A stretch of 64,000 bases of DNA. It comes from Anagrus nilaparvatae (taxonomy: Eukaryota; Arthropoda; Insecta; Hymenoptera; Mymaridae). The number at the start of each line of letters is the position of its first letter. The stretch's first letter is position 1. The DNA lies in contig JAKSXM010000014.1 in assembly GCA_022575985.1 (NCBI GenBank), forward strand, positions 7,006,001 to 7,070,000, written 5' to 3'. The notes beneath the pieces were generated by a model that made no database searches, was not told the DNA's origin, and was given only the letters and a program-made list of their open reading frames with translations. Shown piece after piece: positions 1 through 64,000 of this stretch. The position numbers and the translations under genes are program-made.

Positions 1-206
1 CAATATCAAAAATTTGCCTTGAAGTAATCATTCCTTCTGTTTCTGCAGCTTTTTTTTGACAGGCTTGTCTTATACTTATTTCTCCTAAAGGCTGATGTGA
101 TTCCTTCGGGCATGTATGTATACCATCAATTAGGGGGGGTTCATGTTCACCACGATAATACAATGTCGTTTTACAACCATGAGAAGTGTTCTTAATACAT
201 ATATAT
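1..206 (-). CDS. Gene A exon 2 (continues beyond the window)
   Basis: Acceptor AG lies at 207-208 (plus strand CT) behind a run of T. The frame encodes Y-I-C-I-K-N-T-S-H-G-C-K-T-T, then a G-I-H-T-C and an acidic and Gln-rich stretch, and is open to base 1. The C-x7-C spacing and the later H-x-C supply the zinc ligands expected for FLYWCH. Confidence 0.72.
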
Positions 207-1391
207 CTAAAAAAAAATTAATAATATTTAATCCAAACTACAGTATTAAACCGTATGCTATAAAAAAGTAAAATTAAATTAACTTTTATACAAAATTTTT
301 TATAATTTAAGGGGAAATGGTATGGTTACATGCACCACTAAAAAAAACATCATTTTTTAGTTTCTGTTTTATTTTTGTACTATACAAATATTGATCAGGA
401 TGAAAATAAAATATTATAGAAAATGTAGGAAATTTTTTAATTGTATTTTATTATGAGAAATACAAAAAATGTCACAAAGATGTTGAATTTTTTTTCTACT
501 TTTTCTTTAACATTTTAACCTTATCCTGATGAAGATTGAATTTTGAATTTCATTGTTTACATCATTCAAAAATTTAACTGAAACTAAAAAATGATGCTAT
601 TCTTTTAGCCACGCCTGTAACCATATTATTAACCTTAAAATACACTCGAAAAAAATCGTACATAATTATTATATTGATTTAAAACTTCTGTACGACATTT
701 TGAGAACATGATACATTTTATTTGATATATAGTCGAGTATATAGTAAAATGTTTTTATGCTTTTTTTCTTTAAGATATATATTATATATACACTATAAAA
801 AATCATTAAATTTTATGAAGTCAATATCGAGTTGACGACCCTTAGTTTTGGAAAGAGAATAATCCCTTAACTCAAGGTAACGAACTCGAATCAACGTATC
901 GAAACCTTGAGTCAGCTGATATAAGGTTGATTCAAGTATATATTCTCTTCGCCGCATTTACGGTGATAATTGACTTGTGTCAAGCCATATTGACTTGGCA
1001 TCAGCGTATATTTTTTATAGTGTATGTTACGCTCCGTTTGAGGAATGGGCCATTTCGCGAAATGGGACGCTTATCGGCTTTATTTACATTTTTTATCCTT
1101 TTTAAAAGTTGTCTATGTGTGTATTGTTTATTTAAACTAATAGATAACTATTGTTAAGAACCTTAAACTATATTTTATACCTAATTTTATTTAATTCCGA
1201 TTGTAAGTAAATATTATATGGATATTTGGATATGGATATGGATATGGATTACTCGCATATTCCAAGGGTAGGTAAATTTCTTTGTTGGTTCCTCAAAGAG
1301 GAACCATTGTCCATTTCGATTTTTGATTTTTTGGCATATAAGCACGTTTTGAGACCCCAGGAAGCTAAAAAACCGGTTTTTAAAAAAAGTC

Positions 1392-1430
<39 letters not shown>

Positions 1431-3943
1431 AATTGATGATATTTCACAACCGTTACGAAATTAAGACCTATTTTTTTTTTCAAAAATTTTTTCACCAAAA
1501 AAGCTCGAGGTACTTTTTTTTTTTTTTAATTTAGATGTAATACCTCATTTATTTCCACGAAAGTACGTATATTCGAAAGTATAATTTTTACTCTATATCT
1601 CGAATCTGATACTTAATTTGTTGAAAATTTTTTTCCAAAAATTTTTTTCACGAAAAAATACAAAAAACAATTTTTTTTTTCTTTTTGGACGTAGTATCTA
1701 ATTTCTTTTTATGAGAATGAAAGTACTATCTTGAATAATTATTATCCAATGAATTACGTTAGATTTTATTTTGAAAAAAATAGATTTAGTTGAATTCAAT
1801 ACATAAATTTTCTTTTAATTTTTAAAAGTTAATAGAAATGAATGTATGATTGCATGGTTGTAACCGGTGATATCTGTGGCATATTGAAGTATTTAGCTCT
1901 TTGTTTGAGGAACCTTATGGCAGGGTATTTTTAACAGTTTGTTAAATTTGAGTGAGATTTTGATTATGTTTGTTTAAGAAAATTAAGAAAATCGTCATAA
2001 ATATTAAATCAAAATGACAGCTAATTAAAAAAAAAAAGGTAAGTTGAAATAAATGTTTATTGTAATAAGAAACAGGTATCCTAATAAATAAAGTCGTTAA
2101 TATAAAATCATGAATCCATAATTATTAGTAGACAAATAAAAAAAAAAAATAGATATCAATACGGCAGCAGAGGACACTGAATTCTCAGTTGTAAAATATA
2201 GGTATACGCAGGAGGTAGGTAACTGGTATAATTAAATAATACCTGTATTTTTTTTTTGGCTAATAATAATTATAAATTAATGATTAAGATACCTTTTTTT
2301 AATTACGATAAAAATTTATTTCAACTTACCTTTTTTTATTCAATTATTTGGGATTTCGATATAATACTTATGTTGATTAAAACATACTTTAACAAACATA
2401 ATCTAAATCTGACCCAAATTTATCAAACTGCTAAAAAAAATAAATTTACATATACCCTTGTAATATGCAAGTATACATATATTTATCCATATATTTACTA
2501 ACAATTAGAATTAAATAAAATGAAGAATAAAATATAGTTAAAGGTTCTTAAAAATAGTTATCTATTAATTTAAACAAACAATACACATCTTTTAAAAAGT
2601 ATAAAGAATGAAAATAATTTTTTTTTTTAAGATCAATTTTTATTCATAGATTTGTTGTATATTAGGTCTTAATCATCATTACATTTATATAGCATTTATA
2701 CTTTTTTGTTGCGATTTACCCAATTAACACGTACATAAGGCCTTCGGACTTAAAGGGATTTTACCTTACATGAATTGGTATAATTGAATTTGTATTGTTA
2801 TACTTTGATGCAGATTAAAAGATTTAATACAAAATTTAAATAAGTACATTCTCTGCGCGAAGCGCTGTTGGATCTAGTGCTATAAAAAATTCAATGAAAG
2901 AATTACATTAAAAAAATGCCCTAGATCGCCGTTTACTCGGCTTTGCCTCGGATACTAATTTACTTGCGGTCTGGGACAATCTTTACTTTTATGGCCGCGT
3001 ACATAAATATATTCATTCTAAATACAATTTTTATTTGTCAACATCAATCTTAAAATATTTTTGTTTAAGTCCCTAAAAATTTATATACGTTGTCAAATCT
3101 TATGTTCACTCTCGGAATGGCAGTTAGTATAATTAAAAACAAAAATTGTCCAATGACTTATTTATATTTTAACATCATAATTATGTGATAATATAATTAC
3201 AAAATTTTAATAATTTAATAAGTAAAAAAAATATTTAGGTTTTCAATTAAATATTTGTAAACGAAAATTGAATAAATGGATTGTGATTTAAATATACCAT
3301 TGATATAAAATCGTATTCAATACGAACCCAAGCAAAATACGTACATCGTTTTCTACCCGAATGACGTATGTGTTAGTAGTCAGCTGATAGGTTTAATACT
3401 CTATATTGTTATGCAATTTGCATTTTTGGAGTTAGGCGGAAGGAGATATTATATAATAATAATTCCCCGAAGTTTAAATTCGTGTATTTTTTCACCGAAT
3501 AAAATCATGAATTTTAAAATCACGTGAGTTAAACCACGCCTATAGTCTGAAATGCGAACAGATTTGCCGGCCAACAATATTCTAAGAAAACCCAAACTGA
3601 CTATCAAATGTAAATATTCTACGAAAATCGACAGCGACAAGTGAATAGTAATTAATTATTTTTTAATTATAAACTTTGATTTAGATATGTAAATATGCAA
3701 AGAAGTATGCAGATTTTAACACGATTGCCTTTGTTTAACAAGATTCCAAGATAATTTACATTATATAAATAATAATTATATATAAATAATAATTATTAGT
3801 TAAAGCACATAATAATAATAAATAAATATTCAAAATACTTACGTATTTCCATCTTTTGTGTTTTTTATATGATAATTGCGTTCTTTATAATACACACCTC
3901 CTTTTTCCTTAAAAATAACTTTTTCAGATTCAATATTAGCCAT
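1..3943 (-). CDS. Gene A: FLYWCH-like zinc-finger protein, 5' part (exon 1 3843-3943, exon 2 <1-206)
   Basis: A two-exon minus-strand model that runs off the left edge. Exon 1 starts at the ATG at 3943 (MANIESEK...) and ends at 3843 with 33 codons plus 2 nt, followed by a GTAAGT donor. Exon 2 starts at 206 after a T-rich TTTAG acceptor; phase 2 is kept and the frame stays open to the window edge. The joined protein reads F-x-E-K-G-G-x-x-Y then Y-I-C-x7-C-K-T and later I-H-T-C...H, which is the FLYWCH/GCM-WRKY zinc-finger layout (aromatic-x-C, C, H/C-rich end). Such domains bind DNA and in insects are often fused to MULE transposases; whether a MULE part follows lies outside the window. Intron 1 is 3.6 kb. 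The gene lies head-to-head with gene B. Confidence is good for the exons because motif, splice sites and phase agree; the biological role is unknown. Confidence 0.72.
1085..2616. repeat. Foldback element with ~90-bp inverted ends and an inner hairpin
   Basis: The segment 1085-1178 (containing TTTTAAAAGTTGTCTATGTG) is the inverted copy of 2530-2616. Inside, 2020-2064 (AAGGTAAGTTGAAATAAA) pairs with 2308-2346, making a second 0.3 kb hairpin. No transposase ORF is present, so it is probably a non-autonomous DNA element or a nest of two. Confidence 0.55.
1216..1428. repeat. Simple repeats: (TGGATA)n and (GT)n
   Basis: TGGATA units at 1216-1250 and about 16 GT dinucleotides at 1396-1428. The apparent open frames here (Met-Asp and Val-Cys runs, His-Thr on the other strand) are translation of the repeats and not genes. 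Confidence 0.9.
2936..3010. repeat. Dispersed repeat, TCGGCTTTGCCTCGG family, copy 1
   Basis: Shares TCGGCTTYGCCTCGG, AATTTACKTGCGGTYTGGG and TCTTTACTTTTMTGG with 18180-18260, and more weakly with 9556-9640. This gives three copies in introns of the two FLYWCH genes. The element type is unknown. Confidence 0.5.
3843..3943 (-). CDS. Gene A exon 1
   Basis: Start codon at 3943-3941 with A at -3. It encodes the F-x-E-K-G-G-x-x-Y start of a FLYWCH-like domain. It ends in phase 2 before a consensus GTAAGT donor (plus strand ACTTAC at 3837-3842). Confidence 0.7.
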
Positions 3944-4869
3944 TATAAATAAAATATATTTTTTCTTTATTTTCTATGAGAATAAGATTAAAATTTTGTC
4001 TTCACAACACATCACTGTTTTCCAATTTTTTGATCGAACACAACCACTATAAAAAACTTAGACACTCTGTTTATTATGATTTAAAGATTTTTATATTTTT
4101 TTGTAAAATAAAAATACATTTGTAATTTAAACTCTTTATACAAAGTAACGCATACAAAAAAAATGACAGAAATGACCCGCGAATCTTCTGCCTAGACAAC
4201 TCTTCTATCTCTTTCTGAAATTATCAATGCGGTGGAAAAAGATTGCGTGCGCATTCAGATATTAGACGCTTGATAAATCGGTATAGGCACGTACCGCGCG
4301 CTTACCCAAGAATCAAAGTTTCGTATTGAAAACGAACTGACTTAACTGTGTATACAACAGAGATAACAAGTGTAGTTTATTCGCGTTTTCTCCCCTATAA
4401 ATCCTTCACACTGTGAGTTTAGATAAATTACTGTATAACTAATCAGTGTTTATATTTTTAATACAGTAAATGAAATACTTTAATAAAAATAAAATATCTT
4501 TAATAAATTTTATGTTAATGTATTAAAGCTTCTGCTTATGAATATTCCTGCTTATATTATAAAACATGGAAAACATGCAAGCTTTTGATAATCCAATGAT
4601 TCAGTTGCATGTGTGTTGTAAATCTGCGTTGTAAATACACTTATTAAGAATCACATCAATTTGAATTTGCGTTTTTCAAAGAGAAGAAAAAAAAATTATT
4701 TTTACGTATAAATTATTATTTTTAATTGTGTTAAAGTGAGACTTCGCACGTGATCTTCAATATTAATAATTTCTGCTATAATAAGAAAAAAAAATTATAT
4801 ATCTTTGGTTATTTACATTTTAGTTAGTTTACATTTTTTGTACGTTAAAAGTGCACAAGTATTTAAAAA
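3944..4869. promoter_or_regulatory. Divergent intergenic region between genes A and B
   Basis: This 0.93 kb stretch separates two start codons that face away from each other. It holds the only GC-richer patch nearby (about 4160-4330, with GTGCGTGCGCATT and CGTACCGCGCGC) in a strongly AT-rich setting, as a shared bidirectional promoter might. The role is inferred from position only; no TATA box or start site can be assigned. Confidence 0.35.
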
Positions 4870-4997
4870 ATGTCTGAAAATAATTTTGGGAATACAAACT
4901 CTCTTTTTGAAAGACAAAAAACTGAACCAACTTTTATTGATGGTAACATGTGGTTCCAGGACCATCGATTTCACGCCCACGATAAAAAAAAAGTCAT
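4870..4997 (+). CDS. Gene B exon 1
   Basis: ATG at 4870 (MSENNFGNTNSLFERQK...), 42 codons plus 2 nt, then GTAAGT. It encodes F-I-D-G-N-M-W-F...H-A-H-D-K-K-K, the N-terminal half of a FLYWCH-like domain. The frame with TTG upstream at 4805 is not used: its reading carries no domain. Confidence 0.65.
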
Positions 4998-7900
4998 GTA
5001 AGTATTCATAAGTTATTTATCTCTTATCTTATTAAGAGTACCTAAAATTTACCCTTTTTGTAGTGGAATGTTTTACTTTCAGTAAATATAAAACAAAATT
5101 GTTTATACTTTTTAATTATATTTAAATTCTTTAAATAATTAAAATCAAGTTTTTAATTGAAACATTTTGTTTATACCGAAAATTTTTCTATTAATGTAAA
5201 ACATTTATTATAAATTTAAAAAATAATTATAAAAATTGCTTATTACCTTCAATAACTTATTATAAAATTTTAAAATGTCAAAAAACAATTTTTATAAACA
5301 AGGGCTGGAGCGCATTTAGCTTGATGGTGTTCTATTGACAAAAAATTGGTAGAGTCTGGGAATTTAAAAAAATCTAATTATAAGGCATAGTTTTTACACA
5401 CGACCCGAAATAACATTTTACTCAGTTTTTTGAAAAATTTATTAATCTGATTACTATTATTTGTTGAACTTTTTATTTTTTATTTTATTTTATTTTATCT
5501 ATTTTATTTTATTTACCACTATCTTTTATTTAAGCTGTTAATTTTTTAATATTCAAATTTTGTTGGTAAAGAACAGGTGCAGGATGGTAGCCAAACATAA
5601 CTAAAAAATTTGTTTTTGCATTGTATATTTTTTTTAAATTTATATTTTGTGAATTTAACAGAAATTCAAAAGAGACACCTCGGCAATAATTAAAAAAGTT
5701 AATATCCAAATTTCAAGCTCTTAAATGAATTATTTTTCTACAAAACTTTCTTAAGGTTACAAAAGTCCGTATTTTTGTTTGTATATTTTTAGTTTTCATT
5801 CTCTAATCCATACTTAATTAACTAATATTTAGAAAACCGAAGAAAATCTGAAATACATTGAATTTTTTAAATTAAAAAAAAAAATTAATCTTTTAGTGGA
5901 ATAAGAAATATTTTCCCATGTAACGTAACTGGATAAATTTTTTATCGTCTTTACAAATTGTCGTTATTTTTGGAAAAATGTTTTATTTTTTTAATTATAA
6001 TTTTTTTTTAAATATTGATATCCGAAAATAAATTTTTTCTAAAATATTTTATAATTACAAAATAAAATTAATAAAAAAAAACTGGACAGGTGTGTCTAGG
6101 GACACGCGGATGAAGTTTACTTCTTTCTATAGCAATCGGTATAACGAACAGCTTTTAAAAGGCCACGTATTATTTCGCTAATTTTTTACTTGCCCTCTTA
6201 AAATTAAATAGTATAGAATAAGGAAAAAAAACAATAAAAAATAAAACAGGTATAAATTAGTTAATCTTTATTAAAAAAATTTATACCCGTTCTATTTTTA
6301 TCATCAAATTTTATTTGAATAAAAAGGATTTATTAAATGCATATACATATAATTAAAAAACAGTAAATAAATATAAAATAAAAGAAGTATACAAAATTAT
6401 GATGTGTACCATGACAAGAAAGAAGTAAACTTCAAAAAAATCGAATCCATCCAAACGCCATCGATTACGATCGGATCTACCTACGAACGAACTCACCCGA
6501 CAGCCCTCGATTAATTTCGGATTTACCGGCAAGTGGGGATAAGTCACTATTCTGACTTTCTAATCTCGTTACGAGTTCATCATGACGATTTTACATGACG
6601 ATTTTACATGACGATTTTACATGACGATTTTAACATGACGATTTTTTAAATTTTAACTCCTCGTAGAAAAATAAAGGAGATGTGTACGATGACAAGAAAG
6701 AAGTAAACTTCAAAAATTTAACTACAAAATTAAAAGCAATTTGTCCATGTGTTCCCATTAAAATTTTTTTTTATTAAAAATTTTTACGCACTTCCTATAC
6801 AGTATGCTAATAACAAATAATATTAAAATTAAAATATCTATATATCCCGCTGTTCAAAATTTTTTAATTTATTTCGTTAATAGTTATTTTAATAAAATAA
6901 TAAAGCATTCTTTTTATTACTTAAGTATCTCTCAAATATATCAATAAATAATAATTTTATTAATTTTAATTAATCATTACAGACCTGCCACACTGTCGAA
7001 TAAAATGAAAATAAAAATAAAATTAAAAAATTATCAGTGGAGAAGGAAACTGTTATTTTATCGATAATCAAATAACATTAAGGTAATAAGTGAAATATTT
7101 ATTAAAATCACTCAATTACCTGAATAATAAATAAACTATTAATTTTAATTAATTATTAATGCATAAATAAAAACATTTTTAAAAGCGCGGTTTCCCCCTC
7201 CACTGATAATTTTTCAATTTTATTTTTATTTTCATTTTATTCGGCAGTGTGGCAGGTCTGTTAACGAAATAAAATAAAAAATTTTTAAAAGCGCGCCATA
7301 GGTATTTTTATTTTTATTATTATACCTATTTATTTTTATTAGCGTTATTATTATTATTTAACATTTTTTTAAATAGTCCTTACGTGTTTATAATGGTTTC
7401 TAACAAAACTTGTACTTGCCATAAATGGGTTTTGTTTTCAGTTTCCATTAAAAAAGGGGACGTAAAATCAAAGAAGTTCAGTAAATCTTTTTTATTTTTA
7501 AAAGAAGTTACTGATTGAATCAAAAAATTAAGAGTTACAAGCTCTCAGCATTAAGAAAAAACATAAAAATAATCAAAAAATTGTTCGAAAGCTATTGGCT
7601 TTCTTGATAATTTCTGGAAATTTGTCATGTATATGAGCAATTATTTTAAAAGTGATACTTAATTTGAGCCTGGAATCGTAAATTTTTTTTTTTGAGGGCC
7701 CATCGATATGACCCGTGTTTTCAGATAGTTTGAACCTTCAGAAAACCGAAAAAAATCTTGAACAAGAAATCGGCGATAGGTGCCAAAAAGATTTTTTCAC
7801 TTTTATGTCAAAAAACGTGTTTTTCGTATATATGAGCTACCCTAAATTTTTAAAATAACTTTTTAGGTAAAAAAACTTTTTTAAAATAGATAAGAAAATC

Positions 7901-10900
7901 TGATTGCCAGGGAAAAACCACTCCAGAAGAAAAAAAAACTTATCTTTTTACGATGAAATTTAGCCAAGTTATCGTCAATTTAAGATTTTGCTCAAATTCG
8001 TCTTAAAAAGGATTGAAATTTTATTGAAAAAAGCCTGTTTCTGAACCTTAAACATGCATTATTCGCTTGATTTTCATCGTAAAATGATATTTTTTTTTTT
8101 AAATCGATTAATTTTTTCCTGGCAATTCATTTCTTTAAGAAAAAAATTATTTTTATTGACAAAATTTTAATTTTTAGATCAAAAACTGTGTTAAATAAAT
8201 CTTGCTACTTACAGTTTTCAAAGGCTTTTGACCTAAAAAATGAAATTTGATCAATAAAAATGATTTTTTTTCTTAAAGAAATGAATTACCAGGAAAAAAA
8301 TTAATCGATTTAAAAAAAAAAATTATTTTTTTACGATGAAAATCAAGCGAGTAATGCATGTTTAAAGTTCAGAAACAGGTTTTTTTCAATAAAATTTCAA
8401 TCTTTTTTAAGACGAATTTGAGCAAAATCTTAAATTGACGATAACTTGGCTAAATTTCATCGTAAAAAGATAAGTTTTTTTTTCTTCTGGAGTGGTTTTT
8501 CCCTGGCAATCAGATTTTCTTATCTATTTTAAAAAAGTTTTTTTACCTAAAAAGTTATTTTAAAAATGTAGGATAGCTCAGATACGAAAAACACGGTTTT
8601 TGACATAAAAGTGAAAAAATCTTTTTGGCACCTATCGCCGATTTCTTGTTCACGATTTTTTTCGGTTTTCTTAAGGTTCAAACTATCTGAAAACACGGAT
8701 CATATCGATGTGCCCTCAAAAAAAAAATTTACGATTCCAGGCTCAAATTAAGTATCACTTTTAAAATAATTGCTCATATTACTATAAAATTTTCTGTGAG
8801 ATAATTAGTTTAAATTTTTTTTTTTATTATTTACATGTAATTTTCTTAATGCTGAGTGCATGATTCTCTATATTTTTTGATTCAATCAATATTTTTTTTG
8901 TGAATCAAAAAAAAATTTTTTTAATTTTTTCAATTAGCTGCATGTAATTTTTTTATTTTTTATTCTACAGATATTACATTGTTAAGCGCATGTACATTAG
9001 AATATTACTTATTTTTAATATCGTAGAATTTGTTTGTTCCCCGGGTTTTTAAGATTTTTGTGTAAAAAAAAGTACCCAGATTTGTTACTTATTTATACTT
9101 TAAAATTTAAAATTTGCGAGAAAATTTGCATAAATTAAATTTCAATTCTATTAAAATCATACAAAAATGAATTTCTGGCTAGCCCCATATACTATCTATT
9201 GGGACAGAAACAATTGAATATTTTCTGGGATAAACCAAGCCTTTAATCAATACTTTAATCTTCAACCATACTGCTAAAATATCCAATTTAAATCATGTTT
9301 AAAAACTCTAAAGTTATTTTGCTTGATTTTTGCTTGTATTGCTTTAAAATTTTAAATTAGTTTAAATGCGATTGCTTGAAAATTTAAGCAAATGATTGAA
9401 ATGTAAAGCAATTCAAACAAAATTCAAGCGAAGTAAGTTAACAGTGAATGTATCAATAAATGGAAAACATTCGTCAAGTTTGATTAATTTAAAATGGCTT
9501 AAAACGTTTTTGTACTTAGTCTATAATACAGAAAAATTGTAAACTATACACTAGGCCATAAAAAATGCCTCATATTGCCGACTACGTGTGGTCTGAAACA
9601 TACTTAACTTTTATGACCACGTCTTATAATATACTATTGCAAAGAGGTTCTATTTTTTTTTGTAATGAAAATGTAAGGCGTTTTTATTAATTTATTGCGT
9701 TTTCTATCATACTGTATTATAAAGCAATTTATACTTTTATAGTTAAATTCATAATTTTCTTATGTGTTTTACAGCGTTTTACAATTAAAATTTTATTGTA
9801 ATAGTATTCATGCTAAGATAAATGAACACAATAATAAAATAATAATTTATTTATTTAACTATCAATTTAAAATTTAAGTTATCATTTTGTTGTTATCAAT
9901 AAGTATAAATAAAACAATTTTCTATCTTTTACTAACCATCAATTTATGAAAAATTTTGTTTTCTTTAAAATAATAACAGTTGTTTAAAGAACATAAAATT
10001 ATACTGCTTTTTTGCAGTACCTTCCGAAATTAATATTTTGAGTATTTTTCATTTTTTTACAGGTGGAGTTGTATTAGATATATGGAGAAATTTTATTTTA
10101 AAATATACATCAAAGAAGATGGCAGTTTTGAGATTGGTCCTAAACAACTTACTCATTACTGTGATGTTAAGAATCACCAATTAAAAAAAAAGAAAAAAAA
10201 AACTCTTAGTAAGGAAGAATGTGTAACATTATCTACCCAGGAAAAAATTATTAATGAGTAAATATAAATCTTTAATATTTTACAATTAGGTATAGGTGTA
10301 TATGCCTATACAAGCAAAATAAACGTGCTTTTTTTTAAAAATCCTTTTAATCTATTTAATCTAAATTTTCTTTATTTTAATATTTTGTCGATTTCTTGTT
10401 GTAAAAGATACTTTAAAAGAATTATTTAAAAGAAAAGTAACTTAAAAAATTGTAACTAAGTAACTTATTAAAAAAATACAATATTTTGATATAAAAAAAG
10501 GAATTAAATAACTTCATTCTTAATATTTTTACCATAGATATTTATTCAACTAGTCCTTTATATAATTTGGTGATATATTATAATTGATATATATATTATT
10601 ATAATTGACAATAATAAGTAAAAGTTCTAAGTTATAAGTTTTAAGTAAAAATGTTATCATCACTTTTATAATGTTAACAAATAATGACAATATAGTTTAA
10701 TCGGATTGATAATTTTCTTTTGTATAGGAAGATAAAAACTGTGGGGGCAAATAACAAGAAACCATCCAATAGAAAAAGTGATCTGTTATATGGTGGAATT
10801 AAAGAAAAGTTTATAAGCATCCCAGCATTTTATGACAGTTTATGCAGGGATACTGACCGATTAAAATTTAAATGTAACAATAACGAAGTTGAAATTTTTC

Positions 10901-13900
10901 CGAAACTTGAACCATCCTCACAAAATTCTCATCAATTAATGTTGTATGATAAGAATCTGATAACAGAAATTAACGGAGTTGAGGAAATTTTTATTGATAT
11001 ATCTTGTGATGTACATCCAAATATAGATGGTGTAGAAGGAATTTTGACTCTCATGATAAAAAAATTTAACAAGGTTTGATGTTTAAAATATAGTATATGC
11101 TGTAACTAGTTATTATAGAACGCTGATATGTTCCTTTAGAAAATAATATTCAGAAGAATTTATTTTGTAAACTATTAAACTTTTATGATTGATTGCCTTC
11201 AAATTGGGACCCTGTAACACGACAAAAGTAGATTTTTCTCATATAAAAAGTGGTCAAAAGCTAAAATAAATGGTTTTATCGGATTCTTGGGGAAAAAATA
11301 GATAAGTTCCTCTTGTTAATAATATACAGAAAAATTTATTCAGAAAACTACAAAACTTTTAAAATTGGTCCCCTTGAAATTTGGACCCTATAAGGCAACG
11401 AAAATCGATTTTTCTCCTATAAAACGTGGTCAAAAACTAAAATAAATGATTTCATTGGATTCTTGGGGAAAAAATACTAAAGTATATCAATTGGAACATA
11501 ATCTTAAACGTAATTTGAACCTGAAAAACTGAAAGTTTTAAGAAAATCCCAATTTTAAGAAGGCAAAAAAAACTTTCGAGAGCTATCGTGGGCTTAAAAA
11601 TCGATGTTTTGGTCTAAATCCAACGAGAAACTTATTTTTTTTACTTATATTTTCGAGCTCTGCCGGCGCGTTAGGAATCACGAATACTTGGAAAAAAAAA
11701 CCAGTCTAATATATATTTGTGTAATAATATTTATTTTTAGAAGTATTTTTTTATATAATTTTAAAATACAAAATTTTCATAATGCAATATATGTTTACAT
11801 AGGTGACAATAGTCAGTTGGGCTGTAATGTCTAAATTAACAACAAAAGCATTACAATGCCTTTGGACACATTATAAAAAAATTGCTCCGAATTTTAATCC
11901 AAAGCTTGCAGTAACAGCATATTATCCACCACTACATGATTCCTTAAAAAATGTGTTTGACAGCATTAAAGTTTACGGTAGTTTATTTCACTATGGAAAA
12001 GTAAGTATATGTCTAATTGTATATGCACTTTCCAACTATCTGATTTTTTATCCTTCTGCTAAAGTTATGAACTGATAACTAAAAAAAGTAACTCTAATTT
12101 TTTTTTTTTTTATCTCTACTTATTAACAGTTATAAAGCATACAAAATATAAAGATTTCAATAATCAATTAACTTACAACTCACATAAGTCACAGTTCCTG
12201 AACTGTTCTCGCGAGTTTCCATGAATTGCCAATTGTTCCCACTCAAGTTTCATAGTTTACTTTTATAAGGCGAGTTAGAGTTTGAAAGGGCTGAAATGAA
12301 TCTCCCACGTAAAAATATTAAGCTTAATTTTGGGTAAGCTTACATCTAAATTAAGCCTTTTTAGGTTAGTCTGTAAGCTTTCTTCAGTCAGCTTACCCAA
12401 AATTAAGCTTCATCTTTTTATGTGAGCTTTTTATCAACTCACATGCCTTACCCCCAATAAAAAGAATCCATATGTGTATCAGTGTTAAACAGTGTATGAC
12501 AGTGTATGTATATGTGTTTCGGGGTTTATGAGGTGTTAGAACATTCGTAATGCATATTTTTACAAGAAAATGCCAAATATTCTTTTATCAGTGCAAAATC
12601 TTTTTTTTAATAGTAGGAATTACGCAAAAAATATATAAAATATTTATTTATTATTATTATTATATACTATAATCTAACCCTAATTTACACGCTAATTGGT
12701 CTGTTATCGACAACCAACTTGAGAAAAGTGTACTATAGGTTTCTGGGTCACAAAATCGCTGAAAAACAAGGGAAAATCCTTAAGTCAGCAAAAACAACCC
12801 TTTTTAGGGATTTCTTTGCAAAATTTTTTGCACTAAAGCTAAAATTATGAAATAAATGACATTTTTTCAAGATTGGTTAACCTAATATTGGGCTTATATT
12901 AATAGGGGAGAAAATCCAGCCCTAAAATAAGGAAAATTACAAAAAGCATAAGGACTTTTTTTTAAATTTTTTATCCCTGATTAAAACTTGTACGATATAT
13001 TAACCGTCCTCCAGGGGGGTGGAAATGAGTGAAAAGTACCCCTAAAATTAAAAAAAAATTGGAAAAAAAATTTGTTTTTAAAAACATGAAAAAAATTTTT
13101 TCTGGTTTTTCTTTTTACAACCGAAAAAATAGCAACATAAGTAGCACAAATATTGTTTCACTATCCCTACCCCATGGGATAAAAACTACCCCTAAATTTT
13201 AAAACTATGCAAAATACGATAAACTTTTTACTAGATTCAAGATTCAAAACTTAAAACAAATCGTTTATCGCATTTTTCATAGTCACATCTAGGAGCGGTC
13301 CTTCCCCAGGGGGGGGTGAGTTACACATTTTTTTTGTACCAATTATGTTGCTATATTTTAACGGTTGCAAACAGAAAAGCAATAAACTTATAACCGGTTT
13401 GTGTAAACACAACCTAAGTGCATGGAAAATGGTTACTACTTCTAAGTTATAGGCATAACGAAAGGTATAATGCATAAATGTTACGCAACATTACAATACA
13501 ATTTGGTATATTTATAATTTGTAATTATCACCTTTACTAGATGTTAAGATATTAAACCCAAATTATTCTGATTCTCAAAGCCCGTATTATTCAAGATTCT
13601 AAACCTTCATTGTTCTAAGTCCCTAAATCGAAATTATTCTAAGTTCCATTGGACCCCCCCTCTTGAATCTGACGAATTTGACCCCCCCTTAAATTGGATA
13701 CTTTTGAACTCCCCTCCTTGATCTTCAGATTCCCAGGGTTCCACTGCCTATAAAAATGTTCCATGTAAAAAAATAAGTTACCGTTTTTATAATTTTTTTT
13801 AAATTTAGGGGGTAGTTTTCACCTACTTTCACCCCCTGAAGAACATAAAAAATTAAAATACTCCCCTCTAATTAGTTTTTATTTTCCAAATTTGGTCTAT

Positions 13901-16900
13901 TATCAAGTAAGCCCAATATTTTGGTTACCAATCTTGGAAAAATTGTCATTTATTTGATAATTTTAGCTTTAGTTAGTTGAAAAATTTTGAAAAAAAAACG
14001 CTAAAAAGGAGTAGTTTGTGCTGATCTAAAGCTTTCCGCTTATTTTTTTCGAATATAAATGGGGTATACAATATGTATACCCTTCCTGTGAAAAAAACCC
14101 ATATACACTGTTAGACCCTGTCAAATACTGTATTACACTGTAAAACCTATTATAATACCTGATACACATATGGATTATTTTTATTGGGGATAAGTAATAA
14201 TTATTGTTTATTTTATTATTAACTTAAAACTTCACCCTTCTTCGCCTTGTTTACTTCTTTAAGTTTGTAATTTTTTTTTTTTTTCTTTAAGACAGTAATG
14301 ATAGACTTAAACTATTCCTCAAATCAATACGAAAACAAGTTTTGGCTTTGCCAAAATTTTAATTTACGTGCAATTTTGGTTTTCATAATTTTTATAGCCT
14401 AAGGCTACTATACTTCATTGTGTATACTAAAAAAATTACAAGTTTTTTATTTCAAAAATAATTTATCGAATTTTTCCTTGAATTAGTCAACATGAAAATA
14501 ATAAACTGTTTTAATCATTTCAATTAATTAGCATAAAATTGAAATGTAATACATATATTAACAAGCAAATAATGTACGGGTATGTGAATACAGGATATAG
14601 TAGAATCAGCAAAAGCTTTTGAAATAATTCCGAAAGGCGCAGTTGAAGAAATAGATAACAGATATTCCAAAGAAACATATACAATTTTAAAAATGTTTAT
14701 GCATCTCGCTCTTTTGCCACAAAATAAAATAAATGAAGGTTTAAACTATATTGAAAGTGGAATTACCGAGAAATTTCAAAATGATAAGAGATGGAAAAGA
14801 TTCGTTACTAACTTCAATAAAATTTGGATGGATGAAATTACACCAGAAGTTTTTAGCGTTTTTCAAATGATCGAAAGAACAAATGACTACTGGTCTAACT
14901 ATAAAATGTACATAAATAGCAAAATTACGTGCTATCCAAATACATTTAAATTACTTATTAAGTAATAAATATTATTTTCTTAAATAATATAGAAGCTGTT
15001 TTTCATGCTTCAATATGTATTATTTTTAATTAAACCTTGATAGAATTATATCATCTACTTTATTTTAAAAATGTTACACGGTTGAAGATTGAACAAGAAA
15101 TTTATTAACTACGTTTTCAATACAAAAGCTAACTTGCGTAATAATGTTCAAAAGATAAATGTGGATACATTTTTTTATTTAGTTATAAATTATAATTTAA
15201 TAGTTCGTTATATTTTTATAATAATTAACTAATGATATCGGTCATACGAACAAAGAATGTTAGCAATATTAATACTGTAATTGGTATACATTTAAATACT
15301 CACGTCTTACATAGTAAGTATCACTATCTTTTCAAGGTTATTAAAATTGAATTATCAAATCGATACTTTAGCGTTTCATTTAAAGAAAATATTCACAATA
15401 ATATTCTAGTTTATTAAATTTAACTTTATTATCCTGTGTGAACATATAAAAAATGTTATATTTCGCACATTTTGGTAGTTTGAAATATTTTGTTGTTTCC
15501 TTTGTAATTGCCTTCGGGTGTAAGCAAAATAAAGAAATAAAAAAATAAAATAAATAAGTGACTTCGCTTGTAACAGCCAACTAAGCTACGGCACCTGGGC
15601 CAAATCACCGACTTTATTTTGACATTTTCTTCAACTCGAGAAATTTTTATTAAAACCACCTTTTTTCAATTAATTTACGTTTGTAGCACCATTACACAAT
15701 TTTCAGATGAATAAAATTATTGGAAAATTGATAAAAAAATTTATCAATAATTTTCCATAAAAAGTTACTGATATTTACTATGTGAGTATTTTTAAATGTA
15801 TATACCAATTACAGTAGTAGTATTGCTAACATTCTTTCTTCATATGAACGCTATCATTGATTCATTTTTTATTTTGTTTTTAGATGAAATGAACCGTATT
15901 AATATAAACTCTAACCAACAGCTGCTAAAAAAAAAAAAAAATTTCAAAGAAAAAATTATTGTTCTCGAAGATGATAAAGTCCAAGATGCCTGGATTGGCA
16001 TAGACTCATTGCCTTGGACAGTGGAAAAATTTTTGAAACAAATGGCTGTTTACAAAAGTACTAATAAAATTTTCGAACTATCTGACTTAGGTAAAAATTT
16101 TATTTATTTTTTTATTTATTTATTTTATTTTTTATTTATTATCTATATTTATTTATTTATATTTATTTTCTATTTATATCTATTTATATTTATTTTATCT
16201 TATTTTTTTTTTAATTCTATGTGGGTCAATATTTGCGAAGCATTGAGATTGGTTCGAAAACTTGTTTATTCAACAGCTATCTGTAATTATGCAGAAATTA
16301 GTGCTTTACACTGATGATGGCTCACACTAATCTCCGCAAGAGCCGAAATAGACCGATTAATATTTTGTTTGTTCCGTTATGTGCGTAAATTTCCTATTAA
16401 AAATAATTCTTTTTAAGAATTAATTTTATAAGAAAATTTAAATAATTTTTTATTTAAAAAAAAATACTTTCCCAAATATAGAGTCTCTTAGTCCCTTTCC
16501 TCGATTTTTGGCAGCATTTTTAGAACAATTAACTGTTTTCAATTTTTCGAAATTTTCAAATTTTGTATAAAAAGAAATTTTCTATGTATTTATTTTAAAT
16601 GCTTATTTTATCGTAAAAAATTTTTCCGTGTAGGTCCCAATTAGAAATTTCTTTGTAAAAACGCATGCCTGTAAGTAAAGCATTTATGAAATAATTCTTT
16701 TACTTCATAATGAAAAAAAGGAATTAGCTTTTAGTATCATTTGACAAAAAAAAAGTAACTGTTAGTTAGCAAGAATTAAAAAGGCCTTATATTTTGAAAA
16801 ATGGGCATAAATAAAAATAAAGCTTATATAAAGAGGTTTGTCCGTTGAAAAAAATTATGAGAGAATGTAACCAAACCTGAATAATATTAAAGTTTAAAAA

Positions 16901-19013
16901 TTTTTAGGCTAAACTAAACTTTTTTTTACCTTTGTCGTCGACTTAATTAATTTTTAATGAATAAAATACAAGTGGTATTTTAAAATTGTTTTTATGGGAG
17001 AATTGGCTTAGGCTTCAAAAAAAGTAGGGTGATGATAACACAGAGTGATGAAAGTTAATAAATCTGATAAACAATTACTTAGAGATAACATTCCCAATTA
17101 ATTTTTATTTTCATACATTTAATAAAAAAACATAAAAAACACGTGAAATAACCAAAAAGTTCATTATTTTAGTTACGTTTTTGTATATTTCCTAATACTA
17201 TGAGAAACTTGTTTGCAATAATGAATTCGACCATCGACAAAAAAAATTGGTTCCCAAAATTGCATCTTATATAACATGTGTAAATACTACCACTGAACAC
17301 CTACGAACCTAACAGTGATGCTTTTGGGATTTTTTAAATTGTAGGAATCGTATTTAATTTTTGTTTTTACTCTAATTCTAATATGCAAAATTTATACAAA
17401 AAAATATTTTTATTTAAATTATAAAATTTATAGTGGATAATAACGCTGTAATTGAAGAAATCACAAATAGTAGACAACCCATAAAAAATACAAATAATCT
17501 TGATAGCGATGATGAAGATCCAGAACATGATTTTAATAAGCATTGCTATAATACTGTACAAGAGCATGTGACAGACAATCTCAAACAATTAAAAGAATTA
17601 CTCTTCAAAGATGTCGTAGAGGCACCTAAATCAAATACTAACAATAACGCAACGAATGTTGGCCAAGGCTCAGAATACGACTATGATAATTCATTATTTC
17701 CTTCTCAAGAGACAGGTAAAACTTGTATACCATACAATATTTATGCAAAAGACAAATTCAAATTAAAATATTTTCTTAAATAATTAATGCCAAATGTATA
17801 TCTCTCTGTTTAATTGAGCGTATAATAAAATAAAAAAGAAAGTATTTTAATTATTATCGTAAAATATCGTACAGGGATTAAGACGTTTAGTGAAAAAAAA
17901 ACCACGATCGGATCCTGTGTGCAACTATCTTATATATGCCCATTTTTATATTCATTTTTCATGGAGCTTTTACAACTGGCGTGGACACATATTGGCCATG
18001 TTGCACTAAAAGTCTTAATAAGTTGTCAGTATAACGTTATAAAAAGAAATTAAGTCTAATGTTTTTATATTAACTTCAGCATTCAGTAAATTTAAAATTT
18101 TTTGTTTTATCTTTTTGGAAAAAACAAATTAATTAATGAACTATTTTTGAGGTAGTAAAAAAAAAGAAAACAAAGAAAACTCGGCTTCGCCTCGGAAGGT
18201 AATTTACGTGCGGTTTGGGCCATTCTTTACTTTTCTGGACTCGAGCCGTAAATATACTATTACGAAAGATATTTGATGCATGCATTTGAATATTATATAC
18301 TAACATACAAAACTTGATTATTTGCATATAAATGAAATAAAATTCTTCTGTTAATTAAAAAATTTTAAGTTGTAATGATGTGTTTATACTTCTTTTGCAG
18401 AGGATTGCGAAGAAGAAATTTCCAACAATGATACTCCAAGTAAATATTTGTCTGGTGCAAAAAATGATTATAACTTAAACAAGAGCCTTTCGGTCAAAGA
18501 TATTAAAGTTTGTCAAAAAGATGAAGAACATTTATCAATGGATAATCTAAAAAATAAAGTAATAAACAAATATTTTTTGTCCTCCCGGGCGTAAAACTCG
18601 TGCGTAAAGATTTTACTGCACTCGTTCAACGCCTATGAGGGCAAAAAATATCGTAAGCACCATGGGCGAAATACTTTAGACAATAGCGTGTACACATACC
18701 ACTCGTGCCCGGTTTGGCCGAGCACTTGTGCTAGTGCTCATGCTAGTGCCACAACTTTTACGCTCTTGATACTTAATATACTATAATAATTTTTTAACTT
18801 ATCAAACTATAATATATAAAAAAAAATTTCATTAATTTTAGAAAAATATGAGACAGAAGCAAAATTTAGAAGAAAGCCCACAGTCACCGAAGCCCAGAGG
18901 CACCGAAGACTAAAGTGCCAAAACTACAAAATTATACAACAAAATGTGTTGTTGAAAATAAAATATCATCTCGTGGTAGGATAATTAAACCTGTAAAAAT
19001 TTTAGATATTTAA
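4870..19013 (+). CDS. Gene B: FLYWCH-like zinc finger plus degenerate MULE-transposase-like protein (multi-exon)
   Basis: Nine exons were pieced together: 4870-4997, 10063-10257, 10728-11073, 11803-12000, 14594-14961/14965, 15884-16090, 17434-17715, 18401-18558, 18842-18913. Phases agree at every junction except exon 5 to 6. The first two exons give a FLYWCH-like region (W-S-C ... T-H-Y-C ... N-H) in which the usual second Cys is Phe/Tyr. Exons 3-5 match the MULE transposase layout: a D near F-I-D-I-S-C, a Y/W-rich middle, T-A-Y-Y where the family has T-D-F/Y-E, then F-H-Y-G, L-A-L-L-P, and R-T-N-D-Y-W-S-N-Y. The second catalytic Asp is thus replaced by Ala, so DNA cleavage activity is unlikely. 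Exons 6-9 are Lys-, Asn- and acidic-rich. It may be a domesticated transposase or a decaying one; open exons with matching splice sites favour a gene that was maintained for some time. Confidence 0.62.
6581..6650. repeat. 13-bp tandem repeat (CATGACGATTTTA)n
   Basis: About five head-to-tail copies of CATGACGATTTTA, the last one with an extra A. Flanked at 6399 and 6679 by direct copies of GATGACAAGAAAGAAGTAAA-type sequence. Confidence 0.85.
6980..7260. mobile_element. MITE with ~65-bp terminal inverted repeats and TTA target duplication (Harbinger/Tourist-like)
   Basis: The left end CAGACCTGCCACACTG and the right end (inverted) CAGACCTGCCACACTG are the tips of inverted repeats that continue for about 65 bp through AATAAAATGAAAATAAAA to TCAGTGGA. 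TTA flanks both sides (6977-6979 and 7261-7263). A 3-bp TTA duplication is typical of PIF/Harbinger MITEs. The 281-bp element has no coding capacity. Confidence 0.75.
7631..8779. repeat. 1.15 kb near-perfect palindrome (foldback element)
   Basis: The whole interval folds back on itself around about 8205. Arms start at ATATGAGCAATTATTTTAAA (7631) and its inverse (ending 8779) and match with few mismatches across more than 500 bp each, including CCAGGGAAAAACCACTCCAG (7915) and its inverse (8490). The centre has only about 20 unpaired bases. No ORF of note. This is a foldback/MITE-like element or the product of an inverted duplication. Confidence 0.8.
10063..10257 (+). CDS. Gene B exon 2
   Basis: Acceptor TTTTTTTACAG ends at 10062. 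The frame joins exon 1 in phase 2 to give V-M-W-S-C-I-R-Y, followed by G-S-F-E-I-G-P-K and T-H-Y-C-D-V-K-N-H, then a long Lys run. It ends in phase 2 at a GTAAAT donor (10258); without splicing, TAA follows at once. Confidence 0.68.
10728..11073 (+). CDS. Gene B exon 3 (start of MULE-like core)
   Basis: Acceptor TTGTATAG ends at 10727; phase 2 is continued. About 115 codons, with Y-G-G-I-K-E-K-F-I-S-I-P and F-I-D-I-S-C-D-V-H-P at the place where MULE transposases have their first catalytic Asp. Ends in phase 0 at GTTTGA (11074), a weak donor, with TGA in frame directly behind it. Confidence 0.66.
11803..12000 (+). CDS. Gene B exon 4 (MULE-like core)
   Basis: Acceptor TTTACATAG precedes 11803. 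Exactly 66 codons in phase 0, ending F-H-Y-G-K before a strong GTAAGT donor. It contains L-W-T-H-Y-K-K-I and L-A-V-T-A-Y-Y-P-P-L-H-D-S-L, aligned by eye with the family pattern T-D-F-E...A-x-x-x-x-F, so the catalytic Asp is Ala here. Confidence 0.68.
12311..12424. repeat. Short hairpin element (AAGCTTAATTTTGGGTAAGC arms)
   Basis: AAGCTTAATTTTGGGTAAGC at 12319 recurs inverted at about 12397-12416, with outer ends CACGTAAAAATA and TCTTTTTATGTG also nearly complementary. A ~110-bp foldback. Confidence 0.65.
12453..14192. mobile_element. 1.74 kb foldback element, non-coding, with a nested repeat
   Basis: The ends CCCCAATAAAAAGAATCC (12453) and its inverse near 14192 are followed inside by further inverted matches: ATATGTGTATCAG, and TAAATGACATTTTTTCAAG (12850) against 13935-13960 with AGCCCAATATT beside it. 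Left and right arms are unequal because a dispersed repeat (13385-13772) sits near the middle. No transposase is visible. No target duplication could be assigned with confidence. Confidence 0.65.
13385..13772 (+). repeat. GTTTGTGTAAACACAACC family, copy 1
   Basis: Starts AACTTATAACCGGTTTGTG, continues ACAACCTAAGTGCATG, has several AAACC-x-AATTATTCTAAGTCC units and TTGACCCCCCC runs, and ends ATGTTCCATGT. Copies lie at 32368-32844 (+), 57305-57440 (+, truncated) and 60301-60600 (-). Ends and internal repeats suggest a non-autonomous element of about 0.3-0.5 kb. Confidence 0.7.
14594..14965 (+). CDS. Gene B exon 5 (MULE-like C-terminal part)
   Basis: Acceptor AATACAG ends at 14593; phase 0. It encodes D-I-V-E-S-A-K-A-F, M-F-M-H-L-A-L-L-P-Q-N-K-I, W-M-D-E-I-T-P-E-V-F-S-V and R-T-N-D-Y-W-S-N-Y, a typical MULE C-terminal run. 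It ends either at TAA (14963-14965) or at a GTAATA donor at 14962; the donor phase (2) does not fit exon 6 (needs phase 1). Confidence 0.68.
   Translation, partial: DIVESAKAFEIIPKGAVEEIDNRYSKETYTILKMFMHLALLPQNKINEGLNYIESGITEKFQNDKRWKRFVTNFNKIWMDEITPEVFSVFQMIERTNDYWSNYKMYINSKITCYPNTFKLLIK
15450..15610 (-). repeat. Possible tRNA-derived SINE remnant
   Basis: On the minus strand, GGTGCCGTAGCTTAGTTGGC contains TAGCTTAGTTGG, a full match to a Pol III A-box, followed by an AT-rich body. No clear B-box was found. It could also be a decayed tRNA copy or chance. Confidence 0.25.
15884..16090 (+). CDS. Gene B exon 6
   Basis: Acceptor TTTGTTTTTAG ends at 15883. Only phase 1 is open. It encodes D-E-M-N-R-I-N-I, a Lys run from 15 A residues, then V-Q-D-A-W-I-G-I and W-T-V-E-K-F-L-K-Q-M. 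The last part fits the tail of FLYWCH/MULE proteins. It ends in phase 1 at GTAAAA. Confidence 0.58.
17434..17715 (+). CDS. Gene B exon 7
   Basis: Acceptor TTTATAG ends at 17433; phase 1 joins exon 6 to give Val then D-N-N-A-V-I-E-E-I. About 94 codons rich in Asp, Glu, Asn, Ser (D-S-D-D-E-D-P-E), a probably disordered acidic tail. Ends in phase 1 at GTAAAA. Confidence 0.58.
18180..18260. repeat. Dispersed repeat, TCGGCTTTGCCTCGG family, copy 2
   Basis: CTCGGCTTCGCCTCGG, AATTTACGTGCGGTTTGGG and TTCTTTACTTTTCTGG match 2936-3010 closely. Confidence 0.5.
18401..18558 (+). CDS. Gene B exon 8
   Basis: Acceptor CTTCTTTTGCAG ends at 18400; phase 1 gives E-D-C-E-E-E-I-S-N-N-D. It runs 52 codons and ends in phase 0 at GTAATA (18559). 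If not spliced, it stops at TAA about 14 codons later. Confidence 0.55.
18842..19013 (+). CDS. Gene B exon 9 and 3' end (frame uncertain)
   Basis: Acceptor TTAATTTTAG ends at 18841. The phase-0 frame gives K-N-M-R-Q-K-Q-N-L-E-E-S-P-Q-S-P and stops at 18911-18913. A second frame, one base ahead, is open from the CACCGAAG duplication to TAA at 19011-19013 and ends S-S-R-G-R-I-I-K-P-V-K-I-L-D-I, which looks like a real C-terminus. A small frameshift or another acceptor is therefore possible. AATAAA follows at about 19021. Confidence 0.4.
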
Positions 19014-21969
19014 TTATTTAAAATAAAACTCATCAAAATATGAGGCCTAAAAAAGATTTTTAAAGTTGGTTAGGGTTGTATATTAGCAAAACAATTGTGA
19101 GTTTTGTAGTTTTAAATTAAGATGTAATTTTTAAAATATAAGAAATTATAATTAAATATTAAATGATCCAATTTTATTTAGTAAGGAAGCAAGATTTGCA
19201 TTTAAAAATTTAAAAAATAAGAAATAAGGAATTACCTCCAAACTTGATAAAAGTAATAAATTTATTATAAAAAAAATATTTAAATTAAAAATTAAGAGGT
19301 AAAGTTGCTGCTTAGGTATATATTATTACCTACAAAATTGAGAATTTTTAAATTAAAATATATATTTTATAAAATATAAGAGCATATAATTGAATATTTA
19401 ATAATTCAATTCTTTTAATAAGAAAACAAGATTAGCTTTAAAAAAATTAAAAATAAGAAAAAATTATTTTAAATTTAATAAAAATAATAAAATGGATCAT
19501 GTGAATTAAAATTGTTATAAAGAATTTTCTTTTAAAGTAATCATTTAAAAATAGTACAGGTTCCATTATATGTGCAAGCCAATTATTTATAATAATATTT
19601 CATTTATAATGTTAATTTTTAATTTTACTTGTTGAGTTAATTAAAAAATAGTAAGAGTATAATTTTAGATTTTAAAGCAATACTATTTTTTTTTTTTGAG
19701 TTCGCAAAATTTTATTATTCATAATTTACTTGGTTTGAAGGTACTGAATTAAAAAATGTAAGTATTGAATGAATATAAAGAAAAATTTTAATATACCAGA
19801 TGCTAAAAAAAATTTAAAAATACCAGATACTAAAAATAAACTTGCATGTAATAAAATTTTTTTTTTTTGAAGTTTGATGCTTGAAGCAAATGTATTTTTC
19901 ATTTAATTTTATAATTTTAATATTAATTTTAAAATATTAAAATACTAAAATATTATATTATCTTTAATATTATATATTACATTTTTATTAAATAATTTTG
20001 TAACTAAAAGTTTTAAAAAAGAAAAAAGTACTATAAAAAATTTTGAATGCACTAAGCATATGATAAAACAAGTATTAATGTTAGCCATGAAGTATAAAAT
20101 ATGTTTAGAGCAATAAAGAAATATATTTCACAACGATTTACAATTTAGCTTATCCTATGAAAAAGTGAATTATTAAACTAAACTTAACTACAATATTTTT
20201 AATTGTAATGCATTAGTAAAAAAAAATGCATTTTGTCATTTATAGATTCAACAAAAAACATTGCTTTTTAGTAACTTTAAGTTTATGATAAATATTTTTT
20301 TTAAATATTGTTAAAAGTTACTTACATGAGTTTTTCCAATAAAAAAGATAAAACAAATGTCTCACACTTATTGTTAAACCTTACCTTTTCTAAGTCGCAA
20401 AAATTATAACCAAAAGACAATTAATTTTTTTTTCAAAATATAGTAAAAATAATTATGAACTAAAATATTGCAATTATGTACTTACCTAATATTCTAACGT
20501 ATCTTATTATTCGATAAATTGATATAAATATATCATAATTTTTAAGTTCTTGTTATATACATAGTTTATTATATGTATAATTTTATAAGTCGCTAATTAA
20601 CTTTAAAAAACTCATTTCCGAAATAAAGACAACATTGATATTTATTTGAATTATATTTATATTTGAAAATCGCGCGCTTATTCTTATTTATTTCTGTATA
20701 GTTGGCGGAATTTAATAATATACGTTTCAAAAATTTTAAAAGGAAGGGAGATAAGGGCGTGGCTGTCGTCTGGCAGGAAGCTCTCTGATTGGCTGGCTGT
20801 ACCCGCATTTAACAGAATTACTATGATTCAAATCTCTTCTAAATTCGCGACAATTATTAAACTTCAATAATCCAATTTTTACTTAACTTTTAAACATTAA
20901 TATTATTTAATTTCAAATAAACTGTATAATGGACGACGACTAGTGATTTAGAATTAATAAAATTAATCGATTAAAATAGCGACCTATTAAACAGGTAGCT
21001 AGTCGTCGAATGTCATTTTAGTCGCGTGCCATCAATTGTCTTCCGGCTTCTTCTTTCTCCCGACTTTCTTCTAAATCTTGACTTGGTCAGGATTCTATTG
21101 ATGTGTGCGTGTGTGGCGTGATTTATCTATATTGTATTAAAATTTTATAAGTATAAAATGATATTTTTAATATAAATTCTTGGCGGCTCGTTACATTTAT
21201 TTTAAATTTTATTTTTGATTTTTCTGCGTTTGTAACCACTTTACAAAAAATGTTCGAGAAAAAAGTAATTATAATGAAATGATTATTTTCTTATGCGACA
21301 ATATCACACTAAAGCAAAAAAAAAAAGAATTGGATTTTATTTTCGAGAAAAATGAATTTCGTTTGAAAAAATCAAACGAAAGTACACTACAGTATAACCA
21401 ACCACTATACATGAAAAATTTGAGGAAAAATTAAAGCGTTCCACAAAAGAATAGGCACTATAAACTTGTTTTGTTTTGTCGGGCGTGTATCTACTTGCGT
21501 TTGCTAATAAAATATTGTTTTTATTATTTTTGTTACAAAACTATCATTTACCTTGGTTTAACTATTATTTCACGTACATTATTCAAATTCGATTCAAATA
21601 ATTTTTTTCAGTTTTTTAATTTCAAAAGAAAAAGTTAATTATTTAATATATTTTTTTAAAGAGAAAAGTAAGAAATGAAAGGTAAGAAGTCTTTAATTAT
21701 CTAAATATTCGATAAATTTTGCAAAGAATTAAATTCAAAATTTATTTTTTAAAACAGTAAAAAATACATTGAAAATTTTTTAATATTAATAATTCATGAT
21801 TTTCTTGCAAAAGTGTGAAATAATTTTAGCAGAATCTGTGAGCTTTCAGAAAAATTTCATTGCTTATTAATTGTAAGATCTTGGAACAAGTAAGTAATTT
21901 TTATTTCTTTATCAGTTTTCAATATTTTTTTTTTAATTTTAGAAAATTTCTATTTTATTGATAAACAAC
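19014..21969. other. Gene-free AT-rich stretch with a possible promoter at its right end
   Basis: 19.0-20.6 kb shows no structure. At 20590-21110 the base composition rises, with GGGCGTGGC (about 20757), GATTGGCT (CCAAT-type) and an inverted pair GACGACTAG / CTAGTCGTC. A donor-like AAGTAAGT (about 21890) and an acceptor TTTTAATTTTAG (21943) precede the ATG at 21970. This may be the old promoter and 5' untranslated exon of the broken gene that follows. Confidence 0.3.
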
Positions 21970-22250
21970 ATGGCTGATGTAATTTGTTTTATTTGCAATC
22001 AAATTCTTGGTGACAATTCTGTAAAAGTTGGAGAAGCCTAAAAAAAAACACGATATCCATCAACAAGGTAAGAAAAGATGGTAAACATAAATCAATTAAT
22101 AATTTTAATAATCCTCAAGCTTATGTCAATTGTAAAAAAAACTTATACATGTTTAAATCATGCAGCAACTTATATTAATTAAAAAATTAAAATTGAACAT
22201 GAAACCGATTCAGATTTTTGTATTCAAGATCGTTGGTTTATATGTAGAGT

Positions 22251-22264
22251 AAATGCTTTTGATG
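22251..22264 (+). repeat. Target-site duplication, 5' side of R1-like copy 1
   Basis: AAATGCTTTTGATG, repeated exactly at 24852-24865 after the poly(A) tail. Joining the two restores the reading frame of the host pseudogene (V-N-A-F-D then E-L-I-A). Confidence 0.92.
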
Positions 22265-22265
22265 G

Positions 22266-24548
22266 GGTCCCAAGGGGTCCAAGCTCCCTGCTTGGCATGG
22301 AGGGGCCACAAGTCCCCATGAGGCTGAAATCTTAGTTAAGAAAGTAACGTCTCTATTATGCGGGGCTTGTGATGCCTCGATGCCTCGCCGCAGGCCCTGG
22401 AAAGGGAGAAAGCCAGTGTACTGGTGGACTCCCGAAATAGCTGAGCTCCGGAAGGAATGCCACAGGACACGACGAAAGGCGCAAAGAGCGCGGGACAGAC
22501 CTGAGGCTGCCGTGCTTTCTCAGGAACACAAGGACGCCAAACACCGGCTGGCCAAGGCCATCCGTCAAAGCAAGGCCCGATGTCTGTGTTCATTACGCGA
22601 TGATGTAAACAAGGACCCCTGGGGCCTAGGTTACAAAGTCGTAATGGGCAAGTTAAACCGGGGGTCCGACAACATGATGGACGCGGCGTCGACTGAACGG
22701 ATCGTCGGTGCTCTCTTCCCTGAAAGGCCCATCCGGGAAAACCCGGTTGAGGTGATACCCAGGGAGGAAGTGCCGCTGTTCAGCGAAGGCGAGATGGTCA
22801 AGGCCATAAAGGCCATGAAAAATGGTAAGGCGCCGGGGCCGGACGGGATACCAGCGGAAGTGCTCAAAAGAGCGGTTAAAGTAATCCCTGGTATCCTGTT
22901 AAACATGTTCAATGCGTGTTTGGTGGCTGGAGTGTTCCCAAAGCAGTGGAAGGTGGCACGTCTCGTGCTCTTGAACAAGGGCAAGGGAGGAGCCCCGGAC
23001 TCTCCATCATCTTACAGACCTTTGTGTATGTTAAATACCATTGGTAAGGTGATGGAGAGTATGCTCCGGGCAAGGCTCAGAAGGGCAATCGAGGAGGGCG
23101 GTGGTCTCTCCGAGGAGCAGCATGGCTTTCGTGAAGGGCATTCTACGATAGACGCCATCCGGCGTGTCGTGGATACCGTAAAGGCTGAGAGGGAAAAGCG
23201 GCCTGCAATTCGCAAGGACGTCCTTCTGGTAACGCTGGACGTCAAAAACGCTTTCAACTCGGCCAGGTGGGATGACATGATCCGGTCTCTCGAGTACGAT
23301 TTCCAGATACCCAGCTATCTGGGTAACGTACTAAAGGATTACCTGCGGGACCGGAGACTGCTCTACGACACGCTCGATGGAAGGCGTGAAAGGGTTTTGA
23401 GTGCAGGCATCGCGCAGGGCTTGGTTCTTGGACCGGACCTGTGGAATGCCTTTTACGATGGCTTGTTGCGCGTCCACCTCCCGGAAGGAGTTTCCCTGAT
23501 CGGGTACGCCGACGACGTGGCCCTGACCATAACTGGCAGGGACATGGAAGTGACCCAGGAGAGGTTGAATCTAGTCATGAGACGGATCAACCTCTGGATG
23601 GGCGATCACGGGCTCCAGCTTGCGATCCCAAAAACGGAGATTGTACTGCTGACCCGTCGAAGGGTTCCCACCGACTTCGATGTAATTATCGACGACGGCG
23701 GAAACCCTCACACGATCCGAACCAGAACATCGGTGAAATACCTGGGAGTTCAGCTTGATAACAAGCTGACCTTCTGGGAGCAATTTCAGAGGTCGTGTGA
23801 AAAGGCAGCGTCGGTCGCATCCTCCCTGTCAAGGCTCATGGCCAACATTAGGGGACCCAAACCAGGGAAGCGAAGGCTCCTGATGTCAGTCGTCAACTCT
23901 GTCCTGCTTTACGGATCAGAAGTCTGGGCGAAGACCACAGAAATTGCCAAGTACAGACATAAGATATCGTCTGTACAGAGGCAAGCGGCAGTGAGGATCG
24001 CCTGCGCGTACCATACGGTATCGCTCGAGGCGATCCAGGTTGTTGCTTCGGTGATACCCATCGACCTGCTAGCGTTGGAGCGGAAATTCATCTACGAGAG
24101 CGTAGATGAGCGCGAAGTGGCTTCCACTCGCGCCCGCTTCAACTCTATGAAAGCATGGAATAAACGATGGAAAAAGAACCAAGAGAAGAATGCTCTATGG
24201 ACGCGCAGACTGATCTCAAACCTGCAGGCATGGATGGGACGACAGCATGGGGAGGTGGATTTCCACCTTACCCAGTTCTTAACCGGACACGGGTATTTCC
24301 GTGTCATGTTGAGGCATTGGCATAAGGTGGCAACAGAGGAGTGCTTGCACTGCCCAGGCGAGTAGGATACAGTAGAGCACACATTCTTCGAATGTGTTCA
24401 CTACTCGGGGGGGCGCCCGCCCTTCCCGATTTGGAGGCCGGAGACGGTGGTCCCGGAAATGCTACGGAGTTCCGAAAACTGGAACAAAGTAGCAGAGTAC
24501 GTAAGGGCCACCTTGTTGAAGAAAAAGGAGGAGGGCTTTCTATCGTAG
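22266..24548 (+). pseudogene. ORF2 remnant: reverse transcriptase of R1-like LINE
   Basis: The frame is open from the left junction (no start codon of its own until 22380) and encodes: a basic linker (K-P-V-Y-W-W-T-P-E-I); RT motifs K-A-P-G-P-D-G-I-P, S-Y-R-P-L-C-M-L-N, L-D-V-K-N-A-F-N-S, G-I-A-Q-G-L-V-L-G-P (family usual G-V-P-Q-G-S) and the catalytic Y-A-D-D at about residue 378 from 22380; and C-L-H-C of the C-terminal CCHC. A premature TAG at 24363-24365 cuts the zinc knuckle; copy 2 has Val-Asp there. The same frame continues to TAG at 24546-24548 and supplies the H-T-F-F-E-C half of the knuckle. About 760 codons of a full ORF2 of roughly 1,000. Confidence 0.9.
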
Positions 24549-24830
24549 ATTGCTCTCCTGTCACTAGGCAGGGGGAAGGCAGCGGCCAGTTGCCTAGGCT
24601 GCGCGTCCCAAACTAAAGTTATACCTGAAAAGGGAGTTCCGGTTTGGGACAAACAAGCGCAGGGGGTTTAAAGTGTGTTTATCCAGTAAGAATCTGGGGC
24701 GTAGCCGGCGACCGCGTTCGTCGGTGGTCTCCCAGTTGTGCACTTTGTGCAACTGGGCGGTCATGGAAATTTGCGGGTCTTTAAGGCCCGCAAACACTCC
24801 ATGGCTGATGTAAGATTCACATATTTCCCA
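24549..24830 (+). promoter_or_regulatory. 3' untranslated region of R1-like copy 1 with two hairpins
   Basis: CCCAGTTG...CAACTGGG at 24731-24757 and TTTGCGGGTCTT/AAGGCCCGCAAA at 24770-24794 form stems near the 3' end. Both recur in copy 2 (second one at 45378-45402). In this class, 3' structures are commonly recognised by the element's own reverse transcriptase; that role here is inference. Confidence 0.6.
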
Positions 24831-25300
24831 TAAAAAAAAAAAAAAAAAAAAAAATGCTTTTGATGAATTGATTGCAAAAAAAAATAAAAAATCCGTAAAA
24901 AAAGGCATTAGAGAGTTTTAGTCTAATGAAATAAGGCAACAAATTTTGGATGTATTACATACAATTCCTGATAACAATTATGCAATGTTGAAATATCTGC
25001 TTGAATCAAATAATAATTTTGTAGAGATCAATGCATGTTATCGTTATAAATGTTATAAAAAAATATTATATTTGGGCACAAAAGTTTGTATAAAAAATAA
25101 TTAACTATCTATTAATGTACATCAAAAATTTTTTAAATGAGAACACAGAAGGATGCCAATTTAGTTTTAAGGAAATTTGTGAATCGTTCCAAGGTGAAAA
25201 GCCTCAATGGACATCTTATTAAAAAAAAAAAGAATTCAAGAAGTTATTGTTGGCAATCTCAGAATTCATAATACAAAAAAAGATGGTCCAGTTTTATATA

Positions 25301-26010
25301 TCCTATATATATATAAATCTTTAATTATGTGTGTATGTCCGAAATGGATAAACTAGAAAACGATAAAAGCTACAGACATAGGGTTTACGGCAAAAGACGG
25401 CAAAAATTACGGATCAAAACATCGGCTAGGTTTTTTTTCGATTGATAACGACAAAAAATTTTTATGTTGAAAAAACTGAATTTCCAAGAAAAAAATTTTT
25501 ATCAAATTTTCAAAAAAAACCATAAAAACGGAAAACCGAGGAAAAATTTTACCATCAAAAAGAATTTTATTCGATTCGGGTATATTTTTTACGTATCCAC
25601 CTAAATTTTCTAGCTAATCGGCTCGATCTGTCAAAAGTTACAAATATTTTTCGAAAATTATAAAAGTTTAGGACTAATATTATATATATTTCTAATTTTT
25701 ATCAGTCACTGATGTAGTAACTAAAAGAAACTTGAACAGCTTTTATCATCAAGCAGAACCCTAGAATGGATAGTCGAGGGACACAAAGACTGCTTGTGGA
25801 TCCTATGGAAGGTTAGCGAAGCTTTGTATTGCTGATCACTAATTATTAGTCTGGGTTCGTATGCCCGTAATTTTTATGATCCAGTAAATTTTAGATAATA
25901 CTTCGGGTAAATACAGGGTTATTTTACTAAATATTGAGTAACATAAAACAACATATTTTTGGAAAAATATAGTCGCAGGGGCTCAGGCGAAGCGAGCCGG
26001 AGGCAGCTAG
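25301..26010 (+). mobile_element. Helitron-like element, copy 1 (non-autonomous)
   Basis: Starts TCCTATATATATATAAATC directly after an A, ends GGAGGCAGCTAG. It shares the whole body with 27441-28197 and, inverted, 47294-48246: GTTTACGGCAAAAGACGGC, GATTGATAACGACAAAAA, AATCGGCTCGATCTGTCAAA. TC start, CTAG end and absence of inverted repeats and target duplication fit Helitrons. The base after CTAG is C, not the usual T. No Rep-helicase is encoded. Confidence 0.78.
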
Positions 26011-26113
26011 CATCGCTATAAAGCAGAATTTTGCCTAAATATTTTAGGAGAGAATTTTTCAAGGTATAAAGAGTTGGAAAAAAAATTAAAAAAAATTTTG
26101 AGATTTGGAAAAA

Positions 26114-26394
26114 TCCAATTCGATCCCCTACCTTAACCGAAAAACAAAAATATTTTTCATAGCTCTATGAAATTTTATTTTTTTTTCATAGCCCTATGAA
26201 ATTTTATTTTTTTTTCATAGCTCTATGAAATTTTATTTTTTTTTCATAGCTCTATGAAATTTTATTTTTTTTTCATAGCTCTATGAAATTTTATTTTTTT
26301 TTCATAGCTCTATGAAATTTTATTTTTTTTTCATAGCTTTATGAAATTTTATTTTATCGGCTATGAAAGAATTAAGGTAGGGGATCGAATTGGA
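26114..26394. repeat. Foldback with a palindromic ~29-bp minisatellite core
   Basis: CCAATTCGATCCCCTACCTTAA (shown here as positions 26114-26135) is inverted at 26372-26394. Between them are seven tandem copies of TTTCATAGCTCTATGAAA followed by TTTTATTTTT; every unit is itself a perfect short palindrome apart from the centre. Confidence 0.85.
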
Positions 26395-26999
26395 AAGGCA
26401 TTTTTGAAGTCATTTTTATCTATTTAATTTCTTAGCCCCTTTATTAGTTATCAGTTTGAAATTTTTTTTATGCATTAATAAGGAATTTATATACATGAAA
26501 AAATTTTTTTTTTTAATTCTTATAATTAGTTACATTTATAGAGGGCGCCAAAGTACAGGTGTTGAAAATCCATTCGGTCCATTGCGGATAGTTAATCTCA
26601 GGATTGGCATGTCCGAATCAAAAAAATCAAAAAGATTCTTAATAAGTGATGAGTCTCACAGAACAATTTACCTAAAATAGAAAAAAAACCTAAAAAATAA
26701 AAAAATGGGCAAGCCGAAAAAAAAATTTTTAAAAATGGACGTTTTTTTTACCCTATTACGTTTGGTAAAGGCATATTTAAATTAATTTTTTTATAATTTT
26801 ATGGTAAATTGTTCGGTAATATACTTTAATAAAGACAACGCACTTAAGTTTTTGAAAATCGGACCAGCCAATCCGAAGATTAACTATCCGCAGATTGAAA
26901 AAAGGTAGTTTCGAGATAATCGCGTTTGAAAATTTTTTTTTGTATTATTTCTTAAGTATTTCGCACATTTAGAGTCTTGTAATCCTATATCCTATCCTA

Positions 27000-27440
27000 T
27001 CCTATCTTAATATATATATTATATATATTTGAAAATTTATTTGTTTGTTTGTCTGTTTGTCTGTTTGTCTGTTTGTCTGTTTGTCTGTACCCTAATGACT
27101 CAAGAACCACCGAACCGATTGGCATGAAACCAACGTCAAAATGAAGAAAAAAAAATGCGGGTGACATAGGCCCTATTTTTTCTGATTAGCTATCGTAGTT
27201 TTTGAGATATTTAATTTTTAGTATTTTTGAACTTGATAACATTTTTTAAAAATTTTATCAAAAATTGAAATATCTCGATACTATCGAAAAATTTTGGTAT
27301 CGCACTTCATAGTATTCAATTCAGCACTAATTTTTACATATTCTCTGAAATTTTTATTCAAAACGGAGGTATCTTTAAAATTTTATAAAATATTTTTAAA
27401 ATTTTTTACTATATCTTAATCTTAATCCTATGCTATCTTA
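27000..27440 (+). repeat. Second Helitron-like fragment with (TTTGTCTG)n
   Basis: Begins in TCCTATCCTATCTTAATATA, then five to six TTTGTCTG units (27041-27088), then TACCCTAATGACTCAAGAACC and GAACCGATTGGCATGAAACC. This order is common in insect Helitron-like repeats. It abuts copy 2, so its 3' end is missing. Confidence 0.4.
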
Positions 27441-28197
27441 TCCTATATATATATAAATCTTTAATTATGTGTGTGTGTGTGTCCGAAATGAGTAAACTAG
27501 AACGCGATAAAAGTTAGAGACGCGGGGTTTACGGCAAAAGACGGCAAAAATTACGGGTCAAAACATAGGCTAGGTTTTATTTTGATTGATAACGACAAAA
27601 ATTTTTAATGTTGAAAAAACTGAATTTCTAAGAAAAAAATTTTTATCAAATTTTCAAAAAAAACAAAAAAAACGGAAAACCGAGGAAAAATTTTACTATA
27701 AAAAAGAATTTTATTCGATTCGGGCATATTTTTTACGTATCCATCTAAATTTTCAAGCTAATCGGCTCGATCTGTCAAAAGTTATAATCATTTTTCAAAA
27801 ATTATAAAAGTTTAGGACTAATATTATATATATTCGTAATTCTTACCGGTTACTAATTTAGTAGCTCAATAGAGTAACTAAAAGAAACTTGTACAGGTAT
27901 TATCAGGGTGAATCCTAGAATTGGTAGTTGAGGGAAGCAACTGCTACTTGCGGATCCTAGGGAAGGGTATTCAAGCTTTGAATCGCTGATCACTAATTAT
28001 CGGCCTGAGTTCGAACGTCCGTAATTTTTATGATTCAGTAAATTTTAGATAATAATTCGGGTAAAAAAAGGTTGTTATACAAAATATTGAGTAAGCTAAA
28101 ACAACAAATCTTTGGAAAAATCAAGTTGCAGGGGTCCAGGGGGGCGCAGCCCCCTTGGCGGTTGCCGAGGTGAGCGAAGCGAGCCGGAGGCAGCTAG
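27441..28197 (+). mobile_element. Helitron-like element, copy 2 (non-autonomous)
   Basis: TCCTATATATATATAAATC start after A; CTAG end followed by T. Near the 3' end GGGGGCGCAGCCCCC forms a 6-bp hairpin about 50 bp before CTAG, as in canonical Helitrons. A (TG) run follows the 5' end. Together with copy 1 it bounds a block whose removal brings the orphan pseudogene fragments back together. Confidence 0.8.
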
Positions 28198-29334
28198 TAT
28201 ATATATATATTAATATTAACAGAATATTGACTAATAATTGGGGGAGAAAAAAAGGTTCTAAAGAAGAAAAAAATAAAAAGGATTCCAATGAAAGATTAGA
28301 AATTGTTAAAATAGCTACGGAAATGAGATATAAGAGCAGTTCATGTCATTAAAGATTCTTATGACCCCGCAGATAAATTTTTAGACAATATAAATTTTTT
28401 TATTCCAGAAATCTTACGATTTTTTTTAGAAAAATTAATTCGAGATCCTAAAACCGATAAATTAAATCCTTGGCACCGAAAAATTACCACTATTGCACAT
28501 ATGATAATGCAAGCAATACCTCCTAGAGGATTCATTTCTAATTTACTGTTAGTTCTCTCTGCCGTTTTCGATAAAAAATTAAGCTCAATTATTTATGGCA
28601 TCTATATTATTAAACGATAATCATGCCTAAGTAAATGAAGGATATTCTCAAATTATAAGTGATAACGCTGTTTGGAACAAGTAGACCCCAACTGGTTACG
28701 GTTCATACGTTACATGTGTTGGGTTCTACATTGGTGATAACCCCAAATGCAGCGATGAGTACAAACGTTCGTATAAAAAGGCTGCCAAAGCTACCTGCTG
28801 CAACTGCTTTAGGAAAATTTGGATATTCATCATTGCAAACATTTTGCCCTGAAAAGAAAGTAAGTTTATCATCCATACAATTCACAAATCTTAGCGAGCT
28901 GAATAAAATTGATATAAAGGTAAACCTTAATGGCAGAATTTTCATGGTTATTGTAAAAATTTGACTATTATCGTGGATGTTATGGTTGGAGTTAATATTT
29001 GGAAAAAATTCACGAAGCTGAAAAATATGTATTATCTCGATTGATTCCATTACGTTTTGTAATGGCTACGGACGATAACACAATTTATACTTTTTTAAAT
29101 TAGACCCACTTAAAATGTAATTAATTGAAACAAAAACACGTATTTATTACCTTTGATATTCAACTATATATTAAATTGGTTAAAATTAATTGAAGCTATC
29201 ATCATTTAGAAAATGTAATTATTAGAATTGGCTGATTTCACTTTTTAATGAGCTATATGGGTTGTATAGGTACAATAATGCAAGGTAGTGGTTTACAGGA
29301 ATTATTACATACCTATTTTGCTTTGATTTCTATT

Positions 29335-30735
29335 AAAAAAAATTTCAGTGGGCATTCCTACTCGAGGGGCTCGATTTTCGAAATCGAAGGAGCGAGGGAG
29401 TAGAGTAATTCCCCACCCTTATCCCCGGTTTTTAAAAAACTCAATTATTGACAGCGAAAGGAAAACTATCCGGAGAACATATTTCCCAAAATGTACACCC
29501 CACCTCCTAGAGCAAGGGAATCAGGGAAATCCCTCGTTTTAACCATACGTTTTATATTATATAAAATATAATAATAGACTTGCGCGCTTAAAAAACATTT
29601 ATTTTTTATAATTTTTATGCAAATATATTCATATTAAAGTTATAGTTAAAATATTGAATAATATAATATATTTTAATACATATTGTGATTTTGTGTACAT
29701 GAAAAATTAAATTAAATTTTTTTAAAAATAAAAAAAATAATTTAATTTTTAGATAAATTCATTAATGAATTAATATTAAATAATAACTTTATAAAAAATA
29801 TGCCTAAATCTGGAAGCCACTTTGCTGGAATTGCTTGAAAATGACAGAAAAAGCTTATACTTTCAAGCAATTCAATCAAAATTCAAGCGCAGCAAGTATG
29901 CATGTATACTGCTATAGCAATTAAAATATCTATGCGGAATAATTTCAATAATTTAATATCATGTTAGATATTATAAATGAAACTATTGAGCATAATAAAA
30001 GAAACAATAATTTTTTTTAACCACGAAATATTGTAATAATGCAAAAAATATTTAAAAAACAAAAAAATTATATTTTTTTCTTAAATTTTATTTATACACA
30101 ATATAACCATTATTTTTATATAAAAGTCAATGCATGCATTTCATTTTAAAAAAAATTGTATCTCAGCATGAGGTGATAAATTTAGGTTTGCATTAAATTG
30201 CAAAAAATTTTCTATTATTAATATTGAAAGGAATAATTTATAATAATAAACAATCGACGCACATAATTATTTTTTGTATAATATGTAGTACACATTTTTC
30301 GTATATAATAGATTAATGGTATCCTATTTTCAAATTTTTGAAATTTTTTCAACCTGAAGATTTTATTTTCTAGTTATATTTATTAATTAAAGAATTTTTT
30401 TAACAATTTATATTTTATTTAAATCTATTTATTTAATTTAATTTCTTCTAAGTTATCAAAATGTTACTTGTATACTTATATTTATTTCCATATATGTAAT
30501 ATATAACACATAAAATTTTAAAAATATAAATACTTTTGAATTATGAAGAATTACGTGCTTTGATCATCTACGATTTTATTGTTTAAGAGTATACATATGT
30601 GTTGCGCCAATATTGCGCGAGTATTCTTTCCTTGTAGAAATGGGAAAAAAGGAAAAAAAATCACTCCCTGTTTTTGAAAAGTACATCTTTTTATTATTTG
30701 GGGAGCAATTTTTAAGAGGGGAATTCTTTACTCCC
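29335..30735. other. Unexplained 1.4 kb insertion inside the pseudogene
   Basis: The pseudogene stops at L-H-T-Y-F-A-L-I-S-I and resumes at about 30740. The insert holds a GC-richer patch (29348-29545, with GGGCTCGATTTTCGAAATCG) and at 29800-29890 a AAGCAATTCAA-type motif also seen at 9290-9430 and 57890-58050. The rest is plain AT-rich sequence. Element type not recognised. Confidence 0.35.
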
Positions 30736-31574
30736 TCATTACCTCGACTTCGAAGATGATTATTTAGCAACAAAAGGTCCCACTGCAATGCTTTGGATAC
30801 AACTATTTGACATGACGACCTTAGTAAAGCAATTTATAAAAGCTGAACGATGCGGAAATTGGCAACTACGTCTTGATACTTGCCAAAGAATATTGTCCAT
30901 TTTTTGTGCGGCTTTTCGTTATAAGTACGCAGAATATGGTTAGTTATATCTTCAAGAAATGCTGAACCTAAAAAAAGTTCTGGATCCAGGTGATTAGAAA
31001 AAATTTACTGAAGAAGGCTTTTTTACTATTCGGCGAACAAATAAATTTTTCTCAGGAGTGTTCACAGATCAGACGATTGAACAGTGTCTCATGCGACAAG
31101 TTAACATTAAAGGAGGTCTAGTTACCTATGGTTTAACTGAAGGGAGCATTACAATCTGGATAGGTTGCCTTATTGCCTTGGCTGAATTAACAGTTGCATT
31201 AACCAAGTTTTATGGTATTTATTTCACATCTTCTGAACAACACAAATATCCCACAATTAGTAGAGTAGATGACGACATAGAGACTCTAAAGAAATTCAAA
31301 TTTTTTTTTGAAAACATTTATTCATTCCCAAATTTTTCTTATATAATGTCTATATCATCTGGATTAAAAAGTAATTTTATTATAAATTCCTATTCTTTAT
31401 TTGAAATTAGCCACGGTTTAATGATTTGAATGAACGGTAAGAGATGTACTCCAGTTAAGTTTAAAAAAGAGAGTAAAATCATACCGTTATTAACCATGCA
31501 GTCAAATGTACGCATAGGAGGCAAGGTACAAAATTTTAATTCAGAAGCAATATTTATTCGTCTTTTAAAATCAA

Positions 31575-32135
31575 ATGAAGATTCGAAAAAAATGCAGCAA
31601 TATTTTAAGTATGAATTGGACCCAATTTCAGTTTCATTATTTGATGGAATCATGTTTAGAAACACGCCAAAATCAAAATTATAGGATATTTTTGAAACCT
31701 ATAAAATGTTTACCACTTGCTGATGATGAAATCTATGTGATACACGGAGGGTATATATTGCACAAGATCATATGGCAAAAATTTGTTACATATGAAAAAA
31801 TTTGTAAAAGATGCATCGAATATATTACAAAACATGCACTGTGTGTTACAATTTTTGATGGATACCCTCAAGAACCAGGTACTAAGTCATACGAAAAAGC
31901 AAGAAGAGCTAGTAAAAACTTTTTTCCTGATATTGAATTCTCACTACAAGATAAATTGTCATATAAAACTGAATATTTGCTGAGTAATTACAAGAATAAA
32001 AATATATTGAATCATTTTATCAAAAAAAAGTGTAATTTATTACCAGATGATTTAAGGATTAAAGTCTTACAAGATACAGAAGATGCTGACAGCTTAATAG
32101 TAAAAATAGCCATACAAGAATCTAAAAATTACTGA
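31575..32135 (+). pseudogene. Longest open piece of the orphan pseudogene (C-terminus)
   Basis: About 150 meaningful codons from R-I-F-L-K-P-I-K-C (about 31685) to the natural-looking end I-A-I-Q-E-S-K-N-Y, stop at 32133-32135. It carries V-I-H-G-G-Y-I-L-H, V-T-I-F-D-G-Y, T-K-S-Y-E-K-A-R-R and D-T-E-D-A-D-S-L-I-V; spaced acidic residues of this sort resemble a PIN-like nuclease fold, but that is a guess. It is one frame off the piece before it (31430-31684). Confidence 0.6.
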
Positions 32136-32367
32136 AGGAGCTATATTATAGGACAAGATGACGATAACTCAACATACAAGATAACTTAATTTGCTGGTGA
32201 CAAGGAAAATATTTAAAAACAGTCTAGAGAGCCTCATGAATTCACATTTTATAATACCATAAAAAAGGTATTATTGTTTTGCCATGCTATGTGTCGTTGC
32301 GATACAACATCCTCTTTTCACAACCAAACTTTTTCAAATTTTATCTGAGGACCATAGTTTAAGAAAA

Positions 32368-32844
32368 AACTTATAATCGGTTTGTGTAAACACAACCTAA
32401 ATGCATTGAACATGTTTACTTCGAAATGAGGACTAGATATAATACAAATATTACTCAACATTACAATACAATTTTGTATTGTTGTAATTTGTAATTATCA
32501 CCTTACTAGTTGTTAAGATTCTGAACCCAAACTATTTTGATTCCCTAAACCTGAATTATTATATGTTCCTGAACCTGAATTATTCCAAGTCCCTAAATCG
32601 ATATTATTCTAAGTCCATAAACCTGTATTATCCTAAGTCCTTAAGCCCAGATTTTTCAGTCTTTTAAAAGTATTTTATTTATTTATATATACTTCCCTAA
32701 TTATTCTAAGTCTTATTTGACCCCCCCCCCCTTAAATACGACAAATTTGACCCCCCCCCCCTAAAAAGGACAAATTTGACCCCCCCCCCCTTAATTTTCA
32801 AGTTCTGAAGTACCCCCTCCCTGTAAACATGTTCCATGTTAAAA
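32368..32844 (+). repeat. GTTTGTGTAAACACAACC family, copy 2
   Basis: AACTTATAATCGGTTTGTG start, ATGTTCCATGTTAAAA end. Contains three TTTGACCCCCCCCCC units separated by AAAxACGACAA/AAAAGGACAA, giving strong C-run strand asymmetry. Confidence 0.72.
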
Positions 32845-33280
32845 ATTAAACCATCCTACGCAAATGCAAACTGTAAGGGTATTCGGTGCTTTAAAAGCTC
32901 TTAACCAATATAATGTAAAAATTGTGTTATTTTGCAGCTTGCGTTGCGTATCCTAATAAGGTGGTTGTATTAAAAAACTGCCAGACTAGTGCATAAATGT
33001 TTACGATCCTAATAAAAATTTAATAATTTAAAATAAAGAGATAATAAATCACTAAACTTAAAAGATATATTAATGATAAAAGGAAATCAATCACAATATC
33101 ACTGAAATAAAAAAAAAAAAAAAAAAAAAAAAAAGAAAAGAAAACACAGTAACTGTATTGATTAAATATACAATTGGACTCAAGAAAAAAAAAACCAGCT
33201 CTAGTAAATCAAAAAAATCAAGACCATTGAAAAACAAATTAAGCCGTTATACCACAACATTACCACCAAAGGAAATTAAA
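32845..33280. other. AT-rich stretch with a long poly(A)
   Basis: No gene. A run of about 26 A residues at 33109-33134 may mark the 3' end of a decayed retroelement, but no upstream body could be recognised. Confidence 0.35.
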
Positions 33281-33284
33281 AAGC

Positions 33285-33585
33285 CAAACCGTAAGCCAAG
33301 CTGTTTATTGAGATCATAAGCCATGCTGTTTATTAAAGCCGTAAGCCAAGCTGTTTATCGAAGCCACAACCCAAGCTATCAAGCTAATATAATGAATATC
33401 TCAGCATTTCTATCCACCTATAAACCAAGCTGTAAACCAAGCTGTAACCCAAGCTATTTATTAGCAAGCAGCAAGCCAAGCAGTTCTAAGCTATGTCAAG
33501 CAGCAAGCCAAGCAATACTAAGCCGTGTAGCAGTAAGCCAAGCAGTGTCCAGCAGCTTTATCCAACAGATAAGTGCCATTTAATA
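33285..33585. repeat. Degenerate tandem repeat of AAGCCAAGCTGT-type units
   Basis: Irregular 12-30 bp units of TAAGCCAAGCTGTTTAT, later CAAGCAGCAAGCCAAGCAGT. The open frame across it (K-P-S-C, A-V-S-Q-A) is a translation of the repeat. Confidence 0.75.
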
Positions 33586-34014
33586 AAACTTTCTTTTCTC
33601 TTCCTTTCGTAAACCTCCGAGACATATTAGATAATTTTTTTTATAAATGAAAATCCGCAAAATTTTTATAATAAGCTGCAAGATTACGTATCAAAATCCT
33701 TTTTTACCCTAATTCCGGTAAAACAATTTAGAAATAAAAAAAAAAAAAAATTATATCATTAAAAAAATAAACAAAATTTATATTCTCAATTTATATTTTC
33801 AAACTTTATTATTTTCCCGACGCCTAAAAATACATTGGCTTTACGTATCCAAATTCTAAAATATTTTTTTTATAATCCTAGTAAAAATAAATATACTTAA
33901 CTGTACTTCAGCCATCCGACTTTTTATTTATAAAATTAATAAAATTTTTTCTATTCAATATAAAATACTGAACTTTTTACTCATGCTTATTATAAACTAA
34001 TATTTAATAAAACT

Positions 34015-34880
34015 GTTTTTCTTAAAATATAAATCCTAATGAATTTGTTATATAATAAACAGGTTACGGATATTAAATTCAACGCTATTAAACCAAATTT
34101 TATTTGATTTTGCTAAAATTGACCTTATAAACGCAAAATTTTAGGCCAAAGATCTAAAAATTTCACAATTCTTAAAATTTAAATCCTAATTAATTTTTTA
34201 TATAATGAACAGGTAACCGATATTAATTTTAATGCTTTTAATCCAAAATTTATTTAATTTTGTTAAAACTGACCTGATGAATGCAAAATTTTAGGCAAAA
34301 AATCTAAAAATTTCACAATCCTCAAAATTTAAATCCTAATTGATTTTTTATATAATGAACAGCTATCCGATATTAATTTTAATGCTTTTAATCCAAAATT
34401 TAATTACTTTTGCTAAAATTGACCTTATAAACCCAAAATTTTAGGCCAAAAATCAAAAAATGTCACAATTCTTAAAATTAAAATCTTAATCGAATTTTCA
34501 TAAAATGAACAGCTAATCGATATTAATTTTAATGCTTTTAATAAAAAATTAATCGAATTTCGCTTGAATTGACCTTATAAAGGCAAAGTTCTAGGCCAAA
34601 AATATAAAATTTTCATAATTCTTAAAATTTAAATTACAATTGATTTTTTACATAATGAACAGCAAACGGATATTAATTTCAACGCTTTTAAACCAAAATT
34701 AATATAATATCGCTAAAATTGACCTTTTGAAGGCAAAGTTCTAGGCCAAAAATCTAAAAAAATACACAGTTTGAAAATTTTTTATTCTAATCGATTTTTT
34801 ATTTAATGAACAGCAAACCGATATTCATTTCCACAATTTTAAGCCAAAATTAATTTAATTTACTTATAAAAAACGCAGTA
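34015..34880. repeat. 150-bp satellite, block 1 (six monomers)
   Basis: The landmark TATAATGAACAG recurs at 34051, 34201, 34351, 34501, 34651 and 34801, a period of exactly 150 bp. Monomers share AATCCTAATTGATTTTTTA, CGATATTAATTTTAATGC, TTGACCTTATAAA and TTTTAGGCCAAAAATC. Confidence 0.93.
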
Positions 34881-35123
34881 ATATAAGTAAAAATAAAATA
34901 TCAGAAATCATTATTAAATTATTAAATTATACACACAAAAAATACGTATATACACAATTTACACACAGAAAATGCTTTTTTAATTTTATTTGAGTACATT
35001 CTTGGTTATAATTCCCTTTTGTCTCTTCTTGTCTTAAATTTAATAAATGAATATAAATTTTTGAAAAAAACATTAAAACCAAAATTTTTTTAAATCAAAA
35101 AAATTAATGTTCAAAAGTTATTG

Positions 35124-35154
<31 letters not shown>

Positions 35155-36370
35155 CAAAAAAAAAGAGCAGTTAATAATACGATAAATTAAATTTCACCTA
35201 AATATTGTTAATAAATAATATTATAAACACAAATGGATAAAATTTTTCAATTGCATAAAAATTTATAATTATAAAAGGTGAAAATGTATATAAATTTCTT
35301 TTCTCCCCTAAACTGCTCGGGATTTTTCCCAGTTGGAAACGATTGTTTGGATCGAACTTGTGGGGCGAGCTAGATCTTTGATTCCTAGATTTAAGGATGA
35401 ATGGCCCTCGCATCGTAGTGGGGTGAGCTAGATTCCTGAATCTGGGAAGAGAGGTGAATGGCCCTCACATATAATCTAAAGCAAAAAAATATAACTGGGC
35501 CTAATTGCAGGGAAGCGATTTACTCTGGGACGATCGGTTGACAATTAGCTGCAGTACAGCTCAGCAAGTTCATACTCTTCATTTCAGAGTGAAGTTCCGA
35601 GGAAATACGGGAGATGTAACTGAAGCTCAATGCTGTATGTCCTATAAATTGATGTTATTTTGTTAATATAAAAAAAAAGAAACATAATAATAATATAAAA
35701 TAATTCAATAAAAGTACAATAATTAAATAGTATATAAGTAAATAGTATGTAAGTAAAATGATATAAAAATGTTGGACACGCAGAAAGGAGATTAAGTAAA
35801 AGGAGAAATTTATAAAAAAAAAATAAAAAAAAAAAAGATACCGAAACATAATTACTAAGAATGAAATATATATTATATAATATAAATATTATTTTTTATT
35901 TTTTTTATTGTAGGGAGAAGGATAAATGGATGAATAAATAAATAACTAAACGTTAAAATAAAAAAAAAAAAAAAAAAAAAAAAAATTTTTTATAATGATA
36001 TTAATGTACTATAATTAAACTTTTTAATTTATAAAAATTTTTTTATTTTCTTAGAATGTACACTTCATATACACAGAATGTACACTTAATTTACAGAACA
36101 AAATGATATTTTATGTTTTATATATATTACTTATTTTATTAATTTCATATGACAACATTGCAAATAATTTTTATATACTTGAATGAAATTTCACGCTAAA
36201 TACATGTATACATTTTTTTATTTTTATGCTTATCTACTTCCGTATTATCCTACACCATGATGCGAAATCTGATTCGAATACACAAAACATATTTTTCAAT
36301 GCAAAAATTCAAAATAATCAATCTCTACAAATTATAATTTTAACTTCTTTTCTTTCATCTGTTGATATAT
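34881..36370. other. Unassigned region
   Basis: 35290-35640 is richer in GC, with two similar copies of GAATGGCCCTC (about 35400 and 35455) and GTGAGCTAGAT, suggesting a decayed repeated element. A ~26-nt poly(A) at 35960 follows. No coding frame is convincing. Confidence 0.35.
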
Positions 36371-36899
36371 TTATAATAAATTAACTCATATTATATTTAA
36401 TATATCGAAATATTCCCAAAATTAGCCTAGCAAAAGATTTTTTTTTTAGCGCAAAAATCTTACGACACTAAAATTTTAAAAAAATTAACTACATATTTTA
36501 CATCTATTGATAAAATTAAGATCAATTAACTTATATTAAACCCTAACTCATCAAAATATTGCTGAAATTAATGTTCCAAAAGCAATTTTTCAGTGCAAAT
36601 TTTATTAAAACTAAACTTTTATTAGATTACAATTAAACATAATTTATTTTTAATAATTAAATTTATTGAGTTAACTTCTTTTCAATGAAATGTTTCTTTT
36701 TTTCTTATAACATAACTTATAATTACCGTTTACTGAAATTTTCCAAAAACAAAATTTAACTGCATTTTTTATACCTATCGGTAAATCTTTGATTAATTAA
36801 CTCAAGTCAAACTGAAATTTTTAAAATATTACGAAAATTAAATTTACGAAAAACCTTTTTTTTAGGCCAAAAATCATAAAAGACTAAAATTTTCTATAA
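36371..36899. repeat. Satellite block 2, left part (135-155 bp units)
   Basis: TTAACTCATATT-type landmarks at about 36381, 36526 and 36796 (two units) and AGGCCAAAAATCATAAAA near the end. The same array resumes at 41287 after the LTR element. It shares the GGCCAAAAATC motif with the 150-bp blocks. Confidence 0.7.
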
Positions 36900-36903
36900 A
36901 CAA

Positions 36904-37818
36904 TGTAGCACTTTATTTTAAAAAGAATAAGTAAATAATAAAAATAATAATTAATTTGATAATGTTTTATATTGCTAAAATAAAATGTTACTTTTAAGAG
37001 AGAGAGAGAGTTTTACCTGTTTTATTATAGTGTGGTATGTAAAAAATACACACACATATGCCTGGCAGCATGCATTGGAAAAAGGATTAATAAATAAATT
37101 TTTATAAGACGAATTAATAATTTAATTTAAATGATCATTATATATTTTAATTTAATAAGTTTTAATTGTTCAAAATAATAAAAATATTATACAAAGTTTA
37201 CGGTGGCCACACTCATACTATTTTATCATACATACATATAGATATATACCGGTTTCTATAAATTAAAAATATAAATTCGCGACGATTAGAATTCCGCGTG
37301 GCTAACCATTTATATAATTTTATTAATCATTTACTCACGACGTCGCTCCTTTTCTTCTATTAAAAATCTTGACTCAGAAAATAGTGATTCGACGTGTGGA
37401 CCTTTATGTAGAGACTCCTGGTGGTGGGATGAACCTCATCTACAAGGCAGTTAACCCTATTCTTCTTGAAAACATTTTCCATCCTCACTCATATAATTTT
37501 CTATAAAATAGAAGGTCCCTACGCGAACACATTTTAGCACGATTTTCGATACATGCTTTATATTGTAATAAAGTCACCTGGAGAGCATATCTCATCTACA
37601 GGGACAAAAGGAGCGCGCAAGATTACATAATTCGTCCGATTTCCACGAAATCCGAGGGACGAGAGAGAGAGAGTTATTTCTTTGAAACTCACATGACCCC
37701 CTCTTATCGATCAATAACATTGATTTTAGCGCCGCTATTCACACCTGAATTACATAATATATAAGCGCGATTTTTAATTTGAAAATATTCAAAAGGTGTA
37801 TAAAAACACCGCATTACA
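36904..37818 (-). repeat. LTR (3' LTR of the minus-strand element)
   Basis: 915 bp, TGTAGCAC...GCATTACA on the plus strand. Nearly identical to 40379-41286 including GAGAGAGAGAG, ATATGCCTGGCAGCATGC, GGTGGCCACACTCATAC and GGACCTTTATG-AGAGACTCC. Confidence 0.92.
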
Positions 37819-37829
37819 CCCCGCTGCTT
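37819..37829 (-). other. Polypurine tract
   Basis: Minus strand AAGCAGCGGGG directly before the TG of the LTR, the expected site for plus-strand priming. Confidence 0.7.
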
Positions 37830-39628
37830 AAACTTCGATTAATCTTCTCATTAGGGGTGCAGCCCTTTTGCAAACTTAGTGCAAACAAAATTTATTAATA
37901 TGTAGGGTCACGTAGTTAATATAATGCTTTGATGTCTTGAGTAGGGTGAAGTGCCACTTGTCTTAGAAAATTTAAACTTTCCACGTCTCAGTAAACCATA
38001 TTGACCCAAATCTTTAAAGATGCGACCATGTCGTAATATGTTCAAGAAAATTTAAACGGCTCCAGCTCTCGGAAAATTACTGCTGTTAAGATATAGAACT
38101 AAGGTGATCAGTCAAAGCCCTATAGTTCTTAAGATTCCGTAATTAACCTACTTTGTGGGCGTGCACCTAAAATCTTAATTACAAATAATTCTTCTCCAAG
38201 TAATCAGGCATAATAATTATTCTTCTTCGCATTCATACTTCTAATCTCTTTTGACAATTGAATCCGAAATTTGAAATTTTTAAATATAATTCCGCATACA
38301 TAGCGCTTTATTCTATAAAATTTTATAATTCAAGTAGGACCAACCAGTTGTAATTTTAAACAGATGAAAAAAATCTAAGATTTTCTTATAACTAATTTTT
38401 ATTCTAACTATAACTAAATACTAATCTAAGATCATTTTTTTGGCATGAAAGCAAATAACCTGTAGAGAACAAAATTTTGTCTCAATAATCCAACACTTTT
38501 AAGGCGGGAAAAGAGGGAAACCTGTAATTATACTCTTAGGCATGAAAGTATTAAACCTGATGAGATTGTAGCTAAGAATCTAATTACCAACATACGCTTT
38601 TATGGCAAAAGGTACGAAACCTGAATAATTATTAAGGCGCCGAAAACACCTAAATATGCAAACGTCTAGAATAACCCCATATAGGCTAGCACGATATGCA
38701 ATCTATTAACAACTCTTGCTCAAGTACTTGATAGTCACGTCTGACCGTCATAAAAATTAATTATGTACTGCAGAAAAGAACAAGGTGTTTTGAAGTCAAA
38801 GTTACTAAACTTGACTTTTATACAATTTTTATAACTGGTTGACCTAAATTTCCATGAAAACAAAACTTCTTATTTCGGATTGTTGAAATACTTCAACATT
38901 TAACCAAGCTTAATAAAGCGAGGTAATACCCCCTTCCTAAACCTTCAATAAGATATTAGCAAGACGCATTACAAAAAAATTTTAATTTCATGTTTTAAAA
39001 GAAAAATAAATTCTCAAAAACAAATTATTATAAATTATGTTGATTTTAATCTTAAAAAAAAATCACACTCATTCATTAATTTACTTTTAAATAATTTGAA
39101 ATGATTTAAGTTTTAGGAATATTTCCATTATTATTATAAAAGCCCATATATATTTCTAAATTATTTAACTAAATTTTATTATGTAAATCTAGCGTAGAAA
39201 AAATTTTGCTAATTAAAAAAAATAACACTTCAAATTATTTAGATTTCATACAAAAATTGCAAATATTGCACAAATTTTAGAGAAGTCTCCATATATATTA
39301 ATTTATATAAATTGTATCTAATAGAATATTATAGACTTCCTAAATATAAATGTTTACTATAGTGCAAAACAGTTTATAAAAATTATTATTTAAATACAAA
39401 GTTTAAAATTTTTTTATTGCACGTTATTATAAGAAGTGTCCAAATATAATATAAATTTTACAGTCTTTAAACTTTCAAAAAAAATTAAGGACAGCTCCAT
39501 ATATATTTTTAATTATTTTAATTTTTTCCAATAAAATATTATACTCTAAACAATTACTTGCTGCCAGGTTATTAAATACATAAGAATTTCAATTAATGTT
39601 TTAAATACCAGGTTTGAAAGATTACAAT

Positions 39629-39804
39629 TGTATGGTTTTTCACTAATGTGCACAAAAAAAAATATTTTTGATTTACCTTCATATGGTTTTTCACCAGTGT
39701 GTTTGATTACTTAAAATATTAATTAAATTTTTTCTTATTTAGTTTTTAGATATGAAATGTTATTTTTATTAGAACACTACATTTGTAAGGTTTCTCACCT
39801 GTAT
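39629..39804 (-). pseudogene. Degenerate C2H2 zinc-finger fragment inside the LTR element
   Basis: Minus strand, three copies of the conserved C2H2 linker: Y-T-G-E-K-P-Y-K-C (39804-39777), H-T-G-E-K-P-Y-E-G (39702-39679) and H-I-S-E-K-P-Y-N-C (39652-39629). The sequence between them no longer encodes intact fingers and spacing (about 50 and 100 bp) is not the 84 bp of complete fingers. Probably a captured and decayed piece of a host zinc-finger gene. The linker match at three places is hard to explain by chance. Confidence 0.6.
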
Positions 39805-40350
39805 AGGAAGTTTTAAATTTTATAAAATTTTCAAGAAAATATCAAAATTTTGTTCTTTATGCTAAAACATGTATTATTATAAAGGATGCCACTAATTTTA
39901 TTTAAAAAAATTAGAAAATATGAAAAAAAATTAGGTTAAATTTTCTAATGTAATAACGAATTTTTATTTTCAGAACCGTTATTTTTGCTCCATTTAAAAA
40001 AATTTTGTCTCATTTATGTTAAACTTATTTATTTTATAAATATTATGAACAAAAATAACTGTTAAAAAGTTTTCTGCATGTGCGTAGTTCAAAAAATAAA
40101 TACGTTCATATGGATACTGTCACCGGACCTACTGCTTAACCCTTTAAAAATTTTTAATCAAATGGAGTAAAGCCCAGACATTCCGCGAGCACATGGTTTT
40201 TATTTATAAATTTTGTATTTAAAAAAAATGTTATTACGTAAATACAAATCTAATTAATTTTTTTTGTTATAATCAAAAAATTTTTGTTTTAAAAATATTT
40301 ATTTAATTATTTAATTTAAAATTTTAATTAATTTTATTATTCAAGATCGC

Positions 40351-40374
40351 GATTCGAACCTGCAGGGGATGCCA
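40351..40374 (-). other. Primer-binding site of the LTR element
   Basis: Minus strand TGGCATCCCCTGCAGGTTCG and on, 4 nt after the LTR. It begins TGG (complement of a tRNA CCA end) and includes GGTTCGAATC, complementary to a tRNA T-loop, so it reaches unusually far into the tRNA. The tRNA species was not identified. Confidence 0.7.
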
Positions 40375-40378
40375 CGTT

Positions 40379-41286
40379 TGTAACACTTTATTTTAGCAAG
40401 AATAAATAAATAATAAAAATAATAATTAATTTGATAATGTTTTATATTGCTAAAATAAAATGTTACTTTTAAGAGAGAGAGGGAGTTTTACCTGTTTTAT
40501 TATAGTGTGGTATGTAAAAAATACAAACACATATGCCTGGCAGCATGCATTGGAAAAAGGATTAATAAATAAATTTTTATAAGACGAATTAATAATTTAA
40601 TTTAAATGATCATTATATATTTTAATTTAATAAGTTTTAATTGTTCAAAATTATAAAAATATTATACATTTATGGTGGCCACACTCATACTATTTTATCA
40701 TACATACATATAGATATATACCGGTTTCTATAAATTAAAAATATAAATTCGCGACGATTAGAATTCCGCGTGGTTAACCATTTATATAATTTTATTAATC
40801 ATTTACTCACGACGTCGATCCTTTTCTTCTATTAAAAATCTTGACTCAGAAAATAGTGATTCGACGTGTGGACCTTTATGGAGAGACTCCTGGTGGTGGG
40901 ATGAACCTCATCTTCAAGGCAGCTAACCCTATTCTTCTTGAAAACATTTTCCATCCTCACTCATATAATTTTCTATAAAATAGAAGGTCCCACTACGCGA
41001 ACACATTTTAGCACGATATTCGATACATGCTTTATAATAAAGTCACCTGGAGAGCATATCTCATCTACAGGGAAAAAAGAAGCGCGCGCGAGATTACATA
41101 ATTCGTCCGATTTCCACGAAATCCGAGGGACGAGAGAGAGAGTTATTTCTTTGAAACTCACGTGACCCCCTCTATCGATCAATAACATCGATTTTAGCGC
41201 CGTAATTCACATCTGAATTACATAATATATAAGCGCGATTTTTAATTTGAAAATATTTAAAAGGTGTATAAAAACACCGCATTACA
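40379..41286 (-). repeat. LTR (5' LTR of the minus-strand element)
   Basis: 908 bp, plus-strand ends TGTAACAC and GCATTACA. An AG-rich tract and GTGTATAAAAACACC hairpin (stem GTGT/ACAC around TATAAAA) lie near its right edge. Confidence 0.92.
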
Positions 41287-41694
41287 ACAAAGTTTAATTG
41301 CATTTTTTATATCTATCGGTAAATCTTTAATTATTTAACTCATATTCAACTAAAATTTTCAAAATATTACCAAAAGTAATCTTGCAAAAACCATTTTTTA
41401 GGGCAAAAACCATAAAATACTGAAAGTTTGTAAATTTAAAATTAACTTCAATTTTATACCTAGCGGTAAATTTATGACTAAATAACTTAAATAATTAACT
41501 TATATTAAACGAAAAAATTTTCTTTATACCAAGTAAATTATATTGGCCTGAAATTCTATATAGTTTGCAGCCATTGACCCTAGCCAATGAAAATTTTCAT
41601 TTATAAAAATTAAGAAAATAGCAACATTTTTTATATTTAAAAACTAACTGCATTTTTTATGCTAATCATTAAATACATAATTAATTATCTTGAA
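41287..41694. repeat. Satellite block 2, right part
   Basis: Continues the array cut by the LTR element: ATCTATCGGTAAATCTTT (41313) and CCTAGCGGTAAATTTATG (41458) are about 145 bp apart and match CCTATCGGTAAATCTTT at about 36774. Confidence 0.7.
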
Positions 41695-42772
41695 CTACTC
41701 GATGACCTCGAACTCACTGTGAGGGGTGCGTTGTCTAGGAAGGCGTCTGCGAACGGGGCATACATTTGCTCTAATTCAGATGTCACTAAAGGCAGCTTTA
41801 ATTTTTAATTATTAATTATTCTATACACTAATGCTATTGACATTAGTACATTAATATGATGAATGGCAGTATGGCTGGGGCTTCTCTGGAGCAGGGCTCC
41901 ACAGCAATGTGGCCTTGCCCTACAGAGCAAGGTAATCGTTGCTGCTGGTTCATTCATGTTTGTGCCCTTCACCTGCTGTCTGTTGGGGGGATTCAGAAAA
42001 AGCCACGAAAAGAGCTGAAAAGTTCGCTGGGATTGGCTGCATGTGTTTCTGTCTAAACAAAAAACTGTTTACTTTAAATGTGATATATGTGTTGCAGCCA
42101 ATAACTTCGGGACGTAAGGCTTGAAGCGGTAATTATCAGATAAACCCTTGCAGCTGCAGGTGTTGGGCGCGAACATGACTGATCCTACGATCCCTGATTT
42201 CGGTGAGCCCTGCGGCGTTCGCTCCATGACTAGTCAAGAAGCTTTTTTTTTGTTTAGAGCTTCCCTGACTAACCTAAAATCTAATTAAATTGCACAAGTG
42301 TGTAAGTCCCAGGAGCAGATGTCTGGGTGGATGTCGCATTCTTTCTTGCAGTGCAAATCGAATGATCGAACGGCACGTGCTGTTTTCACCTGGTGATCAT
42401 TTGATCATCTGTGGAAGTAATCTTACTTTTGTAAGAATCATTGGGATCTTGACCAATCGCTAGGAATGGCTTATGAGGATCCTGTTAATACGACGGGTAA
42501 AATATCGTATTATGTCAGCAGACATTAGATCTGTAGGACTCGCAACAGTCACCCCCCTGTGTCTTGTACCCAGGGTGAGGATTGCTGTGGGTCTGAATCC
42601 CCGGTCCTATCATCTCACCACTTTTTCCCATTTCATTACAGGTACACTAATTACAATAGTTCTTTACAGGTTTTTTCTTTTTTCCAGGTTATCACATCGC
42701 ACAGAGGGTACCCTTACCTGCATTCATTTAAGGGCGCTTAGTCCAGTGACACAGGCTACTTAAATAACAAAT
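41695..42772 (+). promoter_or_regulatory. 5' leader of R1-like copy 2
   Basis: GC-richer sequence before ORF1; contains CTAATG...CATTAG hairpin near 41830 and several short unsupported frames. In this class the leader carries an internal promoter; none could be pinpointed. Confidence 0.5.
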
Positions 42773-44365
42773 ATGCAAAATGATAAAAATGATATACCTC
42801 AGGCTGATAAGCCACTTCAAGAAGTGTCGAATTCAGCTGTCAGTTCCGATCGGGTGAAAGCCCCGGTGGCTGGCACCGGCCCCATGGACTCTGAGGGGGG
42901 CCAACAATTTTGCATGGAGGCGGATTTAACACCATCTTCCGCCCAGGGGGGATCACGAAACGAACTTCAAGCCATAGTTTTGCTTGAAGATATTCAGCAA
43001 ATGCCAAAAAAGCCAAATGCACCTAACAAGGGTGCAAGGGATACCGTACCAAGCTATGCGGAGCACTTCAAATATCTGCAAGGCATACTACAGGGTACCG
43101 ACAGCCTTGACCAAGGACAGGCCATGGCACAAACAGTGATGGAAAGGCCTAATGCCTATCATAAGTTTATCGCCGTTGTAAAGGATGCTATACAGGCAGT
43201 GGAAAAACATCACAAGGACATGAAGGAAGCAAATGACAAGATGACATACCATTGTTCAGAAGTCCAAAGAAATTGCGGCATGCCCATTAAAATGGGAGTG
43301 AAAGACCTCGATAATGCCCTTATCCAAATTGAGTTGATCGCGAAGAGACTGCGTGTGGAAACACAAGAAATTGAGTCTGCTCATGGGAAAGCATCGCAGA
43401 AAATGGCAAAGAGGGTCCGATCGCCTTCTTCTGAAGAGAATTCTCCAGAATCAAGGCAAATAAGCAAGATCTCCAAAAGATCCCTCCAAAATGCTAGCGG
43501 TATAGCTACATCTGAGGAGGAGCAGCAAAAGAACGCGAAGCTCCAGAAAAAAGAGGAGGAGGAAATGCTGCGTAAAGACACTCTGAGAAAAGAGCAAGAG
43601 CAGAGGAAGAAGGAAAATGCGCGTTTGGAAAAGGAGGAAAAAGAGCGGCAGAAAAATGAGAAACTGCTCCAGGAAAAAACAAGTCTGCTACAACTACACC
43701 AAAAGCAGAACCTAGAACAGAGGAAAGCAAAGGCGCCACCTAAAGAGAAGGGAGGAGAGCATCCCAACAGGGAGGACCCAAAGACGGCGCCTAACAACAC
43801 CAAGGCGGACGGCCCACGGGATAACTTTGGAACCTCCCCAAGGAAGGATAAAAAATCTCCCAAGCATTTGTCCAAAAAGGAAAGAAAGCAACAAAAGAAG
43901 CTTAGAAAATTGCAGCTTAGGCATGGAAGCAACTCACCCGAAAATACGAATCAGCCATTTGAAACAACGCAGATGGCTGATGGAAGGGTGAACAATCAGG
44001 CGCAATCTCAGAGGCCAACGGACAAGGAGGAAAACTGGCAGGTAAAGGGTAGAACGAAGAAGATACCCAGAGCCAAGAGTGCCCAACAGGCTAAGAAACC
44101 TGCTGAAAAAGTTCTTCCAAAAATGGGAAGGCGCAGGTATAGGAAAAGGAAGGAAGCCTTCCAGATTACCCCAGCGGCGGGTAAGACGTACGAGGAAACG
44201 CTCATCGATCTAAAGCGCAATGTTAACCTCGAAGAAGCTGGAGCGAAGATTCACCGCGTCAGGAAAGCTCAAAATGGCAGTGTCCTGATCGAGTTGGATG
44301 CAATCCGGAAACCCTCACACGATCCGAACCAGAACATCGGTGAAATAGCTGGGAGTTCAGCTTGA
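42773..44365 (+). CDS. ORF1 (Gag-like) of R1-like copy 2, C-terminus replaced
   Basis: 530 codons from ATG (MQNDKNDIPQADK...). An N-terminal acidic/low-complexity part, a coiled-coil-like segment (about residues 120-215), then a very Lys/Glu/Gln-rich stretch (residues 215-420) and the conserved Gag core near the end (D-L-K-R-N-V-N-L-E-E-A-G-A-K-I, V-R-K-A-Q-N-G-S-V-L-I-E-L). In R1-type elements three CCHC zinc knuckles should follow; here the frame leaves after L-I-E-L-D-A-I-R into the wrong frame of ORF2 (K-P-S-H-D-P-N-Q-N) and stops. The protein could still bind RNA through its core and basic tract, but lacks the knuckles. Confidence 0.85.
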   Translation: MQNDKNDIPQADKPLQEVSNSAVSSDRVKAPVAGTGPMDSEGGQQFCMEADLTPSSAQGGSRNELQAIVLLEDIQQMPKKPNAPNKGARDTVPSYAEHFKYLQGILQGTDSLDQGQAMAQTVMERPNAYHKFIAVVKDAIQAVEKHHKDMKEANDKMTYHCSEVQRNCGMPIKMGVKDLDNALIQIELIAKRLRVETQEIESAHGKASQKMAKRVRSPSSEENSPESRQISKISKRSLQNASGIATSEEEQQKNAKLQKKEEEEMLRKDTLRKEQEQRKKENARLEKEEKERQKNEKLLQEKTSLLQLHQKQNLEQRKAKAPPKEKGGEHPNREDPKTAPNNTKADGPRDNFGTSPRKDKKSPKHLSKKERKQQKKLRKLQLRHGSNSPENTNQPFETTQMADGRVNNQAQSQRPTDKEENWQVKGRTKKIPRAKSAQQAKKPAEKVLPKMGRRRYRKRKEAFQITPAAGKTYEETLIDLKRNVNLEEAGAKIHRVRKAQNGSVLIELDAIRKPSHDPNQNIGEIAGSSA

Positions 44366-45155
44366 TAACAAGCTGACCTTCTGGGAGCAATTTCAGAGGT
44401 CGTGTGAAAAGGCAGCGTCGGCCGCATCCTCCCTGTCAAGGCTCATGGCCAACATTGGGGGACCCAAGTTAGGGAAGCGGAGGCTCCTGATGTCAGTCGT
44501 CAACTCTGTCCTGCTCTACGGATCAGAAGTCTGGGCGAAGACCACAGAAACTGCCAAGTACAGACGAAAAATATCGTCGGTACAGAGGCAGGCGGCAGTG
44601 AGGATCGCCTGTGGATACCACACGGTATCTCTAGAGGCGATCCAGGTTGTTGCTTCGGTGATACCCATTGACCTGCTAGCGTTGGAGCGGAAATTCATCT
44701 ACGAGAGCGTAGAAGAGCGCGAAGTGGCTTCCACTCGCGCCCGCTTCAACTCTATGAAAGCATGGAAGAAACGATGGAAAAAGAACCAAGAGAAAAATGC
44801 CCTGTGGACGCGCAGACTGATCTCAGACCTGCAGGCATGGATGGGACGACAGCATGGGGAGGTGGATTTCTACCTTACCCAGTTCTTAACTGGACACGGG
44901 TACTTCCGTGTCATGTTGAAGCATTGGCATAAGGTGGCAACAAAGGAGTGCTTGCACTGTCCGGGCGTGGATGATACAGTAGAGCACACATTTTTCGAAT
45001 GTGTTTGCTACTCGGAGGGGCGCCCGCCCTTCCCAATTTGGAGGCCGGAGACGGTGGTCCCGGAAATGCTACGGAGTTCCGAAAACTGGAACAAAGTAGC
45101 AGAGTACGTAAGGACCACCTTGTTGCAGAAGAAGGAGGAGGGCTTTCTATCGTAG
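44307..45155 (+). pseudogene. ORF2 C-terminal remnant of R1-like copy 2
   Basis: Matches the post-RT thumb and C-terminal part of copy 1, after an in-frame TAG near 44348 (TAC in copy 1). From 44445 it is open to TAG at 45153-45155 and includes the complete C-terminal zinc knuckle C-L-H-C...V-E-H-T-F-F-E-C that copy 1 has lost to a stop. It has no RT catalytic motifs. Confidence 0.88.
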
Positions 45156-45436
45156 AGAGCTCTCCTGCCCCTAGGCAGGGGGGAAGGCAGCGGCCAGCTG
45201 CCTAGGCTGCGCGTCCCAAACTGAAGTTATACCTGAAAAGGGAGTTCCGGTTTGGGACAAACAAGCGCGGGGGGTTTAAAGTGTGTTTATCCAGTAAGAA
45301 TCTGGGGCGTAGCCGGCGACCGCGTTCGCTGGTGGTCTCCCAGTTGTACACTTTGTACAAATGGGCGGTCATGGAAATTTGCGGGTCTTTAAGGCCCGCA
45401 AACACTCCATGGCTGATGTAAGATTCACATATTTCC

Positions 45437-45474
<38 letters not shown>

Positions 45475-45475
<1 letters not shown>

Positions 45476-47293
45476 ATGAAATAATAAGTAATAAATAATA
45501 AATAATTAATAATAGTATATAAGTATAAAATACATAGAGAAAAAGATAACAAAATAACGAACAATAAAATGACGAAAATTATATAAAGATTGAAGCAACT
45601 TAACATTGAAATACAAACTTTGAAATGTTGTGAAAAATGTTATCAATAATAAACAAAAGAAAACTACAAAAAGGAAATATTTTTTTTGAACACAATTTTT
45701 ACCATGCAGATTTTTACCTTCCATAATTATCTCCCTTTTATAAGGAATGGGTTTTTGCCCTTAGTAGAAGTAAACGTAATTGATAGATCTTATTTTACCT
45801 TTGTAATACTATTACAAAAAAAATAATAATAATGACTATATAAGCTTTAAAACTATCAATACAAAAAAAAATAATAATAACGACTATATAAGCTATAAAT
45901 TGAAAAACGATATAAATAAACAAATACAAAAATATAATTTATTTATTATAAGTATGATTTGAAAAATAATACAGGGTTTTTAACTATGAAAATTTTATAA
46001 AGTTGAAGTATTAGCGAAGCACAATATTTTATTATATTTTTTTTTACTTTTATCTCAAAGTTTTACGTATACACAGAAAATTTTATATATGTTAGTTTCA
46101 AAACATTCTTTACGGTGTTAGCAGGTTAATTCAAATTTCTCTCAGACATCCCTAAATATCTGTGAAAAACCAGTGGAAAACACAGATTGACTTACAAATT
46201 TAAATAAATTTTTTTCTTCCACATGCAACTTCTATAAAAATATTTTAAATATTTACATGCAACTTCTATAAAAATATTTTAAATATTTACATAATTTTAG
46301 GCAAACAAGCCTTTACCGTTCCCTGTCACAAAGGAGATTCCTATACTTTGAGTGTCTGTCACTCACACCTATCAATTAATTTTCAAAAAATTTTATTTGG
46401 GGATTAATTGATATATCATAAGGTTAAACTTTTTCCATATAGAAAAAATTTAAACTTACTTTTACTAATTATTACAAGGGTGAGAAGGTGTGTCACACGA
46501 TTTTACAAAATTTTTACGTAATACGTAATTTATTTATATTAAATTTGATTTCTCTTCATTAAAACATTTTTAAAACCTTTTAATCACATAAATGACAACT
46601 TAAATACATAAAAAATAAATTCTCACATCGAGAGCACTTTAAGAGGTCCTTAAATAGGAAAACAAAATCAGTTTAAGTTCAGAAATCACGAAGGGACAAA
46701 AACAAAAGCCTTTACCGTACCCCCATGGATCTCCGATTCAGAAGTGTTATAATTAAAATATTAAAAACTTAGGAAGTTTCAATCATAAAAATACTTTACT
46801 TTCCAAACGGAAAAGTTTTTTTGTTCATTTGTCTACGAATTATTTTGATTTTTCTATAAAAAAGCCTTTACCGTTCCTGCCTTTACCGTTCTTCTTTTTT
46901 TTTTTAAATTATTAAATATTTCTAAAATTTACTTCCAAAACTCGTAATTTTAGTAAGAATTCTATAAAAATATATGATATTGTTATCTAAAATACATAAA
47001 ACCTAGAAAAATTCATATATTAAGGCTGTATGTAACGATTTTGGTTTTTAATGGTTTTAAGCTGTTTTTACCTTATAATTGTATGAAAAAACGTAATAAA
47101 TTGATGTAAAAGCTTCGTTATGGTGATTTTTAAGCAACACTGAATAACTATTGGTGAAAAAATTCTAAAAAGCCTTGTTTGGATTTTAAAAAAAGAATTT
47201 TTTATTTTTATTTTTTGAAAGCTATTATTTCAAAAAAAATGAAAACGAGCCATAAATTTGAAATTTCTTATATTAACCATACATATATCCATA
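45475..47293. other. Gene-free stretch with small tandem duplications
   Basis: A 36-bp unit (ACATGCAACTTCTATAAAAA...) is duplicated at about 46232-46305, and GCCTTTACCGTTCC recurs at 46309, 46709, 46864 and 46880. No coding signal. Confidence 0.45.
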
Positions 47294-48164
47294 CTAGCTG
47301 CCTCCGGCTCACTCACCTCGGCTTCGCCCCCCTGGACCCCTGCAACATGATTTTTCCAGATATGTTGTTTTACGTTACTCAATATTTTTTATAACAACCT
47401 TTTTTTACCCGAATTATTATCTAAAATTTACTAAATCATAAAAATGACGGACGTTGGAACTCAGGCGGATAATTAGTGATCAGCGATTCAAAGCTTGATT
47501 ACCCCTCCCTTTGATCCGCAAGTGGCAGTTGCTTCCCTCAACTACCAATTCTAGGATTCTCCCTGATAATAGCTGTACAAGTTCCTTTTAGTTACTCTAT
47601 TGAGCTACTAAATTAGTAACCGGTAAGAATTACAAATATATATAATATTAGTCATAAACTTTTATAATTTTCGAAAAATGATTGTAACTTTTGACAGATC
47701 GAACCGATTAACTTGAAAATTTAGGTGAATTCGTAAAAAATATGTCCGAATCGAATGAAACTCTTTTCCACATTAAAATTTTTCCTTACTTTTCTGTTTT
47801 TTATAAAAATCAGAAATATATATAATATTAGTCCTAAACTTTTATAATTTTCGAAAAATATTTGTAACTTTTGACAGATCGAACCGATTACCTTGAAAAT
47901 TTAGGTGGATACGTAAAAAATAAGCCCAAATCGAATGAAATTCTTTTTTATGGTAAAATTTTCCCTCGGTTTTCAGTTTTTTTAGTTTTTTTTGAAAATT
48001 TTATAAAAATTTTTTTCTTGAAAATTCAGTTTTTTCAACATACAAATTTTTTGTCGTTATCAATCGAAATAAAACGTACCCTATGTTTTGACCCGTAATT
48101 TTTGCCGTCTTTTGCCGTAAACCGTATGTCTGTAGCTTTTATCGTTTTCTAGTTTATCGCGTTC

Positions 48165-48221
<57 letters not shown>

Positions 48222-48246
48222 ATTAAAGATTTATATATATATAGGA
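47294..48246 (-). mobile_element. Helitron-like element, copy 3, with internal duplication and CA expansion
   Basis: Inverted relative to copies 1 and 2: TCCTATATATATATAAATC start at 48246 after A, CTAG end at 47294 followed by T. A 170-bp segment is tandemly duplicated (from about 47635 and about 47815, both starting AAATATATATAATATTAGTC), and the 5' dinucleotide run has grown to about 28 CA units (48166-48222). Confidence 0.82.
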
Positions 48247-49520
48247 TTTACCATAAAACCACTATATATATACCTAATAAATAACTATTATTATTTTGCA
48301 GTTAACACTTAAGCATCTAATCATAAACGTAATCTAAATATATCCTAATCTAAATTACTCTAAACTTAACTAATATGTAATCTTTTATCGTGCCCTTGTA
48401 GAAATTTACAAAAAGATCACCCTTGACAACTAAATTAATCTAAATAAATATTTTACAGTCTTTTTTATATATATAATCGCATAAATTAAGTTTGCACAAA
48501 GCTCCTTGAAGTTCTTAATATATGAAAATAAACGATATTAATAATAATAAAAAATTACCAATATACATGTACATGTGTGTGTATTTTTTTTATCTTTTTC
48601 TTCTTAACACAAAAATTAATAAGAAAAATTTTTAATAATAAATAATAAATAGCTAACAACAAAAAAAAAATTTGCCAGACAACCAGAGACACGAATCGCA
48701 TTTCATAAATGAAAGAGAAATAATTATAGTGATAAAATTTTTATAACCTTTGATCGCAGAGAGTTTTGCCCTTGACGCTGAAATGACATAATATTTTCAT
48801 AATGGCTAATCTTAAAAACAGCATAATTGCACTTTATAAGTTGTACTAAGTCGGATGGAACGATAGAAAGGATAACCAATTAACGAATTCATTAACACAT
48901 ATACAATTTTTATTACAATACTACTGCAATATTCATTTTTTTTTCCCAAACAAGATCTCTCTTCAACTTTAAATAAACACAAAATTAAATGTGCATCACT
49001 GTACTAATCAATACATAATTATCATTAACGAGAAAAATGGGAAAATTGAGGCGGTTACAGGCACGTGTTTTTGCAAGGCGAAAGCAAAATCCTTGGAACT
49101 GGGAACTTTTTATGACCAAAGCTTCATATTATACCGACACTCACATACACTAACACAAGCACCATATAACCTAAATTCACTAAGAAATAAAATACTATAA
49201 ACTCCTACATTTCTATACATGACTTACAGAAAAATGCACTGATAAATCTAACATAATACATAAATTAAATAACCCTTACCTGAATTTACACCCTTTTCAG
49301 GAAAAATTTCCTTTCAACAACTAAACAAATGCGCACATAAACATACTAACTATGCCTCCAAAAGTACAACAGGCATGCAACAGGCGACTAACTAACACTA
49401 AGAAATTTAAAAGTCGGTAACCTAGTACACAAAAATATCAACCAAAACCGCGAAATTTTAAAACATTAAAATCATTCAAATATAGAAAAATACAGAACTA
49501 GACATTTATTATTCATTTAA
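48247..49520. other. Gene-free stretch
   Basis: AT-rich without recognisable repeat or coding signal; a short (GT) run at 48580. Confidence 0.4.
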
Positions 49521-50439
49521 CAGCTCATATATATAAGTTTTAACCATTTAAAATCAATTCAAGAATAATATTTCCAAAACTGACCCAATAAGGCCGAGAA
49601 TCTGGAAAAAAATCGTAAATTCAAAATAAAAATTAAATTAATCTTTTTTTCAAAATTTAAACAATTAAGACAGTTCCCCGAAATCAATTTTAACCAATTA
49701 AAACCATTTCCAAAAATATATTTGCAAAATTAAACCGCTAAGGCGAAATTTCTAGGCCAAAATCAAAAAAATTCAAATATAAATTAAAAAAAGCTTTTTT
49801 ATCAAAATTAAACGCTTTAGGCACCTTGCCGAAATCAATTTTAACCAATTAAAACCATTTCCAAAAATATATTTGCAAAATTAAATCGCTAAGGCGAAAT
49901 TTCTAGGCCAAAATCAAAAAACTTAAATAAAAATTAAAACAACCTTTTTCTTAAAAATTAAACGTTTTAAGCAGCTTGCCGACGTCAATTTTAACCATTT
50001 AAACCTATTTCTAAATATATATTTACAAAATTGACCGATTAAGAGCAAAAATTTAGGCCAAAAACGGAAACTGAAAATAAAAATCTAAATAACGTTTTTC
50101 ATCAGAATCATACGCTATCAACAGTTTCCCAACATTAAATATTACAAAATTAACCTATCCCAATAATTATTTTTAAGACATTATAACCAGAAGACCAAAT
50201 TTCTGGGCTAAAAATTTAACTCTTAAACAGAAACCAAAATACATATTTCTAACTAAAAATTAGGTTTTTATCAGTTTCCCAACATTAAATACTACAAAAT
50301 TAACCTATCCCAATAGTTATTTTTAAGAAACTATGACCAGTAGACCAAATTTCTGGGCCAAAAATTTAACTCTTAAACAAAAACCAAAATACATATTTCT
50401 AACTAAAAATTAGGTTTTTATCAGCTTCCCAACATTAAA
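49521..50439. repeat. 150-bp satellite, block 3 left (about six monomers)
   Basis: The equivalent landmark falls at 49680, 49831, 49981, 50131, 50281 and 50431. The last three monomers contain TTCCCAACATTAAA. The block is interrupted at 50439 by the first R2-like element and resumes in phase at 54156. Confidence 0.92.
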
Positions 50440-51934
50440 CAGATAAAAATATTTATTCAAAAAAGAACTTCCCCCCCACTAGGGGAGGGTAAAAATTTAC
50501 ATTTCATTGGAGAAATTTCGAGGTCTCCAGTCCCCTCTATTAAAGTCATTCTTTTTGCTTAGTTTAACAATAAAAAATATGTGATTTCATTTACATAAAT
50601 AAAAGACATATATAAATTTATCAAAATTATAAAACTATCTGTAAACAATATAAATATATACAATTATTTGTCAAACAAACAATACATAATTGAATCTTAA
50701 AATCATTGATTTTTTGCTTTAAAAAAAAATAAATATATAATTGAATATGACCCTTATGACATAACTGGGTAGGCATTACAGAAGAGCAAAATAAAAAATA
50801 AAATAATAAATATAAAAATAAATTTGAAAAAGGTAAAAAAAAACTCTTGATTAAAAATATGAATATTGAATATATATTAATTATATTGCCGTACTCCAGA
50901 AACGTGTTCCACATAGATGTCTCTTGACCAGCGAATCGTATCGCTTATCATCAGTCTCCTCATCCTCTGTGCATAACGCTGTTGTTGAGGAGTCTGTTGA
51001 TCCGCTCGTTTCGCCAGTCCCATCCAACAAGAGACCCGACAATAAAGGCATCTTCTTGTCGTGTCGCCTTTTTTGTATAAAAGGACTGTGTTAGACGTTT
51101 TCCAGCTGGAAGGAACAGCCTTGAGTTGCATTACCTTGTTAAAGTAGGCAGTGAGCACATGACAACCTGGGTCCGCCTTTTTCAAGTCTTTATATGTCAC
51201 CCTGTCGGGTCCAGGGGACGAATTACTCATTTTCCACAGTCTCCGCGTAACTTCTAACCTTGAAATTGACGCAGCCAGGCAATCACAGCTTTCCCTACTT
51301 GGCGGTGGCTGATCGAAGACGGCAGGCAACTCGCCTGCAGAGTCTCGTATGGCGTGTACATTTGTAAAATATTCTTGGACACTATACTTGTCAATATCGC
51401 ATACAGGCATAGGGCCATTAAAAACCTTTTGAATCGCCTTCTTTCTATTATTATGGTAGAGACTCTGCAGTCGAGTTGCCGCAGCAATTCGGTCTGCCTC
51501 TGCATTTCTCGGGGCTGTTCTCGGAGGCCGATTATTATTGTTGGTTTGTCGAACAGTTTGATGTCGATTCTCGTCCTCTACATTAGAAAATCTACCTAAA
51601 AAACCAGCAACTTGAGGCGCAATTTCCTCTAGTTGCTGTAGATTCACTACACCTTCCAGTATCGTCATTAGCTGAACGTGCTCAGCAGTAGGCTGTTGTC
51701 GTCGTGGTATATTGCGACTACCTCGATCAACAGTCACTATTGGAGGTGCTTCAGTTACTGGTGGATTGGGAACGTTTCCATTTGTAGTAGGATCAAGAAG
51801 AGTGTTTTCCCGGGTCTCTTCGTTCGTCAAGTCACTGGATGTCATAAAACTACTTTCATTTGTGATACTGGTGTTGGGGGATGTTGTTATAGAGACATTT
51901 ATGTCGAAATTCGGGTCACATTCAATTGATGTCA
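50440..51934 (-). mobile_element. R2-type non-LTR retrotransposon, copy A, internally deleted
   Basis: Lies between two copies of a 25-bp satellite sequence (50415-50439 and 51935-51959; begins TTTTTATCAG, ends AACATTAAA). Minus strand: ORF from 51935 to 50877, then a 3' region with GGGGACTGGAGACC and a TACCCTCCCC-GGGGGGG hairpin, shared with copy B. No poly(A) tail. It keeps the N-terminal third and jumps within the RT to the last ~60 codons. Confidence 0.85.
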
Positions 51935-51935
51935 T
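50877..51935 (-). pseudogene. R2-type ORF, N-terminal part plus C-terminal tail (copy A)
   Basis: 352 codons from MTSIECDPNFD. Residues 1-130 are Thr/Asn/Pro/Gln-rich without the CCHH fingers and Myb motif usual in R2. From about 135: A-A-A-T-R-L-Q-S-L-Y and V-F-N-G-P-M-P-V-C-D-I, S-S-P-G-P-D-R-V-T-Y (RT motif 0/1) and N-T-V-L-L-Y-K-K-G-D. After K-K-G-D the frame jumps to sequence corresponding to the C-terminal end (C-W-M-G-L-A-K-R-A-D..., in a shifted frame at first) and ends V-E-H-V-S-G-V-R-Q-Y-N. The catalytic Y-A-D-D, zinc knuckle and endonuclease are missing, so it cannot move on its own. The A of the ATG comes from the target sequence. Confidence 0.83.
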
Positions 51936-51959
51936 TTTTATCAGCTTCCCAACATTAAA
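51935..51959 (-). repeat. Single 25-bp target copy between the two R2-like elements
   Basis: Identical to 50415-50439 and 54156-54180. It forms the 5' flank of copy A and the 3' flank of copy B. Confidence 0.9.
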
Positions 51960-54155
51960 ATATTTATTGAAATAAAGAACTGCCCCCCCAAAAGGGGAGG
52001 GTAAAAATACATATCATTGGAGAAATTACGGGGTCTCCAGTCCCCTCTATTAAGGTCATTTTTTGCTTAGAATTAACAAAATATTAAAAGAATTATTTTA
52101 TAAAAATTATTGTACAGAAAAAAAAAGAAGTCATATAAAATAATTATTTACAAACATATACAAAATTTTGCTTATAGGCTAATAATTTGGACCCTATTTA
52201 ACGCGCTGGAGTAGACGAAAAAAAAGAAAAACTCATAAAACTACATTAAAATACATTTAAAATAAATTAAAGTTATAAACAATAGAAATAAAAAAATAGA
52301 ATGAAAACAATAAATGCGTTTTGATTTATCGATATTGTCTTACTCCCGACACGTGTTCGACATAAATGTCCCTTGACCAGCGAATCATATCGCTTATCAT
52401 CAGGCTCCTCATCATCTGCGCATAGCGCTGATTGATGTTGAGGAGTCTGATGATCCGCTCGTTTCGCCAGTCCCATCCACCAAGAGAGCCGACGACAAAT
52501 GCATCTACCTCAACCGAGTAACCCTTTCCTCAGAGAGGGATGTTTCTCTCAGCTAGGAGATGGTAGTGATCAACTTTACGTTGTCTAGCTTCATCGAATG
52601 CAACCATATGGTTCTCAAAGGGAACAGTTACGTCAATGATGGTGATTTTACGCTTGACATCGTCACGTATGACAATGTCAGGACGTAGTAGCGCCAAATC
52701 GCCGACTTCTCCCGGTACAGTCTGGTTTGTAGTGACTGTCCCACGGGTGTTAAGTGCTTTCACGAGACGGTCCTGTATATTATTGTCTCGTCTTTGGATA
52801 CCGTCCGCATGTACTCCACAATGCCCGATCACATGGGGCAAGGTTTCTTGCGGGTGGCCGCATTTACGGCAACGTTTGTCACCTTGCCTTTACCAATGTC
52901 TAGCCGCATTTAGTGGTAGACAATTGAGTCTGGCTCGATGGACAAAGCGCCAGTCACAGAAACGAGTGAAGCTTCCAGATCGCATATTGTGATTTGAAAA
53001 CTTACACTTGCTCGTGACTTCGAAAACCTCACCCTGGTCCTTTTTAGCGAGCAGAGATTTTAAATAATGACTAGTAAGAGCTGTTCCCATCCTCCGTATT
53101 ATCTGTGATCTGGACTGTGGAAGCACAACTACTGTCCTGTCTCCTGTCGTGTTACACTCTAGTGAGTATTCGTGGCGATGTACACTCCAGTGCCATTTAA
53201 ATCCAAGCCTGGTAATTTGCCTACGGGCAGCATTTCTCGACCTGGACCAGAATGAATCTGTCTGTGTTCCCACCATCATGTCATCATCAAGACTGCCCGA
53301 CAGGAACCTTGCGCAATCAACTTCAGAAGCCGCTTTTTTCATCCTAATAGAGGTGGCCTCTCTGAGTGACGACATGGCCAATTCACTCACAGTCGCATCT
53401 TTGCAGGTTAAAATTTTGAATGCATGTGCGACGGTCAGCAAATCGACTACGTCGGCTAGGGGAAGTAGGCCTCCTCCGCCCCTGTTCGGGGGGAGAAAGA
53501 CGACCTCCGCACTAGCTCTCTGAGGAAGGCTCATCCAATTTTTTGCCATCTTTTTAATTGCTTCATCAGCTTCTTTAAGAGGCTTTTTCTCCACGTTGGC
53601 ACCCTGGAGTAAAAAATCTAACCTTGGTAATATAAAAGTTGACATAGCGTCAAGCTTTTGCCAAGGGGCCAACATGGAGTCATTGATTTTTGCAAGGTCC
53701 TGCCTGACATCCTCGATGGATGACACAGGAGTTTGACGCACTTCATACCCAGTAGGGATGCCTAGGTGTTGGTATGGGTCACCAAATTTTAATGTCTGGA
53801 TACACTGTCCAGCGATAGTAAATGCCGTTGGTAGTACTGCATTGTCCCCATGACCTTTTAGGTGTAGGGATGCACATTTTTGCGGGTTGAAAGCGAGACC
53901 AACAACGGCAGCCGCTTCTTCTGCTGTCCTTAGAAGCGTGCGCATTCCCTCAACCGAGTCCGCCAGAAATGCCATGTCGTCCGCATAGGTTAAATTGTTA
54001 ATTGTTTGATTAGCTAATTTGTAACCTTGACCTGTTCTTTGGACAGACCTCAGAACAGGTTCAAGCGTGAGATTAAATATTATGGGACTCAATGGACATC
54101 CCTGCCTGACCCCCGAAAGAATGCGAATCGGAGAGTGCGAATTCAATTGATGTCA
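51960..54155 (-). mobile_element. R2-type non-LTR retrotransposon, copy B, 5' part deleted
   Basis: Same orientation and same target junctions as copy A. The 5' end has the same 14-16 bases as copy A (TGACATCAATTGAA), then jumps into the RT. 3' region 51960-52325 matches 50440-50876 (AATAAATAT end, GGGGACTGGAGACC, C-run hairpin). Confidence 0.87.
52326..54146 (-). pseudogene. R2-type ORF, RT core to endonuclease (copy B), two in-frame stops
   Basis: One frame from 54146 to TAA at 52326-52328 with nonsense codons at 52890-52892 (TAA) and 52530-52532 (TGA). Order: G-V-R-Q-G-C-P-L-S-P (RT motif), N-L-T-Y-A-D-D-M-A-F (catalytic), thumb; C-R-K-C-G-H-P...H-V-I-G-H-C (C-x2-C-xn-H-x4-C knuckle, just after the first stop); then L-R-P-D-I-V-I-R-D-D, I-T-I-I-D-V-T-V-P-F-E and A-R-Q-R-K-V-D-H-Y, which are the PD-(D/E)XK motifs of the R2-clade restriction-like endonuclease. 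This places the element in the R2/R4/NeSL group. The N-terminal region is deleted, and the short ATG frame at 54156 is out of phase with this one. Confidence 0.9.
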
Positions 54156-54600
54156 TTTTTATCAGCTTCCCAACATTAAATACTACACAATTAACTTACC
54201 CCAATAATTATTTTTAAGAAATTATAACCAGTAGACCAAATTTCTGGAAAAATTTTTAGTCCTAAACCAAAATCAAAATACACATTCCTAACTAAAAAAC
54301 ATGTTTTTAACAGCTTCCTAACACTCAATACTATACAATTAACTCACCCCAATAATTATTTTCAATAAACTATAACTAGTAGACAAAATTCCTAAGGGAA
54401 AAATTGAAAAACCTACATATAAATTAAAAATCAAAAATTTATGTAATTTTCCGAATGAAAATAGTTTCCCAACATAAAAAAACATTAATTTAAATTAAAT
54501 TTAAAATTATTTGACCAAATTTGACCGTCCAAAACCAAAAACCTAGGCAAAAATTGGGAAACCTACATATAATTTAAAAATCAAAAATTTTACAAAATAC
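54156..54600. repeat. 150-bp satellite, block 3 right (about three monomers)
   Basis: Resumes directly at the third copy of the 25-bp target and continues TACTACA-CAATTAAC in phase with the left block. Later landmarks at 54320 and 54471 keep the period at 148-151 bp. Confidence 0.88.
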
Positions 54601-54639
54601 TAAATTTTTAAATTAAAATTATACAAAATCTTGCAAAAA

Positions 54640-55020
54640 TTATTAGTTTTAATTCTTTAAATTATATTATTTAAGAAAATTAAAGGATTTTTCCCAATAT
54701 TTTCAATAAAATACTATTTTATAAATCAAATTACGAAAAAAAAAAAAAATTTCTATAAAATTTATCATTTTTAAACCCTTTAAACCATAATAATTGCAAA
54801 AATTGGATGATTTTTCCAATATTTTTAATAAATTACTATTTTATAGATCAAATAACATAAAAACCTTATCAAAATTATCAATTTTAAACTCTTTAACCCA
54901 CAATACTTGCAAAAATTGAATGATTTTTCCAATAGTTTCAATAAATTACTGTTTTATAAATCTTACATTAAAAATTTATAAAATTTATCAATTTTAAACC
55001 CTTTTTCCATTTAAAACTCA
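54640..55020. repeat. ~117-bp tandem repeat
   Basis: GATTTTTCCAATATTTTCAA-type landmarks at about 54687, 54807 and 54920; units share AAATTACTATTTTATAAATC and ATTTTAAACCCTTTAA. Confidence 0.75.
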
Positions 55021-55579
55021 TAAGATTTGAAAATTTTAAAACCTCACCACCTATCCCTAAGTACTCCAAGTTTCGGGTATATATTGTCTCAGGGGTTTTC
55101 AAAACTAATTTATATAGATTTATTTCAGATAAAAGCAGCATCAACCAATATGAAACAATCTTCTACAATAAAGATTCAAGGGAAAAACACAGAAACATGT
55201 CTTCTAAAAATTTTAATTTTATAAAATAATTTAATATAGAAATTTATTTACTATAAAACTTTTTTATATATTCACTCGCAATTTTTCTAACTAGATTTAT
55301 AACACAAATATATATAAATTTTATTATACAACTAATGTTCTAATCTTAATTATTTTACTTTTTATTATATTCAGTTTTATTATATATTGTTATATCATAT
55401 AAAATTATTATTTCCATATCAAATATTTTAAAAAATTTTGAATAATATTGTATTTTCTTAAATTATTTTAAGTGAAACTTTAAAAATGTTACTATTGCAC
55501 TCCCTATTATAAGCATATTATCTTGTAATTATCCTAAAAATTTTAATATTGTACTTCAACCATTATAAGTTTATTACTT

Positions 55580-56560
55580 TGTACTCTAACCATTGTAAAC
55601 ATTATTGTAATGACACAGACAGCAGACGTTACAAAATACCAGAAGAAACCCTATCCCCTTTGCCGCCCCTTATCGACCCCGTCTCCCCCACCCACTCCAA
55701 TCAGGACGATTGGATTCCTGGGAGGGAGATGTTACTTATGATAGGTCATAATTCGAGCCATTGCATCCGCATTCTTTAATATTTATATATTTAACTTATA
55801 CCTGCTTATGTTAGCTCGTAAATCGAGCTAACATACCTGCATTTCCTCAATATTACAATAGCTAATTTATATTTGACACTTTTATACATTCTTTAATATC
55901 CTATTTCACCAATTCAGATCCGGCTCCTTATAAATTGACAGAAATATAAATCGAAGGTCAATAACGACGCATTTAGAAATATTTTAGGCAACGAAGAGTT
56001 GCATAAATCCTCTCACGATTTCCCCCGAAATAATCAACGACGCTTCCGTTCATTGGACGTGACGAGACCGACGCTTCCGCGTATTGGACAATCCCACCTA
56101 AATTCAAGTACCTGGGCAGTTACTAATTAATTTATATAATATACCCGCAACTGACCTAAATCAAATTCTACTGTCAGTTCCTCTCAGTTACTCTTACATA
56201 CTCCCATGATAACTGGCCTACTAACATCAAGTCTAGTTTAGGAGACTTATATTCGATTAGAACAGACTTCTCAGTATAATTCAGACTTATTGACTTAGAC
56301 GCTTTTTCATATTAACTTATAATAAAGTCAGTGAATTAAACTAAAGTATTCAGTGTGTTTATTTAATTGTGATAACTTCCTTATATAATCTAGAACTTAA
56401 CGCAGTTAAGTTCAACCAGCTTGAATACCCGAGGTCATCAACATATTTATACATTCATCAACATATATCAACTTTAATTCCTATATAAGTATTAAAATAC
56501 CTGGGGCACTCAATATCCCCAGGATAGAACTTTAGAATAAACAAAATTAACCAAAAAAAA
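55580..56560 (+). mobile_element. LTR retrotransposon 3' remnant (end of internal region plus LTR)
   Basis: A polypurine tract GGGAGGGAGA (55720-55729) directly precedes TGTTACTTATG, the expected LTR start at 55730. Within: a hairpin with 11-bp stem at 55808-55834 (TTAGCTCG/CGAGCTAA), TTATAAATT (about 55927) as TATA box, two copies of CGACGCTTCCG...ATTGGAC (56038-56090), and AATAAA at about 56321. The frame before it (L-S-P-L-P-P-L-I-D-P-V-S-P-T-H) may be the tail of the last ORF. The right end of the LTR and the other LTR were not found. Confidence 0.55.
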
Positions 56561-59312
56561 GTTTCTTAAGGTGCAAAAACTAATCTAAACAATAAATTAT
56601 TTTTGTTAAAAATTAATTAGAGCAAGATGGAAAATATTTATTTTTTTTACTGTGAAATTTTTCAGTTATTCAATCAAAGCCATTTTAAATAAAAGAAACT
56701 TTTCTGGTGGTATAAGAGAAAATTTATTATTGGTAATTTGTCAATTATTATTTATGATTAAAGAGAAGGATGGGTTGCTCAGTTATGCTGAAAAACTGCT
56801 TTTTTAATTTGAAAATCTTATTTTACTCGTGGATCTAATAAATTTGTATTTCTGTAACGTAAGTTTAAATAAATAACTTTTTAGCAATCTTTTAATTAGT
56901 TTTAAAATTTGTTTAAATCTATAGATATGCCATAAAATATTCGTTTTCTAAATGAGAAAAACCTTGGCTATTTTGTAAACCATTACTTTAAAAGGCTCAT
57001 TATACGGAACATAAATTGAAATCAATGTAAGTAATACAGACCAGAAACGATTTTTTATAAAAGTCTTAACAAAGTTTTAATTTGTTTCAGTTTAATTTAT
57101 TTGCAGCTGTAAAAATGAATTTATAAAAAAAAAAAAAAAAAATGATTTTTAAATGTGAAATTAGTTCTCAAGATTAATAAGCTCACTCAGAAATAAAATT
57201 GAACCTTTTGATTGAAAATTTATTTAAAAAATTAAAAAATTAAAGTAAAATAATTTTTGATTTGTTACATCTTTTGCAGGCTAAAATTAATTTCTAGAAT
57301 AAAAAACTTATAACCAGTTTGTGTAAACACAGCCTAAATGCATGAAACATTTTTACTTACAGCTGAGGGCTAGGTACAATGTTTACATGTTACAATAGAA
57401 ATTGCTATTTTTGTAATTTGCAATTATCACTTTTGATAGATGTATACGGAAAAACACCTGCTTACTTTAGATCTTTATTTGTAATAAGCAAAATAGCTTT
57501 GGTGTAACATTAGCGGTGTCATATGGTAGCAACTCTCTCTTTCTGCAAATTTTACATCCATGGCATTTGTAAAGTTGCAAAAAACAAGACGGTCATGAAG
57601 GTAATAACTCTAATATTGGCTGTAAATGACCTGTAACTTATAATTCATGCAAGTGTTCTATCTGCAGAATTAACTTGTGCTCGTTGCAAAAGTTTGTTTG
57701 AGAATCTTTCCACTGCTAAAGTTTTTCTGTGTAGTATTCAAGAAAAATGTAGCTGTTTAATAAAGTGAATGGCAAATGCAGATATTTGAGGATAGAAATT
57801 TCTCTTTTCTAATATTAGAATCATACAGTTCACTGTCAGGCTGCTGCGGTTGAATTTTGCTTAAAAAGCTTGAATATTCAATTACTTGCTAATAAAATAA
57901 TCAAGTTATTTACTTGAACTCTTAACTATTCCCAGCAAAATTTTGCGAAAATATTGACTATAATATTCAAGCAAATTACTTGAATTTTCAATCAAAATAT
58001 TATAAATTATCATTTTTAAGTATTGCTTTAATTTTTAAGCGCAGCAATCGGACAGTGTGTAAAATTTGTTTAAATGTAAAAATAGATTTATTTAAGGTGA
58101 TCCTTAGGGTTTGAAAATTTAATTCCATAAGAAAAAATAGATGTTCTTAAGAGTCTGATTGTAGATCTGGTACCAAACTTTTTTTTCCAAAAGTAAAGTT
58201 TTTTTTAGGTTAAAAATGGATTCCTGATAGAAGCTAGGGCTATACTTTGCTTTTAAGAATTGAATTGTACGTTCTTGAATAAAAAATTTTAAATTTACAG
58301 ATAATAATTGGTTGACTTTTGAGGTAGACTATCTCCAAAAAATAAAAACGATCTCTCTAAATAATTAAATAAACAAATGGTGTTGCAATAACCATATTTT
58401 TAGATTTTAACTGAATAGAAATTACTAGCTTAAGCTCAATAATAATTTATATTTTTTTTGTTAAAGAAATTTTGAATAATGTTCCCAAGGAACAGTATAT
58501 CAGATTCATAGTGCAATTAAATTTGTGATTTTTTAATCAATTGTGAATTTACTTACTTGTTTGAAAACGTTTTATAACTGTTTTGTATATTTTTTCTTTA
58601 ATGTATGATAAAAAATAAATAACATGAAAAAAATACTAAATTTTCTTTATTCTTTTATATGCCAAATAACTGCTGTTAAAATATCTCTTAGATCTGGTAC
58701 TAGATCTAACGCGTGAGACAATTAAATTTGCAGTGGAGTTTTGAAGAATTCTCATTTTCCTTTTAATTTATTCGTTATAAATTCTCTACTTCTTTTCTGG
58801 TGAATTTGTTTAAATTGTGCACAATTCGTATTAATTTTTAGTTTCATTTACTGTGTAAAAATTTTACAAATTTATACAATTTTTATTTAATCATTTTCGT
58901 GCACAATTTCGATGTACACAAATTGCATACAGTTTGTAGTTACCACTTTCACGCAGGTATATTCTATAGAAATTCCAAAAAAATGACAGTTTTGCACACT
59001 CAGGTTAAAATATCACAATTAATAATCAAAGTTATCTTATTTATCATAAGAAATTGAGATTGAGATTACATATCTCGAAACGCGTTAGTTTATAATTGAC
59101 TTGTCACTATTAGACGGAAAAAATAAATTTTCTTTTATTAAAAAAAAAAAAAAATTTTTATTGTCTTTAATTTATTTTAAATTATATAGTGAACGGACAC
59201 ATAAAATAAAATGTTTTACTTATCATAAGAACATCGGTATGGTAAATAATTTCCGATTACAGGGACCAAAATTTTTATTGTGGTTGTCTTGTTTTATTTA
59301 TCCTTTCATATA
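56561..59312. other. Gene-free stretch
   Basis: AT-rich. Holds a truncated GTTTGTGTAAACACAACC repeat (57305-57440) and, at 57890-58050, TTCAAGCAAATTACTTGAA-type inverted motifs related to 9290-9430 and 29800-29890. No coding frame. Confidence 0.45.
57305..57440 (+). repeat. GTTTGTGTAAACACAACC family, copy 3 (truncated)
   Basis: AACTTATAACCAGTTTGTG, ACAGCCTAAATGCATGAAAC, and TTGTAATTTGCAATTATCAC match the first third of copies 1 and 2. Confidence 0.7.
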
Positions 59313-59984
59313 CACGGTAGAGTTGCTTTGGTTGAATATTCAACCAATTGGTTGAATTTCGCAGTTTTTGGTTGAATTTTCAACCAATTGGTTGAATATT
59401 AAACCAAAGACTGCGATTTTCAACCAAAAACTGCGATATTCAACCAAAAACTGCGAAACTCAACCAATTGGTTGAATTTTCAACCAAAAGTGGTTTAATT
59501 TTCAACCAAAAGCTAAAATACAAAATAAAAACGATGTTTTTATAGTACAGGGTAAGAAATGATCAGGGCATCCATTAAAAGTGAATGAATTTTATTATAT
59601 TATTGTAATTAGTAATTTTTTATGTACTACTTCTTTTGGCTTTGAAACTGAGGAATGACTAATTAAAAAGGTTATCATACGATATAGAATAACAAAATGG
59701 CGGCTACCTAGAGAAAGTTAAAATGAAATAAAAAGCCTTTAATTTTCGAGCAAAAGTAGCTGTAAAATTTTTTTTAAAACATAAAAATACTAAAACTCGA
59801 CGACATCCCGAAATTAGTGCATTCATTAAGTTGCTTAGCAAGTTTAAAGTAAATAGGTGCAGATTTTATCGCGCAATCGTGTGCATTACTTTTCAAAAAC
59901 GTTGTTTCGAGTAAAATGGCTTTAAAGTTTTAGATGAATTTTTTCGGTACTTTTAGTTATTAAATTATTTATTTTAATGCAAGA

Positions 59985-60292
59985 GATCTGATCAACACAA
60001 AATTATTCGACACATCAATGATTCTACACAAAAAAGTTTTTCGGAATCGTTCTATACCAAAAATCGTTGTGCTAAAAATAACACAAATTTTTTTTAGTCA
60101 AAGTATTCAACACATATTTCTTTCGTATGCTAGCATAAATAAATATCACTTAAAACAGTGTATTGATTATTTCGATTAGAAAAAATTTGTGTTGATCTTT
60201 TTGGTACAAGGATTTTCGGTGTAGAACGATTCCGCAAAACTTTCTTGTGTAGAATTATTGATTTGTCGAATAATTTTGTGATGATTAGATCC
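59985..60292. repeat. ~0.3 kb hairpin nested in the 2.1 kb element
   Basis: GATCTGATCAACACAAAATTA (59986-60006) is inverted near 60270-60292, with further pairing at ATTCTACACAA, AACGATTCCG and ACCAAAAATC. Confidence 0.7.
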
Positions 60293-60300
60293 CTTGCCTA

Positions 60301-60600
60301 TTTTAACATGGAACATGTTCGTTAGATAGGGTATTTGAAAAAGTTTGGCTAGGCAGGGGGTGGGGTGTGAAATGGACTTAGAATATTTTTGATTGAGGGA
60401 CTTAGAATAATTTTAAGTGGAAGCCTGATCAGGCTCTGATAAGAACAAGAACTTAGAGGATTACTTTATATTTATGGACTTACAATAATTTATATTTCAG
60501 GATTTATTGTAATTTCGGTTTTTGGATTTATTACTGTTATGAGTGACATGAACATGCTCCATGCTCGTTGGTTGTGTAGTTACACAAACCGGTTATAATT
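60301..60600 (-). repeat. GTTTGTGTAAACACAACC family, copy 4
   Basis: Minus-strand copy: ACATGGAACATGTTC at 60306 and ACACAAACCGGTTATAATT ending at 60600, with ACTTAGAATAATTTAA-type units between. Confidence 0.72.
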
Positions 60601-61425
60601 TTTTTTTTTATTCATTAGAGAAATTTATAACAGAAAACTCTAGATCAAAAAAATTAAAATCGGTCACGTAGTTTTAGAGAAATCTTAATTAGAAGGTGTA
60701 AAAACATAGTTTTCTAAATAAGAATACAAATTTTTTTTTTGTATATTTAAGTATAGACTTATAAGTTATCAGTTATTTTTTAGCCATAAAGTTATCTTTT
60801 TGGTTTTCATACTGAACCTGTAGCTGATTTTACCCCTGCTGCTTGTCTGATTTGCCATTTTTTACCATTTTGGCACGGTTAAATTTGGCGTCATAAACAA
60901 TCGCGAATATTAGCAAAATTTGCTCATAATTTCTATCAATGACCAGTTCCGACATAATTTCTAACTATATTTAACAAGAAGGATTTAAAAATAAATTTTT
61001 TTACATACTCCTGAGACATATAAAAAGTAATTAATAAAAAAAAATAATTTGATTATTAAAAAAAAAATTAGGTAAAACGACAGGAAGTTAAAGCATACAA
61101 TATTAAGTTTAAAAAAATTTATCATACTATGTACAGAGCCAATAGATGTAGTACATAAAAAATTACTAATTACAATAATACAATAAAATTCATTCACTTT
61201 TAATGGATGCCCTGATCATTTCTTACCCTGTACTATAAAAACATCGTTTTTATTTTCTATTTTAGCTTTTGGTTGAAAATTAAACCAGTTTTGGTTGAAT
61301 ATCGCAGCTTTTGGTTGAAAATCGCAGTGTTTGGTTTAATATTCAACCAATTGGTTGAAAATTCAACCAAAAACTGCGAAATTCAACCAATTGGTTGAAT
61401 ATTCAACCAAAGCAGCTCTACCGTG

Positions 61426-63450
61426 AAAAAACTTACATAGGCTGTATTTACTTTTCGGTGTTTATTTTCTTATTTTGTTGCTTTTTTTTTAAAAGAAAAA
61501 AACATATTAATTTTTATGTTTTTTATTGCTTTACATTTTAATAAATATCTTCATATAGAAGTTTGTTTAAACAGCTGAATTTTTGTAGAAGAGAATTCAA
61601 CTGATAATTATATAATTTATCAGTTTTTTGTAGTCATAAATATTAAAAAAAATTCATTGTATTTCTTTGTAAAGTATTCAATATATTATATGTAGCTCAA
61701 GGTTTGAGTGATAAAAAGATATAATTATAAATTTAAAAGAACAATTATTTTATATATTTATAGAATCAGTGGCTGTCAAAAAAGTTTTATGTATTAAAAT
61801 TAACTTTCAGTATATATGGTGAAAAACAAAAATATAATGCAGGCAAAGATAGGTGAAACGTTAGAGGTAATCAAAATTTTGTCAAATAGCTACAATACTT
61901 AGATATTGACTTTACTCTTATTAGATATATAAGAGTCATTATGGATACCGTGTCATGGCCTTGTCAGGTCAGGTCTCCCGATCGGGCTGATTTTTTCAAC
62001 ACTTTTTTATATATACAAAATATATTTCCTGTGAAATTTTCAGCTCTCTAGGCGCTCAGGAACCCAAGTTCTACCCAAAAGAAGCTTTTTAGAATTCTTT
62101 GGTTTTTTCAAAAAAAAATTTTTTTTTTTTTTTTTTTTTTAATTTTTAAAATTGGCTAGATGATTAAAAAAAATAGTAACCTGACATGAAAAGTTGTAAA
62201 ATTTCCCGTTGAATCCGAATTTGAGGTCAGTTTTTTGAAATTTTGACCCTGGGCGGCTCAAACTGCTTTTTTTGGCTTAAAGCGGGAGAATTTGAACTGC
62301 CCAAATTCAACAACCTTTATACGACTCAAACGTGGATAGAATTGGTCTAAATACTATATAATTTGATGTGGTAAATGTCGCTGGGTGGTTATATGTTAAA
62401 AAAAACAAGAAAAGAGTTTTAGTAATTTTTTAATTTTGGGATTTTAAAAGTTTTGACTTGATTGAGTTCAATAATAATGTTTAAATAAAAATGTTAAGCA
62501 TAGTTAGAATTTTTAAGTATTGGCCAAAAAGGACAACAAAAATCCGCCCCTTATTTTTTAACCTTGTTATTTGTTCGCTGAAAAGAATTTTAAAAAAAAT
62601 TTCTTAATACCCCTCAATTTACTACCAAATTATTATTAAACTCAAGTCAGAATGCGGTGTAAGAGATTAAGAACTCGACAACCAGAATTAGAAAAACTTT
62701 TCTGTAGGTTTTGTATATCGGTAAATCCAAATTGGGGGTCCTACTGGATTAGAAAATAGGAAAATGCAGCAGAAACTGTCCATCTTATGGGTTTTTTTAC
62801 AATATTTAGGAACTATGCACGGTTTTTGGGTGTTATTTTTAAAGTCAAATGACAAAAAAAAATCAAACGGTTGGTATTATCACACATTGACACTATTATA
62901 TAGTAGTATAAAAGTACGCAACATACGGAGATGTCCCATTGATACCAACTGATGAATTTAATTTTGTCATGTGACTTTAAAAATACCATGTCCAACACCG
63001 GAAGACCATGTAATAGCAAAGAATTTGCAAGAAAAAAGAGGTCAGTTTTTTCGCTGTCTTTACTTTGCTATCGATAACAAGAGACCGCTACCTTTAGAAA
63101 ACCAAATTACAAATTAATTTCATTAATATATTGAAAAAAACCCTGATAACCTCCGTTGATTCCAACGAGCCTTCGAGGCATAAAAATACTGTGCACAAAG
63201 CTTTTAAATAGAGTTTTTTGGTAATTTTGCTTTTTAGTTAGTTAGCTAACAAAAAAACTTCTTGTTGTTCACAATTTTTTGGTATTAAAGTCATTGGTCA
63301 AGCCTTGGACTCCGCAATTTTTTATTGCTGAACTTTCAATGTTATAGCCAATTAACTAAATGGCCATTTTTGGCCAAAAACGATTAATTTTTAAATTAAA
63401 TTACCTCAAAATTTAGACGAAAATGGGTTTTATAGGCTTAAAAAATTTTT
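61426..63450. other. Gene-free stretch
   Basis: AT-rich, a T-run of about 24 at 62119-62142, no recognisable gene. Short open frames at 62764-63019 overlap on both strands and show no conserved motif. Confidence 0.4.
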
Positions 63451-63454
63451 TAAA

Positions 63455-64000
63455 AGCTTCATATTTTCGCGCCAGCATATTTTCCGGTTTTCCAAGATGG
63501 CGGACGAAAAAACATTTCAGAATAAGCTTTTTACATTAGCTGAGAGTTTTCGAGGTTGAGAAAAACGTTTTCATTGACAAAAATTTTATTGTTTAGCCCC
63601 AGCACATTTTCCGGTTTTCCAAGATGGCGGACAAAAAACATGAAAAGTAGAAATATCTATATTACCTGGGGGTTTTTGAGGTCGAGAAAAATGTTTTTAT
63701 TAATGAAATTTTTCATTTTTTGGCCCCAGATATTTACCAATTTTCCAATATGGTGGACCAAAAAACATGAAAATAGAAACTTTCAACATTACCTGGGGGT
63801 TTTCGAGGTCGAGAAAAACGTTTTTATTGACAAAAAATTAAATTTTTTCGCCCAAGCATATTTTCCAATTTTCCAAGATGGCGGAACAAAAAACATGAAT
63901 AAAGAAACTTTCTACATTACCTGGGGGTTTTCGAGGTCCATAAAAATGTTTTCATTCACAAAAATTTTAATTTATTTATATTATTTGATGTACTTACTTA
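63455..64000. repeat. ~127-bp satellite at the right edge (at least four units)
   Basis: TTTTCCAAGATGGCGGA-type landmarks at 63491, 63619, 63745 and 63872. Units share ATTACCTGGGGGTTTTCGAGG, GAGAAAAACGTTTT and AAAAAACATGAA. The array continues beyond the window. Confidence 0.9.

Follow-up and report, generated by a model that had tools for sequence, protein, structure and literature searches.

Utopia elements are non-LTR retrotransposons with a restriction-like endonuclease (RLE) that target U2 snRNA genes, nicking at U2 nucleotides 38/39 (Kojima & Jurka 2015, PMC4640811). They encode a reverse transcriptase (RT), a CCHC motif, the RLE and one to three N-terminal zinc fingers, with no Myb; some families lie partly outside U2 with U2-like junctions, and tandem insertion is occasional. 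Target-site duplications (TSDs) are described as absent from arthropod families, 20 bp long in reptile families and rarely recognizable at crocodilian junctions (PMC4640811). Specificity differs among host lineages; for the loosely targeting families, short U2-like junctions had given no more than a hint of the rule that they follow.

We analyzed a window of 64,000 nucleotides from Anagrus nilaparvatae (assembly GCA_022575985.1, contig JAKSXM010000014.1, positions 7,006,001 to 7,070,000), in which two elements, E1 and E2, interrupt a 150-bp satellite. With a probability of roughly 0.92, both are members of a Utopia-type family that targets U2 snRNA, and the satellite was hit through the sequence T(G/T)TAGTA^T (the caret marks the nick), by E1 and then by E2. 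This reading draws on the features of the family, the residence of sister copies in U2, the motif found at every nick that a strong TSD defines and a layout that gives the order of events.

Two elements between copies of a satellite segment

The 25-bp satellite segment TTTTTATCAGCTTCCCAACATTAAA occurs three times exactly in the window (50415-50439, 51935-51959 and 54156-54180), with a one-mismatch copy at 50265 in the adjoining monomer; its expected count was 0 in 100 shuffles. As the first-pass annotation had described, at positions that we confirmed exactly, the three copies flank two R2-like elements in the same orientation (minus strand), and the satellite is back in phase after the second (83–88% identity). 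The features are as follows.

50122..50439, no strand: left-hand block of the 150-bp satellite (2.1 monomers)
50290/50289, minus strand: expected nick of an unoccupied TGTAGTAT site within the left satellite
50416..50439, minus strand: target copy 3, 24 bp, TTTAATGTTGGGAAGCTGATAAAA (minus strand), 3' TSD of E1
50440..51935, minus strand: E1, Utopia-type copy, read as the first of two insertions
50440..50444, minus strand: 3' tail of E1, ATCTG
51920..51935, minus strand: 5'-most 16 nt of E1, ATGACATCAATTGAAT; the copies L013 and L014 have a homologous stretch internally, in N-terminal coding sequence
51936..51959, minus strand: target copy 2, 24 bp, 5' TSD of E1 and also the beginning of the E2 3' TSD
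51960..54140, minus strand: E2, 5'-truncated Utopia-type copy starting inside the RT, read as the second insertion
52530..52889, minus strand: C-terminal part of E2 with CRKCGHPQETLPHVIGHC (CCHC) and the RPD..D motif, by eye
54141..54180, minus strand: 5' TSD of E2, 40 bp, 24-bp target plus 16 nt copied from the E1 start
54180..54188, minus strand: GTGTAGTA^T, nick site resembling U2, cut on the element strand between 54181 and 54180
54156..54408, no strand: satellite resumed in phase

E1 is 5'-truncated inside its ORF, and an internal deletion that begins in the RT region has removed sequence almost as far as the ORF end (junction ~51060). E2 has in-frame stops at ~52890 and ~52530, an RT domain (Pfam RVT_1, 2e-14) and, read by eye in its C-terminal part, what we take to be the CCHC and RPD..D restriction-like endonuclease motifs. 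RVT_1 was also found in L013 and L014, and both C-terminal motifs were read by eye in L013, where Pfam zf-RVT matched weakly at the CCHC (E 0.069). The closest solved chains to the RT were R2 proteins in the PDB (lowest E 3.4e-72). The initial description of the pair as R2-type elements with a restriction-like endonuclease is upheld. Two CxxC...H motifs are visible at the L014 N-terminus, for which Pfam up to E 5 lists no N-terminal zinc finger. Close RT matches include Pogonomyrmex, Ladona, Alligator, Chelonia and Pelodiscus, all named as Utopia hosts in the published account (PMC4640811). The Utopia assignment was made from the target, the domains and similarity to proteins of these host species.

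Probable order and independence of the insertions

The TSD of E1 measures 24–25 bp, whereas that of E2 was read as 40 bp, made up of that segment plus 16 nt from the E1 start. The 25-bp duplication proposed at first pass thus survives as a long duplication at E1; the segment duplicated at E2 is a different one. The 16 nt of E1 at the E2 start were absent from the other copies compared. Because the 40-bp TSD of E2 includes these 16 nt, E2 is a 5'-truncated copy, and reading it as a simple internal deletion was rejected because its initial 16 nt come from E1. E1 appears to have inserted first, and E2 appears to have then reused the same nick: the TSD of E1 preserved the first nick site on the 5' side of E1, and E2 could therefore nick the same place again.

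A different order of reasoning would make E2 an internally deleted copy whose parent began at the 5' nucleotide of E1, so that the 16 nt would be the true 5' end and both TSDs would be 24–25 bp. The shared stretch is indeed real element sequence in E1 and begins with ATG. However, L014, L029 and the L049 copy extend ~1 kb further 5' than E1, so that the E1 start looks like a chance truncation point, and L013 and L014 differ in the 16 nt homologous to that start; we therefore regard this history as very unlikely.

Alignable sequence between E1 and E2 is limited to 175 bp of 3' coding sequence (87% identity), the 3' end (85%) and the initial 40 bp (100%). Their common orientation, the identical 25-bp junctions and the 40 identical bp at both 5' ends might suggest that the pair arose from one element by segmental duplication or by unequal crossing over between target copies, but the overlapping element sequences are 85–87% alike beside adjoining junctions that are 100% identical. 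In addition, the nearest copies differ, L019 being 94–96% like E1, whereas L014 is ~90% like E2 over 1.8 kb and L042 is 97% like its 3' end, and complete monomers separating the elements would be anticipated after a satellite crossover. An origin by duplication is extremely improbable on these grounds, and the earlier view of two insertions at one satellite site, the second beside the first, is borne out. If all ~114,000 T(G/T)TAGTAT sites were used evenly, the chance of two hits on one site would be ~0.02; it would be 0.2–0.5 if longer matches were preferred.

Residence in U2 and the sequence at the nick

The genome search was partial, with 40 of 72 candidate 3' ends scored and 20 of the 22 newly scored ones fetched. 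We examined the 3' flank in 39 copies outside the window and the 5' side in five of the 20 new copies, among which L043 and L056 were chosen with the U2-like letters after the tail in view. U2 snRNA lies directly 3' of four of the 39 copies (L011, L014, L017 and L050; L011 and L017 have common flanks), none of the 39 has the 150-bp satellite as its 3' flank, and the flanks of the rest match neither. L013 has U2 on its 5' side and starts inside U2. The sequence TAGTATCTGTTCTTATCAGC is present at eight intact U2 sites, preceded by GTG in five and GCG in three. L020 was discarded as a chance 14-mer without an element.

The first-pass annotation had inferred from two insertions at one exact monomer position that the family recognizes the satellite monomer itself, and had set the listing of sequences beside other 3' ends as the test. 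This claim falls with the outcome of that listing: 0/39 outside copies are in the satellite, and 4/39 run into U2. The satellite nick region (GTGTAGTA^TTTAATG), with one mismatch at most, was found at 15 or more places in the genome search, and fetched loci with an intact satellite site (C47, C95, C337 and C342, ~3 kb each) contained no recognizable element. Specificity for the satellite is thus barely credible. Both elements instead appear drawn to the same satellite spot, which imitates a short U2 sequence, and the satellite appears to be an incidental landing site rather than a newly acquired target. A 10-bp sequence common to satellite and U2 (TTATCAGCTT) lies on the opposite strand, away from the nick, and was taken as chance; a plasmid search gave no match.

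We tested 21 copies for TSDs without use of the motif, calling a TSD strong if at most 1 of 300 shuffles equaled it, within a search range of 320–400 bp beyond which longer TSDs would be missed. Strong TSDs were found in nine copies, representing eight independent non-U2 nick sites, and ranged from 16 to ~287 bp. T(G/T)TAGTAT, the core of the U2 site TAGTA^TCTG, was present at the nick in all eight, against a background of 2.6e-4 per position and strand. The end of TAGTA lay at most 2 nt from the aligned start in 7/8 sites, and in L025 TAGTA is directly at the start once 10 tail bases are included. The motif was noticed on the first copy set, and the three later strong sites all carry it. This indicates that the first nick follows a short U2 core. 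The other 12 copies gave no strong TSD. Seven of them, L012, L016, L021, L022, L024, L049 and L058, showed no U2 core where a nick could be defined; the weak TSD-like match at L022 (12/300 shuffles) does not carry the motif, and the 500 bp upstream of L021 contain no TAGTA.

E1, L009, L010 and L014 have U2-like tails, either ATCTG or a shorter form of it, and AATAAATATTTTTATCTG of E1 is identical to the 3' junction of the U2-resident L014. The ATCTG of E1 matches U2 nt 38–42 in sequence. Such tails would fit a motif that reflects only the pairing of U2-tailed RNA with the target and not the nick specificity of the protein. Against this, the conserved TAGTA lies 5' of the nick, on the side unpaired with the RNA tail, and it persists at sites whose bases 3' of the nick do not resemble U2 (L018, L025, L027 and the window). 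We consider RNA pairing alone an unlikely explanation.

Proposed mechanism and comparison with known systems

We propose that a Utopia-type element (RT, CCHC and RLE) has its home in the U2 snRNA gene and that E1 and E2 are defective copies of it. Its endonuclease would first nick T(G/T)TAGTA^T, outside U2 too; reverse transcription would be primed there and often end short of the RNA 5' end, with second-strand cleavage at widely differing distances. In one satellite monomer this site would have been GTGTAGTA^T, where E1 landed first with its U2-like tail, and E2 would have nicked the same site again, its 40-bp TSD running through the 24-bp target and 16 nt into E1. The RLE probably reads the T(G/T)TAGTA motif directly, and the E1 tail may derive from a U2 read-through transcript. 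More tentatively, at somewhat less than even odds, a U2-specific element might keep first-strand recognition of an 8-bp core without a fixed second-strand cut and for that reason scatter to T(G/T)TAGTA^T sites; since the nick site would be left intact 5' of each insertion, every stray site could become a reusable landing pad that stacks copies, the present satellite being a case in point.

The TSD-defined sites place the nick within a base or two, and the match needed is ~8 bp. In U2, GUAGUA is the branch-site-recognition sequence; the ~8-bp match overlaps it, and the host can hardly change it. A TSD that leaves the nick site intact lets copies stack, and both the nick rule and the stacking are relevant to the off-target behavior of R2-like retrotransposons generally and testable in vitro.

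The family resembles R2 in RT similarity and a TPRT-like layout. It differs in that its resident copies are in U2, with none recognized in rDNA (no rRNA in an Rfam scan of the window and six loci) and no Myb match (Pfam up to E 5, L014 and L013), and membership in R2, with its 28S rDNA target and Myb, was rejected accordingly; Rfam, ribozymes included, gave no family at the gathering score in the window. The present elements sit in a satellite, as the related RLE elements YURE of Ciona sometimes do (PMC4640811); theirs, U2_sat, is derived from U2, whereas the likeness to U2 here amounts to ~9 bp at the nick (GTGTAGTAT). The likeness to Utopia as described in the same paper comprises insertion at U2 nt 38/39, with U2 from nt 39 as the 3' flank in 4/39 outside copies, RT, CCHC and RLE with possible N-terminal zinc-finger-like motifs, copies outside U2 with U2-like junctions, and tandem insertion. 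In contrast to the TSDs reported there, the non-U2 copies with strong TSDs here combine widely varying duplication lengths with a constant U2 core.

Paired elements in the satellite array

The two elements studied here, E1 (taken as the first insertion) and E2 (the second), lie in the same orientation within a 150-bp satellite:

50122-50439: 150-bp satellite
50440-51935, minus strand: E1
51960-54140, minus strand: E2
54156-54408: satellite, resumed in phase

The first-pass annotation had reported this shared orientation, the in-phase resumption, and three exact copies of a 25-bp satellite segment bounding the elements, all of which we confirmed: TTTTTATCAGCTTCCCAACATTAAA occurs at 50415, 51935 and 54156, with no copies expected by chance, and once more with one mismatch in the adjoining monomer. 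E1 and E2 can be aligned with each other in only three pieces: identity is 87% across a 175-bp stretch of 3′ coding sequence, 85% at the 3′ end, and 100% over the first 40 bp. E2 contains a Pfam RVT_1 domain (2e-14) together with CCHC and restriction-like endonuclease (RLE) motifs read by eye; E1, with no Pfam match of its own, retains some N-terminal sequence and the C-terminus of that same protein, the middle being absent. The closest solved structures for these elements are R2 proteins.

Arrays with a 150-151-bp period were also found at 49617-50100, where a 173-bp stretch shows distant similarity (68%) to the target satellite, and at 34019-34861, where similarity was seen only as 21-24 bp matches. 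Among other repeats, 22263-24365 (+) holds an open 700-aa frame for an R1-like LINE reverse transcriptase (clade by eye). At 42764-45155 (+), a 533-aa gag/ORF1-like frame leads directly into the C-terminus of an R1-like ORF2 (44349-45155), which by eye is a close match to the 22-24 kb copy; this is another internally deleted LINE. Two clusters (59328-59512 and 61289-61410) are built on the palindrome TTGGTTGAAAATTCAACCAA or a near variant of it, and 26153-26355 holds seven copies of a 29-bp tandem repeat that are 98% alike.

Copies elsewhere in the genome and family identity

We searched the genome (488.7 Mb, 393 contigs) for further copies. A 14-mer chosen in the first-pass annotation occurred 21 times, twice in the window and 19 times elsewhere; all 19 outside loci were fetched, yielding 18 copies and one locus (L020) rejected as a chance 14-mer match. 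The 120-bp 3′ end of E2 retrieved 72 candidates. Scoring covered 40 of them, each with E 1.4e-21 or better: the two in the window, 15 of the first set, L029, and 22 new ones. The 3′ flanks were read in 20 of these 22, so that 39 outside copies were examined (18 + L029 + 20); these represent fewer than 39 independent insertions because some share flanks (L011/L017, L023/L026, L016/L059, and L052/L053). The 3′ end is missing from L024; L013, L014, and L029 cluster on contig C62; and the copies at L014, L029, and L049 reach about 1 kb farther 5′ than E1. L016 and L059, about 4.4 kb apart on contig C79 in opposite orientation with a common 3′ flank by eye, are probably an inverted duplication.

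The satellite monomer had been proposed as the family's own target, to be checked beside 3′ ends genome-wide. None of the 39 outside copies lay inside the satellite, the best similarity to it outside the window in one comparison being 29 bp in L027 (E 0.001), whereas four ran directly into U2 snRNA at their 3′ side (L011, L014, L017, and L050; the first three identified by Rfam RF00004). The paired-element observation stands, but on these 39 copies the satellite-target reading does not. In addition, the start of L013 directly follows U2 nt 1 to about 33.

According to Kojima and Jurka (PMC4640811), Utopia comprises RLE elements inserting in U2 at nt 38/39, with site choice that ranges between lineages from strict to loose and with occasional tandem arrangement, in hosts including Pogonomyrmex, Ladona, Alligator, Chelonia, and Pelodiscus. 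Close RT relatives of our elements occur in all five of these hosts, among others, and two CxxC...H motifs visible near the L014 N-terminus resemble those described for Utopia; Pfam reported no N-terminal zinc finger and no Myb domain in L013 or L014. The E1/E2 family is Utopia-type, and the majority of its copies seen here lie outside U2. L013, a U2-associated sister copy, has an unbroken 1097-aa frame (3083-6373) across RT, CCHC, and RLE, and the family may therefore have been active recently.

U2-like core at the nick

TAGTATCTGTTCTTATCAGC was found at eight genomic places, all U2 genes judged by their surroundings, preceded by GTG in five and GCG in three. For non-U2 copies, sequences upstream and downstream of the element were compared motif-blind for a target-site duplication (TSD), against 300 shuffles. 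The sample (n = 21) comprised 14 first-set copies, E1, E2, and five new copies, chosen from the 20 for a clear 3′ junction, with U2-like letters past the tail already visible in L043 and L056; three of the five were re-tested with longer upstream sequence. A TSD was called strong if no more than 1 of 300 shuffles equalled it; 9 of the 21 copies gave one, at eight independent nick sites (L009, L018, L025, L027, L043, L055, L056, and the window). T(G/T)TAGTAT was present at the nick in all eight, and TAGTA ended within 2 nt of the aligned TSD start in seven, the last base or two of the nick position being blurred by overlap with the element's A/T-rich tail. At L025, the tail pattern had taken in 10 bases; with them counted, the TSD begins directly after TAGTA. 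Given a background of 2.6e-4 per position and strand, simple multiplication, which takes no account of post hoc choice, puts the chance of eight in eight at about 4e-21 even when a slack of 11 positions is allowed. Since the motif was first noticed on the first set, the cleaner test comes from L043, L055, and L056, and all three carry it. L023/L026 (one insertion) combine the motif with a weak 11-bp TSD (12 and 5 of 300 shuffles), and in L010, L015, and L019, which gave no reliable TSD, TAGTA or TGTAGT lies no more than 14 bp from the 5′ end. No motif at a definable nick was found in L012, L016, L021, L022, L024, L049, or L058; L022 gave a weak TSD-like match without it (12 of 300 shuffles), and TAGTA was absent within 500 bp upstream of L021. 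Wherever the nick could be pinned, an 8-bp U2 look-alike is there.

The monomer's nick region (20 bp, up to 1 mismatch) matched at least 15 genomic places. The array in the window accounts for two intact matches and one altered one, and the remainder are on C47, C342, and at scattered single places (counts are lower bounds). The exact 24-bp target occurs four times, three times within the window. At the other intact-site loci that were fetched, stretches of about 3 kb held no Utopia copy, only 29-72 bp matches to the 3′ part of L029 that are probably A/T-rich simple sequence. Extrapolation from 132,653 bases gives, counting both strands, about 114,000 genomic sites for T(G/T)TAGTAT, 11,000 for TGTAGTAT (from 3 seen), and 3,700 for GTGTAGTAT (from 1 seen), and hence probabilities of about 0.02, 0.2, and 0.5, respectively, for one shared site among an assumed 75 insertions. 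The double hit is thus no evidence for satellite targeting; it is compatible with a preference for a longer U2 match.

Order of insertion and duplication length

Along the element strand, the locus is arranged as ...GTGTAGTA^T(24) F(16) E2 T(24) F(16) E1 T(24) A CCTAATT..., where ^ is the first-strand nick, T(24) the 24-bp satellite target copy, and F(16) the first 16 nt of E1. F (ATGACATCAATTGAAT) is homologous to L013/L014 coding sequence and runs on into E1; homology of E2 to the other compared copies starts only after F, and the L013 and L014 letters differ at F. This layout bears out the earlier suggestion that the same satellite position was hit twice, the second insertion beside the first. 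On the simple reading, E1 would have inserted first and E2 then at the same nick: E1, truncated at F, would have produced a 24-25-bp TSD that preserved the original U2-like nick site 5′ of the element, and E2 would have nicked the same place, with a second-strand cut 16 nt inside E1 yielding a 40-bp TSD. The copy nearest to E1 is L019 (94-96%), and E2 resembles L014 (about 90% over 1.8 kb) and, at its 3′ end, L042 (97%); E1 and E2 therefore came from different source copies. The terminal nucleotides of E1, AATAAATATTTTTATCTG, are those at the L014-U2 junction, and this exact 18-mer occurs at six genomic places, including E1 and L014; we infer that the 3′ end of E1's RNA carried a few nucleotides of U2.

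TSD lengths, with the nick placed after TAGTA
L056: 16 bp
L018: 19 bp
E1: 24-25 bp
E2: 40 bp
L043: 43 bp
L025: 58 bp
L055: about 94 bp
L027: 162 bp
L009: about 287 bp, with a 12-bp gap

TSD length is variable, and the long 25-bp duplication originally claimed describes E1 but not E2. The constant core at the nick, together with this variability, indicates that the first nick is sequence-determined and the second cut is not. Arthropod Utopia families make no TSD according to PMC4640811, whereas the present copies have TSDs of 16 to about 287 bp.
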